Shown: positions 1-64,000 of the stretch, one piece after another
Layout: every line of letters starts with the position of its first letter
Numbering within the stretch: position 1 is the stretch's first letter
Origin: Bordetella parapertussis
GTDB taxonomy: Bacteria; Pseudomonadota; Gammaproteobacteria; Burkholderiales; Burkholderiaceae_B
Length of the DNA: 64,000 bases
Direction: 5' to 3'
Assembly (NCBI GenBank): GCA_945865935.1
Contig: CAMBFI010000003.1
Location: 1-64,000 of the forward strand
Position numbers and translations under genes: made by a program
The notes under the pieces: generated by a model
What the model saw: only the letters and a program-made list of their open reading frames with translations
Database searches by the model: none
What the model was told of the DNA's origin: nothing

Positions 1-79
1 CTACCGCTGCAATTGGGTCCCGATCAGCTTCTTGCAATATGCGAACGATCTGTTCGTCCGTAAATCGTGCTTTCTTCAT
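1..79 (-). CDS. IS3-family transposase OrfA, N-terminal fragment (runs off the window)
   Basis: The ATG at 79 opens a frame reading MKKARFTDEQIVRILQEAD and onward to the window edge. This is the usual N-terminus of IS3-family OrfA, the helix-turn-helix protein that binds the element ends and is normally made into OrfAB transposase by frameshifting. An AAGGAG ribosome binding site lies 6 bases upstream, and it is held in a perfect hairpin (84-103). Only 26 codons are visible, so activity cannot be judged. Confidence 0.75.
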   Translation of the reverse strand, partial: MKKARFTDEQIVRILQEADRDPIAAV

Positions 80-899
80 CACCGCTCCTTGCCGTCAAGG
101 AGCCATTGTCTCTAATTTCGCTTGGTCTGAAAATCCCAGGGCAGGTCAAGAGGTATTCATCTTGGTCAAATTTAGAACACTCCATCCCCATCATCTTCCC
201 ATTAGGATTGGTAATTACCTTTCTAGCTTTGTAATTCCAGTAGTTATGGCCATTTATTACATCTGCCGAAAAAGTATCCAGCCTCACCGCTCCACAATCA
301 CCGTCAGCACTTGATTCGACCACCCAAACCTCTTTGCCATCACTACCTCGTACACGCTTGAACACTTGAGAGTATTTACTAGATGCAACCTGACAAGTTT
401 TGAGTTCTCTTTCACCACCAACTCGAGATATGTTTACAAAACTCTGCAATACAGGGTTCACACAAACTTCTATTAACGCCTCAAAAATTCGCTTGTTATC
501 TTCTATTTCTCTAGTGGTTAAGGACGCATTTACGTCTAATCCATTGGGCGCTGGTTTTTTGCCAGATAAAATGTCTATCCCATCCCTGAATGACGCACAC
601 TCCTGTGGGCTTGGTGGACTAAACTCTCCATTTTTTATCCCACTAGCTTTTTCTTTTTTATATTGCTCTGGAATTTTTGCCATACGCTCTAAAAACTCTG
701 ACTTTGTTAGTTTTTTTCTGATACTTGTCTGGATAAAGTCGCATCGCAACTTGTCACTTTTATCCAATAAACAATCGTATGTTATTGAACTAGATTCTTT
801 GGTGTTGAATGCGATACCTCTGCTCGGGATGTCTGCAGCAAGCAATAGTGTGGAATTAGCACCAATCAAACCAACCAGTATTAGTTTTAAAAATTTCAT
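24..899 (-). CDS. Secreted protein of unknown function, 3' end replaced by IS DNA
   Basis: The 291-residue frame starts with a clear Sec signal peptide (MKFLKLILVGLIG, cleavage near LLAA-D, about residue 22) and has several cysteines, as expected of a periplasmic or secreted protein. I recognise no family. Residues 1-250 are host sequence. From about residue 251 (TCPGIF...) the frame reads through the end of an IS3 element that begins at 148, so the last 41 residues are not native and the gene is truncated. It follows the lipoprotein gene at 916-1296 by 16 bases, with an AGGGG ribosome binding site, so the two were probably one operon. Whether the shortened protein still works is unknown. Confidence 0.6.
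   Translation of the reverse strand: MKFLKLILVGLIGANSTLLLAADIPSRGIAFNTKESSSITYDCLLDKSDKLRCDFIQTSIRKKLTKSEFLERMAKIPEQYKKEKASGIKNGEFSPPSPQECASFRDGIDILSGKKPAPNGLDVNASLTTREIEDNKRIFEALIEVCVNPVLQSFVNISRVGGERELKTCQVASSKYSQVFKRVRGSDGKEVWVVESSADGDCGAVRLDTFSADVINGHNYWNYKARKVITNPNGKMMGMECSKFDQDEYLLTCPGIFRPSEIRDNGSLTARSGDEESTIYGRTDRSHIARS
84..103 (-). promoter_or_regulatory. Hairpin burying the transposase ribosome binding site
   Basis: An 8-bp perfect stem (GCTCCTTG / CAAGGAGC) with a 4-base loop covers the AAGGAG of orfA. Many insertion sequences use such a hairpin to block translation from transcripts that enter from outside. The structure is seen directly; the function is inferred. Confidence 0.6.
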
Positions 900-915
900 T
901 TATCTGCCCCTTTTA

Positions 916-1296
916 TTATTTAGCTAGACTAGGCATAGGTACTGCAGGCGGAAGAGGAACTTCTGCTGGCTTGGCTTCAATCGAAAGTGATGTATCTGTC
1001 GCTCTTAACTCTGTTTTTTTCTTACACTCAGCATCCGCTTCTGCCAACTTTGCATCGAACCTACCCAACTCAACGCAGTACTCCAAAGGCTTAAAACCTG
1101 CCTTTTCTCTTTCGAGATTTGTTTTATTGAAGTCATCGAGAAACTTCTGTTTTGTTGCATCTGACTGTGCACCCGAATAAGCAACAGCGCCGATAATCAT
1201 CGGAATACAGCCTGTCAATGCAAGTGACATGCAAAGCAACGAGGAAGCAATTAGAACTAGCTTGGCTTGCTCAAAGACTTTAAAAACAATATTCAT
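916..1296 (-). CDS. Small lipoprotein of unknown function
   Basis: The 126-residue protein has a signal peptide ending in a lipobox (LTGC, Cys near residue 30), so it should be lipidated and membrane-anchored. The mature part is short, charged and Cys-containing, with a Pro/Ala-rich tail (PLPPAVPMPS). No family is recognised. It lies upstream of the IS-truncated secreted protein gene and diverges from the XRE regulator at 1384. The 87-bp gap between them carries two operator-like palindromes, so the XRE protein may control this gene. Accessory origin is likely. Confidence 0.65.
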   Translation of the reverse strand: MNIVFKVFEQAKLVLIASSLLCMSLALTGCIPMIIGAVAYSGAQSDATKQKFLDDFNKTNLEREKAGFKPLEYCVELGRFDAKLAEADAECKKKTELRATDTSLSIEAKPAEVPLPPAVPMPSLAK

Positions 1297-1318
1297 GAAT
1301 AATCCCAGCGTTAGTTAA

Positions 1319-1336
1319 TTCCTACAATTGTAGGAA
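1319..1336. promoter_or_regulatory. Operator-like palindrome 1 upstream of the XRE gene
   Basis: TTCCTACAATTGTAGGAA is a perfect 18-bp palindrome in the divergent gap between the lipoprotein gene and the XRE regulator. It matches the second site at 1363-1380 in 14 of 18 positions. A homodimeric HTH protein would bind such a site. The pairing with the adjacent XRE gene is inferred. Confidence 0.6.
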
Positions 1337-1362
1337 GACTTAATACTAAGCCACCTTGAGAA

Positions 1363-1380
1363 TTCCTCCAATAGGAGGAG
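1363..1380. promoter_or_regulatory. Operator-like repeat 2 overlapping the XRE ribosome binding site
   Basis: TTCCTCCAATAGGAGGAG is an imperfect copy of the palindrome at 1319, 44 bp downstream. It contains the AGGAGG ribosome binding site of the XRE gene. Its TCCTCC/GGAGGA arms can also form a hairpin with a 4-base loop that would hide that site. Both readings point to autoregulation, at the DNA or the RNA level. Confidence 0.55.
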
Positions 1381-1383
1381 CCA

Positions 1384-1614
1384 ATGGACATTGCCATTGC
1401 CTTTGGCAAAGTTATCAGGGGATTGAGGCTCAAAGCTGGGCTAACACAGGAGCAACTTGGCTTCGAGGCAGACTTACGCCGTACGTTTATCAGTCTTCTT
1501 GAGCTTGGGCAGCAGCAACCCACACTAACAACAATAATGAAGCTGGCACGCCCGTTAAACACATCTGCTGCCAGTATCGTTGCCTCAGTAGAGAAAATGG
1601 CTAGGAAAAAGTAG
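1384..1614 (+). CDS. Small XRE-family transcriptional regulator
   Basis: The 76-residue protein is a single Cro/C1-type helix-turn-helix domain: GKVIRGLRLKAGLTQEQLG (about residues 8-26), then RRTFISLLELGQQQPTLTTI. Its size and layout resemble the controller proteins of phage and restriction-modification loci and other stand-alone XRE regulators. The start is set by AGGAGG at 1373-1378, an unusually strong site for this window. No restriction or methylase gene lies nearby, so a controller role for such a system is not supported. The two matching palindromes just upstream suggest that it represses itself and the divergent lipoprotein gene. Confidence 0.85.
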   Translation: MDIAIAFGKVIRGLRLKAGLTQEQLGFEADLRRTFISLLELGQQQPTLTTIMKLARPLNTSAASIVASVEKMARKK

Positions 1615-1759
1615 TCAAACCTTGGCGTACGTACTTTTGAATTTCTCAAATCTGGGTACATACGGGGTACACATAAAATGCGCGTTCATTAGAAGGTAGC
1701 GCCAATGCGATTGAGAGCCGCATGAATACTACGTTTCTGTTGAACGCATCGCAAAAGAA

Positions 1760-1793
1760 AAAGGTCTCAAAACATTTCTGCTTTGAGACCTTT
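1760..1793 (-). terminator. Terminator after tRNA-Asn
   Basis: A 12-bp perfect stem (AAAGGTCTCAAA / TTTGAGACCTTT) lies just past the 3' end of the tRNA on the minus strand and is followed by a T-rich run (TTTTCTTTTG). This is a standard intrinsic terminator for the tRNA transcript. Confidence 0.8.
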
Positions 1794-1801
1794 GTATTCT
1801 G

Positions 1802-1877
1802 TGGCTCCCCGAGCTGGACTCGAACCAGCGACCTGCGGATTAACAGTCCGTCGCTCTACCGACTGAGCTATCAGGGA
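1802..1877 (-). tRNA. tRNA-Asn (GTT)
   Basis: This 76-nt gene has acceptor arms TCCCTGA and TCGGGGA, a D arm with GCTCAGTCGGTAGAGC, anticodon GTT in loop CTGTTAA, T loop GGTTCGAGTCC and an encoded CCA end. It is a common integration target, and accessory DNA lies directly beyond its 3' end (positions 1-1759). Confidence 0.95.
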
Positions 1878-1938
1878 ATAGTTGATGAAAACCAACAAGA
1901 CCGTGAATGTAGCATAAAACCCTAAAAAATCCAAAAAA

Positions 1939-3459
1939 CTAGACGCCTTCAAAGGCCCGCAGCACGCAGTGAACAACCGCCTCGCACAACTCCTCAGTGG
2001 AAAAGACGGGATAACGTTTTTTAAGCTGATTGGACACAACATTGCCATTTTGGCGGATGCTGCGAATCATCCGATCCAGATCACTATCGGGCGCCTCAAA
2101 AATATTCTTGATCAGATAGCGTGCACTGTCGTTCGCTTTCAAATACCGAGCTTGCGTACGGATCTCATCCTGGAGCGTTGCCCGAATGATCTCACCCAGG
2201 TATGCGACATGCGCAGTCAAGTCTGGGTAACGCCATGCCGCGAGTGCATCCTCGTAGGCATCGAAATGTAAGTTGTACTCAAGACCGTCGGGCGCTATTT
2301 CGAGTTCACCGAAATGATACTGCCCTGCGTAATGCCTCATGAGTGGCTTAGAAAAAAGCTCAAGCACCTCGTCATACCGCACGCGATCTCGATCGCTGTG
2401 AGTGATGGAGGCAGAGACAGGCAAAATAATTGATCCCGTAACAACTCCATCACGTCTGAGTATGTCGTTGATTAAAAATCGGGAAATGCGTCCATTACCA
2501 TCGGCCATTGGATGGATATAGACAAACCCAAACGACGCTAAGGCAGCACGCACTGCGCTCGATTGCCCGCGAGTGCGCTCTAAGACTTGAGCCAACCCGT
2601 CCAATAGGGCCGCCACAGATCCACAGTGCGGGGCAATGTAATCAACCACTTGTTCGTAATGCGCCGAGTGACCTACATAGACGGGTGACTGTCGGACGCC
2701 GTAACGCAGCGCATTCGCGCCAAGAATACCTCGCTGTAATCGAAGCAGTCGTTCCGCTGACAAAGGTTGCGTCTCGCGTCCGCACTCCTGCTCGATGACG
2801 GCGGCGAAACGACGCACACGGTCATCCGCTTCATGTTCGTGTTCGATTAAGTAACTTGCGCGACTTTCTCGGATAATCAGCCACACGGCACTGCGCTGGA
2901 TCAACTCGGCTCCACACTCCGCTTCGAGTTGAGTCAATAGTGCGGCGATATCCAACGCCTCTATGGCCGCTACAGCCTCCGTTCGACGCACAAGCGGACA
3001 AAAATCAGGGGATCCTGGGAGGTTGTCACGCACACGCCAACGCGGGCAATTGACTGGCTCGCCGGTCACGTACTCCGCAGGGTCGAGAAAATCAACATAA
3101 TTGCCACTCACCTTTGCCCTCAAATCTAAGGGCGTTGAAATGAGCCATTCGTACAAAAAACATGCACGTCGGGCATAGCGGCCGGTTGGCTCTTCCACGA
3201 TCCAGTCTTCAAGCTCAACGCGAATCTGAGGTAAGGCGAACAACCGCGCCAAAAACTCCAAATGAAGCGCCTGATACTTCAACGCGAATACCAGATGATC
3301 CCTAAAGATATTCTTTGGTCGATATGGCTCTGGGTAGCTATCCATCCGCAGACCATCTACCTGAACGGATGACCGAGCGCTTGCAATCCGACTTGAGATC
3401 GCAAAAGCCTGCACTGGTTTGATCGAAAAACGATCAGAAAGCCATTGATAACCAAGCAT
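1939..3459 (-). CDS. Fic-domain protein (probable AMPylase)
   Basis: This 506-residue protein carries the Fic catalytic motif HPMADGNGRISR at about residues 315-326, matching HxFx(D/E)GNGRxxR, with a flap segment (SPVYVGHS) upstream. Fic enzymes transfer AMP or other nucleotide parts to Tyr, Ser or Thr of target proteins. The catalytic His, Asp/Asn-Gly and Arg are all present; Met replaces the usual Phe. The N-terminus has SVQVDG (residues 31-36), a possible degenerate form of the [S/T]xxxE[G/N] inhibitory motif with Asp in place of Glu. No antitoxin partner gene is seen beside it. It sits next to tRNA-Asn and a very AT-rich stretch, so horizontal origin is likely. Confidence 0.85.
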   Translation of the reverse strand: MLGYQWLSDRFSIKPVQAFAISSRIASARSSVQVDGLRMDSYPEPYRPKNIFRDHLVFALKYQALHLEFLARLFALPQIRVELEDWIVEEPTGRYARRACFLYEWLISTPLDLRAKVSGNYVDFLDPAEYVTGEPVNCPRWRVRDNLPGSPDFCPLVRRTEAVAAIEALDIAALLTQLEAECGAELIQRSAVWLIIRESRASYLIEHEHEADDRVRRFAAVIEQECGRETQPLSAERLLRLQRGILGANALRYGVRQSPVYVGHSAHYEQVVDYIAPHCGSVAALLDGLAQVLERTRGQSSAVRAALASFGFVYIHPMADGNGRISRFLINDILRRDGVVTGSIILPVSASITHSDRDRVRYDEVLELFSKPLMRHYAGQYHFGELEIAPDGLEYNLHFDAYEDALAAWRYPDLTAHVAYLGEIIRATLQDEIRTQARYLKANDSARYLIKNIFEAPDSDLDRMIRSIRQNGNVVSNQLKKRYPVFSTEELCEAVVHCVLRAFEGV

Positions 3460-3657
3460 ACTTAATTTTGTTTATTTAAAATTTAAAACAATTATTTTAT
3501 GTTTTAAATATACATAAGTGGTTACAAAATAGATACTAATTGTTAAATTTTGTTAAAAATAATTATTTTTTTATATTTATTTTCGATTGAAATTTATAAA
3601 AGCAGAGTAATACTTACCTAATAAAATATTTAACTAGTACATCGCAGATCGACATAA
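3460..3657. other. AT-rich spacer upstream of the Fic gene
   Basis: About 200 bp made largely of A and T runs, in contrast to the flanking coding DNA. It holds no credible reading frame. It must contain the Fic promoter (several TATAAT-like strings) and fits the profile of foreign, H-NS/MvaT-silenced DNA. It ends in a 13-bp direct repeat next to the deacetylase stop codon. Confidence 0.6.
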
Positions 3658-3667
3658 CTAGTACATC
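3631..3667. repeat. 13-bp direct repeat at the edge of the AT-rich segment
   Basis: TAACTAGTACATC occurs at 3631-3643 and again at 3655-3667, 24 bp apart. The second copy covers the last codons and stop of the deacetylase gene. It may mark the junction where the AT-rich Fic segment was joined to older DNA, or it may be a small local duplication. Confidence 0.6.
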
Positions 3668-4488
3668 AATCCCCTACCTGCTTTGAGAGCCTCATGCATC
3701 GTCATGAACTCTGCGCCTTCTTTGATCAAACTTTCCAGGAGCCCCTCAAAGGCCAACATACGATTGCCGCGACCTAAAACATAGGGGTGCATGGTGTAGG
3801 TCAGGATCCCAAAGTCGGCTGTCTTTTTGAAATAACGGAACTCATCCAACCAGCTCTCCATCACCACTCGGGCACTTTGCAGGCCTGGATTGACGGTATT
3901 GCTGAGTCGCCAATACTCAAAGTGCGGGTGATCATCCAAGTGCCAGCTGATGGGCATTTCCATTAAGGAGGTCGGCGAGCCAAAGCGCACGGGCTCGCCA
4001 AGCTTGACCTGATCGCCCTGCCGTACGGGATAAGGGACATAATCGCCCCCCATCATGCTGCTGTCGTATTCGAAACCGTGCTTCAACAGCAGATTCAAGG
4101 TGTTATCGCTTAAATCCCAGGCCGGGGACCGGTAACCAACGGCCCGCGTGCCCGTGAGACGCACAATCGCCTCGCTGGCACGGACCATATCGGCCTCTTC
4201 CTCTTCCAGTGTTTGGCTCGCTGGTGCGATGTGTGCCCAGCTGTGGTGTCCGATCTCATGCCCGCCTTTGACGACTGCCTCACAGGCCTCGGGATAGGTC
4301 TCAATCGTGAAGCCGGGAACGAACCATGTGCTTGGAATGCTGTTTGCGGCAAGTAGTGACAGGATTCTTTTTGATCCCACCACACCGAACTCTCCGCGAG
4401 ACAGGGGCGTGGGCGACGTGAGCCCTCGGGAAATAAAACCCGATTGCACGTCAAAGTCATAACTCAGGCAAACAATATGGCGGGCCAT
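3658..4488 (-). CDS. CE4 polysaccharide-deacetylase-family hydrolase (PgdA-like)
   Basis: The 276-residue protein has the NodB fold motifs: SYDFD (Asp11, Asp13), GHHSWAH with a metal-binding H-x3-H pair (His82, His86), the GYRSPAWDLSD arginine motif, and TMHPYVLGRGNR near the C-terminus. The family removes acyl groups from amides using a metal ion. This branch acts on peptidoglycan or on small cyclic or amide compounds. There is no signal peptide, which favours a cytoplasmic small-molecule substrate. I place the start at 4488 because GAGGAA precedes it at the right distance; a frame continues upstream to 4530 without a site. It diverges from an ABC transport operon and probably serves the same pathway. 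Confidence 0.85.
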   Translation of the reverse strand: MARHIVCLSYDFDVQSGFISRGLTSPTPLSRGEFGVVGSKRILSLLAANSIPSTWFVPGFTIETYPEACEAVVKGGHEIGHHSWAHIAPASQTLEEEEADMVRASEAIVRLTGTRAVGYRSPAWDLSDNTLNLLLKHGFEYDSSMMGGDYVPYPVRQGDQVKLGEPVRFGSPTSLMEMPISWHLDDHPHFEYWRLSNTVNPGLQSARVVMESWLDEFRYFKKTADFGILTYTMHPYVLGRGNRMLAFEGLLESLIKEGAEFMTMHEALKAGRGLMY

Positions 4489-4520
4489 AGGGATTCCTCT
4501 ATATACAGCGATCAAATGCG

Positions 4521-4550
4521 TTGACACCAAGGGCGACTGACAACTATCTT
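4521..4550 (+). promoter_or_regulatory. Sigma-70-type promoter of the ABC transporter operon
   Basis: TTGACA at 4521-4526 and TATCTT at 4545-4550 are separated by 18 bp, 31 bp upstream of the permease start. No riboswitch-like structure is evident in the short leader. Confidence 0.6.
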
Positions 4551-4580
4551 AGCTTGGTGACATCTACTTAGGAAGACAGC

Positions 4581-5360
4581 ATGGCTGCTTTAGGCCGTTT
4601 TGCGCAAAGCTGGAGCTCAGGCATTCTAATTGCCGTGCTGCTTTTGCTTTGGGAAACCGGGGTGCGGTTCTTTGAAGTACCAAATTTTCTGTTGCCCGCG
4701 CCCACAGAGATCGCTGCTTTGTTTGTCGATGAATGGGCTCTTATTCAAATGCACTCCCTCGCAACGGTGTGGGCGATTGCCTCGGGATATGTCACAGCAG
4801 TGGTGTTCGCCTTAGCAGTCTCAGCGCTGATGATTCGCTATCCACTGATCGAACGTTTGATTATGCCAATATTTGTTGGTCTTCAAAGCGTCCCGAAGAT
4901 TGCGATCGCGCCGCTCATTCTCGTATGGATTGGGGCGGGCGCTGGTTCTAAGATCGCAGTGGTGATGTCGATCGCTTTTTTTCCGATTGTGATCAATACA
5001 ATGGCAGGTTTCAAAGAGGTCGATCGCGGCCTCGCAGATGTCTTTCGTTCTGTTGCAGCCAACGAACGGCAGATGCTGTTTAGGCTGCGACTGCCCTATG
5101 CCATTCCCTATATTTTTGCGGGTCTGCGCATCGCCACCACGCTCGCGGTGCTGGGCGCAATCGTGGCCGAATGGCTTGCCGCCTCAAACGGGCTCGGTTA
5201 TTTGGTCTTGTCTGGAAGTTTTAATTTCAATACTGCACGCTCCTTTGCTGCCATCATTTCTCTTGCGGTGATCGGCACTTTGTTTTTTAACTTCATGTCT
5301 TGGATCGAGGCGCATATGTCGTGGCGCACCGGTCTAAACGACTCCACTTCGCACGTTTAA
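4581..5360 (+). CDS. NitT/TauT-family ABC transporter permease
   Basis: This 259-residue inner-membrane protein belongs to the SsuC/TauC/ThiX type: about six hydrophobic segments, starting with LIAVLLLLWETGVRFFEV, and a cytoplasmic EAA loop at about residues 145-185 (EVDRGLADVFRSV...RLPYAIPYIFAGLRI) that docks the ATPase. It is the first gene of the operon, with an AGGAAG ribosome binding site, and lies 10 bp before its receptor gene. Members import sulfonates, nitrate or thiamine pyrimidine precursors. The substrate cannot be fixed from the permease alone. Confidence 0.92.
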   Translation: MAALGRFAQSWSSGILIAVLLLLWETGVRFFEVPNFLLPAPTEIAALFVDEWALIQMHSLATVWAIASGYVTAVVFALAVSALMIRYPLIERLIMPIFVGLQSVPKIAIAPLILVWIGAGAGSKIAVVMSIAFFPIVINTMAGFKEVDRGLADVFRSVAANERQMLFRLRLPYAIPYIFAGLRIATTLAVLGAIVAEWLAASNGLGYLVLSGSFNFNTARSFAAIISLAVIGTLFFNFMSWIEAHMSWRTGLNDSTSHV

Positions 5361-5370
5361 GGAAAATATC

Positions 5371-6432
5371 ATGAGGCTCACAACACTCGGACCGACTTGG
5401 TCCATGCTGCGAAACGTATCGCTTATTGCTTTTGCTTTGCTCTGCGTCACGCCTGCGCCTGCTCTTGCACAACAAGCTCAAGCCTTAGATAAAGTGGTCT
5501 TACGCATCAACTTCACGCCCTGGGGTATGCATGCGCAATACTTTGGCGGTCGTGCCCAAGGCTTCTATAAAGAAGAAGGCATCGATCTCGAAATTCGTCC
5601 GCCGTCAGCAGGGCAACAAAACGAAGTGTTTATTGCAACAGGACGTGAACAGTTTGGTGTAACGAACGCCGATGCGTTCGTCAAAGCAAAAGGTAGTGGC
5701 TTACCGATCATTGCGGTGATGGCTGACCAACCAGACAATCCATTTTCTGTGATTACGCATAAGAAGGCTGGCATCACTTCGCCAGAAAAAATGAAAGGCA
5801 TGAAGCTCGCATGGTTTCAGGCAAATGTGATTGGTCTCATTGAACCGGTGCTCACTGCAGGGGGCCTGACCCGCAAAGACATTGAGTTCGTCACCGTTGC
5901 GCGCGGTGCCGAAGTGCAAATGTTGGCGGCAGGGCAAGTTGACGGACTGTTCGGCTATTCGTTTGGTCAGGCCCTCACCCTTGAAGGAAGGGGCTTCCCA
6001 GTTAACGTGATGCCGGTGCGTGACTACGGCGTTCAGTTTTATGGAACTGTTATTTACACAAGTGATGCGCTGCTAAAAAAGAATCCGGACCTTGTGAAAC
6101 GTTTTGTACGTGCGACGCTCAAGAGCCTGATCTGGACGCATGGCAACGTTGAAACGGCGATGAAAGAAATTGTTGCTGTATCGCCAGACCGCGACCTCAA
6201 GCTCGAGTCACGCAAGCTCCGCATGATTTATGACTTGTACAACACCCCTGATTACGCTGAGCGATTTGGCCTCATGACGGATACCAAGTGGCAATCATCG
6301 ATTGACATCTTAGCCAACGGCGGCGACTTGTCTAAAAAGCCAACGGCAGACTCGATGTACACCAATGCGATCATTAATAGCCTTGATGAAGCCAAGGCTC
6401 TTGCGCAAGTCGTCAAGCAACCCGCGAAGTAA
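5371..6432 (+). CDS. ABC transporter periplasmic receptor (NMT1/THI5-like)
   Basis: This 353-residue protein has a Sec signal peptide (hydrophobic [12 protein letters not shown], cleavage near ALAQQ). The mature part has the type II periplasmic-binding fold typical of NitT/TauT and THI5-like receptors: [25 protein letters not shown] near its start and [12 protein letters not shown] in the middle. It should deliver the substrate to the permease at 4581. The NMT1/THI5-like group includes receptors for pyrimidine and other small heterocycles, but binding residues cannot be assigned here. The start follows AAGGAAAATATC. Confidence 0.88.
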
Positions 6433-6436
6433 GGTG

Positions 6437-7258
6437 ATGGTCGAAGCGAAGCCTCAGGATGCGCAGGGCATCCAAATTGAAGCCGTAGAGGTCACGTATG
6501 GAGTGGGCTCTACGGAGTCTGTGCGTGCGCTCGCCCCTATCGATCTGAGCATCAATGCTGGCGCATTTGTTTCCTTGGTCGGTCCATCAGGCTGCGGCAA
6601 AAGCACTCTACTCAAAGTACTCGCCGACCTCATGCCTCCGACAGCTGGCGCGGTGCGTATCGATGGGGCGGCGCCCTCGGTGCTGCGTCAAGCGGGTCGA
6701 ATTGGTCTCGTGTTCCAACAGGCCAATTTAATGCCTTGGCTCACGATTGAAAAAAACGTCTGCCTCTTGCGCGAGTTGGTCCGTCAGCGCAAAGAGAATG
6801 CAGGGATCACTGAATCAATTGACATTGCGAAACTGATTGAAATCGTTGGGCTCAAAGGTTTCGAAAACAAGCTGCCTCATCAGCTATCGGGCGGCATGCA
6901 ACAGCGCGCTGCGCTTGCCCGCGCGTTGGCGCTGGACCCTTCAGTGTTGCTGATGGACGAACCGTTCGCTGCGCTTGATGAAATCACGCGAGACCGGATG
7001 GCGTTTGAACTGATGCGCATTTGGCAGCAATATCAAAAGACCGTTATTTTCGTGACGCACTCGCTGGCAGAAGCCGTCTTTCTGTCCGATCGTGTCGTAC
7101 TGATGTCGGCGCGTCCCGGACGTATCCATAGAATCTACGAGATCGACCTACCCCGACCTCGCACTGAGGAAACTCGTCTGTCCGACGCATTTTTAATGCT
7201 TGTCGCCGAAATCAACCGGGAACTTTATAAAGTCATGCACGAGCAGGTTAACCAATGA
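6437..7258 (+). CDS. NitT/TauT-family ABC transporter ATP-binding protein
   Basis: The 273-residue ATPase has Walker [11 protein letters not shown]-loop [10 protein letters not shown], signature LSGGMQQR, Walker B LLMDEP and the switch His in VTHS. It powers the permease and receptor encoded just upstream. I choose ATG 6437, which follows AAGGTG and lies four bases past the receptor stop. An open frame continues upstream inside the receptor gene but would be an overlap of no use. Its stop overlaps the next gene in an ATGA arrangement, so translation is coupled to the C45 hydrolase. Confidence 0.93.
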
Positions 7259-8373
7259 CAAGTCGTAAACGCATGCCAGCCCTCACCGTTGGCGACAACG
7301 CGTATGAACGCGGCCTTCAACACGGCCAGCAATTTGCCTCTGACGTTGCGGCCAACGTAGAAACATATTTGCTCCGTTTTGAAGCGTCGGGCCTGCCTCG
7401 CGCCGAGGCCTTAGAAGAAGCAATGCGCTGGCAACACGCGATGGAATCGCAAAATGCCGAATATGCCGAAGAGATGCTGGGCCTTGCAAAAGGCTCTAGT
7501 CAATCGGCTGCAGCGATCGCACTGCTCAACGCCCGGTATGAAATCGCCTTCATGATTTTTGGCAAAGATGCGCGTAAACAAGAACAGGCAACGAGCGAGA
7601 CAGATGGTTGTACGACTTTCGGTCTGTTATCCGATGTAACGGCCGATGGGCATACTTGGCTTGGCCAAAACTGGGACTGGATTGCCGGCGTACACCAACG
7701 CACACTTGTATTGCGTATCCAACGCAAAAATAAACCCAGTCTTGTCTGCATGACCGAAGCGGGAATCGTTGGCGGCAAGATGGGTGTGAACGAACTTGGC
7801 ATCGGCTTAGTTGAGAATGGTCTAGCGTCACACCTTGACGGTTGCAATCCCTATCAAAAACCCTTCCATATGCGTTGCCGTGAGGTCTTGGATGCAGATT
7901 GTTACGCGCATGCGCTGAGTCCTATCGTCGCAACCAAACGCACCTGCTCCGCAAACTTCGTGATTGGTGGTGCGCAGGGTGAGATCATCGATCTAGAAAC
8001 GAGTCCGAATCATGTCTCGTACTTACTGCCTCAGCAGGGGATCGTGACGCATTCAAACCACTTTCTCGGTGCGGGGCATGGTGATTCGCAGATGGAAAAA
8101 GTCAGTCCCGGAACGCTGTTTCGTGCCGCACGTATGCGACGTCTGCTCGAAAAAGGTGAGCACTCAATTGATGTCGCCACAATGATCGCTGCGATGAGTG
8201 ATCACTTTAGTTTTCCGCATGCGCTCTGCCGCCATCCAGATCCTAAACAAGCGCCAGCAAAGCAGACGATGACCACCGGCGCCGTACTCATCGACCTAGA
8301 ACAACGCACGATGCATGTCGCAGATGGTCCGCCCTGCGAATTTTCTTTTGTTGCCCACACAGTTTCGCAATAG
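7255..8373 (+). CDS. C45-family autoproteolytic acyltransferase/hydrolase
   Basis: The 372-residue protein resembles isopenicillin-N acyltransferase-type Ntn hydrolases. These self-cleave before a Cys that then becomes the N-terminal nucleophile. Here the likely site is Gly118-Cys119 in [12 protein letters not shown], followed by the conserved WLGQNWDW and later VTHSNHF. The family cleaves or transfers acyl groups on amides. It overlaps the ABC ATPase by four bases, so it probably acts on the imported compound. With the amide-cleaving CE4 enzymes nearby it suggests an amide-degrading route. The substrate is unknown. Confidence 0.85.
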
Positions 8374-8383
8374 GTGTTCAAAA

Positions 8384-9529
8384 ATGTCTACAAAAAAAAT
8401 ACAAATTATCGTTGAAGGCGCAACCGGTCGACTGGGGAATAACCAGCACTTGCGTGCCCTGCTAAATATTCGGAAAGAAGGCGGACTACTGCTGAAGAAC
8501 GGCGACCGTCTGATGCCAGAACCGGTGTTACTAGGTCGTAACGCCGATAAGCTTCAAGCACTCGCCGGTCAACACAACATCGCCTGGAGCACTGACCGCG
8601 AAGCTTTCCTGGCGGATAAGACAAATGAAATTTACTTTGATGCGAGCGTGACCGCTGGACGCTACGAGCGAGCAGCCTCGGCGCTGCGTGCCGGTAAGCA
8701 TGTTTATCTAGAAAAACCGATCGCCGAGACCTTCGAGCAAGCGCTTGATTTAGCCGGCATGGCTGAAAAACTCAAACTTAAAAATGGCACTGTCCAAGAC
8801 AAGCTGTTCTTGCCAAGCTTGCTTAAGCTGCGCAAGCTTAAAGAGTCGGGCTATTTCGGTGAAATCCTACAAGCAAAAATCGACTTTGGTTGGTGGGTCT
8901 TTGACGGCACGAATCATCCGGCGCAAAGATCGAGCTGGAACTACCGCAAGCGCGATGGTGGCGGCCTGGTCTTAGACATGTTTCCACACTGGCGCTATAT
9001 CGTGGATACGTTGATCGGTGATATCAAGTCGGTTTCGTGTCGCACTAAAACTGCAACACCCAAGCGCTTGGATGAGCAAGGTCGTCCCTATGATGTTGAC
9101 GTCGAAGACGTCGTGCTAGCCACGTTTGAACTTGCAAACGGCGCGTTGGTTGAGGTCAGCGCCTCGTGGGCGTCTCGTATCAAGCGCGATGACATTCTGA
9201 CGATCCAGGTTGATGGCACACAGGGCTCGGCTCTCGCGGGACTCTATCGCTGTCACATCCAACCCATGGTCGCCACACCCAAGCCCGTCTGGAGTATCGA
9301 CACCCCCACGACCGAGAACTTCGATGCGCAATGGCTTGAAGTCCCAGACGTCGCCGTCTACAACAACTCTTACCGTGCCGGCTGGGAGTTATTTTTAAAG
9401 CATGTCGTAGAAGATGGCGCCTTCCCTTCGCCGCTGCGCGCGGGCGCAAAAGGTATCCAGTTAGTCGATGCCTGCTATCGCAGCAACACCGAGCGTAGGT
9501 GGGTCGATTTACCAGACCTCACTTTTTGA
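8384..9529 (+). CDS. Gfo/Idh/MocA-family oxidoreductase
   Basis: The 382-residue protein starts with a Rossmann segment carrying GATGRLG in place of the usual GxGxxG. It also has the EKP motif (HVYLEKPIAETFEQAL) that is typical of the family and contributes the catalytic Lys. The C-terminal half is the alpha/beta substrate domain. Members oxidise or reduce sugars, inositols and related polyols with NAD(P). ATG 8384 follows AGGTG ten bases past the C45 stop; the longer frame from 8315 lies inside that gene. It is the last gene of the ABC operon and probably a catabolic dehydrogenase for the imported compound. Confidence 0.88.
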   Translation: MSTKKIQIIVEGATGRLGNNQHLRALLNIRKEGGLLLKNGDRLMPEPVLLGRNADKLQALAGQHNIAWSTDREAFLADKTNEIYFDASVTAGRYERAASALRAGKHVYLEKPIAETFEQALDLAGMAEKLKLKNGTVQDKLFLPSLLKLRKLKESGYFGEILQAKIDFGWWVFDGTNHPAQRSSWNYRKRDGGGLVLDMFPHWRYIVDTLIGDIKSVSCRTKTATPKRLDEQGRPYDVDVEDVVLATFELANGALVEVSASWASRIKRDDILTIQVDGTQGSALAGLYRCHIQPMVATPKPVWSIDTPTTENFDAQWLEVPDVAVYNNSYRAGWELFLKHVVEDGAFPSPLRAGAKGIQLVDACYRSNTERRWVDLPDLTF

Positions 9530-9555
9530 GAAGGGCATAAACGCTCTGCTATAAT
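9526..9555 (+). promoter_or_regulatory. Promoter of tRNA-Thr
   Basis: TTGAGA at 9526-9531 and a perfect TATAAT at 9550-9555 are 18 bp apart, 11 bp upstream of the tRNA. The -35 box overlaps the stop codon of the preceding oxidoreductase gene. Confidence 0.75.
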
Positions 9556-9566
9556 TTTCGCTTAGT

Positions 9567-9642
9567 GCCGATGTAGCTCAGTTGGTAGAGCAGCTCATTC
9601 GTAATGAGAAGGTCGACAGTTCGATTCCGTTCATCGGCACCA
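9567..9642 (+). tRNA. tRNA-Thr (CGT)
   Basis: This 76-nt gene has acceptor arms GCCGATG/CATCGGC, D arm GCTCAGTTGGTAGAGC, anticodon loop TTCGTAA (CGT), T loop GTTCGATTC and an encoded CCA. It closely resembles the enterobacterial thrW-type tRNA, a frequent integration site. An AT-rich islet begins directly after it. Confidence 0.95.
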
Positions 9643-9652
9643 GTAATGACGC

Positions 9653-9677
9653 GGGTCACAGCAAAGTGACCCTTTTT
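9653..9677 (+). terminator. Terminator after tRNA-Thr
   Basis: A 7-bp stem GGGTCAC/GTGACCC with loop AGCAAA is followed by TTTTT. The 155 bp from here to the next gene contain no further feature I can support. Confidence 0.8.
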
Positions 9678-9833
9678 CATTTTGGAACGGGCTACAAGGG
9701 GCTAACACCAAACTGTAAAGGCGTTTCATTTGGAAGCTGCCGATTGCATTGGCACTGATCGTAAGACGAAGTCGAGTGTCTAGGAAATTGGTAGCGATTC
9801 AGTCACGCGAACTTAAAAACGAGAGCAACTTAA

Positions 9834-11246
9834 TTGGCACAATTTGTTTTTTCCGCGCTCTACAATGAAACTCCTAAATATTTTGAAGTTTTCATAAATA
9901 ATTTTCTGCACTACACCGGTGACGACTGTATCCTAGTCGTCAACATAGGCGCAGAGCGATGGATTCCAGCACATTACGACTGTCACCCTCGAATTTTTTT
10001 GATCGAAGCGGAAGTGGTTCGTGAGAAATGGGGATCTACGTTACTTGCAGGACATATCCAGTCTTTCCGTCATGCTGAAATAGTTTCACCTGACTTCGAG
10101 TTTTTTATACCTATAGCATCTAATAGCCTATTTTTTAGAAGTTTTGATGGCGTGCTAGCGCTTGACGCACTGGCTTCTAGTGTAGTGACCCGACATCCTA
10201 TGGCCACGTGGGAAGCACTCCCTCAGCGCTGGCATTGGCCGAAGTTGCAAGGATTTCAGGCTAATGGAGAAACGCTACGTAATAAGTGGGCAATAGATGG
10301 GCTTTGGGAATCACAAATTGAAGGCTTTCTTGCTTCAAGAGCGGACTGGTCTTTAATCGCTGACATATTTTTTGACTTGAAAGATTGCTGGATTGGCTTA
10401 AAAGCACCTCTCGAAGAAGTTCTGCCTGCAACTGTTATTAGCTCTATTGGCTCTGGGAAGATAACGCATATTTGCAAGGTTAAATGGGACCAGATGCGGT
10501 TGGGATTGCCCTTGGTGAATCTTGAGGATATCACCAACGTGGACAAACTACCCAGACAGGTTGTTTTGATGAAATGGTTCCCTCGAAACCCCATAGCCAC
10601 AGAAACACTATTCGTGGGAACCCCAGTTGGACAGACGCTTTTGACCGCCTTGCAAGTCGCAGAGCCAGGAAGCATGGAAGACGAATTGATTGAGACCTTG
10701 CTTCACACTTTCTTATCGCAAATAAAGGCTCGAGCAAAAAAGTCATTTGTTTTTTATCATGAGAAGCTGGATCAGCTTCTTTGCCCTCAATCCCTAGACA
10801 TGGTTGCTGACCGGTGTATTTGTGGGGTGGACGGGAGGGCACGTAAACCTGATGCACCTTTTATATATCTCGAAAATACGTTAGATCGTGTTCGTATCGC
10901 AACACATGCCTTAGCTGAGGGAAGTTTAAGCATTGACTGTACTGCGAGTACAGAAAATGAGAGCCAAGTGATACCTGAAAGATTACAGGCTTATTTATAT
11001 CTTCCTGTGCCTCAAGCCTCAGTGTTGTATTTATGTGGAAGTACGAAGGGAGTCTCTGTCGAGCGGCTTGTTAGGCATGTTATTTGGCATGATACCAAGT
11101 TCGATTATTTACCCCTACGGAGTTGCTCAATTGTTGGAGATTGTTTTGAAGCGCGCTACAGATTACCTCGCTTTACGCACACCTGCTTCCTCGGTTTGCC
11201 AATATGGAATGGACAAAATCTCCAACTGCACCTGATGATAAGTTAA
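9834..11246 (+). CDS. Protein of unknown function, possible glycosyltransferase
   Basis: This 470-residue soluble protein begins FVFSALYNETPKYFEVF and contains FEFFIPIASNSLFFRS. The pattern recalls the donor domain of core-2/I-branching-type glycosyltransferases, but the similarity is by eye and weak. The start is TTG 9834; no in-frame ATG lies near, and the ribosome binding site (GAGAG) is poor. It is the first gene of an AT-richer islet between tRNA-Thr and a deacetylase gene, together with two sugar-nucleotide-type transferases. A role in making or decorating a surface glycan is plausible. I would not assign an enzyme class with confidence. Confidence 0.5.
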   Translation: MAQFVFSALYNETPKYFEVFINNFLHYTGDDCILVVNIGAERWIPAHYDCHPRIFLIEAEVVREKWGSTLLAGHIQSFRHAEIVSPDFEFFIPIASNSLFFRSFDGVLALDALASSVVTRHPMATWEALPQRWHWPKLQGFQANGETLRNKWAIDGLWESQIEGFLASRADWSLIADIFFDLKDCWIGLKAPLEEVLPATVISSIGSGKITHICKVKWDQMRLGLPLVNLEDITNVDKLPRQVVLMKWFPRNPIATETLFVGTPVGQTLLTALQVAEPGSMEDELIETLLHTFLSQIKARAKKSFVFYHEKLDQLLCPQSLDMVADRCICGVDGRARKPDAPFIYLENTLDRVRIATHALAEGSLSIDCTASTENESQVIPERLQAYLYLPVPQASVLYLCGSTKGVSVERLVRHVIWHDTKFDYLPLRSCSIVGDCFEARYRLPRFTHTCFLGLPIWNGQNLQLHLMIS

Positions 11247-11311
11247 GGTGTAGTGATCGCGACTTGATTTGATAGTGTGTCCGTTTGCGGTACGTGTTTG
11301 TCAGATCAAAT

Positions 11312-11529
11312 TTAGTTGTTCAGGTTGGTTATTGCATCTTTGCACACCTTCTTGCCGTCAATTAATGTTTTGATGGGCGCGCGAGCACAGCACCTCTTAC
11401 CCTGGTGCGTACGATCGTAATGGATAGATTTCATGTCGACGATGAAGCCATTTGGCCACTTGAGCTTATAAACTTAACGCTTGATGACATTCGACTTGTC
11501 ACAGAAAGCACGTAGATGGGTCAGCCATA
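11312..11529 (-). pseudogene. Decayed transposase, C-terminal remnant (IS481/IS3-like)
   Basis: Reading the minus strand from about 11529 to the stop at 11312-11314 gives WLTHLRAFCDKSNVIKR, an in-frame TAA at 11474-11476, then VYKLKWPNGF and YDRTHQGKRCCARAPIKTL, ending CKDAITNLNN. The RTHQGK-C-C-R-P-TLIDGK block is typical of the C-terminus of IS481-type DDE transposases. The catalytic domain is absent and a stop interrupts it, so it is a relic. Its upstream end runs into the start of the following kinase-fusion gene, which shows how the islet was assembled. Confidence 0.65.
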
Positions 11530-13143
11530 ATGATAATAGGTAGGCAAACTGTAATCGTAACCTCCGCGGCATATCTTGATCCACAATTAGAAGCTGAATT
11601 TGGTCGGATACCACCCGCATTTTTGCCGCTCGCTGGGCAAAGACTGTACAAACATCAATTTGAAATTTTTTCTAATTTAAATGTGAGATGCATTCTTTCA
11701 ATCCCAGATGACTTTGTCTTGTCAAGCGAAGATGCCGAGGCGCTGCACGCAATGAGCGTGGAGCTCGCCAGGGTACCAACAGGGCTAACACTCGGTCAAT
11801 CTATTGTTCATGTTATCAATATGAGTGCCTGTGCCGCAGGAGCGATCAGTATTCTTCACGGCGATACCCTGTTAAAGGGGGTTGATTTCTTTTTGAGCGA
11901 CACCGTCACTGTTGACGGGGCGGTAGCGGGTTATCAGTGGGGTAACGTTGTGAACAAGGATGGGGCCCTTAGCAAACCGCTCCCGTCCGCCGATGCTCAA
12001 TTGATGAATGACTCAAACTGCAGTCTGACTGGGTGGTTTTCTTTTTCAAGTGGTTTTCTACTAGTCCAAGCGATTGCGCGTGCTAGTGGAAGTTTTTTCG
12101 ATAGCCTATTTATTTATTCTGAGAAAAACGCGCTGACTCCAGTCACCGCAGAGGAATGGTTTGATTTTGGGCATGCAGATACTTACTACCAATCACGACG
12201 TCGGCTCACCACTCAGCGCTCATTTAATGATCTGAAGATTAGTCGTCGAACCGTGACAAAAAGCAGTGAAAATTCTTTAAAAATCGAGGCCGAAGCAGCT
12301 TGGTTTCAATGTATTCCGAGAAAACTGCAGTTACACACTCCGGCTTTTTTAGGTATAGACCTGATTGATGGTCGCTCGAGATATCATTTAGAGTATTTGT
12401 ATTTGCCAACGCTTTCTGAGCTCTTTGTGTTTGGTCGCTTGTCGCTGAATTCTTGGGATCATATCTTCGCTGCGATAGATGAGGTCATCGTCTCGTTGAG
12501 GGAGGTCGAGGCGCCACCCGATGCGCTACACCGCGTGCAAGGGCTGTATGCCGAAAAAACTCTTAAACGCTTGGAAGAGTATGCGCATGCCACAGGCCTA
12601 GACATCACAACACCGTGTCGCTTTAATGGATCATGGCTCCCTAGCTTGAGAGATATTGTTTCAATTTCAACGAAATTAATTCCCACTGCACCTACAGAAA
12701 TGCTGTCTTTAGTTCACGGCGATCTGTGTTTTAGTAATATTTTGTATGATCATCGAGCAGATCTTGCCCGAGTGATAGATCCTAGGGGTGTGGACACTGA
12801 GGGGCAACCCTTTGCGTACGGTGACATTAGGTATGACATCGCAAAGCTTTACCATTCTATCGTTGGGCGATATGACCACATTTTAGCGAATCACTATGTG
12901 CTCGTACAAAATGGCTCGTTAGATTTCACACTTAGATTTTCGCATGATGACAAAATATTGGCCGTCGAAAATCAATTTATAACAAGATCATTTGGCGGGC
13001 TATGTATGGAGAAGGCAAAGGCCTTGCCTATATGCATATTATTATTTTTGTCTATGTTGCCACTGCATGCGGATCGACCTGATCGGCAGAATGCGTTTTT
13101 GGCGAACGCGTTGCGACTCTTTAAGATGCTAGGACATTCATAG
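11530..13143 (+). CDS. Nucleotidyltransferase-like / APH-type kinase fusion
   Basis: This 537-residue protein appears to have two parts. Residues 1-230 resemble a sugar-nucleotidyltransferase fold with a degraded nucleotide-binding start (PAFLPLAGQRLYKHQFEIF) and a central HGDTLL. Residues 250-537 look like an aminoglycoside-phosphotransferase or choline-kinase domain: catalytic loop VHGDLCFSNILYD (about residues 395-407), metal Asp in VIDPRG, and a following DIRYDIAKLYHS helix. Such fusions occur in capsule and surface-glycan loci, where they activate a small alcohol or sugar. ATG 11530 lies against a transposase relic. Codon use is more AT-rich than in flanking core genes. The substrate is unknown. 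Confidence 0.6.
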   Translation: MIIGRQTVIVTSAAYLDPQLEAEFGRIPPAFLPLAGQRLYKHQFEIFSNLNVRCILSIPDDFVLSSEDAEALHAMSVELARVPTGLTLGQSIVHVINMSACAAGAISILHGDTLLKGVDFFLSDTVTVDGAVAGYQWGNVVNKDGALSKPLPSADAQLMNDSNCSLTGWFSFSSGFLLVQAIARASGSFFDSLFIYSEKNALTPVTAEEWFDFGHADTYYQSRRRLTTQRSFNDLKISRRTVTKSSENSLKIEAEAAWFQCIPRKLQLHTPAFLGIDLIDGRSRYHLEYLYLPTLSELFVFGRLSLNSWDHIFAAIDEVIVSLREVEAPPDALHRVQGLYAEKTLKRLEEYAHATGLDITTPCRFNGSWLPSLRDIVSISTKLIPTAPTEMLSLVHGDLCFSNILYDHRADLARVIDPRGVDTEGQPFAYGDIRYDIAKLYHSIVGRYDHILANHYVLVQNGSLDFTLRFSHDDKILAVENQFITRSFGGLCMEKAKALPICILLFLSMLPLHADRPDRQNAFLANALRLFKMLGHS

Positions 13144-13186
13144 TTCTCGATCAAACTCTAAGTTGATAGATTTTAAGGAGTTTTCA

Positions 13187-13918
13187 GTGATTGTTATTCC
13201 TATGGCCGGATTAAGTCGTAGATTTACTGAGGCGGGATATCTTCTTCCTAAGTATATGTTGCAAGCACGCGGACACAGTTTATTTGCACATTCGGTGTTG
13301 AGTTTTTTTAAATACTTTAGTGATACACCTTTTTTATTTATTGCACGAGATGTACACGAAACAGTGAATTTTATTCATTCAGAAGTTAAGGACTTGGGCA
13401 TAAAGAATTATCAGGTGATAAATTTAACCCACCCAACTGCGGGGCAGGCTGAAACAGTATCTTTGGGGCTGACTAAAGCTAGCGTAAGTGATCTTGAGCC
13501 GATCACTATCTTTAACATAGACACTTTCAGACCACATTTTGAATTTCCAACAGAATTTAACGTACCTGAAATTGCTGGTTATTTAGAAGTATTCAAGGGT
13601 CAGGGCGACAATTGGTCATACATCAAAGCGGATGCGATGAGACAAAATCGTGTCATTGAAACAGCAGAAAAAATTCAAATTTCAGATTTATGCTGTACAG
13701 GGCTCTATCATTTCGGGAGCGCCAGTCTTTTTTACGAGGCCTATATAGGTTTTTTAGAAAATCAGAAAGTACAGCCGACATATAAAGAACATTTTATTGC
13801 TCCGATCTACAATCAATTAATTGCAAGAAATCTGGATATTCGCTTCACCTTGATTGATAGAGAACAGGTAATTTTCTGTGGTGTTCCAAGTGAATACTTG
13901 GACTTTTTAGCAAGTTAG
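13187..13918 (+). CDS. Nucleotidyltransferase of capsule/glycan type
   Basis: The protein of about 243 residues opens with IVIPMAGLSRRFTEAG...PKYML, the nucleotide-binding signature of sugar-phosphate nucleotidyltransferases. It has an NIDTFRP motif where the metal Asp is expected and a late HFIAPIYN segment. It should couple NTP to a phosphorylated sugar or alcohol. I prefer GTG 13187 because AAGGAG ends six bases before it and translation then begins at the conserved strand; the frame itself opens at TTG 13163. It lies 43 bp behind the kinase fusion, so the two could act in sequence: phosphorylate, then activate. This is the most AT-rich gene of the islet. Confidence 0.7.
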   Translation: MIVIPMAGLSRRFTEAGYLLPKYMLQARGHSLFAHSVLSFFKYFSDTPFLFIARDVHETVNFIHSEVKDLGIKNYQVINLTHPTAGQAETVSLGLTKASVSDLEPITIFNIDTFRPHFEFPTEFNVPEIAGYLEVFKGQGDNWSYIKADAMRQNRVIETAEKIQISDLCCTGLYHFGSASLFYEAYIGFLENQKVQPTYKEHFIAPIYNQLIARNLDIRFTLIDREQVIFCGVPSEYLDFLAS

Positions 13919-13997
13919 AGATGGGTTCAATCTCTACGCGGGGCTTTTAACGATTGACGATCAATTCAGCATTTGGACTTTACTAAAGGCAATAGAA

Positions 13998-14900
13998 ATG
14001 CGCGACTTCGTCGGTTACGCCAACAGTCTTCCAGATGCAAAATGGCCGGGGCAAGCCAGGGTAGCTGTACAGTTTGCCTTGAATTATGAAGAAGGCGCTG
14101 AAGCCAGTGTTCTAGATGGTGATGCCCGCAACGAGACCGGCCTTTCTGAAACGACCGGAGGTCGTGTGCCTGCTGGTATCCGCGATCTGGCTTTTGAATC
14201 GCTGTACGAGTATGGCAGTCGCGTTGGAGTCTGGCGCATTCTCGATCTTTTTGCAGAACGCAACCTACCCTTGACGCTCTTTGGTGCCGCGCTTGCACTG
14301 GAGCGCAACCCTAAGGTCGCTGAAGCGGTTGCACGGGCAGAGCACGACATCTGCTGCCACGGGTGGAGGTGGGAAGAGCCCTTTCGCTTAACGGAAGAAC
14401 AAGAACGCGAACATATCGCAAGGGCTGTGCAGTCTATTCAAAGATTGACGGGTCAACGTCCACTCGGCTGGTACTGCAGATATGGAGCCGGAGAACATAC
14501 ACGCAGGCTGATCGTTGAAGAAGGCGGCTTCCTATACGATTCGGATGCCTATAACGACGAGCTACCTTACTGGGTGACTGTGTCAGGTAAGAACCATCTG
14601 GTCGTCCCTTACACCATGGACGCCAACGATGCCAAGTACTCCTCCCCTGCTGGCTTTTCAACCGGTGACGATTTTTTCTCCTACCTCAAAGCGACGTTTG
14701 ACCAGCTCTATGACGAGGGAGCGAACAAGCCAAAGATCATGTCAGTCGGACTGCACGCTCGTATCTCTGGTCGCCCTGGCCGTGCGCGTGCGCTGGCTGC
14801 ATTCTTGGACTATGTCATGCAACACGATGCGGTTTGGGTGGCCCGGCGTATCGATATCGCCCGTCACTGGATTCGGGAACACCCAGCTCCGTTGCCCTAA
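13998..14900 (+). CDS. puuE: PuuE-type allantoinase / CE4-family deacetylase
   Basis: The 300-residue protein closely follows the layout of PuuE, the cofactor-independent allantoinase of the polysaccharide-deacetylase superfamily: FALNYEEGAE, SLYEYGSRVGVWRIL, ICCHGWRWEEP (His121), GWYCRYGAGEHTRRL, DDFF, GLHARISGRPGRARAL, and IARHW near the end. PuuE opens allantoin to allantoate in purine breakdown. No other purine genes (uricase, OHCU decarboxylase, allantoicase) are in the window, so a related cyclic amide is an alternative substrate. It is convergent with the next CE4 gene; the two stop codons overlap by four bases. Confidence 0.75.
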   Translation: MRDFVGYANSLPDAKWPGQARVAVQFALNYEEGAEASVLDGDARNETGLSETTGGRVPAGIRDLAFESLYEYGSRVGVWRILDLFAERNLPLTLFGAALALERNPKVAEAVARAEHDICCHGWRWEEPFRLTEEQEREHIARAVQSIQRLTGQRPLGWYCRYGAGEHTRRLIVEEGGFLYDSDAYNDELPYWVTVSGKNHLVVPYTMDANDAKYSSPAGFSTGDDFFSYLKATFDQLYDEGANKPKIMSVGLHARISGRPGRARALAAFLDYVMQHDAVWVARRIDIARHWIREHPAPLP

Positions 14901-15799
14901 CGCTTCTCTCGCCAGGCTGCCTCGATCTCAAGCGGTGCAGCCTGCCAAAAGGACTGCGCATCAAATGTAGAGAGTGTCTGCCTCAGGTTCGTGAATCGAT
15001 GGGGTGCGCCACTGATCCATGCATGTAGAGGCAGCACGAGCACAGATCCGTTCAACGCATGATCTTTCCAATAGGACAAGGCCTCAGCAAGATGCCCACA
15101 CCAGCGTGGCGACTGCAAGCGTCTTCCAATAACCATTTGCGCGTCATCCAGCTCCGCAGCGGGGGGGATAATCAGCAGCTTGCGGTCTTCACCGAACAAA
15201 AAGGGTATTTCATCATTGGGCCAGTCGACGGCAGTCGTAAAACCAAGCGAGGACAAGATACTCGCGGTATGTGTCGAGTAACCATAGTCCTGACTTGAGT
15301 AGGCTCGCGGCACGACTCCTGTCGCCTCGGCAATGGCATCCCTAGACCGACGAATCAGCTCAATTTCAATTTCTGGAGACACGGCGCTGGTGAGCATACG
15401 CGACGCAGACCACCCACTCGCCACGATCTCGACTCCGCGTCGATCCAAGTCGCGTACCAGCCACGGGTTCTCATGCGCAACTAAACCATTCACAGCAGCG
15501 ACCACCTTCCAGCCTAGCGACTGCAAGAAGTCAAGCAAGCGAAAGATACCTATGCGATTACCGTATTCCATCAAAGAATGCGATCGATATTCAGGTGAAT
15601 AATTCCCAAAATCAATCCGCCAACGAGAGTCGCGCGTGAAGTCTTGCGGGGTGTTGATTTCTAAGGCATGCACACGAATTAATATAAACGCGGCACTTCG
15701 GTGCCTTTCGGGCCAATCGCTGCCGCCTGATAAGGCCGCACGCCTATGTTCGTACCATGTATGGTCGGGTCCAATGTGTGTGGGATCACGCAGTGTCAT
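14897..15799 (-). CDS. CE4-family protein with a lost metal His
   Basis: This 300-residue PuuE-like protein (SLMEYGNRIGIFRLLDFL is conserved) reads IVASGWSA where its neighbours have C-C-H-G or M-C-H-G. Ser128 therefore replaces the conserved His. The late LPLHAWISGAPHR motif is kept. The start is 15799, where ATG overlaps the stop of the upstream CE4 gene (ATGA); the longer frame from 15889 lies within that gene. A translationally coupled pair of homologues, one with a damaged active site, suggests a heteromeric enzyme or a non-catalytic binding role. This is inference. Confidence 0.72.
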   Translation of the reverse strand: MTLRDPTHIGPDHTWYEHRRAALSGGSDWPERHRSAAFILIRVHALEINTPQDFTRDSRWRIDFGNYSPEYRSHSLMEYGNRIGIFRLLDFLQSLGWKVVAAVNGLVAHENPWLVRDLDRRGVEIVASGWSASRMLTSAVSPEIEIELIRRSRDAIAEATGVVPRAYSSQDYGYSTHTASILSSLGFTTAVDWPNDEIPFLFGEDRKLLIIPPAAELDDAQMVIGRRLQSPRWCGHLAEALSYWKDHALNGSVLVLPLHAWISGAPHRFTNLRQTLSTFDAQSFWQAAPLEIEAAWREKR

Positions 15800-16698
15800 A
15801 CTGGCTGCCCTTTGTGCAGCCACTCCTGCACAGTGCTTAGATAGTGTGCGCGGTACCAGCTTTCGATCTCTATGCCCGTAGCAAGCCAAACGTCATCATG
15901 GGAAAGTACATAACGTAAAGCGCGCTCAAACGCCCGAATACGCTGCGCTTGTCCAGTGACGTATGGATGAAAAGCAATACACATCACTAAGCCATTTTGA
16001 TGGCTCTCGCGATAAAGCGTGTCGAACTGATCGATGATGACTTTTGCATAATCATCCCCCTCACCTCCGTTCATATGAACGACCACATCGTTCACATCCA
16101 TTGAGTAGGGGATACTGATCAGACTGCCGCTGTTGGTGATCACGGGAAACGGCTGATCATCGTGATATAGATCGCAGTAGTAAGAAAAGCCCGCAGCATC
16201 GACCAGATCAGCGGTATTGAGCGTATGCGAGCAGGCGGGTGAAAACCAACCGTGTCGCGCCTGACCAGTCACCTCAACCATCCCCTGCCTGCAACGTTCG
16301 ATGAACGCCCTTTCCTCGTCCAAAGGATAGTTCCAGAGGTAATGCGTGTTGTAGAGACCATGGCACATGAAATCCCATTCACGTCGCTTCATTTCATGAA
16401 ACACATCGGGAAACATGGTGGGCAACGCCAGTGACAGAGAAACCGTGCAACGGATACCTAATCGATCGGTTACATCCAGAATCCTGTCGATGCCAACGCG
16501 ATTTCCGTATTCCTTCAGCGGATAATTCAGCGCATCGGGGGACATGCTCCGAGGCCAGGGATCCCGTATACCTTTGTAAGAGGGATCGATCTCATAATGT
16601 TCGACATTCGGTACCAACCAGACCGCAAGCCGTTTGCCTTCAGGCCAAGCTATTTTTGGCCGACCCTGCAAAGGCGCATACTCAAATCTCTTAGTCAT
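15796..16698 (-). CDS. CE4-family deacetylase / allantoinase-like hydrolase
   Basis: The 300-residue protein has the PuuE-type YPLKEYGNRVGIDRILD block, FMCHGLYNTHYLW with His113 and His119, SPACSHTLNTADL, and AFHPYVTGQAQR late in the chain. It should hydrolyse an amide of a small compound in the cytoplasm; there is no signal peptide. ATG 16698 is preceded by GAGAGGA, while the frame from 16728 lacks a site. It is the first gene of a two-gene operon with the degenerate homologue at 14897-15799 and diverges from a Bug receptor gene, which may bring in the substrate. Confidence 0.78.
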   Translation of the reverse strand: MTKRFEYAPLQGRPKIAWPEGKRLAVWLVPNVEHYEIDPSYKGIRDPWPRSMSPDALNYPLKEYGNRVGIDRILDVTDRLGIRCTVSLSLALPTMFPDVFHEMKRREWDFMCHGLYNTHYLWNYPLDEERAFIERCRQGMVEVTGQARHGWFSPACSHTLNTADLVDAAGFSYYCDLYHDDQPFPVITNSGSLISIPYSMDVNDVVVHMNGGEGDDYAKVIIDQFDTLYRESHQNGLVMCIAFHPYVTGQAQRIRAFERALRYVLSHDDVWLATGIEIESWYRAHYLSTVQEWLHKGQPV

Positions 16699-16876
16699 TC
16701 CATTCCTCTCACGTTCGATCAGATGCATGTACTTAAGAAAGGTTGGGACTCAATATGATGAATGTGCTTGTCGTCCTCGGACAAATCCGAGTGATAGGAC
16801 TTGTTTCATTATCCCGATTGGATTAAAACAGATAAACAATGCCAAATGGGTTGCTTAGATTTTCAGGAGCGTAGCT

Positions 16877-17878
16877 ATGTTAAGTATGGAAATGAAAGTG
16901 CGCAGTCTTTCCGTGATAGTCGGAATGGCAGCAGTGGCCTCAGTACTCGCCTCGACATCTGCAGTCGCACAAAGCGATTTTCCCCTACGCCCTATCAAAA
17001 TTATCGTCGGTTTTGCTCCGGGCGGTCCAACTGACGTTCAGGCAAGGTTGCTTGCGAGCAAACTCGGCCCAATCCTGAATCAAACCGTGGTGATTGAGAA
17101 CAAACCGGGCGCATCGACAACAATTGCCTTGGCTGAAGTTGCACGCGCGACCCCCGACGGCTACACCTTGTCGTTTGGTGGCTCAGGCGCATTCGCGACA
17201 ACTCCAGTAACAATGGCGTCCCTTCCCTACAACCCCAAAACTGCGTTCGAGCCCATTGCAATGACGGGCGAGGAACAAATCGCTTTTGCGGTCAACCCCT
17301 CACTACCTGCCAAGACACTGGCAGAGTTTGTTGCGCTTGCCAAGCAAAACCCCGGAAAGTATTCATTCGGCAGTTCTGGACAAGGCAATATTACCCACCT
17401 GACTGGCGAGCTACTCAAGCTCCGTGCGGGTGGTATACAGATCGAACATATTGCCTACAAGGGTGCAGCACCAGCTTTGAACGATGTGCTTGCTGGGCAC
17501 GTGCAAATGATGGTGGGCGGTCTGGGTAGCGTCTACCCCATGCACCAAAACGGTAAGCTGCGCGTACTGGCCATCACATCGAAAGATCGTGTGTCATACG
17601 CGAAGGACATCCCCACAGCAGAACAGGCAGGAATCAAAGACCTGATTGCTGGAAGCACCTTCGTACTCCTTGCACCAGCCAAAACACCCAAAAACGTGAT
17701 TCAAAAGCTGAATCAGGCTGTGAACGAGGCATTAAAAGAAGCATCGTTTCAGCAGGATATGCGTGCTGCGTACGTTGAACCTATTTTGGGTTCTACACCA
17801 GCGTCTACTCAACAGCTCTTGGACACTGAGCTGGCGCTTTGGAAGAATCTCGTCGAGAAATCGAACCTGAAGTTCTGA
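16877..17878 (+). CDS. Bug-family tripartite tricarboxylate transporter receptor
   Basis: This 333-residue periplasmic receptor has a Sec signal peptide (cleavage near AVAQS, about residue 32) followed by the family opening DFPLRPIKIIVGFAPGGPTDVQARLLA and the VIENKPGAS motif. Bug proteins bind carboxylates and some amides and feed TctAB-type permeases, which are usually encoded elsewhere, as here. The family is hugely expanded in Alcaligenaceae, which supports the host assignment. The start follows CAGGAGCG. It diverges from the CE4 pair, so its ligand may be the substrate of those enzymes. Confidence 0.93.
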   Translation: MLSMEMKVRSLSVIVGMAAVASVLASTSAVAQSDFPLRPIKIIVGFAPGGPTDVQARLLASKLGPILNQTVVIENKPGASTTIALAEVARATPDGYTLSFGGSGAFATTPVTMASLPYNPKTAFEPIAMTGEEQIAFAVNPSLPAKTLAEFVALAKQNPGKYSFGSSGQGNITHLTGELLKLRAGGIQIEHIAYKGAAPALNDVLAGHVQMMVGGLGSVYPMHQNGKLRVLAITSKDRVSYAKDIPTAEQAGIKDLIAGSTFVLLAPAKTPKNVIQKLNQAVNEALKEASFQQDMRAAYVEPILGSTPASTQQLLDTELALWKNLVEKSNLKF

Positions 17879-18022
17879 TCGTCTGGCGATCCATGCTAGA
17901 TGATCCGTCCCGGGTTATCGAGCTTGAGCTGAAAGTGCGCCCTGACAGCCAAGCCCACGGCTATAGGGATCTTAAATCCCTGCAGATCCACCGCAACAGC
18001 GCACAAATCGTACAATTTTTTG

Positions 18023-18091
18023 TTGACGCCTATCAAATAGCGAGTGTATAACGATTAGGCATTGTCATATTGTACAAAATGTCATTATGAT
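18023..18091 (+). promoter_or_regulatory. Tandem promoters of the small peptide gene
   Basis: There are two consensus-like pairs. P1 is TTGACG (18023-18028), an 18-bp spacer, then TATAAC (18047-18052). P2 is TTGTCA (18062-18067), an 18-bp spacer, then TATGAT (18086-18091). P2 would give a leader of about 55 bases. Nothing else downstream on the plus strand is served before the terminator at 18341. Confidence 0.6.
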
Positions 18092-18192
18092 GTTTTGCTA
18101 ACCGATAACCCACAACCACTTGCGCGTGGGCACTCACAACCTTGGAGTCTGCTATGAATATTGAACTGGATGAAGTTGTTGTACAAAATGTC
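18070..18192. repeat. 14-bp direct repeat in promoter and peptide gene
   Basis: TTGTACAAAATGTC occurs at 18070-18083, between the -35 and -10 of promoter P2, and again at 18179-18192 inside the peptide frame, where it encodes part of VVQNV. The TTGTACAA part is self-complementary. The exact repeat 109 bp apart may be a protein-binding pair; chance is possible. Confidence 0.5.
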
Positions 18193-18276
18193 TCCGATGA
18201 CGCATTGGAGCTGGCTGCCGGCAAGCAGGGCGGCGTCTTATTGTGGAGTGGCTGGGGTGTTCCTGGGTGCTATTAA
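18154..18276 (+). CDS. 40-residue peptide, candidate RiPP precursor
   Basis: The short frame starts at ATG 18154 after GGAG at 8 bases and ends at TAA 18274-18276. Residues 1-20 form an acidic, helical-looking leader (MNIELDEVVVQNVSDDALEL). A small-residue stretch AAGKQGG (21-27) follows, then a hydrophobic, aromatic tail VLLWSGWGVPGCY with two Trp, one Cys and a final Tyr. Acidic leader, small-residue junction and Cys/Trp/Tyr-rich core are hallmarks of ribosomally made, modified peptides. Such leaders often contain SD-ALE-like segments. It is a separate transcription unit with promoters and a terminator. No modifying enzyme, protease or exporter is next to it, so maturation in trans, or another role for the peptide, must be considered. 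Confidence 0.6.
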   Translation: MNIELDEVVVQNVSDDALELAAGKQGGVLLWSGWGVPGCY

Positions 18277-18340
18277 GCACACATCCCCAGTTCTCGGTCA
18301 TAGCCATTACTGACCGGGAACCCATACCCACTTGGGTACT

Positions 18341-18362
18341 AGCCACCTTCGGGTGGCTTTTT
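18341..18362 (+). terminator. Terminator of the peptide gene
   Basis: A perfect 7-bp stem AGCCACC/GGTGGCT closed by the stable TTCG tetraloop, followed by TTTTT. It lies 65 bp after the peptide stop codon. Confidence 0.85.
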
Positions 18363-18486
18363 AACGCCTGCATCAGAGAGCCCGAGCAGCGTGTTAATCA
18401 AAAAATTTACCGTTAGTTTGTTAGCAAAAGTCTGATACCGGTAACTATCTGTGGCCCCAGCCCGTAAGCGGGGACCACCTAACAAG

Positions 18487-19056
18487 TTAACTAAACATCT
18501 CTACCTTGCCATCAAGCGCCATCAGGCCTAGTTGGCTACCGAGCTTCGGCTGACGCACTGCGAGCTCTTTCTTGAAGGTTAGCAACGCGTTTTTATGCGT
18601 CTCTGTTTCCGCTGCTGGTGTGGCGACAGCGGCTGCACCGTAAGCAATTTTGGCTGCGCCGCAATCGCGATGATTGATGACGATCACCTGCTTAATGTTG
18701 TGCAGCTGCAAAGAGGCGGCGAGGTTTTCCCAAAAGGCGACTTGCCACGCTTTGAACGCAGGCGCGACAACGCCAATCGAGGCACCCGCAATGGTAAACG
18801 CGCTGTATTTATTGGTACGCCCTTCTTTCGCTTCGCGATCAAACACGAGCTTTTGAAACCTGGGGTCAATACAAGACAAGACCATGGCCTCATAGTTACC
18901 GGAGGCAGCGAATGACAATTGCGGCGCTAGAAAGGCCGCCATCCCCGCACCGGCAGCCGTACGCAAAAAATCCCGGCGACTGCTCGGTTGTGACAGCATA
19001 TCCGTACACCACTGACAGGACAGCCCAGCGTAATGAGAGACACGATTCGATGACAT
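18487..19056 (-). CDS. Tat-exported beta-carbonic-anhydrase-like protein
   Basis: The 189-residue protein has a twin-arginine signal (SSRRDFLRTAAGAGMAAFLAP, about residues 25-45). A beta-carbonic-anhydrase core follows: SCIDPRF, matching the C-x-D-x-R zinc and catalytic dyad, and NHRDCGAAK, matching H-x2-C. All four expected zinc-site residues are present. Active enzyme would hydrate CO2 in the periplasm, but homologues of this short, exported type are poorly characterised. The start at 19056 has TAGGAA upstream and gives a long leader before the arginines. A later ATG at codon 20 is an alternative start closer to the normal signal length. Confidence 0.78.
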   Translation of the reverse strand: MSSNRVSHYAGLSCQWCTDMLSQPSSRRDFLRTAAGAGMAAFLAPQLSFAASGNYEAMVLSCIDPRFQKLVFDREAKEGRTNKYSAFTIAGASIGVVAPAFKAWQVAFWENLAASLQLHNIKQVIVINHRDCGAAKIAYGAAAVATPAAETETHKNALLTFKKELAVRQPKLGSQLGLMALDGKVEMFS

Positions 19057-19269
19057 GACAATTCCTAAGGGGAGTGATTGTCAGCCGATCTTAAGGCTTC
19101 AGGATCTGACACAGCAATCACTAATTTGAGGCATTGTGAGACTTTGCGAGGCTTTGGGAGATGGCCTTATGCTCATATAAGTTTAGGAAGCTAGCTGCTA
19201 ATCCAGTACACTGATTGAACTTGTTTGTATCCGCAACGCATCTCTTTTTAAACCCAGCGGGTTGAGCAC

Positions 19270-19806
19270 ATGAAAAAATCCTCTTTGCCGGTGATATTTC
19301 TGGCACTGCTAGTGTTTGTCGCGGGCTGCTCGACAGCGCCACCCGATGGCGTCAGGTCCGTATCTCCCTTTGACGTTAACCGCTATCTCGGTCAGTGGTA
19401 CGAGATCGCTCGCCTTGATCATTCGTTCGAGCGTGGCTTGAGCGAAGTGTCTGCGACCTACACGTTACAAGCCGATGGCAGCCTTGAGGTGCTGAACAAA
19501 GGCTACGACGCAAAGCGCGACAAATGGAAATCAGCCACCGGACGTGCCTTGTTTACCGGCCCCCAAACCCAGGGTTCGTTGAAGGTTTCCTTTTTTGGTC
19601 CGTTTTACGGCGGTTACCATGTCATCGCACTGGATCCGGTCGGCTACCAATGGGCCATGATCTCTGGCCCAGACAGAGATTATCTTTGGATCCTGGCGCG
19701 CAGTAAGTCTCTCGCACCAAGCGTACGCGACGCGCTCGTCAAACAAGCCGAAGAACTTGGCTTTGCGACACAAAAATTAATCTGGGTTGAGCACCGACAG
19801 CCCTAA
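19270..19806 (+). CDS. blc: Outer-membrane lipocalin Blc
   Basis: The 178-residue lipoprotein has a lipobox FVAGC (Cys20) and the lipocalin signature YLGQWYEIARLDHSFERGL, followed by the strand motifs ISGPDRDYLWILAR and the closing Arg region. Bacterial lipocalins hold lysophospholipids or other lipids at the inner face of the outer membrane, often under envelope stress. The gene ends two bases before the TAXI receptor gene, so the pair is probably co-translated. That partnership is unusual and could mean lipid-like ligand handling. Confidence 0.92.
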   Translation: MKKSSLPVIFLALLVFVAGCSTAPPDGVRSVSPFDVNRYLGQWYEIARLDHSFERGLSEVSATYTLQADGSLEVLNKGYDAKRDKWKSATGRALFTGPQTQGSLKVSFFGPFYGGYHVIALDPVGYQWAMISGPDRDYLWILARSKSLAPSVRDALVKQAEELGFATQKLIWVEHRQP

Positions 19807-19808
19807 AC

Positions 19809-21188
19809 ATGGACAACTACAAAAACGAGATCCGTGAGCACGTCGTAGCCGCCTACGAAACGGTATGCGACGAACTGCGCACATGGAAGCAGTTTGTCCT
19901 CGAAGCGTGGCCGCTGCTTAGTCTGCTTCTGCTGGGTATCGCTGTTGCGGTCTGGCTCGCTAAGCCAGCTCCGCCCAAGCATATTCAAATGGCGACCGGC
20001 TCCGAAGGAGGATCGTATGAAATCCTTGCAAAAAAGTATGCGGATTATTTTGCACAGCATGGCGTCACGATCGAACTAGTCAGAACCACCGGCGCGCAAG
20101 AAAACATTGCGCGCATCAAAGATCCCAAGGACCCCTTGCAAGCCGCTTTTGTCCAAAGTGGTCTCATGGATGAAAAGCAAGCCGAAGGCCTCATGTCTTT
20201 GGGTAGCGTGGGTTATGAACCAATGTGGTTCTTCTTTCGTAACGATCTAATTGATCGCAGCCAGATCAGATCAGAAAACTTCTTGAGCTATCCCATTGCA
20301 ATCGGTGAGCCAGGTAGCGGCACCCACCAACACGTCATGAATCTGATTCGTATCAATGAATTCAAAGACCTCTCAGGCTTACGAGAAATTTCCAACGCCG
20401 AGGGGGTTAAGGCCTTTCAGGAGGGGAAAGTGCTTTCGATTGTCTTGGTTGACGGCATGGATGCTAAGAATGTACAAACATTGTTAAACGACCCGCGGGC
20501 GACGCTGGTTGAATTCGATCGTGCGGCAGCCTACAGCAGATTGCTTCCCTACTATCACACACTGACCATCCCCAAAGGTGCACTGAGCCTAGCTCGCGAC
20601 GAACCCCGTCAAAGCATGGAGACCATTGCATCGACAACAAATTTAATCATCGACAAAACTTTACATCCCGCCATTCAACTTCTATTTCTGCAGGCCGCCT
20701 CCAAGATTAATGGGGGTCGGTCGTTTTTCGCGAAGTACGGAGAATTTCCAGCTTATAAAGATTCGGTTACACCAGAAAGCGATGTTGCAAAATCGTATTT
20801 CCAAAAAGGTGCACCCACACTCCTTGAATATCTGCCCTTCTGGTTAGCTGAATTCGTCGATCGTTTATTAATATTAATTTTGCCGTTATTTGCGTTCGGC
20901 TATCCCCTCATTAAGTCGATGCCAAGCTATCGCTTGAATCGGGCGAAGGCGCGCATTAATGATGTGTACTTAGCGCTCAAACGCTTTGAACAAGAGCTTC
21001 GGGATAACTTCGACAGGGCACAGACAGAGGGCTACATGGCGAAGATAGCGGAACTTGACAACCGAGCTTCAACGCTACGCGTTCCTCGCAGCCTAGTGAG
21101 CGACTATTTCAGCCTGCGAAGCAGCATAGACTTTGTGCGTACGATGATTTTGAGTAAATCATCACCACCCCCGCCGTCGACCACTTAA
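19809..21188 (+). CDS. Membrane-anchored TAXI-family TRAP receptor
   Basis: The 459-residue protein has one N-terminal membrane helix ([17 protein letters not shown], residues 34-50) in place of a cleaved signal. It continues with the TAXI domain: [21 protein letters not shown], then [19 protein letters not shown] second hydrophobic segment ([15 protein letters not shown]) comes before a charged, coiled-coil-like C-terminus. TAXI receptors feed fused TRAP permeases with glutamate and other acids. No TRAP permease is nearby, and the C-terminal extension is longer than in simple receptors. The stop overlaps the convergent ispH stop by four bases. Confidence 0.85.
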
Positions 21189-22168
21189 TCAACGATCTTT
21201 CGCGACAGGCCTTTAGGCAAGGGAAAGGACACATTCTCTTGCAAGCCGTCCAGCGTACGAACGGAAATTGCGCCAAGCGTTTTGAGACGCTCAATCACTT
21301 GCTGCACCAATAGTTCAGGAGCTGATGCACCGGCTGTAATGCCAATGCGCTTGCGATCAACCAACCAAGCTGGTTCGATTGACTCCGGTCCATCGATTAA
21401 ATAAGCAGGTATCCCCATGCGCTCAGCAACTTCGCGCAAGCGGTTAGAGTTTGAGCTATTTGCACTCCCCACCACTAAGACCAGATCGGACTCAGGTGCC
21501 ATGATCTTCACCGCATCTTGTCGGTTTTGTGTGGCGTAGCAAATATCACTTTTCTTGGGTTCAATGATTTTAGGGTACTTGGCACGTAACGCCTCGGCCA
21601 CGACCGAGGCGTCATCGACCGACAAGGTGGTCTGGGTCACGAACGCAAGCATCTCTGGATGACTGACTTGCAAGGCAGCGACATCCTCAACCGTTTCAAC
21701 CAGATACATGCCGCCCGTACTCTGCCCTAAGGTGCCCTCCACTTCTGGATGCCCTTTGTGACCGATCATGATGATCTCTCGGCCGGCTGCTCGCATACGC
21801 TCGACTTCAATATGCACTTTCGTCACAAGCGGACAGGTCGCGTCAAACACTTGCAGGCCTCTTGACTCTGCCTCTGCGCGCACGGCCTTCGATACCCCAT
21901 GCGCCGAGAACACGACAATGCCACCAGCCGGAGCTTGATCGAGCTCCTCAATAAACACAGCGCCCTTTGCACGCAGATCTTCTACTACGAAGCGATTATG
22001 TACGATTTCATGACGCACATAAATTGGAGCACCGTGCAGTTCAAGCGCTCGCTCGACGATGTCGATTGCGCGATCTACGCCCGCACAAAATCCGCGAGGT
22101 TGCGCCAATACAATTTCTGCACCGTGGCCAGGCAAACTGGTGAGATCGATGGTAGAAGAACGCGCCAT
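21185..22168 (-). CDS. ispH: 4-hydroxy-3-methylbut-2-enyl diphosphate reductase
   Basis: IspH (LytB) makes IPP and DMAPP in the last step of the MEP isoprenoid pathway using a [4Fe-4S] cluster. The 327-residue protein has the N-terminal [15 protein letters not shown] with the first cluster Cys, [11 protein letters not shown] with the second, and [11 protein letters not shown] near the third region; HEIVHN and [11 protein letters not shown] are also kept. ATG 22168 shares one base with the stop of slpA (TGATG) and has TTAGGAG upstream, so translation is coupled. A GTG one codon earlier is less likely. Confidence 0.97.
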
Positions 22169-22644
22169 CACAACACTCCTAACAAATCGATATCGACACG
22201 CAACGTCACACCAGCCAGCGGATGATTGAAATCAAACAGCGCACTGTCTTGATCAATTTCTTTCAATACGCCAGAGTAGCGTCCGCCGTTTGGTGCCGTG
22301 AACTCAACCATATCGCCCGGATCGAAGCTCGCATCCTCACCCGCATGTTGATTGAGCATGGCGCGCGACACGCGCTGGATAAGCTCGGGATTACGGTCGC
22401 CGTAGGCAGCAGAAGGTTCTAGCTCATAGCTAAAGCAATCGCCCTCGGGTCTGCCGATGAGCGGTTGCTCCATCCCCGGAGACCACTGACCCATACCGAG
22501 TTGCAAGGTTGCAGGTCGGCCATCAAACGTATCCATGAAAGTCGAGCCCTTGCCCGGACCACTTTCAAGCACGATACGGTAGTGCAACGTCAGGTAGGAG
22601 TCCGCATGGACAACGGGAGGCGTGGTTTGGTTCTGGTCAGTCAA
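22168..22644 (-). CDS. slpA: FKBP-type peptidyl-prolyl isomerase SlpA
   Basis: The 158-residue protein of the SlyD/SlpA branch has an FKBP core split by the inserted flap: [48 protein letters not shown], then an IF-domain region with [15 protein letters not shown] and the closing VDIDLLGVL. It is a cytoplasmic folding helper. The slpA-ispH order is conserved in many proteobacteria (fkpB-ispH in E. coli), which supports both calls. It diverges from radC across about 50 bp. Confidence 0.93.
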
Positions 22645-22695
22645 AATCTGTCACCGTAGAGGGCTTGGCAAAAAACCTATTTTAGAGCTTACGAG

Positions 22696-23373
22696 ATGAC
22701 CTTGCGCGAACAACTTTTACCGGATCAACGACCGCGTGAGCGATTAATGCAACACGGCGCGCACATACTGACCGATGCAGAGCTCCTCGCCCTGATTCTT
22801 GGCACGGGGACGCGCGGACTGAGTGCGCTGGGCCTCGCCCAACACCTTGTCCAACACTTCGGCGGGCTGCGACCCCTTCTTGGGGCCGACACAGAAGACC
22901 TTAGAGGAATAGTGGGATTGGGAAACGCCCGCATTTGCCAACTCACTGCAATTCTTGAACTGGCGAGGCGCGCAATTATCGAAGATTTAAAGCAAGGATG
23001 CTCTCTCAAACATCGTCCGCAAATTCATGCCTACTGCACAGCGCTACTCAGTAATTGCCGAATTGAACGCTGCGTGGCCTTATTGCTAGACAATCAGCAC
23101 CGGCTGATCCATTCAACCGAAATATCCAGAGGTACCCTGACCGAGACCACCATCTATCCGCGTGAACTGATCAAGATCGGGCTGATGCACCACGCAGCGG
23201 CGATCATCTTGGCCCACAATCATCCGTCGGGGCTCGCACAAGCAAGCGCTGCCGACATTGCCCTCACCAGACACTTGAAACACTCACTCTCTGTGGTGGA
23301 TATCGCGCTGCTCGACCATCTTGTGGTCGCGGCAAATCAAGTGGTGTCCATCGCAGAACTCGGCCACCTTTGA
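22696..23373 (+). CDS. radC: RadC-family JAB/MPN-domain protein
   Basis: The 225-residue protein has an N-terminal helix-hairpin-helix region (ALILGTGTRGLSALGLAQHLV, and GIVGLGNARICQL) and a C-terminal MPN+ metalloprotease-like domain with the JAMM His pair (HNHPSG at about 174-179) and the trailing SAADIALTRHLK Asp. The family was once called a DNA repair protein; its true role is unclear. The gene stands alone and ends before a two-way terminator. Confidence 0.93.
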   Translation: MTLREQLLPDQRPRERLMQHGAHILTDAELLALILGTGTRGLSALGLAQHLVQHFGGLRPLLGADTEDLRGIVGLGNARICQLTAILELARRAIIEDLKQGCSLKHRPQIHAYCTALLSNCRIERCVALLLDNQHRLIHSTEISRGTLTETTIYPRELIKIGLMHHAAAIILAHNHPSGLAQASAADIALTRHLKHSLSVVDIALLDHLVVAANQVVSIAELGHL

Positions 23374-23407
23374 AGTCTGCGGCGTTCAGCGTATCTAAGG
23401 CTTCAAC

Positions 23408-23440
23408 AAAAAAGGGACAACCGAAGCTGTCCCTTTTTTT
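23408..23440. terminator. Two-way terminator between radC and the thiolase gene
   Basis: The stem AAAAAAGGGACA/TGTCCCTTTTTT with loop ACCGAAGC is symmetric, so it serves both convergent genes. Confidence 0.88.
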
Positions 23441-23483
23441 CTTGTTCTCCCTGTAAAAGAGCTAACAACGGACGAGGGCTGGC

Positions 23484-24665
23484 TTACACGCGCTCAAAAA
23501 TCGCAGCAATACCTTGACCGCCACCAATACACATCGTCACCAGCGCATAGCGGCCGCCGGTGCGATGCAATTCATAAATCGCTTTGGTGGTGACAATCGC
23601 GCCTGTCGCACCGATCGGGTGCCCCAACGAAATACCGCTGCCATTAGGATTCAAACGTGCAGAGTCCAGCTTGAGCTCTTTAGCGACCGCGCAAGCTTGT
23701 GCGGCAAAGGCTTCATTTGCCTCAATGACATCCATCTGATCAACCGTCAAACCGGCACGCTTCATCACCGCTTGGGTAGCGGGCACAGGGCCAATCCCCA
23801 TGATGCTGGGATCAACACCCGCATGTGCATAGGCCACCAACCGCGCCATCGGTTTGGCGCCGCTTGATTTAAGCGCCTCACCGCTCATCATTAAGACAGC
23901 CGCAGCACCATCATTGATACCTGAGGCGTTACCGGCCGTCACCGTACCGTTTTCTTTCACAAACACGGCTCGCAAGGCAGCGAGCCCTTCTATAGAAACA
24001 TCTCGCCGTGGATGCTCGTCGACCTTGAACTCTACCTCGCCTTTACGCGTCTTAATGACGACGGGCACGATTTGATCGTTAAAGCGCCCTTCGTCCTGCG
24101 CTTTCGCCGCACGGCGATGTGATTCAACCGCAAGCGCGTCTTGGTCCGCGCGAGAAATGCCAAACTGCTTGGCTACGTTTTCAGCCGTCACGCCCATGTG
24201 CATGCGACCGAAGGGGTCGGTCAGCGCGCCCACCATCATGTCCGAAACGGTTGCATCCCCCATGCGCGAGCCAAAGCGCTGCGTCTGTGACAAATAACCA
24301 CCCCGGCTCATGGCTTCAGCACCACCGCCGATTGCCATGTCGGTATCGCCCAACAAAATCGACTGAGCGCTCGAGATAATCGCTTGCAAGCCTGAGCCGC
24401 ACAGACGGTTGACGTTGAATGCGGCGCAGCTTTGCGGCAACCCCGCGTTTAAGGCGACAACCCGCGATAAATACATGTCACGGGGCTCCGTGTGCACAAC
24501 ATGACCGAACGCCAGATGCCCCACAGCTGACCCATCCACACCTGAGCGCTGTAAAACCGCCTTAACAACGGTCGCTCCGAGATCGATGGGCGCCACGTCT
24601 TTGAGACCTCCTCCAAAATCACCAATCGCGGTTCTGGCTGCTGCGGTAATAAATACTTCACGCAT
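23484..24665 (-). CDS. Acetyl-CoA C-acetyltransferase (thiolase)
   Basis: This 393-residue thiolase has the nucleophile Cys89 in NRLCGSGLQA, the central NASGINDGAAA, the His of GHPIGATGA and the second Cys in TMCIGGGQG. The length and motifs fit the biosynthetic/degradative AtoB-PhaA type, which joins or splits acetoacetyl-CoA. In this organism it may feed polyhydroxybutyrate synthesis or act with the scoAB CoA-transferase seen at 50634-51997. The gene is single and diverges from a flavin monooxygenase gene. Confidence 0.95.
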   Translation of the reverse strand: MREVFITAAARTAIGDFGGGLKDVAPIDLGATVVKAVLQRSGVDGSAVGHLAFGHVVHTEPRDMYLSRVVALNAGLPQSCAAFNVNRLCGSGLQAIISSAQSILLGDTDMAIGGGAEAMSRGGYLSQTQRFGSRMGDATVSDMMVGALTDPFGRMHMGVTAENVAKQFGISRADQDALAVESHRRAAKAQDEGRFNDQIVPVVIKTRKGEVEFKVDEHPRRDVSIEGLAALRAVFVKENGTVTAGNASGINDGAAAVLMMSGEALKSSGAKPMARLVAYAHAGVDPSIMGIGPVPATQAVMKRAGLTVDQMDVIEANEAFAAQACAVAKELKLDSARLNPNGSGISLGHPIGATGAIVTTKAIYELHRTGGRYALVTMCIGGGQGIAAIFERV

Positions 24666-24824
24666 TGCGTGCTCCTTTAATGTCAGACGGTTAGCCTTCT
24701 GAAGGCGGAAGCTTTACGTCACTCGGAAAAAAATGGGCGTATTATTAAAGCAACTTGGATTAAACCAAGTCACCTTCAGCACCCCGATCCGTAAGCATAA
24801 CCTGCCCAAGCACCACGAAACCCT

Positions 24825-25841
24825 ATGAGCATCCCTTACTCGATCCTAGACTTATCGCCCATTCCACAAGGTTTCACCGCGACCGATGCCTTGAATAACT
24901 CCCGCGACTTGGCGCAACACGCCGAAAAATGGGGCTTTACACGCTACTGGATGGCTGAGCACCACAACATGACTGGCAACGCGAGCTCGGCCACAGCAGT
25001 CGCGCTTTGTTACGTCGCGGCCGGGACCTCCACTATTCGGATAGGCTCCGGCGGAATCATGCTGCCCAACCACGCCCCCTTGGTGATCGCCGAGCAATTC
25101 GGTACGCTCGCCTCATTGTTTCCTGGCCGTATTGAGCTTGGCTTAGGTCGCGCACCGGGTACGGATCAAATGACTGCGCGCGCGCTGCGCCGGGACCTTC
25201 AAAGCTCGTCGGATCAATTTCCACAGGACGTGCAAGAGCTGCAGTTTTACTTTGATGACGTGCAACCCGGTCAAGCAGTGAAGGCTATTCCTGGCGCGGG
25301 TCTACATGTGCCCATCTGGATTTTGGGTTCAAGCACCTACGGGGCACAAGTGGCTGCGCATTTCGGCTTACCTTATGCGTTCGCCTCGCATTTCGCGCCC
25401 GATTCGCTCATGCAAGCGCTGCACGCCTACAAGACCTTATTTAAACCCTCCTCACAACAAGCTAAACCGCATGCAGGTGTTGGTGTCAACATCGTTGCCG
25501 CCGATACGGATGAGCAAGCGCGTTACTTGTTCACCACGCACCAACAGCATGCCACACGTATGCGACGCAATACGCGTGGCATGCTCCCGCCCCCCATTGA
25601 CGACATCGAGACCTTTTGGACACCCTACGAAAAAGTTTCTGTCTCTGAACAGTTATCTTGCTCCGTGGTGGGCTCACTGGAAACCGTGCGGCGTGGACTG
25701 CAAGACTTGGTCGAAAAAACTGGCGCAGATGAGCTCATCATGGCCGGGCAGATTTTTGATCACAAGGCACGCCTGAGATCCTTTGAAATCGCAGCACAAG
25801 CCGCACGTGAGGTACACATCGCGACGGCACTTGCTGCTTGA
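24825..25841 (+). CDS. Luciferase-like (LLM class) flavin-dependent oxidoreductase
   Basis: The 338-residue protein matches the bacterial-luciferase-like TIM barrel: [56 protein letters not shown], and [13 protein letters not shown]. This YhbW/Cla-type branch uses FMN and usually lacks a known substrate. Its stop overlaps the TTG start of the following drug exporter by four bases, so the two are co-translated. A joint role in handling a toxic small compound is possible. Confidence 0.9.
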
Positions 25842-27034
25842 AGCTGGCTGCGGTGGGGCTACCAGGCTGGTTGCTTTTGATGGGCGCGCTCACGGCGATT
25901 GCCCCGATCTCTATCGACATGTATCTGCCGGCCTTCCCGGAAATTGCTCGCGGACTTTCGACAACGAGCAATGAGGTCGAGCGCACTCTCGCTGCGTACT
26001 TAATCGGGATGGCGAGCGCGCAACTTTTTTATGGCCCGCTGGCCGATCGCTTTGGTCGCAAACCACCGCTCTACGGCGCGCTAGTGCTGTATGTCGCGGC
26101 ATCGGCCGCCTGCGCCTTGGCACCGAGCGTGGAATTTCTAACCCTCAGTCGCATTGCCCAAGCCATGGGTGGCGCAGCCGGCATGGTGATCTCACGCGCC
26201 GTGGTCCGCGACCACTACACCACCCAAGAGGCGGCGAGAGCGCTGTCGATGTTGATGCTGATCATGGGGGTGGCCCCCATTTTGGCACCGATCGTCGGTT
26301 CGCAGGTTCTGGCGTTTGCAGGTTGGCGGGGGATTTTTGTCGTCATGACGCTGATCGGCGTGGTGTTACTGATCACGGTCTGGAAGGTAATGGCAGAAAG
26401 CCTATCTCCACAAAATAAAATAACACTTAGCTTTGGCAATATTTTCCGGACCTACACGGGCTTACTACGCCATAAACGCTTTGCCGCGTTTTCCTTGTCA
26501 GGCGGCATGGGCTCGGCCACACTCTTTGGCTATATTGCAGCCTCGCCGAGGCTGTTCATTGAGCACTTTGGGGTCTCTCCCCAGACGTATGGTCTGCTCT
26601 TCGCCATCAACGCCTTTAGCCTGATTATGGGCACACAGGTTAGCGCCCGCTTACTCAAACGTCATCGGCCTGAAAAGCTACTGCCTTGGGCACTCGCCTT
26701 AATGATGTCCGCAGGAGTAGCGGCGCTCGCACTCAGCCTGCTTGGGGTGGCCAGCCTACCCGTTATCATGGCCTGCATAATCTGTTTTATGTTTAGTCAT
26801 GGCTTTGTCGGACCAAACTCTGCTGCGATGGCACTCTCAGACCAAGGGCGTCAGTTAGGCTCGGCCTCCGCGATGATGGGGACGATCACGATCTCTTGTG
26901 GCGCCCTAGCCGGAATGACGGTCAGCCTGCTCACGACCCCCGGCCCCTTGCCTTTGGCGCTTATTATGGGGTGCTGCACCTCCATGGCATGCCTGCTCGG
27001 AGCCTTCGCACGCAAAACCAGCAGGGCGGTTTGA
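25838..27034 (+). CDS. Bcr/CflA-family MFS drug exporter
   Basis: This 398-residue transporter has about 12 membrane segments and the family marks [17 protein letters not shown] in helix 1 and [18 protein letters not shown] (motif A, DRxGRK) after helix 2. Members pump out bicyclomycin, chloramphenicol-like drugs or sulfonamides using the proton gradient. The best start is TTG 25838, which overlaps the monooxygenase stop and gives the full first helix. ATG 25880 would cut into it. Confidence 0.9.
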
Positions 27035-27060
27035 TTTAAACCACGGTTTCGTATTAGAAT
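27031..27060 (+). promoter_or_regulatory. Probable promoter of rpmB-rpmG
   Basis: TTGATT (27031-27036), an 18-bp spacer, then TAGAAT (27055-27060), overlapping the end of the exporter gene and 70 bp upstream of rpmB. Confidence 0.5.
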
Positions 27061-27130
27061 GTCAGACTTGATGTAGAAATCTGAACGAAAAAACCTGAAC
27101 GCTGCGTTCAAACAAACAATAGGTGTAGCC

Positions 27131-27367
27131 ATGGCACGTGTATGCCAAGTGACCGGAAAAAAGCCCATGGTGGGCAACAATGTTTCTCACGCTAACAACA
27201 AAACCAAGCGTCGCTTTCTGCCGAATCTGCAGTCGCGCCGTTTCTGGGTTGAGAGCGAAAACCGTTGGATACGCCTGCGCGTCACCACGAACGCGATCCG
27301 CACAATCGACAAGAATGGCATTGACGCCGTTCTGGTTGATCTTCGCGCACGCGGCGAAGTCGCTTAA
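27131..27367 (+). CDS. rpmB: 50S ribosomal protein L28
   Basis: This 78-residue basic protein has the L28 opening [23 protein letters not shown] in separate conserved blocks, then [20 protein letters not shown] and the end [19 protein letters not shown]28 sits near the 50S exit region and helps late assembly. It is followed 11 bp later by rpmG, the standard bacterial pair. Confidence 0.98.
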
Positions 27368-27378
27368 AGGAGGCCATC

Positions 27379-27546
27379 ATGGCAAAAGGTGCACGCGAAA
27401 AAATCAAACTTGAGTCCAGCGCTGGAACAGGTCATTTCTACACAACCACAAAAAACAAGCGCAACATGCCTGAGAAAATGCTGATCAAGAAATTTGATCC
27501 AGTCGCTCGCAAGCACGTTGACTACAAAGAAACCAAGCTCAAGTAA
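27379..27546 (+). CDS. rpmG: 50S ribosomal protein L33
   Basis: This 55-residue frame is [20 protein letters not shown] followed by [20 protein letters not shown] and ending [10 protein letters not shown]. That is the full L33 sequence pattern of the proteobacterial, Cys-free (zinc-independent) type. An AAAGGAGG ribosome binding site precedes it. The protein binds near the E site of the large subunit. Confidence 0.97.
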
Positions 27547-27574
27547 TTCGAGCCTACGTTCCGGTTTCTGCTCC

Positions 27575-27605
27575 AACAGCCTCGCCTAGCGAGGCTGTTT
27601 GTTTT
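27575..27605 (+). terminator. Terminator of the rpmB-rpmG operon
   Basis: A perfect 11-bp stem AACAGCCTCGC/GCGAGGCTGTT with a CTA loop, followed by TTGTTTTT. Confidence 0.88.
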
Positions 27606-27720
27606 TATGCCTTCTATTGCAACCCCCACTGCGCGTTGACTCGGGCACAAAGAGCGTACCGCCCTATAATGTCGAGGTAGATTGACGTATTGTGCGTCTC
27701 ACCTCTTTTTGGCTGTATTC

Positions 27721-30381
27721 ATGCAGGAACGCTACCAACCTAACGCCGTCGAAGCGGCTGCCCACGCGAACTGGGACTCTCGTGACGCATACCTCGTTAC
27801 CGAGAATGCAAAAAATGCTTCGGGAGAACCCAAGCCCAAGTTTTACGCTTGCTCAATGCTGCCCTATCCAAGTGGTAAGTTGCATATGGGTCACGTGCGC
27901 AACTACACCATCAATGACATGATGGCGCGGCAACTGCGCATGCGTGGCTACAACGTGTTGATGCCGATGGGCTGGGATGCCTTTGGGATGCCGGCTGAAA
28001 ACGCCGCAATGAAATCAAACGTACCTCCTGCAAAGTGGACGTACGACAACATCGCCTACATGAAGAAGCAAATGAAGGCGATGGGCCTGGCGATCGATTG
28101 GACACGTGAAATGTGCGCCTGCGATCCCAAGTACTACAAATGGAATCAGTGGCTCTTTTTAAAGATGCTTGAAAAAGGCATTGCCTATCGCAAGACACAG
28201 GTTGTGAACTGGGATCCGGTAGACAACACCGTGCTGGCAAACGAGCAAGTAATCGACGGTCGCGGCTGGCGCTCTGGCGCACCCGTCGAAAAGCGCGAAA
28301 TCCCGGGCTACTACTTGCGTATCACTGACTACGCGAGCGAACTGCTTGAGCAGGTGCAGACTGGCTTAGCAGGATGGCCTGACCGCGTGCGCGCCATGCA
28401 AGAAAACTGGATCGGTAAAAGCGAAGGGGTACGCTTTGCGTTTACTCACACCATTAAAGATGCACAAAACAAACTGATTCAAGACGGCAAAATGTTTGTG
28501 TTCACCACGCGTGCCGACACCATTATGGGTGTCACGTTCTGCGCGGTTGCACCTGAGCATCCGCTGGCCACGCACGCTGCGCGTAGCAACCCTGCCCTGG
28601 CTGCGTTTATCGAACAGTGCAAGCAAGGCGGCACGACTGAGGCCGAACTCGCCACGCGCGAAAAAGAAGGATTGGATACCGGCTTGACCGTCACGCACCC
28701 GCTGACTGGACAACATGTTGCGCTCTGGGTCGGCAACTACGTCTTGATGAGCTATGGCGATGGCGCCGTGATGGGGGTACCTGCCCATGACGAGCGCGAC
28801 TTTGCTTTTGCAAACAAGTATGGCCTAACGATTACGCAGGTGGTGCAGATCGGCGACAAGCCTTTTGACAAGAAGGTGTGGCACGAATCCTATGGAGACA
28901 AGCAATCTGGTCGTCTGATCAACTCGGGCGAATATAACGGTCTGAACTTTATGCAAGCCATTGAAGCGATCTCGAGCAAGCTCGAGGGGCTAGGCTTAGG
29001 CACGCGCCAAACGACTTGGCGCTTGCGCGACTGGGGCATCTCGCGCCAACGTTATTGGGGCACGCCCATCCCTATCATTCACTGCCAGGACTGCGGTGCG
29101 GTGCCGGTGCCAGAAAAAGATCTCCCCGTTATCTTGCCCGAGAATCTGATCCCCGACGGCAGCGGCAACCCCCTTGCCAAGCATGAAGGCTTCTTGTCAT
29201 GTTATTGCCCACGCTGCGGCAAGCCAGCAAAACGCGAAACCGATACGATGGATACGTTCGTCGACTCGTCGTGGTATTTCATGCGTTACACCTCGCCCGG
29301 CAACGACCAACAAATGGTCGATACGCGCAATGACTATTGGATGCCGATGGATCAGTACATCGGCGGTATCGAGCATGCGGTACTACACCTGCTCTACGCG
29401 CGGTTCTGGACGCGCGTGATGCGCGATTTAGGCTTGGTTAAGTTCGATGAGCCCTTCACCAAACTACTTTGCCAAGGCATGGTGCTCAACCACATCTATT
29501 CAGCAAAGAACGAAAAAGGTGGGATCGAGTATTTCTGGCCTGAAGACGTTGACAATATGTACGACGCGAAAGGTTCCATTACGGGCGCAACACTTAAAAG
29601 CGATGGTCGTCTCATTACCTATGGTGGCGTGGGCACAATGTCCAAGTCAAAAAATAACGGTGTGGATCCCCAGTCGCTCATCGACACGCAGGGCGCGGAC
29701 ACTGCGCGTCTGTTTGTCATGTTTACGAGCCCACCCGAGCAAACACTCGAGTGGTCAGACTCCGGAGTGGAGGGCTCGAATCGCTTTTTACGTCGGCTCT
29801 GGTCGCTTTGCTATCAGAAGCAAGCAGAGGTTGCAGCAGGTCTACAAGTGCCCGCCCCTGACTGGGCAGCGGCGGGCAACGATATTAAAAAGCTTCGCTT
29901 TGAAATCTACACGCTGCTCAAGCAAGCGGACTATGACTACCAACGCATTCAGTACAACACGGTTGTTTCTGCCTGCATGAAAATGCTTAATGCGATTGAC
30001 GATGCATCGCTGGGGGATTCAAACTTTGCCAAGGCTGCCGTTGCGGAAACGTTAGGGGTATTGCTGCGGGTGCTCTACCCTGTTGTTCCTCACGTCACCT
30101 GGGACCTTTGGGCGAAGTTGGGCTACAGCGCGATTTATGGCGATTTGCTCGACGCACCGTGGCCTGCCGTCGATGAAACTGCGCTGGTTACCGATGAAAT
30201 TGAACTCGTCTTGCAAATCAACGGTAAGCTTAGGGGCAGCCTCAATGTTGCACGCGAGGCGACCCGCGAACAAATTGAAGACTTGGCAGCCGCACATGAA
30301 GCCGTTCAACGTAATCTGGAAGGCCGTGCTCCGAAACGTATCATTGTCGTGCCTGGCAAACTCGTCAACGTAGTCGGTTAA
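27721..30381 (+). CDS. leuS: Leucyl-tRNA synthetase
   Basis: This class I synthetase of 886 residues has the HIGH-type motif [10 protein letters not shown] (about residues 50-60), a CP1 editing domain with the [12 protein letters not shown] and [15 protein letters not shown] blocks, the zinc-region CxxC pairs, and KMSKS-type [10 protein letters not shown]. The start is ATG 27721 ([13 protein letters not shown]), matching the usual N-terminus; the frame is open further upstream only through a TTG. No clear ribosome binding site is seen. A TATAAT at 27665 may be its -10 box. It heads a run with lptE, holA and proA. Confidence 0.97.
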
Positions 30382-30395
30382 TAGGACAAAACCTG

Positions 30396-31169
30396 ATGAA
30401 CAAGCGCCTGACAGACCGTTCTTGTTTTCGCGCCACGCTCGCGCAAGTGTGGCGTTTGGTCGTTGTGGGCATGAGCGGCTTGCTGCTTGCAGGCTGCGGT
30501 TTCAAGATGCAAGGCGCCACGCCCTTACCTTTTAGTTCGCTGCACATCACGATTCCACAGAACTCTCAATTTGGTGCGGATATACGTCGCGCCATCCGAG
30601 CGGCCTCGCCTGACACACGTCTGATCGAGCTCAACGATATCGTTGTCCGGCCTCGGGATATGAAAGAGGATGAGGACGTTGAAGACAAAGGGATTCAAGA
30701 CAATATTAAGGCCAAGCAAGTGCGCAAGCTTGCACAAGCGCGCCTAGAGCAGCTTGGTGAGGAAAGACAAACACGCATCGTTGCGCTCAACGCGCAAGGT
30801 AAGGTCGAAGAATTTGAACTGACACTTAAATTTACGTTCCGACTCGTCAACGCCAAGGATCAGATCATTCTGCCTGCAACGACCTTAACGGCCGCGCGAA
30901 GCATGCCCTTTGACGAGCGCGTCGTGCAAGCTAAAGAAGGCGAGGCCGCCACGCTCTTTAGAGACATGCAGAAAAGTCTTGTGACGCGAATCGTCAGGCG
31001 CATCACGGCCCCCGATATCACACAGCGTTGGGAAATATTGTCTAACGCCAAGGGCGAAGAGGCTGAAGAAATCGAAACGGTTGCTCCCGTCAATGAACCA
31101 ACCCTCGTGCCGCCCATGTGGCAAAACCCTTCGCTCACACCGCCGCCTGTTTCGGTCAACCCTCAATAG
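30396..31169 (+). CDS. lptE: LPS-assembly lipoprotein LptE
   Basis: The 257-residue lipoprotein has lipobox LLAGC and the LptE opening GFKMQGATPLPFSSLHITIP. LptE plugs the LptD barrel and helps insert lipopolysaccharide in the outer membrane. It is longer than the E. coli protein, with an acidic insert (KEDEDVEDKGIQDN, around residues 90-103) and a Pro-rich C-terminal tail (TLVPPMWQNPSLTPPP), as in related beta-proteobacteria. It lies between leuS and holA, the usual position. Confidence 0.93.
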   Translation: MNKRLTDRSCFRATLAQVWRLVVVGMSGLLLAGCGFKMQGATPLPFSSLHITIPQNSQFGADIRRAIRAASPDTRLIELNDIVVRPRDMKEDEDVEDKGIQDNIKAKQVRKLAQARLEQLGEERQTRIVALNAQGKVEEFELTLKFTFRLVNAKDQIILPATTLTAARSMPFDERVVQAKEGEAATLFRDMQKSLVTRIVRRITAPDITQRWEILSNAKGEEAEEIETVAPVNEPTLVPPMWQNPSLTPPPVSVNPQ

Positions 31170-31181
31170 ACGGGGTGACGG

Positions 31182-32225
31182 GTGGATCCTGAGCGCCTCA
31201 TAGACAGTCTGCGTCGCCCTGGTGCAAGCCTTGCGGCGCTTTATGTCGTGAACGGCGACGACCCCTTGCTCACAATTGAAGCCGCAGACGCGTTGCGTGC
31301 GATTGGAAAGGCGGCCGGATACCTTGAGCGCACATCTTTCTTAATGGATGCACGCAGTGACTGGAGCACGCTCAGCGTATCGAGTCAAAGCGGCTCGCTC
31401 TTTGGTGACAAGCAACTCGTTGAGCTCGCCCTCCCGACCGGAAAGCCTGGCAAGCAAGGCGCCGATGCGCTCATCGCCCTAGCCTCCCGTTGCGCGGGTG
31501 TCGCAGACGGCGATGTGCTGACAATTGTTTCTCTACCCAAGCTAGATAAGACGACCCGCGATAGCAAATGGGCCACTGCCCTGTTGAACGCGGGTACCGT
31601 GCTGGACATGCCCAATATCGAGCGAGCCCAATTGCCGCAATGGATCTCTAAACGGCTTGCCCGACAGTCACAGCAAGCCACCCCTGAAACACTCAATTGG
31701 CTAGCCGACAAAGTCGAAGGCAACTTATTAGCTGCGCATCAAGAAATCCTCAAGCTTGGGCTGTTATTCGAACCCGGCATGCTCGACGCCACAGAAGTTG
31801 AACAAGCGGTGATGAACGTGGCGCGCTATAACGTGTTTGGGCTGCGAGACGCAATGCTTGCCGGAGATGTCCCCAGAATGTTGCGCATGATGTCTGGTCT
31901 AAAGGCGGAAGGGGAAGCGTTGCCTCTGGTGCTTTGGGCAGTGGGTGAAGAGATCCGGTCACTTGCGCGAGCCGCGCAGGCTGCTGCCACAGGACAAGAC
32001 ATGGCGAGCGTGCTACGCTCACAGCGTATTTTTGGACAACATGAGCGCTTAGCGCGCGAGGCGATTGCTCGTGTGCCCCCGCGCAGTTGGCCGGCTGCCG
32101 TTCAGCATGCGCACGAAGTCGATCGCTTAATCAAGGGTCTGCATGTTGCAGGACGTCTCCAAGACCCTTGGGAAGAAATGAGCCGCTTAGCGATGCGCGT
32201 CGCCGTGTCACCGGCTAGGCCTTAA
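31182..32225 (+). CDS. holA: DNA polymerase III delta subunit
   Basis: The 347-residue delta subunit opens the beta clamp as part of the clamp loader. Conserved stretches include [19 protein letters not shown] at the N-terminus, [16 protein letters not shown] mid-chain, [15 protein letters not shown] and the C-terminal [15 protein letters not shown]. Translation begins at GTG 31182, 12 bp after lptE. Its stop overlaps the proA start by one base. Confidence 0.95.
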
Positions 32226-33496
32226 TGAGTACGTTAACCATGACCATACAAGAATCCATGCAGCAGATAGGACGTCAGGCGCGCAGCGCCTCGCACGCGA
32301 TGCTGCGCGCAAACGATCAACAAAAAGCCTTGGCACTCGAGGCGATGGCGCAAGAACTCCACGCACAACGCAGCAGCCTTCAAGCCGCGAACAAGCTCGA
32401 TCTTGAGGCTGGCCGTGCAAAACAATTGGCCGCGCCCCTACTCGATCGCTTGACCTTATCTGACCGCGCGATTGACACAATGATTGCGGGTTTGCGTCAA
32501 ATCGCCAACATGGCAGATCCAGTTGGTAGTTTGACGGCAACCTCGGTACGGCCAAATGGCATGCAAGTTGCACAAATGCGTATCCCGCTGGGCGTCATTG
32601 GCATCATTTATGAGTCGCGTCCAAACGTCACCATTGATGCGGCAGCACTCTGCCTAAAATCCGGTAATGCAACAATTTTGCGTGGTGGCAGCGAAGCCCT
32701 GCACTCGAACCTTGCGCTGGGGAAGATTATTCGAACAGGGCTTCAAGCCGCAGGTCTGCCTGAGCATGCCGTCCAAGTTGTCGACACCCCTGATCGCGCT
32801 GCGGTGGGTGCGATGATCACCATGACAGACCATATCGATGTCATCATCCCACGTGGCGGAAAAGAACTGATAAAGCGCCTGGCGGACGAAGCGCGTGTGC
32901 CGATGATCAAACACCTGGATGGTAATTGTCACGTGTACGTAGATCGTCATGCTGATCTCAAGCAGGCCGCGGATATCGCGTTTAATGCCAAGACCTATCG
33001 CTATGGTGTCTGTGGTGCGATGGAAACACTGCTGGTGCACAAAGACATCGCAGAAAATTTCTTACCTGCTCTAGGCAAACGTTTTATCGCTCACGGCGTT
33101 GAATTACGCGCCTGCTCGCGCGGGCAGACGCTGTTGCCTGCAGCCTCACTCGCCACCGACGAAGATTGGGCAACCGAGTATCTTGGTCCTATTCTCGCTA
33201 TTCGCGTGGTGGATTCGATTGCTGAGGCCATCGCGCACATCACGCGTTGGGGTTCTGGGCATACCGATTCAATCGTCACCGAAAAGATTCAAGCCGCGCA
33301 GCAGTTTCAACGCGAGGTCGATTCGAGCTCTGTCTACGTGAATCTACCAACCTGCTTTGCAGATGGCTTTGAGTACGGCTTAGGCGCAGAAATCGGCATT
33401 TCAACCAATCGCTTGCACGCACGTGGGCCGGTTGGTTTAGAGGGTCTGACAACGCTCAAGTGGGTATTGCAAGGCAACGGACAAATCCGAGGATAG
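32225..33496 (+). CDS. proA: Gamma-glutamyl phosphate reductase
   Basis: The 423-residue aldehyde-dehydrogenase-superfamily enzyme reduces gamma-glutamyl phosphate with NADPH in proline synthesis. Marks include [43 protein letters not shown], the catalytic Cys in [15 protein letters not shown], and the end [18 protein letters not shown]. The start overlaps the holA stop (TAATG), so it is coupled. proB is not in the window. Confidence 0.97.
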
Positions 33497-33506
33497 GTGC
33501 TACATC

Positions 33507-33929
33507 ATGCTTTGGATCAAAACATTTCATATTGTGTTCGTCGCCTCGTGGTTCGCTGGCTTGTTTTATTTGCCGCGTATTTTTGTAAATATGGCGCAAC
33601 AACAGGATCCACAGACTCAAAAGGTCTTGCTCGGCATGTCGCGCCGCCTATTTCGGTTCACGACCATCCTAGCGGTTCCGGCCATCGTACTAGGACTATG
33701 GCTCTATCTTGGTTATGGCATAGGACGTGGCCCGGGCAATGGCTGGATGCACGCCAAATTAGTACTCGTTGCGTTAGCACTTGGCTATCACCATGGATGC
33801 GGCGTGTTGCTGCGCAAGTTTGAAGCAGGCACCAATACACACTCCCATGTTTTTTATCGTTGGTTCAATGAAGCGCCCGTATTGATCCTGACTGCTGCGA
33901 CAGCATTTGTCGTGGTCAAGCCCTTTTAA
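33507..33929 (+). CDS. hemJ: HemJ/CopD-family membrane protein, probable protoporphyrinogen oxidase
   Basis: The 140-residue, four-helix membrane protein matches HemJ: MLWIKTFHIVFVASWFAGLFYLPR in two blocks with His8, and WMHAKLVLV with Lys84. Both correspond to residues needed in HemJ, which oxidises protoporphyrinogen IX to protoporphyrin IX and binds heme b. It follows proA by 10 bp. A more general CopD-like label is the cautious alternative. Confidence 0.82.
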   Translation: MLWIKTFHIVFVASWFAGLFYLPRIFVNMAQQQDPQTQKVLLGMSRRLFRFTTILAVPAIVLGLWLYLGYGIGRGPGNGWMHAKLVLVALALGYHHGCGVLLRKFEAGTNTHSHVFYRWFNEAPVLILTAATAFVVVKPF

Positions 33930-33938
33930 AGAAACACT

Positions 33939-35429
33939 ATGTCTGAGCAGGACTCCAAGCGGGCCACACTGAGCGTAAAAAAACGCACTGTTGCAACGCC
34001 AAGTACGCGTGATGAGAAGCCTCGCTTGCGAGCCGGTGCGCGTGGACGTCAGGTCGCGCAACTGAAACTCGCGAAAGACAAAACGAAACGCTCGGCGCCG
34101 CCGACTCCCGAAGTTGCTACCCCTCGGGCCGAACACTTTGCGCCGACCTACACGGCTGCCCCTCCGAAAAAGCGCTCTGCGCGAAGCAGTGGTCCCAAAG
34201 CCTTGCCGCAAGTTGGCCAGAGACCAGCGCCTGAAGAAAAAATATTTATACCGCAAGTCGATTTATTTGTGCCTCAAGGCAACGGGGTTGAAATCTTTCA
34301 AATCTTTGCGCCGTGTCCGATGGGGCTAGAAGAAGCACTTGCCGCAGAACTCAGTGCGTTAGGCTATGACGGGGTGTCTGCCACGCGAGCCGGCTGTCAT
34401 TTTGTAGCAGACTGGTGGGGAGTTCAGCGTGCGAATTTATATTCTCGTGTTGCGACGAGAATTCTGGTGCGTGTTGGCCAAGCGCCTGTGCAACGTGAGG
34501 ACGATATCCTTGAACTCGCGCGCAGCATTGCCTGGGAACGGTGGTTCGGTGCTGAACACACCTTGCGTGTGGATACCTCGGCAGTCAAGAGTCCGATGCA
34601 AAGCTTGCAGTATTGCAATCTGCGCGCTAAAGATGGAATCTGTGACCGATTGCGTGAACTAGAGGGCGAGCGCCCCTCTATCGATACCGTCCGCCCAGAC
34701 GCGCGGGTACATTTATTTTTGTCTCAGGATAGCGCAACACTTTATCTGGATACCTCGGGTGAGTCGCTGTTTAAGCGCGGCTGGCGTCTGGACAAAGGCG
34801 ACGCGCCGCTGCGCGAGAATCTCGCAGCGGGTATCTTGGCGTTATCGGGTTGGGATCCTGAGGCGGCCCTGCTTGATCCCTTCTGTGGCAGCGGCACCAT
34901 CCTCATTGAAGCGGCATGGATCGCTCTGGGTGTGCCTCCAGGCATTACACGTCCCTTCGGCTTTGAACGCTTACGCGATCACGATTCGCACAGCTGGGAC
35001 GACGTCAAAGACGAAGCGCGTAGCCGCATCCTTCCAGAGCTTGAAACGCCACTCATTGGTATTGATGCAGATCCGCTTGCCATCGAAGCAGCGCAGCGTA
35101 ATGCCGAACGCGCCTATCTGACCGAAGACACCATCCGCTTTGAGGTGGGTGACGCACGAGATGCCATCGCACCAGCCCCGACAGGCTGGCTAGTGACCAA
35201 CCCTCCTTACGGCGAGCGTCTGGCAGAAGAAGACGTCGCGTTCTGGCGCGAATGGTCTGCGAATCTCAAGCGCGAATTTGCCGACTGGCAAGTCAGCATC
35301 ATCACCTCGGATCTTGATTTACCCAAGCACCTGCGCCTAAAGGCCAACCGACGCACCCCAGTCTTTAACGGAGCGCTCGATTGCAGACTCTTTAGCTTTG
35401 AGCTGGTGGCGGCAAGCTATCGGGACTAA
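33939..35429 (+). CDS. rlmL: 23S rRNA guanine-N2 methyltransferase (RlmL/YcbY N-terminal type)
   Basis: This 496-residue protein has three parts. The first is a basic, low-complexity N-terminal arm of about 105 residues. A THUMP RNA-binding domain follows (FQIFAPCPMGLEEALAAEL...GVSATRAGCHF). The last is a class I methyltransferase with LLDPFCGSGTILIEAA and the catalytic NPPYGERL. It should methylate G2445 of 23S rRNA. The second, RlmK half of the E. coli fusion is absent, as is normal outside the gamma group. It is the last gene of the leuS run, 9 bp after hemJ. Confidence 0.9.
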   Translation: MSEQDSKRATLSVKKRTVATPSTRDEKPRLRAGARGRQVAQLKLAKDKTKRSAPPTPEVATPRAEHFAPTYTAAPPKKRSARSSGPKALPQVGQRPAPEEKIFIPQVDLFVPQGNGVEIFQIFAPCPMGLEEALAAELSALGYDGVSATRAGCHFVADWWGVQRANLYSRVATRILVRVGQAPVQREDDILELARSIAWERWFGAEHTLRVDTSAVKSPMQSLQYCNLRAKDGICDRLRELEGERPSIDTVRPDARVHLFLSQDSATLYLDTSGESLFKRGWRLDKGDAPLRENLAAGILALSGWDPEAALLDPFCGSGTILIEAAWIALGVPPGITRPFGFERLRDHDSHSWDDVKDEARSRILPELETPLIGIDADPLAIEAAQRNAERAYLTEDTIRFEVGDARDAIAPAPTGWLVTNPPYGERLAEEDVAFWREWSANLKREFADWQVSIITSDLDLPKHLRLKANRRTPVFNGALDCRLFSFELVAASYRD

Positions 35430-35482
35430 GTCTACTGAAACGTTGCTGTGGGCTTGAACCGATTTCTGGGTGGATTTTGCAT

Positions 35483-35510
35483 AATAATGTTGTCGCAACG
35501 CAACATTATT
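35483..35510. promoter_or_regulatory. Inverted repeat upstream of the small-protein promoter
   Basis: AATAATGTTG and CAACATTATT are perfect 10-bp arms around 8 bases. There is no T-run typical of an intrinsic terminator, so it is either a weak end to the rlmL transcript or a regulator site for the gene at 35602. Confidence 0.5.
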
Positions 35511-35520
35511 TCGGTTCATA

Positions 35521-35580
35521 GGGTTTTCCCCTAATCCAATTTGCATGATCAAGGGTTTTCCCTTACAATAGGGTTATCCC
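35521..35580 (+). promoter_or_regulatory. Promoter with three GGGTTWTCCC repeats
   Basis: TTGCAT (35541-35546), a 17-bp spacer, then TACAAT (35564-35569) forms a good promoter. Three copies of GGGTTTTCCC/GGGTTATCCC lie at 35521-35530 (upstream of -35), 35553-35562 (in the spacer) and 35571-35580 (at the likely start of transcription). Two of them are followed by (C)TAATCC. The layout suggests a repressor or activator that covers the promoter. Confidence 0.6.
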
Positions 35581-35601
35581 TAATCCACACAGGAAATCAT
35601 C

Positions 35602-35778
35602 ATGCAAGCCACAAATACCGTACGCCTGACCGATGCGCTCGAACGCAACCTGTTGGCCAAAGCAATTGACCAGCAATTCCGTTTTCGCCCACTGCGCAGT
35701 GTTAGCAAACTCGTCAGCAGCACCGCAGCCTTTCTCGCTCTGGCTCGCTCGCAGACAAACATGCGTGACATGGTCTAA
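35602..35778 (+). CDS. 58-residue protein of unknown function
   Basis: The frame opens with ATG 35602 after CAGGAAATCATC and ends at TAA 35776. The protein starts MQATNTVRLTDALERNLLAK and continues with a basic, then helical, Ala/Leu-rich part (STAAFLALARSQ). No family is recognised, and it has no signal peptide or cysteines. The well-formed promoter, repeated operator-like sites and ribosome binding site argue that it is a genuine regulated gene. It stands alone between rlmL and an RDD gene. Confidence 0.6.
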   Translation: MQATNTVRLTDALERNLLAKAIDQQFRFRPLRSVSKLVSSTAAFLALARSQTNMRDMV

Positions 35779-35834
35779 GCAGGTCTAAGCAACTCAAAGG
35801 TCTTTGGTAAAGGGGCGGACAAAAGTGCGGGATA

Positions 35835-36389
35835 ATGCACCCCATGAATGCACGCTCCAAGCCAATACAAGCGCCTGAGCAGACACAGCCAAGTGATCTG
35901 ACACCATCTCGAGGCAGACTCTTCGCTTCGATGATGTACGAGGGTGTTTTGCTCTTTGCCGTGACGTTTTTAGCCGGCTATCTTTTTGACACGCTGACCC
36001 AAAGTCGGCACGGACTCGTTCTGCGCGGGTCGCGTCAAATCTGGCTCTTCCTTGCTATTGGTGCCTACTTTTTGATTTGTTGGCGACGTAATGGGCAAAC
36101 TCTTCCCATGAAAGCCTGGCATATACGCCTCCAAAGCACGTCGGGCGGCCCCCTAAGGTGGCCTCAAATGCTGACGCGCTATGCGCTGATGTGGCCGCTA
36201 CCGCTTGCTGGGTCTGCGCTCATCTGGGTTGCAGCGACGCTATCAGGTTGGCCGGCGTTTCTGATGTTTATCGTGGCAACACCCTTCTTGGTGTTCTTGC
36301 CTACCTGGTTCACACAGGATGGTCAGTTTTTGCACGATCGCCTTGCAGGTACCCGCCTGACTAGTGTCCAGCCTAGTAAAAACCCTTAG
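35835..36389 (+). CDS. RDD-family inner-membrane protein
   Basis: The 184-residue protein has RLFASMMYEGVLLFAVTFLAGYLF, which contains the family's R..-D-like first segment. Two more hydrophobic segments follow (LALMWPLPLAGSALIWVAATL and FLMFIVATPFLVFLP) and the ending QDGQFLHDRLAGTRL, a hallmark of RDD proteins. Function is mostly unknown; some members move Na+ or protect against stress. ATG 35835 has GGGA before it; ATG 35844 is possible. Confidence 0.85.
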   Translation: MHPMNARSKPIQAPEQTQPSDLTPSRGRLFASMMYEGVLLFAVTFLAGYLFDTLTQSRHGLVLRGSRQIWLFLAIGAYFLICWRRNGQTLPMKAWHIRLQSTSGGPLRWPQMLTRYALMWPLPLAGSALIWVAATLSGWPAFLMFIVATPFLVFLPTWFTQDGQFLHDRLAGTRLTSVQPSKNP

Positions 36390-36473
36390 TTTTGCCATTA
36401 CAGCACAGGTCTTTCTTGCGCCAATGCGCTGGCTGCGCCATGCTTACGGTCTGAAACAGACCGAACACTCAGG

Positions 36474-37829
36474 ATGCTGGACCAACACGCTTCATTATGC
36501 GATTCATTTCGCTGGCAAGTACCTGCCAATTTCAATATTGGCCAGGAATGCTGTCATCGCTGGACAAGCAGCTCAGCCGATGCGCGCCGTATCGCCTTGT
36601 TCTCCGAAAATGCGCTTGGTGAGCGCAGCGTGTGGACCTACGAACGGCTAGGCGCAACGGCCAATCAGCTTTCAAATGGTCTGCTGAAAATGGGTGTCAA
36701 ACGAGGCGACCGCGTTGCGCTGGTGATGTCGCAGCGGGCCGAAGTCATCATTGCGCACATAGCGATTTACAGCATCGGTGCGGTCGTTCTACCGATTTCA
36801 ACGCAGCTTCCTCCCAAAGCGATAGAGTATCGCTTACGCGACGCCGAAGCACGCGTCGCGCTCATGGACGCGCAAGGTGCAAACAACCTCCTGCCAATTT
36901 TGCAACGTTGTCACAAGCTGACACAGCTCGTAGGCATTGACGTCGCAGACGAGCGGGTGTTGCCTTGGCGCAGTTTGTTGATCAGACAGTCAGATGTATT
37001 TAAACCCGTCTCAACGGCAGCCAGTGAACCAGCGCTTTTGCTTTATACAGCGGGAGCGAGCGGACCGGCTCACGGTGTGTTGCTCCCTCACTCCGCGCTC
37101 ATGGGAAACCTGCCTGGCTTTGTTGCTTCGCAAAACTGGTTCCCCGTCAATGCGGAAGCGTTTTGGACTCCGATAGATTGGGCACGAGCCAATGGCCTTT
37201 TTTGTGGGCTACTTCCGGCACTGTATTTCGGCATTCCGTTAGTGGGCATGCACGATCCCTTAAGCATCGACCAAATACCTGCTTTGATCGAACGCTACCG
37301 TGTCAGCCACGCGCTGCTCCCCGCAAGCGCGTTGAAACAATGGGCCGCTCATTTGCCGAGCGAAAGCGTGACCCAACTCAGCACACTCAAACATCTTGTG
37401 ACCTGCGAGGAAACACTAAGCGCTCCTGTGCTGGCATGGTGCGAACACGTGCTGGGCTCGATCCCAAACGAGATCTTTAGTCAAACAGAGCTCGCCTGCG
37501 TGTTAGGAGACAGCAATCAAAAGTGGCCTAAACGCGTTGGTAGTCTGGGTCGCGGCTATCCAGGACACCGGCTGGCCGTTCTTCGAGAGGATGGTACGCC
37601 CGCCGCGCTAGGTGAAGTAGGCGAGCTCGCGATTCATCGCCATGATCCGTTTGATTACGCAGATCCCGTCGCCCCCCTACTCTATTGGCGTAATGAAGCG
37701 GCAAACCTTGAGTTCACGACCACCGGCTGGTGGCGCACGGGCGACTTAGTCCAACAAGACCTTGACGGTTACTTTTGGTTTACAGGGCGTCGCAGCCGGC
37801 TCGCGAGCAAGCCTAAAGCGGTCGGGTAA
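36474..37829 (+). CDS. AMP-binding (acyl-CoA synthetase-like) protein, shortened
   Basis: This 451-residue protein belongs to the ANL superfamily near medium-chain acyl-CoA synthetases (NFNIGQECCHRW, WTYERLGATANQLSNGL). It is about 100 residues short: it runs to the hinge GDLVQQDLDGYFWFTGRRSR and then stops, so the C-terminal subdomain with the A10 catalytic Lys is missing. The phosphate-binding A3 loop is also altered, YTAGASGPAHG at about residues 189-200 in place of YTSGTTGxPKG, with no Lys. It may be a pseudogene, or a protein kept for binding and not catalysis. The uninterrupted frame favours recent or selected change. It follows the RDD gene by 84 bp. Confidence 0.75.
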   Translation: MLDQHASLCDSFRWQVPANFNIGQECCHRWTSSSADARRIALFSENALGERSVWTYERLGATANQLSNGLLKMGVKRGDRVALVMSQRAEVIIAHIAIYSIGAVVLPISTQLPPKAIEYRLRDAEARVALMDAQGANNLLPILQRCHKLTQLVGIDVADERVLPWRSLLIRQSDVFKPVSTAASEPALLLYTAGASGPAHGVLLPHSALMGNLPGFVASQNWFPVNAEAFWTPIDWARANGLFCGLLPALYFGIPLVGMHDPLSIDQIPALIERYRVSHALLPASALKQWAAHLPSESVTQLSTLKHLVTCEETLSAPVLAWCEHVLGSIPNEIFSQTELACVLGDSNQKWPKRVGSLGRGYPGHRLAVLREDGTPAALGEVGELAIHRHDPFDYADPVAPLLYWRNEAANLEFTTTGWWRTGDLVQQDLDGYFWFTGRRSRLASKPKAVG

Positions 37830-37868
37830 ACTGCGAATCTTCTATTAGCTTTACAGGCGTTATCTATC

Positions 37869-38390
37869 ATGGCGATTTACCAACTCGGCGACCTCACTCC
37901 GCGCATTGATCCGACCGCGTTTATTTTTGATTCGGCCGACATCATTGGTGATGTCATCGTGCGCGAACATGCAAGTATTTGGTCGAATGTCAGTATCCGC
38001 GGTGACAACACGGTGATTGATATTGGTCATCACAGCAACGTGCAGGAAGGTAGTGTCTTGCATTCCGATACGGGAGCGCCGCTCATCATTGCCGATCATG
38101 TCACGATCGGTCATCAGGCAATGCTACATGGCTGCCAAATTGGCTCCGGATCATTGATTGGCATGCAGGCCATTGTGTTGAATCACGCCAAAATTGGTCG
38201 TAATTGTTTAATTGGCGCTGGTGCGATTGTGCCAGAGGGACGCGAAATTCCAGATGGCAGTCTGGTGATCGGCATCGGAAAAATCACGCGCACGCTGTCG
38301 GAAGAAGAAATTGCGACAATCCGCAACAACATCGAAAACTACGCGCGTCGCGGTCAAATGTTCCGCCAACAACTCAAGCGCGTCATTTAA
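37869..38390 (+). CDS. Gamma-carbonic-anhydrase-family protein (left-handed beta-helix)
   Basis: The 173-residue protein shows the hexapeptide-repeat pattern of YrdA/PaaY/CaiE-type proteins: ADIIGDVIVREHASIWSNVSIRGDN, the metal His of GHHSNVQEGSVLHSD, VTIGHQAMLHGC (two further His) and GMQAIVLNHAKIGRN. It should form a trimer with zinc or iron at the interfaces. True CO2 hydration is proven in only some members. It precedes hslO by 17 bp. Confidence 0.92.
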   Translation: MAIYQLGDLTPRIDPTAFIFDSADIIGDVIVREHASIWSNVSIRGDNTVIDIGHHSNVQEGSVLHSDTGAPLIIADHVTIGHQAMLHGCQIGSGSLIGMQAIVLNHAKIGRNCLIGAGAIVPEGREIPDGSLVIGIGKITRTLSEEEIATIRNNIENYARRGQMFRQQLKRVI

Positions 38391-38407
38391 TCCTTTTTTT
38401 GGTATGC

Positions 38408-39295
38408 ATGACAGACTCTCTCAAAAAGTTTTTATTCGAAGATCGTAGCGTTCGTATCGAGTCGGTGCAGCTGACGCAAACGTGGTTAGCTGCGCAGGCG
38501 CATCACACCTACCCTGCGTGCGTCTCAGCTCTTCTCGGCGAGCTCGTCGCGGCGGCGACACTGCTGTCAGCAACACTCAAATTTGATGGCTCCCTACTCT
38601 TGCAACTACAGGGGGACGGCGCGATCGCACTGATGGTGGTGGAATGCCGAGCCGACCTCAGTCTGCGCGCAACCGTCAAAATGCGCGAGCGCACGCTTCC
38701 CGACACACCCGACCTGCAGTCCTTGGTTAATCCGGGTGGTACGGCTAAATTTATCGTTGTGCTGGATCCACCGAAACACACACCCGGGCGCCAAGTCTAT
38801 CAAGGCATCGTGCCACTAGAAGGCGACACGATCGCAGCCGCCCTCGAACAATATATGTTGCGCTCAGAGCAACTCGAAACGCGCATCTGGCTTGCCGCGG
38901 ACTCGCGCCTCTGCACGGGCTTGCTCTTACAACGCCTGCCTGTGCAGGGTGGCAACCAGCAAGCGGCTCTGTCGACGGCCCACGAGTCCTGGGAGCGAGC
39001 ACTGCAACTGGCGCAAACGCTTAATCAACCCGAGATGTTGGGTACGGATCAAGATACGCTGTTGCATCGTTTATTCTGGGATGAGCTGCTTCATTCTTTT
39101 GAGCCGCGCACCATCACTTGGCGCTGCTCATGCTCACACGAGCGAGTAGCCGATATGCTGCGCATGCTCGGCAAACCCGAGGTGCAGGACATGTTTGAAG
39201 ATCGCGACTCAATTGAGGTCGCGTGCGAGTTTTGTGGCCAACCCTACAGTTTTGATGCAGCCGATGCGTTAAAACTATTTACTACGGTGCACTAA
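38408..39295 (+). CDS. hslO: Redox-activated chaperone Hsp33
   Basis: The 295-residue Hsp33 has LFEDRSVRIESVQLTQTW near the N-terminus and the C-terminal zinc/redox switch WRCSCSHERV...VACEFCGQPY, the four Cys of the CxC-x(n)-CxxC pattern. Oxidation releases zinc, unfolds the switch and turns on holdase activity. The start is ATG 38408 (MTDSLKKFLFED). The frame is open far upstream inside the gamma-carbonic anhydrase gene but does not encode family sequence there. Confidence 0.95.
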   Translation: MTDSLKKFLFEDRSVRIESVQLTQTWLAAQAHHTYPACVSALLGELVAAATLLSATLKFDGSLLLQLQGDGAIALMVVECRADLSLRATVKMRERTLPDTPDLQSLVNPGGTAKFIVVLDPPKHTPGRQVYQGIVPLEGDTIAAALEQYMLRSEQLETRIWLAADSRLCTGLLLQRLPVQGGNQQAALSTAHESWERALQLAQTLNQPEMLGTDQDTLLHRLFWDELLHSFEPRTITWRCSCSHERVADMLRMLGKPEVQDMFEDRDSIEVACEFCGQPYSFDAADALKLFTTVH

Positions 39296-39322
39296 GAGGA
39301 GCATGTCGGCCATCGGAAAATA

Positions 39323-40021
39323 CTAGGGCCGCAACTCAATCGGCACACACAATTGGTAACCCACACCCCACACTGCCTTAATGGGCGAGTCTGCTCCAAC
39401 GGGCATCAGTACGACAATTTTTTTTCGCAGCCGACTGACTAGGCTCTCAAGGGAACGACGCCCAATATTCTTGACGCCCGCACGTTGGCTGAGGATCTCG
39501 CATATCAATTCACTTTCGAGTAAATGATGCGTTGCTTGTGCTAATGCCACCAAGAAAACCTTTTCACTATTTGTGAGGTATATCTTTTTTTGATTTTGCT
39601 CCGAGCGCAGGGAAAGGTCCTGGAGCGATAGCGCAAGAACCACATTAGGGACAATGCTTTGCTGCACACGGCGATACTGACTAATTAACGCTGCCGTCAA
39701 TTCATCTGGCTCGATCGGTTTGCTTAAGTAGATATCTGCACCCGCCTCGTAGCCTTTTAACCGCTCAGGAATTGCCGTGCGCGCCGTTAACATCAAGATG
39801 ACAATTGACGGGATGCTCACACGCATGCGCCGAGCGATCGACAGCCCATCTTCCCCCGGTAGGTTTAGATCTAGCACAAGCGCATCAATTGGCTCGGTAA
39901 GAAGCAATTGATCAAGCGATGCACCACAGTCAAGCGCATAGACAATGAAACCCTGTTGTTTAAGGTGGTAATGAATCTCTTTGCGCAACAGGGGGTCGTC
40001 TTCCACCAAAGCGACACGCAT
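39323..40021 (-). CDS. OmpR-family response regulator
   Basis: The protein of about 232 residues has a receiver domain with ALVEDDPLLR, the phospho-acceptor Asp in DALVLDLNLPGEDG, LTART and the Lys of LSKPIEPDEL. A winged-helix DNA-binding domain follows (NSEKVFLVALAQ...RSLESLVSRLRKKI...AVWGVGYQLCV). ATG 40021 is the family start; the frame runs on to 40108, with ATG 40060 as an alternative that overlaps the kinase stop. It pairs with the sensor kinase just upstream. Confidence 0.92.
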   Translation of the reverse strand: MRVALVEDDPLLRKEIHYHLKQQGFIVYALDCGASLDQLLLTEPIDALVLDLNLPGEDGLSIARRMRVSIPSIVILMLTARTAIPERLKGYEAGADIYLSKPIEPDELTAALISQYRRVQQSIVPNVVLALSLQDLSLRSEQNQKKIYLTNSEKVFLVALAQATHHLLESELICEILSQRAGVKNIGRRSLESLVSRLRKKIVVLMPVGADSPIKAVWGVGYQLCVPIELRP

Positions 40022-40056
40022 GCTTCGAACACCGACACCGAGAACGTTAGACCCCA

Positions 40057-41925
40057 TCATGATTTCAATGTCACTGAGAAAACTATTTTTCCAAAGGAAT
40101 GTTGGCAAGACACACGAGCGCCTAACATATCACAGATAGATTTCACTAAGTACAGTCCCAGTCCTGTTCCCGGCAAGAAATGAGCGTGTTCACCTCGGTA
40201 ATATCTAGAAAACACGCTCGCAGAATCCGGGGTGCCTGCAGCGCCGACGACATTCTCAACGGACAGGGTAAAGAGCCCAACCCTATCTAGAGTAGCCATC
40301 ATGATGATTGACGAATCAGGCGCAGAATACTTCAGCGCATTATCAATCAGATTCGTCACGATCACCGCAAAGAGATCGGGATCCGTCCTAACGAGCATGC
40401 TTGGCGAGTTGAACTGGAGTTTGATTCGGGAAGCATCTGTTGCATGGCGCACGACATCCTGTAAAACATCCCCCATATTCAGCTCTTGAGGTTTCGGCGT
40501 TATTTTTTTCTGATCAAGGGAATCGACTTGGACACAGCGTTCAATCACTGTATCCATGCTGTGAATCGCTTGAATCATGCTGCCGATGCGTTCATTCGCT
40601 TCGAAAGTCTGTACTTGAGGGAGCTTTAACAAGGTCGTCTTAAGCGACCCCGCAGCCATACGAATCGCAGCGAGTGGATTTTTAAGCTCATGCGTCAACA
40701 TATCGACCATCATGCTGCGCTCTTTCACTTGCTGATGCTCAAGCTCATTACGCGCTTGCGTCTGCGCCAGATTGCTTAGGGCCTCCTGGTTGTTCAAGCG
40801 ACGGACGCGTATTTCACTCGCCACCAAAAATGACATAAAGATCGAGACCAGCAAACCACCAAAATTCCCCGGAACGATCATGCGATCAACCTGAGCCAAA
40901 CCCAGCGCAGGCATCATGTCAGCCCAAAGCATGAGAATCATCAGCGAGGCCAAAGACAACATCAATACACGATGAACTACTATTTTTATACCTGATTGGC
41001 ATAGCGCCACCAACCACACAACTGGCCAGAACGTAACGAAAATAAAATTAAAAGCCAAACCATAGAGAGAGACCGGTTCAAAGACTAACCAGCACAGTTG
41101 GGCCACAAACACGACGACCACCGCCGTCACTAGCTTAGAATACCAGCGCGGTATGGTTAGATATTTTAGAAACGCAGTCGACAGTAAGGTCGAGAAAAAA
41201 AGGCGGGTGATGTACGCCGTATTGAAAATAAAATTATCGAGCCACGCAGTCTCTGGGGTGAGGTATTTGGCGTAAATACCTAGTGCAGAGAGGGTCAGCA
41301 ACAACGCAGAAACCTGCGTCATCAAAAAATAGCTGGCTAGAGAGCCGCCACCACTAAAATATAACAACACTGACATGACGATTAGCGCAAGCAACACACC
41401 GAACTCTAAACCCGCGCTCAACGCCTGATCTGTAGCCTCTTGATTCAAGGCAAGGCGATCAAGTAGTTTCGCGGTCAGGTAGTAGCCATTGGTCGTTTCA
41501 ACCCGCAAATAGAGCTCATTGTTTTCTTTTTGGCCTAGCGCCACGGAAAAACAATATTGCCCAAACGGACACCCCACTTGTTCAGCGGGATAGCGATCAC
41601 CAACCACCCGCCGTGACCATTCTCCGTTCTGTCGCTCATACAAGGCAATCTCAGCGATGTAGTGAGGCCCGAGGACCAACACTGCGGATTGCTCAGACGT
41701 GGTGCTTGTGTCGATTTTTAAGCGAATCCATCGAATGCTTGGTGTCAACGAACGCTTGAGCACTCCCTTGTATGGCTCGAACTCTTTCGCAATCACTTCC
41801 TGCAAGCCGAGCGACCGTGTTTCATCAACGTAGATCCCACGCTCACGAATGAGGTCTGACTGCGCCTGGGCACACAATGCAATCAAACTTAGGAAAGCAG
41901 CAGCGAGTAGTCTGTTTGCCAACAC
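40057..41925 (-). CDS. 7TMR-DISM sensor histidine kinase
   Basis: The 622-residue protein has a signal peptide (cleavage near AQAQS) and a periplasmic 7TMR-DISMED2 sensor domain (about residues 25-170; IRWIRLKIDTSTTSEQ...ALYERQ). Seven membrane helices follow (about 180-385), then HisKA with HELKNPLAAIR (His near 416) and HATPase (NLIDNALKYSAP, GTGLGLYLVKS). DISMED2 domains resemble carbohydrate-binding folds. The kinase and the next-gene regulator form an operon with no target genes obvious nearby. Confidence 0.93.
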   Translation of the reverse strand: MLANRLLAAAFLSLIALCAQAQSDLIRERGIYVDETRSLGLQEVIAKEFEPYKGVLKRSLTPSIRWIRLKIDTSTTSEQSAVLVLGPHYIAEIALYERQNGEWSRRVVGDRYPAEQVGCPFGQYCFSVALGQKENNELYLRVETTNGYYLTAKLLDRLALNQEATDQALSAGLEFGVLLALIVMSVLLYFSGGGSLASYFLMTQVSALLLTLSALGIYAKYLTPETAWLDNFIFNTAYITRLFFSTLLSTAFLKYLTIPRWYSKLVTAVVVVFVAQLCWLVFEPVSLYGLAFNFIFVTFWPVVWLVALCQSGIKIVVHRVLMLSLASLMILMLWADMMPALGLAQVDRMIVPGNFGGLLVSIFMSFLVASEIRVRRLNNQEALSNLAQTQARNELEHQQVKERSMMVDMLTHELKNPLAAIRMAAGSLKTTLLKLPQVQTFEANERIGSMIQAIHSMDTVIERCVQVDSLDQKKITPKPQELNMGDVLQDVVRHATDASRIKLQFNSPSMLVRTDPDLFAVIVTNLIDNALKYSAPDSSIIMMATLDRVGLFTLSVENVVGAAGTPDSASVFSRYYRGEHAHFLPGTGLGLYLVKSICDMLGARVSCQHSFGKIVFSVTLKS

Positions 41926-41930
41926 GCTTA

Positions 41931-43139
41931 TTATTCCGCCGTACGTGCGAGGTACTCCACTGCGCTACGAACTCCGCGCTCACCGACATCAATACCGATA
42001 GTTTGCATTGACGCCTCAACGCCCGACAAACAGCCGAGGATCATGGCGGCGTTCAGGTCACCGAGGTGACCAATGCGAAACACACGCCCAGCAAACGGCC
42101 CGAGCCCGCCAGCAATCAACACCTGGAACTTGTCGCGCGCTGTTTTGCGAATGAGTTCAGGATCAATCCCGGGTTTGACGAGAACCGCTGTCACCGACAA
42201 AGAGCGCGCTTCTGGAACACGACACAGAAACTGCAGATTGCCCGCCTCAGACCAGGACTGTACGGCCGCGTGTACAGCCCCTGCCAAGCGCGCATGACGC
42301 GCATGGACATTTGCCACACCTTCCTTGGCAAGCAAGCCAAACGATGCCTGCATGCCGAACAATAAGTTCTGAGGAGGGGTGCCGCAAAAACGGCTATAGG
42401 AAGGACCTTTGCGACGACGCAACCAGTCCCAGTAAAAACGTGGGGCGGGATTTGCTGCACACACTTTCATCGCTCTTGCGTCAGCCGCGCAAAAGCCAAC
42501 ACCAGGAGGAACCATCAGCCCTTTTTGCGAGGCGCCCATGACAGCGTTCACGCCCCACTTTTCCATTTCAAACGGCACAACACCAAGAGACGCCACAACA
42601 TCCACGACAAAGAGGGCTGGGTGCTTGGTCGCGTCCATGGCTTGTCGCAGTGCCAACACATCGCTTGTCGTGCTGCTGGCCGTATCCGTATGCACAGTAA
42701 AGACTGCGACGATTTCATGTTTGGTATCAGCACGCAGTGCGTCTTGCACGGCCACCGGATCGATCGGATATCCCTCTTGATAAGGCGTGCGCAACACCAC
42801 AGCGCCCATCGCCTCAGCCATCAAGGCCCACGAATCGGAAAAGTGGCCTGTACCAGCAATAAGAACTTTTTGTCCGGGCGCCAACAAGTTGACGATCATG
42901 GCTTCCCAGACACCATGGCCATTTGCCGCAAACATGAACACTTCAGCAGACGGCGCGTTAAGCAATGCCTTCAAGCCTTCTTCGCACGCATCAATACAGG
43001 CATCTACGCGTGGGTCACCCATGTCCATGGGCTGGTTCGTCATCGCATCCAACACGGCTTTCGGCACATTCGACGGGCCAGGCGAGTGCAACAAACGGGT
43101 ACCGGGAATGTATGGGAAAGCGGCAGTGGGCGAAGTCAT
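41931..43139 (-). CDS. Serine/alanine-glyoxylate-type aminotransferase
   Basis: The 402-residue PLP enzyme of class V has LLHSPGPSNVPKAVLDAM at the start, HTDTASSTTSDVLALRQAM, the PLP-binding Asp in FVVDVVASLGVVPFEMEKWGV and the Schiff-base Lys in GASQKGLMVPPG (about residue 204). It ends RIGHLGDLN. Such enzymes move the amino group of serine or alanine to glyoxylate. The exact amino donor cannot be told from motifs. Confidence 0.9.
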   Translation of the reverse strand: MTSPTAAFPYIPGTRLLHSPGPSNVPKAVLDAMTNQPMDMGDPRVDACIDACEEGLKALLNAPSAEVFMFAANGHGVWEAMIVNLLAPGQKVLIAGTGHFSDSWALMAEAMGAVVLRTPYQEGYPIDPVAVQDALRADTKHEIVAVFTVHTDTASSTTSDVLALRQAMDATKHPALFVVDVVASLGVVPFEMEKWGVNAVMGASQKGLMVPPGVGFCAADARAMKVCAANPAPRFYWDWLRRRKGPSYSRFCGTPPQNLLFGMQASFGLLAKEGVANVHARHARLAGAVHAAVQSWSEAGNLQFLCRVPEARSLSVTAVLVKPGIDPELIRKTARDKFQVLIAGGLGPFAGRVFRIGHLGDLNAAMILGCLSGVEASMQTIGIDVGERGVRSAVEYLARTAE

Positions 43140-43236
43140 TACTTATCCTCAAAAAAGTTGCTCAATTTTACCCGAGCCTCAGCATGCGAACTTCCACGAA
43201 TCGACATATGAGCAATAAAGACAAATACTACTGTCG

Positions 43237-43827
43237 ATGCAAAACAACGATCAGCTATTGGGGGCGGCGCAGGGGGGTGCAACACTCATCGAAACGACAT
43301 TTAGCCTCTTAGTCGTGCTGTTTTTCGCCGGGCTCTGCCTAGAGCTTATGCAAGCACACCAAACCCGACATCTGATTAGCCTGGCACTCCAGGAAGCCGC
43401 CCGAGTAGCGGCGGTCACGCGCGCAAACCCGGAGCACTGGCGCCCAGTACTTATTCGAGGACTACGATTAACTTACACCAGCACTGCGGCCCAATATCAG
43501 CATGCTCGGTTGACCCAACGGCACGGCCTGGCGCCCTACTCTGTCGAGGTTCTACCGCATGCACCCGCACGCCAGAGACAAGGCCATGACGCCTTGCTCG
43601 ACACTCCTCATCCCGGACAACCCACTGACGCGGTGTTGCACCTCAGGCTGACCTATTTATATGTGCCTAAACAGCCCTGGCTCAAGGCGGCCATCAAGGC
43701 GCTGGGCGAGTTGAGCGCCGCGCCGCAAGGCGGGCACACACGCCTGCTTAAAGCAGCGCGCGCCTCAGGGCTGATTCCTATCGTCGTGGAGTACAAAGTG
43801 TTGATGCATACCGATCTGCCTGGCTAA
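43237..43827 (+). CDS. TadE-like pilus-assembly or prepilin-like protein
   Basis: The 196-residue protein starts QGGATLIETTFSLLVVLFFAGLCLELM. Gly-Gly followed by a Glu five residues on and a long hydrophobic helix resembles TadE/TadG and other pseudopilins processed by prepilin peptidase. The rest is soluble and contains LTYLYVPKQPWLKAA, as in TadG-like outer parts. No other tad genes are nearby, so it is an orphan. The start has no clear ribosome binding site. Confidence 0.7.
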   Translation: MQNNDQLLGAAQGGATLIETTFSLLVVLFFAGLCLELMQAHQTRHLISLALQEAARVAAVTRANPEHWRPVLIRGLRLTYTSTAAQYQHARLTQRHGLAPYSVEVLPHAPARQRQGHDALLDTPHPGQPTDAVLHLRLTYLYVPKQPWLKAAIKALGELSAAPQGGHTRLLKAARASGLIPIVVEYKVLMHTDLPG

Positions 43828-43837
43828 CACTCAGCAT

Positions 43838-44227
43838 TTAACGCGGCGGGTTTGCAGGACGTGCGGGTGGGGTGGGTGGTGCAGCCGGTGGCGGTACTTG
43901 CGCGGGCTTGGCTCCTGCACGCGATGGCGGCACCTTGACTTCAGGCGGCTTCACCCCCGGGGGCAGCAACTGCACAAACACCTCGCCCTGCTTGAGCATG
44001 CTTAACTCGGAGCGTGCGCGCTCTTCTGCTGCCTCCGTACCGGTTCGCAAGTCTTCGATTTCAGCAGCCAAGGCTTTGTTACGACTAGCGAGCCCGTCAT
44101 TCACGGTGCGTTGATCAGAGACTTTCATCTGTAAGTCCCAGACGTCAAACCAACCACCCCAACCCATCCACAAGGGATATTGGATCAGGCTGGCCAGCAA
44201 TAACAATCCGACAAACAAAAGACGCAT
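43838..44227 (-). CDS. ftsB: Cell division protein FtsB
   Basis: The 129-residue bitopic protein has an N-terminal helix (LLFVGLLLLASLIQYPLWMG), then the conserved GWFDVWDLQMKVSDQRTVNDGLASRNKAL coiled-coil region and RARSELSMLKQGEVFVQLL. FtsB joins FtsL and FtsQ in the divisome and helps activate septal peptidoglycan synthesis. It lies beside eno, the standard position. The last 40 residues are Pro/Ala-rich (PPPAAPPTPPARPANPP) and extend beyond the E. coli protein. Confidence 0.93.
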   Translation of the reverse strand: MRLLFVGLLLLASLIQYPLWMGWGGWFDVWDLQMKVSDQRTVNDGLASRNKALAAEIEDLRTGTEAAEERARSELSMLKQGEVFVQLLPPGVKPPEVKVPPSRAGAKPAQVPPPAAPPTPPARPANPPR

Positions 44228-44273
44228 AGCACCTCAGTGTCTCGCCGCAGTCATGGACTGCTGCGATCCGGTT

Positions 44274-45623
<1,350 letters not shown>

Positions 45624-46474
45624 CTACGCAAACTGGGTTTCTAAAAACCCATTTCGCTTGACGACGCGATCAATGTCTAACAACGTCTCGAGCAGCGCTT
45701 TCATTTTCGCAAGCGGCACGGCATTTGGCCCATCGGACAATGCTTTCGAAGGGTCCGGGTGCGTTTCCATAAACAGACCACTCACCCCTGCTGCCACGGC
45801 TGCACGCGCCAAGACTGGCACAAACTCTCTCTGTCCACCTGAAGAGCTACCCTGACCCCCAGGCAACTGAACCGAATGTGTCGCATCAAATACCACGGGA
45901 CATTGGGTTTCGCGCATGATTGCCAGTGAACGCATATCTGAGACAAGATTGTTGTATCCGAAAGAAACTCCGCGCTCGCACACCATGATGTCTTCGGCAA
46001 CACCCGCCGCGCGTGCGGCATGGCGAGCTTTGTTGACGACCTGCACCATGTCATGGGGCGCAAGAAATTGTCCTTTTTTGATATTGACTGGCTTGCCGCT
46101 CGCGGCACAGGCCTCAATGAAATCGGTTTGTCGACACAAGAACGCAGGCGTCTGCAATACATCAACGATCGCGGCCACTGCAGTCACTTGATCTTTATCG
46201 TGCACGTCGGTGAGCACAGGCACCTTTAACGTGGCGCGCACATCGGCCAAGATCTGTAAGCCCTCGTCCATGCCCGGCCCGCGGTAAGAGGTCCCAGAGC
46301 TGCGATTCGCTTTATCGAACGAGCTTTTATAAATAAACGGGATACCCAATGCTTTGGTGATTTCAAGGAGCTGTCCCGCCGTGTCAAACGCCATCTGTCG
46401 AGACTCGATCACACAGGGACCTGCGATCAGAAAAAAAGGCTTCTCCAGACCGATGTCAAATCCGCACAGCTTCA

Positions 46475-46475
<1 letters not shown>
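45624..46475 (-). CDS. kdsA: 3-deoxy-8-phosphooctulonate (KDO-8-P) synthase
   Basis: The 283-residue class I aldolase-fold enzyme joins arabinose 5-phosphate and PEP for the KDO core of lipopolysaccharide. Conserved blocks are [52 protein letters not shown], and [15 protein letters not shown]. The metal-free type is likely, as NIKKGQFL carries Asn. Its ATG overlaps the pyrG stop by one base (TGATG), so translation is coupled. Confidence 0.97.
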
Positions 46476-49972
<3,497 letters not shown>

Positions 49973-49976
<4 letters not shown>

Positions 49977-50614
49977 TTGGCTGGTTTAGCAAATTTCGCA
50001 CGTAAGAACGCAATAATGCCAGGCAAAATCGACAAAAAGATAATGAACAAAATCACCAAGGTCAGGTTATCGCGCACAAAAGGCAGATTGCCAAACCAGT
50101 AGCCCGCGACGGTGAGCGACACCACCCAAATGATGGCACCCGTCACATTAAAGAATACAAATTTCTTTGGGTCGTACCGGGCGAAGCCTGCAACGAACGG
50201 CGCCAGCGTGCGGGCAAAGGGGATAAAGCGCGCGATGATCACTGTTTGACCACCATAGCGATCATAGAAACCTTGCGTGTAAGCCAAATGCTTGGGATTG
50301 ACTAGTGTTGTCCGTTCAATCAGAGCAGCCCCAAACCACCGGCCCACCGCATAGTTCACTGCATCGCCAACGATCGCCGCAGTTGTCAATAACGCGATGA
50401 GCAAATAGATATCCATCTTTCCCATCGCGCAAATCGCACCAGCGACAAACAGCAATGAATCGCCGGGTAAGAATGGCATGAACACCAAACCGGTTTCAGA
50501 AAAAATAATGACGACTAACAAAACATAAATCCAAACACCGTAGTTCTCAATGAACTGCAGCATTGTCTTATCAATGTGCAGCAATAAATCTAGCAAATTG
50601 GTAATCAAGTCCAT
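49973..50614 (-). CDS. DedA-family membrane protein
   Basis: The 213-residue membrane protein has the DedA/SNARE-associated signature: GLVFMPFLPGDSLLFVAGAIC, the ALLTTAAIVGDAVNYAVGRWFG block, and GGQTVIIARFIPFARTLAPFVAG with the conserved Arg residues. DedA proteins move lipid carriers or keep membrane energetics. ATG 50614 has a ribosome binding site (CTAGGAT); the frame upstream to 50650 overlaps the CoA-transferase gene. Confidence 0.93.
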
Positions 50615-50633
50615 AGAAAATCCTAGGTGTAAA

Positions 50634-51284
50634 TCAAACTGCCGACACATCCAACTTAGCAGCCGTCTTGGCTTTGATCTCGTCGACCGTTACGCCGGGC
50701 GCGAGCTCAAGTAATTTCAAACCACTGGGCGCCACTGCCATGACCCCTAGATCCGTAATCACCATATCGATTACACCCACACCGGTGAGGGGTAGTGTGC
50801 ACTGAGGTAATAACTTCAGATCAATGGTGCCGTCTTTTTTGTGCGCGACATGCTCCATCAGCACAATCACGCGACCCACCCCTGCAACCAGATCCATCGC
50901 CCCGCCCATGCCCTTGACCATTTTGCCGGGGATCATCCAGTTGGCCAGATCGCCCTGCTCGGACACTTGCATGGCGCCAAGAATGGCCAAGTTGATTTTT
51001 CCACCACGAATCATCGCGAACGAATCCGCCGACGAAAAAATGGACGAGCCTGGCAACGTCGTCACGGTTTGCTTACCCGCGTTGATCAAATCAGGATCGA
51101 CTTCATTTTCCAGTGGGAACTGCCCAATGCCGAGTAAACCGTTCTCGGATTGCAGCCACACCTCAATGCCTTTGGGCACATGATTGGCCACTAAGGTCGG
51201 CAGACCGATACCCAGGTTTACGTAAAAACCGTCTTTGAGTTCGCGCGCTGCACGCGCAGCCATTTCATCACGAGTCCATGCCAT
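50634..51284 (-). CDS. scoB: 3-oxoacid CoA-transferase subunit B
   Basis: The 216-residue beta subunit carries the family catalytic region SENGLLGIG (Glu in LQSENG forms the acyl-glutamyl intermediate) and starts [25 protein letters not shown]. With ScoA it moves CoA from succinyl-CoA to acetoacetate, allowing ketone-body use, with the resulting acetoacetyl-CoA split by thiolase (23484-24665). It lies 11 bp after scoA with a GGAGAA site. Confidence 0.95.
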
Positions 51285-51295
51285 GATTATTCTCC

Positions 51296-51997
51296 TTAGC
51301 TCGCTGCGCGAACGGTGCGTTGTTCGATGCGTTTTTCGGGTGTTGCATTGATCACAATGCGATGCACGTAAATACCAGGTAGATGGATGTTTTCAGGCTC
51401 AAGCGTGCCATTTTCAACAATCTTCTCAACCTCAACCACGGTAATCTTTCCGGCCATCGCAACGGGCGGATTGAAATTACGCGCTGTCTTGCTAAAAATC
51501 AGGTTGCCACTGCGATCGGCGATGTATGCCTTGACCAATGACACTTCAGGCACAAGCGCGCGCTCCATGATGTACTGCTCGCCATCGAACTCGCGGATTT
51601 CTTTACCATCGGCCACAATCGTGCCCACGCCGGTCTTTGTAAAAAAAGCTGGGATCCCTGCACCACCTGCACGCAAGCGTTCGGCCAAGGTGCCTTGGGG
51701 CGTGAATTCGAGCTCAAGCTCGCCCGCCAGGTATTGCCGCTCAAACTCTTTGTTTTCTCCAACATAAGAGGCAATCATCCGGCGCACTTGTCGGGTCTGC
51801 AACAACATGCCAAGACCAAAGCCATCGACACCTGCGTTATTGCTGATGCATGTGAGATCTTTGGTGCCCAGATCACGCACCGCGGCAATCAGTGCCTCGG
51901 GAATGCCGCAAAGGCCAAACCCACCTACGGCGATGGTTTGGCCATCTTTAAGAATCCCGGTGAGCGCCTCTTTGGCGCTTGGATATAGCTTGTTCAT
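51296..51997 (-). CDS. scoA: 3-oxoacid CoA-transferase subunit A
   Basis: The 233-residue alpha subunit has the glycine-rich CoA-binding block [37 protein letters not shown] and [40 protein letters not shown] in family order. An AAGGAG site fixes the start at 51997. It is the first gene of scoAB and follows a thioesterase gene on the same strand by 33 bp. Confidence 0.95.
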
Positions 51998-52030
51998 GCA
52001 AACCGCTCCTTGGTTATCGCTTGTGTGTGA

Positions 52031-52474
52031 TTATCGACGATTTATAGACCTTGCCAATGCCTGAAGGACTTCAGGAGGCCAAGGGTGGGATTTACCCGAC
52101 TCAAAGTCCATCAACACCATGATTGACTTGCCCTGCGCGCACAACTCAAGCTGATCGCCTTGCACAACGGACAAATCGACGGCATGTTCCATGCTGGAGC
52201 GCCCGATATTGACCACCCGATGACTGACGCGGATGGTGGCCGGGTAAGTGATCGGTTTTTTAAAGTCGCAAGAACAATGGACAACCACGGGGTTCAGACG
52301 CTCGGACTGAGCAATACCACCCTCATAAAACATCCGAATGCGCCCTTCTTCCATATATCGGAAATAGTTCGCATTATTTAAATGATTAAGAGGATCGGCA
52401 TCGGCCCAGCGCATGGGCACATCCATATCAAAAATATCGCCAACGGCGAGAGTCGATCCGTCTGAGACAGCCAC
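52031..52474 (-). CDS. Acyl-CoA thioesterase (hotdog fold, 4HBT type)
   Basis: The 147-residue protein has the YbgC/4HBT-type signature MRWADADPLNHLNNANYFRYMEEGR, with the Asp and His-Asn of the active site, and a later CSCDFKKPITYPATIRV strand pair. It hydrolyses short acyl-CoA thioesters. Its place upstream of scoAB suggests CoA recycling with ketone-body metabolism. The substrate is not set. Confidence 0.88.
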   Translation of the reverse strand: MAVSDGSTLAVGDIFDMDVPMRWADADPLNHLNNANYFRYMEEGRIRMFYEGGIAQSERLNPVVVHCSCDFKKPITYPATIRVSHRVVNIGRSSMEHAVDLSVVQGDQLELCAQGKSIMVLMDFESGKSHPWPPEVLQALARSINRR

Positions 52475-52602
52475 AGAATTCTCCGCAAGAAACGCAAAAG
52501 GGTTGCTTCGGCTCTTTGCAAGGCCAAGACCGCAAAAAGTCTAACGGCCGTGCAATACAATCGAGCGATTAAACATCATACCTTTTAAGCAGGGAGACTC
52601 TT

Positions 52603-54249
52603 ATGTCTGCACGTGAATCGATGGAATATGACGTTGTTGTGGTCGGTGGTGGTCCTGCCGGTCTGGCAACCGCCATCAAGCTCAAACAGCTCGCGGCAGA
52701 GCGCGACCATGAGGTGTCGGTTTGCGTCCTGGAAAAAGGGAGCGAGATCGGCGCGCACATCCTGTCTGGCGCAATCATGGACCCCATTGCGCTGACCGAA
52801 CTGATCCCTGACTGGAAAGAAAAAGGGGCGCCGCTCGACACCGCAGTCACTGAGGATGAATTTCTGTTTTTGTCCCCCACTGGCTCGCGCAAGACGCCGG
52901 AATGGCTGCTGCCAGAGTGTTTCCAGAACCACGGCAACTACATCGTTAGCCTGGGTAACGTCGCGCGATGGCTCGGTGAACAGGCCGAGGCGCTTGGCGT
53001 AGAGATCTTCCCAGGATTTGCCGCCGCCGAAGTCCTGTATGACGACAAGGGCGCTGTGCGCGGTGTGGCCACGGGTGACATGGGTGTAGGACGGGACGGC
53101 CAACCAACTGACCAATATCAACAAGGGATGGAGTTACTGGCTAAGTACACGGTCTTTGCCGAGGGCGCGCGCGGACAGTTAGGTCGCGAACTTATCGCCA
53201 AGTTCAAGCTTGACGAGGGCCGTGACCCCCAAGCCTATGGCATTGGCATCAAAGAACTTTGGGAAATCGATCCAGCTAAGTCCAAGCCTGGCCTGGTCGT
53301 GCACACCGCCGGCTGGCCGCTCGACTCCGACACCTACGGCGGATCGTTTCTGTACCACCTGAACAATAACCAGGTTGCGGTGGGCATGGTGGTGGGCTTG
53401 GATTACGCCAATCCGTGGATTTCCCCTTTTGAAGAATTTCAACGCTACAAGACGCACCCTGCGATTCGGGGCACCTTCGAAGGTGGCAAACGCTTGGCCT
53501 ATGGTGCGCGCGCCATTACGGCGGGCGGATTACTGTCCTTACCAAAACTCATTTTCCCAGGCGGTGCGTTAGTTGGTTGCGAAGCGGGTTTCCTGAACGC
53601 TTCCCGTATTAAGGGTAGTCATGCAGCGATCAAGTCAGGCATGATGGTTGCGCAAGCCGCCTTTGATGCGCTACTTGCAGAGCGCAGCCACGACGAACTG
53701 CCAGCCTACCCAGCCGCCTTTGAGTCGTCATGGCTGCATGCTGAACTCAACAAGGCGCGCAACTTTAAGCAGTGGTTTAAAAAAGGTCGTGCGGTGGGTA
53801 CTGTGATGACGGGGATCGAGCAGTGGTTGCTAAAAGGCAATATGCCCTGGACGATCCATCGCACCAAGCGCGACCACGAGTGCCTGCAGCCTGCTGATCA
53901 ATGCCCACGCATCGAGTATCCAAAACCTGATGGTGTGTTGACGTTCGATCGTTTGAGCTCGGTGTTCATCTCCAACACCAACCACGAAGAGAATCAGCCG
54001 ATTCATCTGACACTCAAAGACGCCTCTGTGCCTGTGGCGATCAACCTTGGAAAATACGGTGGACCAGAATCGCGGTACTGCCCAGCGGGCGTGTACGAAT
54101 ATATCAAGGATGATCAGGGAGCCGACAAGCTACAAATCAACGCGCAGAACTGCGTGCATTGCAAAACATGCGATATCAAAGACCCCACACAAAACATCGT
54201 GTGGGTCGCCCCACAGGGCGGCGAAGGCCCGGTCTACACTGGTATGTAA
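52603..54249 (+). CDS. Electron-transfer-flavoprotein:ubiquinone oxidoreductase
   Basis: The 548-residue ETF-QO passes electrons from ETF (acyl-CoA dehydrogenases) to ubiquinone at the inner membrane. It has the FAD dinucleotide motif VVVGGGPAGLATAIKLKQ, the ubiquinone region with PKLIFPGGALVGCEAGFLN, and a C-terminal [4Fe-4S] site: YCPAGVYEY and CVHCKTCDIKDP. Length and motif order match the full family. A cupin gene follows 29 bp later. Confidence 0.96.
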   Translation: MSARESMEYDVVVVGGGPAGLATAIKLKQLAAERDHEVSVCVLEKGSEIGAHILSGAIMDPIALTELIPDWKEKGAPLDTAVTEDEFLFLSPTGSRKTPEWLLPECFQNHGNYIVSLGNVARWLGEQAEALGVEIFPGFAAAEVLYDDKGAVRGVATGDMGVGRDGQPTDQYQQGMELLAKYTVFAEGARGQLGRELIAKFKLDEGRDPQAYGIGIKELWEIDPAKSKPGLVVHTAGWPLDSDTYGGSFLYHLNNNQVAVGMVVGLDYANPWISPFEEFQRYKTHPAIRGTFEGGKRLAYGARAITAGGLLSLPKLIFPGGALVGCEAGFLNASRIKGSHAAIKSGMMVAQAAFDALLAERSHDELPAYPAAFESSWLHAELNKARNFKQWFKKGRAVGTVMTGIEQWLLKGNMPWTIHRTKRDHECLQPADQCPRIEYPKPDGVLTFDRLSSVFISNTNHEENQPIHLTLKDASVPVAINLGKYGGPESRYCPAGVYEYIKDDQGADKLQINAQNCVHCKTCDIKDPTQNIVWVAPQGGEGPVYTGM

Positions 54250-54278
54250 TCAACCTATTTTTTACGCGAGCAAACGCC

Positions 54279-54566
54279 ATGAGCACACGACCACAAGCAG
54301 TTCCGACTACACAAATCGACAACGAGCGCGTGATCGTCACGGAGTGGCGCTTTGCCCCCGGGGCAGAAACAGGCTGGCACACCCACGGCCACGACTACGT
54401 CGTGGTACCCATCGCGAACGGTTTGTTGCACCTAGAAACGCCCGAGGGCCTCAAAGAGTTTCCACTCAAGCTTGGTCAATCCTACACGCGTGGAGCGGGC
54501 GTGCATCACAATGTGATTAACGCCAGCGCCCATGAAGTCGCGTTCATCGAAATCGAAGTGCGCTAA
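54279..54566 (+). CDS. Small cupin-domain protein
   Basis: The 95-residue single-domain cupin has RFAPGAETGWHTHGHDYVVV, the G(x)5HxH(x)3-6 motif with His pair, and RGAGVHHNVINASAHEVAFIEIE for the second motif. It should bind a metal ion. Such lone cupins are of unknown substrate. The start is ATG 54279; the longer frame overlaps the preceding gene. Confidence 0.85.
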   Translation: MSTRPQAVPTTQIDNERVIVTEWRFAPGAETGWHTHGHDYVVVPIANGLLHLETPEGLKEFPLKLGQSYTRGAGVHHNVINASAHEVAFIEIEVR

Positions 54567-54598
54567 AACCTCCGTCAAACGCCAACAGGAAACCTGCC

Positions 54599-55552
54599 AT
54601 GCTCGATCCCAAAGCTAAAGCCCTGATTGATCTGGTCGCCGAGAAAGGCATTCCCCCAATGCACGCTTCGCCCCCGGTTGAGGCGCGGCAGTTTTATCGC
54701 GAGCGTCGCTTCTTTAGCCAGCCCGAGGCACCAGAGGTTGCAGAGAGTAAAGATATTAAAGTGCCGGGCCCGCTCGGCACAATTCCCGTGCGCGTGATTC
54801 GTCCTCTGGGCAGTCAAGCCGCTCAGACCTTACCGGCTCTCGTTTATTACCATGGCGGTGGGCATGTCATTGGCGACCTGGACACCCATGACACGCTGTG
54901 CCGCTCCTTAGCCAATCTTGCTGGTTGTGCCGTCTTATCCATCGACTATCGGATGGGGCCAGAGCACGTCATGCCTGCAGCCTCCGATGATTGCGTGGCT
55001 GCCACAAAATGGATACACGCGCACGCGGCGACGTTAAACATTGATCCGAAGCGTATCGCGTTGGGTGGGGACAGCGCAGGCGGGCACTTGGCCGCTGTAG
55101 TGGCGTTAACGCTTAAGCAAGACAATGCCTTTAAGCCTGTCCTGCAATTACTACTCTACCCAGTCACCGATGCCAGCCAAGAGCGCGAATCGATGCGCAC
55201 AAATGGCGAGGGCTATTTGTTGACTCGGGAAACCATGGCTTATTTTTTCGGGCACTACATGCCTGAGCAGTGGATGCGCAAGGACTGGCGCGGTTCGCCC
55301 ATGCTAGCCAAAGACCACAGTGGGTTGCCACCGGCCATGGTGATCACTGCGGGCTACGACCCCTTGCACGACGAAGGCCGAGACTACGCTGACAAACTAT
55401 CGGCCGCAGGTGTGCCCACACAATACATCTGCTTTGCGCGACAAATCCACGGCTTTATCCCAATGGGGCGCATCATCGACGAGGCCAACACCGCCGTCAA
55501 ACTCTGCGCCCAAACCCTCCGGGATCACTTCTTAAACGCCACAACCTCTTGA
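54599..55552 (+). CDS. HSL-family alpha/beta-hydrolase esterase
   Basis: The 317-residue hydrolase of the hormone-sensitive-lipase branch has the oxyanion motif YYHGGGHVIG, the nucleophile in GGDSAGGHLAA (Ser near 161) and the late Asp and His (AGYDPLHDEG; RQIHGFI). It cleaves short acyl esters. Its 3' end overlaps the convergent FAH gene by 28 bp. Confidence 0.92.
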   Translation: MLDPKAKALIDLVAEKGIPPMHASPPVEARQFYRERRFFSQPEAPEVAESKDIKVPGPLGTIPVRVIRPLGSQAAQTLPALVYYHGGGHVIGDLDTHDTLCRSLANLAGCAVLSIDYRMGPEHVMPAASDDCVAATKWIHAHAATLNIDPKRIALGGDSAGGHLAAVVALTLKQDNAFKPVLQLLLYPVTDASQERESMRTNGEGYLLTRETMAYFFGHYMPEQWMRKDWRGSPMLAKDHSGLPPAMVITAGYDPLHDEGRDYADKLSAAGVPTQYICFARQIHGFIPMGRIIDEANTAVKLCAQTLRDHFLNATTS

Positions 55553-56376
55553 CGCTGTTCTCCTAGACCGTCGATACCGAGGGTCATGACGTCGCCCGCC
55601 TTGAGGTAGCGAGGCTTGGGTTTTACACCCATGCCAACGCCTGGAGGCGTACCGGTGGTGATGACGTCGCCTGGCATCAGCGTCATGAACTCGCTGACAT
55701 AGCTAACAATCGTCTGCACATCAAAAATCATGGTCTTGGTGGTGCCAGTCTGGAAACGTTTGCCGTTCACATCCAACCACATACCGAGTTTTTGTGGATT
55801 CTTGATTTCGTCTGCCGTGACGAGCCACGGGCCGACCGGACCAAAAGTGTCGCAACCCTTGCCCTTATCCCACGTACCGCCGCGTTCGAGCTGATATTCA
55901 CGCTCTGACACGTCGTTAATCAGGCAATAGCCAGCGACGTGTTTGAGTGCGTCTTTTTTGCTGACATAGCGCGCTTTCTTTCCAATCACCACGCCAAGCT
56001 CAACTTCCCAGTCGGATTTCTTTGATCCTTTAGGCAACATCACCGGGTCATTCGGACCGCTCAAGCTGGTATCCGCCTTAAAGAAAATGATAGGCTCTTT
56101 CGGACAAGGCATGCCGGCTTCGGCCGCATGGTCTGAGTAGTTCAAACCAATCGCCAAAAACTTGCCCACATCAGCGAGTGGGACGCCATAGCGTGGCTTG
56201 CCTTTTACCAAGGGCAACGTACTCGTTTTAATTTTGGCGAGCTTGGACAGCGCAGCGCTCGATAGTTGCGCCGAAGTGATATCCGGAACCACGCCCGACA
56301 AGTCACGCAAGTTACCTTCTTTGTCGATCAGGCCGGGTTTTTCTTTACCTTTAGCGCCATAACGTACGAGTTTCAT
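55525..56376 (-). CDS. Fumarylacetoacetate-hydrolase-family protein
   Basis: The 283-residue protein has the FAH core: FLAIGLNYSDHAAEAG, EPIIFFKADTSLSGPNDPV, WEVELGVVIGKKARYVS (Glu ligands), CDTFGPVGPW and MPGDVITTGTPPGVGMG. It fits the FAHD1/ureidoglycolate-lyase/acylpyruvase group that cleaves C-C bonds in aromatic and keto-acid breakdown. With the SDR gene next to it, a small catabolic pair is likely. Confidence 0.92.
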   Translation of the reverse strand: MKLVRYGAKGKEKPGLIDKEGNLRDLSGVVPDITSAQLSSAALSKLAKIKTSTLPLVKGKPRYGVPLADVGKFLAIGLNYSDHAAEAGMPCPKEPIIFFKADTSLSGPNDPVMLPKGSKKSDWEVELGVVIGKKARYVSKKDALKHVAGYCLINDVSEREYQLERGGTWDKGKGCDTFGPVGPWLVTADEIKNPQKLGMWLDVNGKRFQTGTTKTMIFDVQTIVSYVSEFMTLMPGDVITTGTPPGVGMGVKPKPRYLKAGDVMTLGIDGLGEQRQEVVAFKK

Positions 56377-56426
56377 TGCTTCTCCTTGGATGAAGCGTTG
56401 AATTTAACAGCTATCGCGCGGTGTGA

Positions 56427-57197
56427 TCAATATGTTGCGCGGCCGCCAGAGATATCGAACACTGCACCGGTAGAGAAGCTGCAGGCATCCGAGGACAACC
56501 ACATCACCAAATGTGCGATTTCATCAGGAGCGCCAAAACGACTCATGGGGATTTTGGACAACATGAAATCAATATGCTCTTGCGTCATTTGCGCAAACAT
56601 TCCGGTACGTACTGCGGCAGGTGTAATGCAGTTGACTGTAATGCCCGTCTGGGCAAGCTCTTTGCCGAGAGACTTGGTGAGTCCGATCACAGCCGCTTTC
56701 GAGGCGCTATACGCCGAGGCGTTCGGGTTACCCTCTTTGCCGGCCACCGAAGCGATGTTCACAATGCGCCCTGCCCCCCGGCCTTGTGCTGCAAGCTTCA
56801 TCAGGGGAACGATTGCCTGACACGTGAGGAGCGTGCCGCGCACATTGATCGCAAACACACGATCCCATTCGCTCAGCGGATAGTCCACAACCGTTGCATT
56901 AGGACCGGTGATGCCAGCGCTATTGACCAGCATGTCGATGTTTGCACAAAAGTTTGTTGATGAAGTGAGCGCCTGCGCAACCGACGCTGCATCAGAGACA
57001 TCGACCTGCACCGAATGCACCTTGCTGCCATGCAAGTCTTGCGCGGCGCGTAGCGCTTGGGGATCACGATCCCAGATAGAGACACGGGCACCTGCGGCAA
57101 GAAACTGCTCAACACAAGCTTGGCCAATGCCTGCTGCGCCGCCCGTCACGACAGCGTGTTTGCCACTGAAGTCATAGCGCACCGTGTTTGTCATCAC
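56427..57197 (-). CDS. Short-chain dehydrogenase/reductase
   Basis: The 256-residue SDR has the cofactor motif TGGAAGIGQA, Asp in WDRD favouring NAD, the NSAG motif, catalytic Ser-Tyr-Lys (NIASVAGKEGN, YSASKAAVIGLTKSL) and a late SSDACSFSTGAVFDISGG. It oxidises or reduces a hydroxyl/keto pair. It sits upstream of the FAH gene on the same strand with a 50-bp gap. Confidence 0.92.
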   Translation of the reverse strand: MMTNTVRYDFSGKHAVVTGGAAGIGQACVEQFLAAGARVSIWDRDPQALRAAQDLHGSKVHSVQVDVSDAASVAQALTSSTNFCANIDMLVNSAGITGPNATVVDYPLSEWDRVFAINVRGTLLTCQAIVPLMKLAAQGRGAGRIVNIASVAGKEGNPNASAYSASKAAVIGLTKSLGKELAQTGITVNCITPAAVRTGMFAQMTQEHIDFMLSKIPMSRFGAPDEIAHLVMWLSSDACSFSTGAVFDISGGRATY

Positions 57198-57231
57198 ACT
57201 TCCTCGTTATCAGCGATCCCGAGGATGATCA

Positions 57232-57690
57232 CTAGACGTAGCGTCCTCCTGCACCAATCGCTACCGTGATCAAACCGAGAATCAAGTTTGTAAATATAAG
57301 GGGTCGAATCTTGGCGAGTGCTAGGCCGCCGGTTGGCCAATCTTTTGCAGCCACAGCAGATTTAAGCATACGAAAGGGCCCACCGTAGATATAAGCAAAA
57401 ATCACGGTCATGACCACAGCGATCAAGAGCATCGTATGCACATACCATCCTAGCTTGCCAAAGCTGCCTAACATGTGAATTAAACCAAAGCCTGACAGAA
57501 AGAGCAGAAGGATTGCGCCTTTCACCCACACGAAGAAGCGACCGAACACGCCACTAATCAGTGTCAGACGTTCTGGTGGCTGCAACACGCTTGCCGCAGT
57601 CGGGCGCAGTGCACTGTGCGCAAAAAACATCCCACCGACCCAAACTAGGGCAGCTAACAAATGCAACACCACCAAAAAGGCCATCAACAT
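57232..57690 (-). CDS. CopD-family four-helix membrane protein
   Basis: The 152-residue protein has four hydrophobic segments with VVLHLLAALVWVGGMFFAHSALRP (conserved His, the W-V-G-G-M block), LISGVFGRFFVWVKGAIL, and GWYVHTMLLIAVVM. The fold resembles CopD/HemJ. Function is not known, and it is distinct from the HemJ-like protein at 33507. ATG 57690 is preceded by GGAG; the frame upstream to 57750 has none. Confidence 0.8.
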   Translation of the reverse strand: MLMAFLVVLHLLAALVWVGGMFFAHSALRPTAASVLQPPERLTLISGVFGRFFVWVKGAILLLFLSGFGLIHMLGSFGKLGWYVHTMLLIAVVMTVIFAYIYGGPFRMLKSAVAAKDWPTGGLALAKIRPLIFTNLILGLITVAIGAGGRYV

Positions 57691-57815
57691 TGCGATCTCC
57701 AAACCTAGATTTACTGTGCCGCAGAAATCCACATGGATTCCAAGGCGCAAGATGGCCTAGAGTCTAACGCGCACTTCTCGTTCGCGTTTAAAAATCAGGC
57801 AAATCTTAGGGCTAT

Positions 57816-57843
57816 TAAAAAAGGGCCCGAAGGCCCCTTTTTA
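57816..57843 (-). terminator. Terminator after acs
   Basis: On the minus strand, AAAAGGGGCC-TTCG-GGCCCTTTTTT forms a stem with one bulged base, a TTCG tetraloop and a T-run, 26 bp past the acs stop. Confidence 0.82.
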
Positions 57844-57868
57844 TCACCGCAAGAAAACCCGAAGTCGC

Positions 57869-59848
57869 TCAGACCGGCTTGGACAACTGATCAAGAATCG
57901 CGGGGTTTTCTAAGGTAGATACGTCCTGTGTGACCACCTCACCCTTAGCCACGACACGCAACAAACGGCGCATGATTTTCCCGGAGCGCGTCTTGGGCAA
58001 GTTATCGCCGAAGCGAATCTCTTTTGGCTTGGCGATTGGGCCAATCTCTTTAGCCACCCAGTCACGCAACTGCTTGCCAATTGCGACCGCCTCATCACCC
58101 TCAGGCCGACTGCGCTTGAGCACGACAAAGGCCACCACCGCTTCGCCCGTCGTTGCATCTGGACGCCCCACCACTGCGGCTTCCGCAACCATCTCGTGAG
58201 CAACCAACGCGGACTCGACCTCCATGGTTCCAAGACGATGGCCAGAGACGTTCAAGACGTCATCAATCCGCCCCATGATCCAGAAACAACCATCCTTGTC
58301 GCATTGCGCACCATCACCCGCTAAGTAGTAACCACGCAACTCGGGAGGAAAGTAGCTCTTAATAAAACGATCTGGATCGCCCCAGATCGTGCGGATCATG
58401 GAGGGCCACGGACGTTTAATGACGAGAAAACCACCATGTCCTGCCTCAACATCACCCCCTACTTCATCCACAATTGCTGCGGTGATACCAGGCAAACGTG
58501 TCGTGCATGAGCCAGGCTTAAGCGGCGTCGCGCCAGGCAGCGGGGTAATCATGTGGCCACCGGTTTCTGTCTGCCACCAGGTGTCAACGATCGGGCAACG
58601 ACCGCCGCCCACATTGTTGTAGTACCACATCCAAGCCTCTGGATTGATGGGCTCACCCACCGAACCCAGCAGTCGCAAGCTCGACATATCGTAGGACTTG
58701 GGATGATGCGCTGCGACGGCGTCTGACGTCTTAATCAAAGAGCGAATCGCTGTTGGCGCAGTATAGAAAATTGAAACCTTGTGGTCCTGAATCATCCTCC
58801 AGAAGCGACCTGCATCAGGATAGGTCGGTACACCCTCAAACACGACCTGCGTCAAACCTGCAGCCAAGGGGCCATACGTGATGTAGGTGTGTCCTGTGAC
58901 CCAGCCCACATCGGCCGTACACCAGAACACGTCGTTCGCTTTCGCATCAAAGACCCACTGCATCGTGAGCTTTGCCCACAACAGATAGCCCGCGGAGGAA
59001 TGTTGCACGCCCTTAGGCTTGCCGGTTGAGCCAGACGTGTACAAAATAAACAAAGGGTGTTCGGCATTGACCGCGACGGGCGCGCATTCGGCCGCCTGCT
59101 TTTCTACTAAATCGTGCATCCATACGTCGCGCTTGGCATCCCAATTGACCTTGCCACCTGTGCGCTTGTAGACGACGCAATGGCGCACAGCCTCACAAGC
59201 GCCCATGCCGAATGCTTCGTCAACGGCTGGCTTGAGTGGAATCGCCCGACCACCACGCAGTTGTTCGTCGGCGGTAATCACCAGACTCGCACCGACATCC
59301 ACAATACGTTCGTGCAAGCTTTTTGCCGAGAAACCGCCAAACACCACCGAATGCGTGATGCCCAAACGAGCGCAAGCCTGCATCGCAACAACCGCTTCAA
59401 TCGACATCGGTAGATAAATGATTGACCGATCACCCGCCTTGTAACCAAGCGACTTTAATCCGTTCGCAAATTTGCACACGCGCTCGTAGAGCTGTTGGTA
59501 GGTAATCTTGAGGACTTCGCCCCCATCGGTTTCAAAGATAATTGCGATTTTGTTGGCGTTACCGTTCTTGAGATTTACATCCAAGCAATTAGCAGAGACA
59601 TTGAGCTCGCCGTCACCGAACCACTCAAAGAACGGCGCACGCGATTCATCAAGCACCTTGGTGAAAGGCTTGGTCCACTGCAACTGCTCGCGAGCCATCC
59701 GCCCCCAAAAAGCATTCGGATCCCGATCCGCTTCGTCAAGCAGTGCCTGATAGGCAGCCTGCCCTGAAACATTGGCCTGTTGGACAAAGCTCTGGGGTGG
59801 TGGGAATACGCGTGTTTCCACCATCACAGATTCAATTGAATTAGCCAT
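57869..59848 (-). CDS. acs: Acetyl-CoA synthetase
   Basis: The 659-residue enzyme activates acetate with ATP and CoA. Present are [21 protein letters not shown] (A3), [15 protein letters not shown] (A5), [41 protein letters not shown] (A7/A8 and hinge), and [14 protein letters not shown] with the acetylation-controlled catalytic Lys near residue 620. All catalytic parts are intact, in contrast to the shortened AMP-binding protein at 36474. A GlcG-like gene lies upstream. Confidence 0.97.
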
Positions 59849-59899
59849 GAAATATTGTCTCCTCGGTCACCGGGACGAATGCCCGTTTGAAAAAAAGTT

Positions 59900-60307
59900 T
59901 TATAACTTAAGTGCTGCAATCCCGGCTGTCGCGATCTGTGCATCTTCGGAGGACTGTACTCCCGACACACCGACCCCACCCACCGTGTGGCCTTCAACCG
60001 TAATTGGCACGCCGCCCTCGAGCATGCCTTGAATCAGCGGAGCCGACAGAAACGACATACGCCCGTTATTAATGACATCTTCGTAAACCTTAGAGGGACG
60101 CGCACCCATTGCGGCAGTATGCGCTTTAGCCGGCGCAATATGGGCCGAAATCGTATTCGCGCCATCCAGGCGCTGCAGACCGAGCAGATGCCCGCCATCG
60201 TCCACCACGGCAATCGTCACCGCCCACTTATTGGCTTGTGCGTGCGCTTTGGCAGCCGACAGAATCAAAGAAACATCAGCATCGGTCAACATGGGTTTGG
60301 TTTTCAT
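59900..60307 (-). CDS. GlcG/HbpS-family (DUF336) protein
   Basis: The 135-residue protein has the GlcG fold: ADVSLILSAAKAHAQANKWAVTIAVVDDGGHLLGLQRLDGA, then HTAAMGARPSK and the glycine-rich IQGMLEGGVPITVEGHTVGGVGVSG. The family is linked to glycolate use, heme binding or chlorinated-compound pathways; the role here is unknown. AAGGA precedes the start. It lies 51 bp upstream of acs and may be co-transcribed. Confidence 0.92.
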   Translation of the reverse strand: MKTKPMLTDADVSLILSAAKAHAQANKWAVTIAVVDDGGHLLGLQRLDGANTISAHIAPAKAHTAAMGARPSKVYEDVINNGRMSFLSAPLIQGMLEGGVPITVEGHTVGGVGVSGVQSSEDAQIATAGIAALKL

Positions 60308-60526
60308 AGGGAATCCTTAGTTTGTTCGAGAGCACTCGAGTCTTCAATTTTAGCTTTAGCGGCCCAAAAACTATCTCGACCATGGATACAGGCTTTATGG
60401 GTAGTTTGAATCGGGTTCATAGGGGCTTGGCAAGCAGTTTTGCAGGATTTCGCACTTTTTGTACTATGATTATGCCAAGCTAAGCTTGCACGAGGCTTGC
60501 CAAATCCTTTTTTTGTATTGAGTGCC

Positions 60527-61147
60527 ATGTCAGTTTTTACATCTACCGCTTTGCATCTGCGCTCGTCTAGCCGTCGGCTGGGATGGGTGGCGGCGTGCGC
60601 GCTGGCGGTTGCATTGACTGGTTGCGCGGACTCCAACAAGCAAGCGGGGTCAGGGATTGGCGGTTACTCAATGGATTGGCGCAATACAACAGACCCGATC
60701 GGGGCCTTTGTTAATCGCTTGAGAAACGGCTCCGGCCTGATCATCGGGGATGTCAATCACCCCTTGGCGGCGCAAGCACTGACGCATCTGGGTATTCGTT
60801 ACCGCTGGGGTGGCAGATCCCCCGAAACGGGTTTCGATTGCAGCGGCTTGGTTTTGTATTCAGCGCAGCAGTCGCTCGGGCTGAAGTTGCCGCCGCGTGC
60901 GGATGACATCGCCAAATACGGCGACAGTATCAAACGCGATAATTTAGCGGTGGGTGACTTAGTATTTTTTAATACGCTCGGTACACGCTATTCGCATGTT
61001 GGCGTGTACCTGGGCCAGGACAAGTTTGTGCACTCACCCGCCCGCGGTGGAGTGGTCCGTATCGAAGATATGAATCTACGCTACTGGACCATGCGTTATA
61101 CCGGCGCGCGCCGCCTAAGCCCTGCCACCGAAGTCGCAACGCGCTAA
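60527..61147 (+). CDS. NlpC/P60-family cell-wall hydrolase lipoprotein
   Basis: The 206-residue lipoprotein has a lipobox (ALTGC, near residue 34) and a C40 peptidase domain: GIRYRWGGRSPETGFDCSGLVLYS (catalytic Cys near 105), DLVFFNTLGTRYSHVGVYLGQDKFVHSP (catalytic His near 156). It cuts peptide cross-links in peptidoglycan (Spr/MepS-like). The start is ATG 60527. Its 3' end overlaps the DUF2325 gene by 33 bp on the opposite strand. Confidence 0.92.
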   Translation: MSVFTSTALHLRSSSRRLGWVAACALAVALTGCADSNKQAGSGIGGYSMDWRNTTDPIGAFVNRLRNGSGLIIGDVNHPLAAQALTHLGIRYRWGGRSPETGFDCSGLVLYSAQQSLGLKLPPRADDIAKYGDSIKRDNLAVGDLVFFNTLGTRYSHVGVYLGQDKFVHSPARGGVVRIEDMNLRYWTMRYTGARRLSPATEVATR

Positions 61148-61450
61148 CCCGCACACCCCACATTGCTCGAGAGCCTGCTGCATCGCGCATACCGAGCGCC
61201 TGCAGGCAACCACTTTTATACCTGAACGTTGCGCAGCATTTCTGAATGTTTTCATGACGTTATGGCCCAAAAAGTCGGTCAGTAGGATCACCATTTGCGT
61301 GCCGGTAGGCAGTTGTAACGTCTTTTTTTGATGTGAGGGGTCCCGCCCACTGATGTGATGGGTGATCGCGATGTTGTGATCACGCAGAAGGTTAGGAATG
61401 TTGCCGAGTCGATCGGCTCCGACGATTACTGCGCTGATAGTGGGAATCAT
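61115..61450 (-). CDS. DUF2325 protein under probable Fur control
   Basis: The 111-residue protein opens ISAVIVGADRLGNIPNLL and contains MVILLTDFLGHNVMKTFRNAAQRSGIKVVACRRS, which is the DUF2325 pattern, with a Cys-rich end (CAMQQALEQCGVCGLARC). TTAGGAG sets the start at 61450. Two Fur-box-like sites lie 34-81 bp upstream, so the gene should be induced by iron shortage. Clustered cysteines may bind metal. The biochemical role is unknown. Confidence 0.82.
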   Translation of the reverse strand: MIPTISAVIVGADRLGNIPNLLRDHNIAITHHISGRDPSHQKKTLQLPTGTQMVILLTDFLGHNVMKTFRNAAQRSGIKVVACRRSVCAMQQALEQCGVCGLARCDFGGRA

Positions 61451-61483
61451 GTCTGCTCCTAAGTTTAAAAGGTACAGACCAAA

Positions 61484-61531
61484 TGATAATGATTCTCATT
61501 TAAATAGCAAGCGTAATGATACCTATTCTCA
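61484..61531 (-). promoter_or_regulatory. Two Fur boxes upstream of the DUF2325 gene
   Basis: TGATAATGATTCTCA (61484-61498) matches the 7-1-7 Fur consensus TGATAATNATTATCA in 14 of 15 positions, counting N. TGATACCTATTCTCA (61517-61531) matches in 12 of 15 and overlaps the stop of the cysB-like gene. The spacing and position fit a tandem repressor site. Confidence 0.8.
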
Positions 61532-62467
61532 TTTTTTCTCAACTAACTCCCGAATCCGATCCGCATCGAGTTCCGGGGTCAGCATGGCAATAAAGGTGTA
61601 GACGTAATCGCGCAAAAAGACGCCAGACTTCAGCGCAATGCGCGTAGTCTGTTCGCCAAAAAGATGGCCTGCCGGGATACAGACCAAATTGGTGTCGCGG
61701 TGCGGCTCATAGGCCATCCCGGCAATGATCCCGATTCCAAGACCTACATCGACGTAGGTCTTGATGACATCGGCATCAATTGCTTCAAGAACGATATCTG
61801 GGCGCAGACCTTGTGCCTCAAACGCACGATCAACCGAGCCCCGCCCCGAGAACGCACGATCATACGTAATGACGGGGTAGCTGGCCAAATGCTCAAGCGT
61901 GAGCACAAAATTCTTTTTCCGCGACAGCGCAACGAGCGGATGCTCGGGCGGCACCACCACCGAATGCGACCAGCTGTAGCACGGCAAGGTCGTCAACCCA
62001 GGCGTCAGGGCAAGCGATTCTGTTGCGATCGCCAGATCTGCTTGGCCATTGAGCACCATCTCCGCGAGCTGCGGTGGACTGCCCTCTGCAAGCGAGAGAT
62101 GCACCTTAGGAAAGTGGCGTCGAAAGTCAGGAATAATCTTGGGCAAGACATAGCGCGCCTGAGTATGCGTACAAGCAATGACGAGACTACCTTCATCACG
62201 CCGTGCGTACTCATCACTCACTTTCTTGAGGTTATCGATCTCGCACATAATGCGTTCTACGACCGCGGCCACTGAGCGACCGGGCTTGGTCAGGCCTTTA
62301 ATGCGCTTGCCGTGGCGCTCAAAAATCTGCACTCCGAGCTCATCCTCGAATTCGAGAATCGCTTTGGACACGCCAGGCTGGGACGTAAACAGCGAGCGCG
62401 CGGCCTCAGTCAGATTAAAGTCGCGTCGAATGGTTTCGCGGATAAAACGAAATTGCTGCAAATTCAT
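61529..62467 (-). CDS. cysB: CysB-family LysR-type regulator
   Basis: The 312-residue protein has the LysR HTH with MNLQQFRFIRETIRRDFNLTEAARSLFTSQPGVSKAILEFE, which is the CysB/Cbl-specific opening, then EDELGVQIFERHGKRIKGLT and the effector domain (CTHTQARYVLP, VGLGIGIIAGMAY). It should control sulfate assimilation with O- or N-acetylserine as signal. It diverges from the aminopeptidase gene; the 187-bp gap contains no site I can name with confidence. Confidence 0.92.
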   Translation of the reverse strand: MNLQQFRFIRETIRRDFNLTEAARSLFTSQPGVSKAILEFEDELGVQIFERHGKRIKGLTKPGRSVAAVVERIMCEIDNLKKVSDEYARRDEGSLVIACTHTQARYVLPKIIPDFRRHFPKVHLSLAEGSPPQLAEMVLNGQADLAIATESLALTPGLTTLPCYSWSHSVVVPPEHPLVALSRKKNFVLTLEHLASYPVITYDRAFSGRGSVDRAFEAQGLRPDIVLEAIDADVIKTYVDVGLGIGIIAGMAYEPHRDTNLVCIPAGHLFGEQTTRIALKSGVFLRDYVYTFIAMLTPELDADRIRELVEKK

Positions 62468-62654
62468 ATGATCTCTCCCTGACCACGATTATAAGTAATA
62501 AAGGGAATATCCTACATAACAAATTCGTATAAACTTAATCCCTGAAATTCTTAGCATTGCCCCCATATCGATTCATGCGCACAGGCGTTCAACATGCGTG
62601 ATAATTCACGCAGACAACGTTTACTTACTTTTCACCTTCACACAGGTTTGCCAC

Positions 62655-64000
62655 ATGGAATTCAGCACCCACGCATCGGTTTCACCCCATCAACATAAAA
62701 CAGCCGCGCTCGCGGTCGGGGTTTTTAAGGACGGCATCTTAAGCGTCGCCGCCGACGCGATTGATCGTGCAAGCCAAGGGGCCATTAAAGCGGTCGTCAA
62801 AGCGGAGTTCACAGGTAATACGGGCGCCACGCTAGTCTTGAGAGATTTAAAAGGCGTATCGGCCTCACGTGTCGTCTTGGTCGGACTAGGCAAACAAAGT
62901 GAGTACAGCGCGAAAGCGCACGCAACGGCCGAACAAGCCTTCGCAGCCTATTGCGTGCAAGCGCGGTTGACCGAAGCGACATCAAGCCTAGCCGCCATCC
63001 CTTACGCACAGAGCGACGCACGTGCGCGCGCACGCACCGCGGCAAGCGCCGTCGGTGCGCGCCTTTACCACTTTGATGCAACCTTCGGCAAACCGGACCT
63101 CGAGGCGCGACCGAAACTGAAAAAATTTATCGCGTTAGTGATTAAGTCAGACCAAGCCGCGACGAACCAAGGCCTGGCCGAAGGCGCCGCACTTGCCGAC
63201 GGGATGTCGCTGGCGCGCACGCTCGGCAATTTGCCTGGCAACATTTGCACGCCTACCTACCTGGGCGAGGCCGCTAAACAACTGGGGCGCGAGTTCAAAA
63301 GCATCAAAGTCACCGTACTCGAACCCAAACAAATTGAAAAGCTTGGCATGGGTTCCTTTTTGTCGGTGGCACGCGGTTCGGCGCAACCTGCCCGCTTCAT
63401 CGTTATGCACTACCAAGGCAAACCCAGCGCACGCGCCTCGAGCAAGGCCGCAACTAAAGCCGCCGACAAAGGACCGATTGTCCTGATTGGCAAAGGCATC
63501 ACGTTTGACTCGGGTGGAATTTCGATTAAATCCGCCGCAACCATGGACGAAATGAAGTTCGACATGTGTGGCGCGGCAAGTGTGTTGGGCACCATGCGTG
63601 CCATCGCCGAAATCGGCCTGCCAGGGGAAGTCATTGCGCTCATCCCCACATGTGAAAACATGCCAAGCGGCACGGCGAACAAACCAGGCGATGTGGTCAC
63701 AAGTATGTCTGGCCAAACCATTGAGATCCTCAATACCGATGCCGAAGGCCGTCTGATTCTGTGCGACGCACTCACGTACGCCGAACGCTTCAAACCTTCG
63801 GCCGTCATTGACATCGCCACCTTAACGGGCGCTTGCGTGGTCGCTCTGGGTAAAGTGAACTCAGGCCTATTCTCGACCAACGACGCGCTTGCCGAGGCGC
63901 TCTTGGTAGCCGGCAAGCAAGCTCAGGATCCTGCTTGGCGCATGCCACTTGACGATGCGTATCAGGCACAACTGAAATCAAACTTCGCCGATATGGCGAA
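62655..64000 (+). CDS. pepA: Leucyl aminopeptidase PepA, truncated by window end
   Basis: The frame opens at ATG 62655 (MEFSTHASVSPHQHKTAALA) and runs to the window edge, giving 448 codons. The M17 family catalytic part is present: IGKGITFDSGGISIK with metal Lys and Asp, MKFDMCGAASVLG, NTDAEGRLILCDAL (metal Asp and Glu, near residue 361) and ATLTGACVVALG. It removes N-terminal Leu and other residues and in E. coli also binds DNA. The end of the gene lies outside the window. Confidence 0.96.
   Translation, partial: MEFSTHASVSPHQHKTAALAVGVFKDGILSVAADAIDRASQGAIKAVVKAEFTGNTGATLVLRDLKGVSASRVVLVGLGKQSEYSAKAHATAEQAFAAYCVQARLTEATSSLAAIPYAQSDARARARTAASAVGARLYHFDATFGKPDLEARPKLKKFIALVIKSDQAATNQGLAEGAALADGMSLARTLGNLPGNICTPTYLGEAAKQLGREFKSIKVTVLEPKQIEKLGMGSFLSVARGSAQPARFIVMHYQGKPSARASSKAATKAADKGPIVLIGKGITFDSGGISIKSAATMDEMKFDMCGAASVLGTMRAIAEIGLPGEVIALIPTCENMPSGTANKPGDVVTSMSGQTIEILNTDAEGRLILCDALTYAERFKPSAVIDIATLTGACVVALGKVNSGLFSTNDALAEALLVAGKQAQDPAWRMPLDDAYQAQLKSNFADMA

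Follow-up and report, generated by a model that had tools for sequence, protein, structure and literature searches.

A predicted class II lanthipeptide precursor from a dispersed, short-leader gene family, probably modified in trans by a distant LanM

The prochlorosins and synechococsins of marine picocyanobacteria (ProcA-ProcM and SyncA-SyncM) are the closest described systems to the one reported here. They have a single LanM synthetase with a CCG zinc motif, scattered precursor genes, a conserved leader and a hypervariable core (PMC10783134; PMC10027976; PMC12328550), all of which recur in our data, and in these papers CCG marks the promiscuous, ProcM-like group of LanM enzymes. Prochlorosins may also leave the cell without dedicated transporters, and a link between picocyanobacterial lanthipeptide genes and TnpA-REP transposases has been reported (PMC10783134). 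Genome mining has also found clusters of a related kind among alpha- and gammaproteobacteria (PMC12328550). Here, we describe a small gene from a betaproteobacterial genome that very probably encodes a class II lanthipeptide precursor of a dispersed family, modified in trans by a distant LanM that would close a ring between Ser32 and Cys39. This assignment is built on sequence comparison.

The window, meaning the entire 64,000-nucleotide stretch of DNA analysed, carries the gene at 18154–18276 on the plus strand. Its ATG at 18154 opens 40 codons that end in a TAA at 18274–18276, and the product reads MNIELDEVVVQNVSDDALELAAGKQGGVLLWSGWGVPGCY. Alignment and per-position entropy place the leader in the 27 codons up to QGG (18154–18234, +), with a probable rather than exact leader/core border. 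Codons 1–23 form the family-conserved portion of this leader, and S14, D15, A17, L18, E19, A21 and A22 are invariant across all 12 members in the same genome. The predicted core VLLWSGWGVPGCY (18235–18273, +) has a single Ser (residue 32) and a single Cys (residue 39), the predicted ring-forming pair, and with these the peptide has the composition of a LanA: a leader followed by a core with Ser/Thr and Cys. Pfam and PHROGs hold no family for the 40-mer, and Rfam gave nothing at the gene site and one sub-threshold match elsewhere. An NCBIfam match to IMP dehydrogenase (E 0.12) was set aside as being at chance level.

The promoter common to the gene and its sister genes, TTGACG-18-TATAAC, occupies 18023–18052 (+), with the −35 element TTGACG at 18023–18028, an 18-bp spacer, and the −10 element TATAAC at 18047–18052. 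Within 200 bp upstream of the start, TTGAC-N17-19-TANNA occurs in 33 of 86 family members, against 0.5 in base shuffles. A consensus scan of 17800–18500 did not call this promoter; the scanner's fixed rules require T as the sixth −10 base, and the window has C. The same scan returned three promoter-like sites where 1.1 were expected by chance, at 18062–18091 (+; score 10/12), at 17820–17848, and on the minus strand. Comparison with the sister genes favours the first promoter over the 18062–18091 site, which is probably unused. The orthologue in genome G250 retains the −35 TTGACG, keeps the −10 weakly (TAAAGT), and does not retain the second site. The ribosome binding site CTTGGAG (18141–18147, +) recurs within one mismatch in 68/86 upstream stretches of the family (18.6 in shuffles). 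A terminator common to the sister genes, AGCCACCTTCGGGTGGCTTTTTAACGC (18341–18367, +), contains the stem-loop AGCCACC-TTCG-GGTGGCT followed by a T-run. The RNA of 18320–18366 folds at −19.5 kcal/mol (z −4.5), with none of 200 shuffles equally good, and the consensus scanner called no terminator within 17800–18500. A conserved 5′-UTR hairpin was considered and dropped, the window fold being no better than shuffles (z −0.08).

The upstream neighbour (16877–17878, +) is a TctC-type solute-binding receptor by Pfam scan, and the downstream neighbour (18487–19056, −) is carbonic-anhydrase-like by a weak match, with a sub-threshold Tat signal. Three adjoining ORFs at 13998–16728 resemble polysaccharide-deacetylase-type proteins by reading. 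No modification enzyme is evident by reading among ORFs of at least 120 amino acids between 8 and 30 kb of the window, the Pfam scan covering the two direct neighbours. This agrees with the original prediction, made from the DNA letters and their open reading frames, that no such enzyme is adjacent. The 40-codon frame, the ribosome binding site and the TTCG-loop terminator that it named are likewise present, as are the acidic N-terminal half, the AAGKQGG hinge and the Trp/Cys/Tyr tail. Of its two promoters with 18-bp spacers, the first is borne out by the sister genes and the second is not kept in the G250 orthologue.

The genome to which the window belongs (3.25 Mb, 54 contigs, 97% complete) holds 12 precursor genes on seven contigs: two on C2, the window gene on C3, four on C8, one each on C18, C28 and C30, and two on C31. 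A peptide search and a profile of its hits recovered the same 12. All have frames of 39–44 codons, and their alignment contains 15 invariant columns, 14 in the leader and one a Cys near the C terminus. The tails are mutually unlike, save for one pair (C28 and C8:68352). Twelve copies with an almost invariant leader, taken with the synonymous bias of the orthologue differences, indicate that the window gene is more than a chance frame.

Two of the other precursor sites have neighbours of their own. The C18 precursor is followed by a 349-aa protein (L013:8765–9814, −) that matches AurF below threshold (20.7 bits; cut-off 29.6) and, by reading, contains two ExxH-type sites; it is possibly an extra tailoring enzyme. 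An 83%-identical copy follows the orthologous precursor in G127, and a 33-aa fragment matching it lies just upstream of lanM in G207. On C31, the two precursors lie next to a phage-type integrase and to a replication-protein match that falls below threshold (L011:11199–13556, −), which suggests a mobile island.

The same genome encodes a LanM of 1073 residues (P0001; G000:C8:69059–72280, equivalent to L010:10560–13781, −). The four C8 precursors follow it on the same strand, with a gap of 179 bp before the first one. The LanM is the sole PF13575 match in the genome, also matches PF05147, and scores 733 bits against TIGR03897 (cut-off 304). The dehydratase and LanC-like cyclase by which a class II synthetase is recognised are both found in this protein. 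All 15 family LanMs that were aligned, 14 from the window genus and one from a sister genus, carry the CCG zinc motif, WCHG and conserved dehydratase stretches (two incomplete LanMs were excluded); these stretches presumably hold the catalytic residues. With CCG, and with one LanM for 12 precursors on seven contigs, the genome has the traits of the ProcM-like group. A LanM scan of named genomes returned 13 betaproteobacterial loci at 70–92% identity, nearly all from metagenome assemblies, followed by eight cyanobacterial loci at 30–33%. The isolate Zwartia vadi IMCC34845 is among the LanM-bearing records; G144, taken as its genome, contains a LanM and a single precursor. Three metagenome records titled Bordetella parapertussis (L058, L065 and L066) bear the same LanM. 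A GNAT acetyltransferase of 301–304 aa adjoins lanM in 6 of 16 distinct loci (e.g., L118:7570–8475, −); the genome of the window lacks it, and in Z. vadi (G144) it is broken. Searched with a cut-off of E 0.01, the C39 peptidase model PF03412 has no match in the genome of the window (as a control, it matched 8 of 14 known genomes). C39 matches occur in two of 32 genomes of the genus, and only one of the 16 LanM-bearing genomes (G144) has a match, a weak one.

Across genomes, the search gave 92 precursor matches in 20 genomes, 18 from the window genus and two from the sister genus. Of these matches, 86 are complete frames, the other six having been dropped because they were cut by contig ends or lacked a usual start codon; by reading, eight of the 86 start with GTG or TTG. 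The tail, taken as residue 24 onward, was compared in the 85 members without unknown bases: Ser/Thr and Cys occur together in 84, Ser/Thr precedes the last Cys in 83, and a terminal Cys is found in 46 (raw counts). Of the leader residues 0.1% are Cys, against 7.7% in the tail. AAGG and/or QGG, a candidate double-glycine cleavage motif, is present in most members. Some cores recur across species, with a AYAQVSWLNLQTHCVA-like core in four genomes and the window core in two. Degraded-looking copies also exist, including frames with internal stops in G229:C167 and G237:C48.

Among the 32 genomes of the genus, LanM was found in 16 and precursors in 18: 15 have both, 13 have neither, one has LanM only (G245, 65% complete) and three have precursors only (11 in G215, five in G247 and one weak match in G223). 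The co-occurrence gives a Fisher p of 4e-5, uncorrected for kinship. A survey of 250 genomes of the family recovered precursors in 17, namely 15 from the window genus and two from one sister genus; in 399 genomes of the order they occur in the own genome only, the other 398 sampled yielding no relatives at E up to 1e-4. Viral contigs gave 75 pattern matches to precursors and no confirmed one, and plasmids, searched with one sister peptide, gave no relatives. Within the samples searched, the precursor family is confined to the window genus and one sister genus. Among the titles and abstract openings retrieved on lanthipeptides or LanM in Betaproteobacteria, Alcaligenaceae, Burkholderiales and GKS98, and on Zwartia, none describes the family, and the Z. 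vadi paper (PMC10535154) has no match for six natural-product terms.

In G250, an orthologue of the window gene (G250:C105) stands beside the same left-hand neighbour and encodes MNIELDEVVVQNVSDDALELAASKQGGVLLWSGLRVPGCY. The two genes differ at 11 of 120 bases, with 7.5 synonymous and 3.5 non-synonymous differences (dS 0.34, dN 0.04, ratio 0.11), and the orthologue retains Ser32 and Cys39. The orthologue thus appears to be under purifying selection, as judged from few sites. In the relative G127, both flanks are present (94.9% and 89.3% identical), and the gene site is empty: the 558 bp at 17890–18447 are lacking, and the flanks stand 4 bases apart. This may reflect a gain in the window genome or a loss in G127. 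The window copy has AAGK and then QGG where most members have AAGG, and the orthologue has AASK; because of AAGK in place of AAGG, the cleavage site of the window copy is uncertain. Several earlier expectations can be judged at this point. An equal rate of synonymous and non-synonymous change had been named as a refutation, and the ratio of about 0.11 over 11 differences favours a real gene. The reading as a RiPP precursor is strengthened by 12 genes with near-invariant leaders and variable tails in a genome with a LanM, and the idea of an orphan precursor gives way to 11 sister precursors and one LanM elsewhere in that genome.

The precursor genes share more than their coding sequence. An inverted repeat GCATT-N4-6-AATGC (at most one mismatch) lies upstream of 31/86 members, against 2.5 in shuffles; the window copy has the promoter and lacks this repeat. 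Promoter and inverted repeat occur together four times in 168 kb of the own genome, each time 74–106 bp before a precursor start. This promoter-operator motif is absent within 250 bp upstream of all 15 lanM genes examined, which counts against the motif controlling the enzyme together with its substrates. A flanking repeat similar to GTTAGCTATTGCTGACCGGTAACCCA or its variant is found, with up to six mismatches, upstream of 48/86 and downstream of 44/86 members and never in shuffles. By eye, the window gene has a degenerate 5′ copy, GCTAACCGATAACCCA (18097–18112, +), and a 3′ copy, TAGCCATTACTGACCGGGAACCCA (18301–18324, +). The terminator has five copies in the own genome at up to two mismatches, all five beside precursors; in other genomes of the genus, some terminator copies have no precursor next to them. 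At locus L181, the promoter is fused to the terminator with no frame between them.

The relation of leader to core was compared in 77 genes with an ATG start, taking the first 66 bases as leader. Leader DNA is at least 92% identical in 183 pairs, and only two of these, both between species, have alike cores, which shows that low core identity does not arise from the choice of pairs. The other 181 pairs involve 48 genes, include 34 pairs within one genome, and are not independent of one another. Their identity is 0.90–1.00 up to base 72, falls to 0.78 and then 0.64 across the 12 bases that follow, and from there runs at 0.24–0.32, near chance, before climbing to 0.58 at the last codon. This final rise could mark a fixed end or, equally, selection for a terminal Cys. 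The reverse pattern is seen in two own-genome paralogues that share a core with no synonymous difference and have 12 synonymous differences in the leader (p 6e-5, with rounded site counts). Alike leaders with unlike cores, together with this reverse pattern, point to recombination at the leader-core joint. Cores appear to be replaced wholesale behind a fixed leader, and not to drift. Comparison of loci shows precursor cassettes, consisting of leader, core, repeat and terminator, that have apparently been duplicated, recombined, gained and lost away from lanM.

Core-versus-core blastn returned in-frame, orthologue-like pairs, pairs from read-through into the repeat, and one pair of degraded copies. 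The possibility that cores arose from each other by shifting or inversion was set aside, with only two out-of-frame pairs, both of them repeat read-through, and no inverted match. A comparison by eye with attC core sites led us to drop an integron-like interpretation of the flanking repeat. A diversity-generating retroelement was dropped by reasoning, as cores differ in length and at all kinds of base. A hotspot seems to lie beside moaC, where there is a precursor in the own genome (L012, ~9900–11250), LanM and a precursor in G229 (L103), and in G127 three precursors along with an empty cassette (L181 and L094). moaC itself was scanned in L012, and the other two moaC loci were matched by reading. 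A tentative model, possible rather than probable in our estimation, is a core-shuffling cassette system. New cores would be spliced between the fixed leader, joining it near the GCGCAGGGGGG tract, and a constant end whose repeat provides the final Cys codon and the stop; short DNA of nearly any kind that is captured in this way could be acted on by one promiscuous LanM, and maturation would proceed without a C39 protease.

For the window gene, we propose that the promoter common to the sister genes would drive its transcription, and that the single LanM would recognise the conserved leader, dehydrate Ser32 and join it to Cys39, giving the predicted one-ring product VLLW-[S-GWGVPG-C]-Y. The leader would then be cut off, perhaps after QGG, and a putative protease and exporter would release the ring peptide. 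The same LanM would process the 11 other precursors with their unlike cores, as ProcM does in cyanobacteria. We regard modification in trans as highly likely because 12 paralogues combine a near-invariant leader with variable tails and an aligned Cys; because one LanM with CCG (15/15 in the family) has four precursors 179 bp downstream; because LanM and precursors co-occur; because 84/85 tails hold Ser/Thr and Cys; because the orthologue, at dN/dS 0.11, keeps Ser32 and Cys39; and because the leader end is like the double-glycine motif of N11P leaders. Set against this are AAGK, the failure to find a C39 exporter, the three precursor-only genomes, the missing motif at lanM, and a dN/dS drawn from 11 differences.

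Some of these points would also suit other explanations. The family could be real and the window copy retired, decaying and no longer cleaved or modified. The family-motif GG is indeed replaced (AAGK, and AASK in the orthologue), the site is empty in G127, and degraded members occur elsewhere (the two frames with stops and the frameless L181 cassette); a decaying gene is nevertheless at odds with a dN/dS of 0.11, with the Ser32, Cys39 and second GG (QGG) of the orthologue, and with an intact terminator, ribosome binding site and −35, and we consider it unlikely. It is less probable still that the peptide is an unmodified microprotein or signal whose tail is active without a lanthionine ring. 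No product has been seen and precursors occur where no LanM was found (G215, G247 and G223), but tails that are otherwise unlike hold Ser/Thr and Cys in 84/85 members, and four precursors sit beside LanM. The original prediction had named radical-SAM or YcaO enzymes as possible makers, for which only the build of the peptide speaks; no RiPP enzyme other than LanM was found next to a sister precursor, the AurF-like gene at one pair of precursors is a local matter of its own, and a lanthipeptide synthetase is the likelier enzyme, which leaves another RiPP enzyme extremely improbable. We give equally little credence to a selfish repeat with the open frame as a passenger. The flanking repeat and terminator are multi-copy and the L181 cassette is frameless, but the leader is conserved as protein through many synonymous changes, some cores are conserved across species, and co-occurrence in the genus ties the genes to LanM.

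As a lanthipeptide system modified in trans, the family can be compared with several known groups. LicM2 (6st5) and CylM (5dzt) align with the LanM over dehydratase and cyclase (E 7e-69 and 7e-38, respectively) and read CHG where the LanM has CCG; both enzymes act within local clusters that contain one or two precursors. The next nearest LanMs in the scan were cyanobacterial (Nostoc, Chamaesiphon, Anabaena and others; 30–33% identity), with CCG in 6/8. At the Chamaesiphon locus, a Nif11-like precursor, named by reading and ending in LSEEQLEAVAGG, adjoins LanM; the precursor profile run against the eight cyanobacterial LanM loci gave nothing convincing (best E 0.015). N11P and NHLP precursors resemble the family in having a conserved leader followed by a variable core, and the consensus of the family, DVSDDALELAAGG, matches N11P motif 2, ELSDEELEAVAGG, at 7/13 residues (PMC2887384). 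Their published mean leader ends, ~70 and 83, contrast with the short leader here, and the NCBIfam models Nif11/N11P (TIGR03798) and NHLP (TIGR03793) match none of the 12 own-genome members at E up to 1.

If the preferred reading is correct, pairs with near-identical leader DNA and cores at chance identity, plus the reverse pair, would offer clean material for studying the origin of cores. Zwartia vadi, a named isolate of the same genus, could be used for testing, and a short-leader LanM of CCG type could serve as a tool for building cyclic peptide libraries. The leader of ~23–28 residues compares with ~60–70 in prochlorosins, the 12 precursors with 29 or 79 in prochlorosin and synechococsin systems, and the betaproteobacterial host with picocyanobacteria; no C39 protease was found in the own genome, whereas C39 lies near some Synechococcus clusters (PMC10783134). 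By leader type, the system is not a member of the prochlorosins, yet it would work like them, and it would extend their one-enzyme, many-peptides logic to betaproteobacteria of fresh water, using a leader under half the length.
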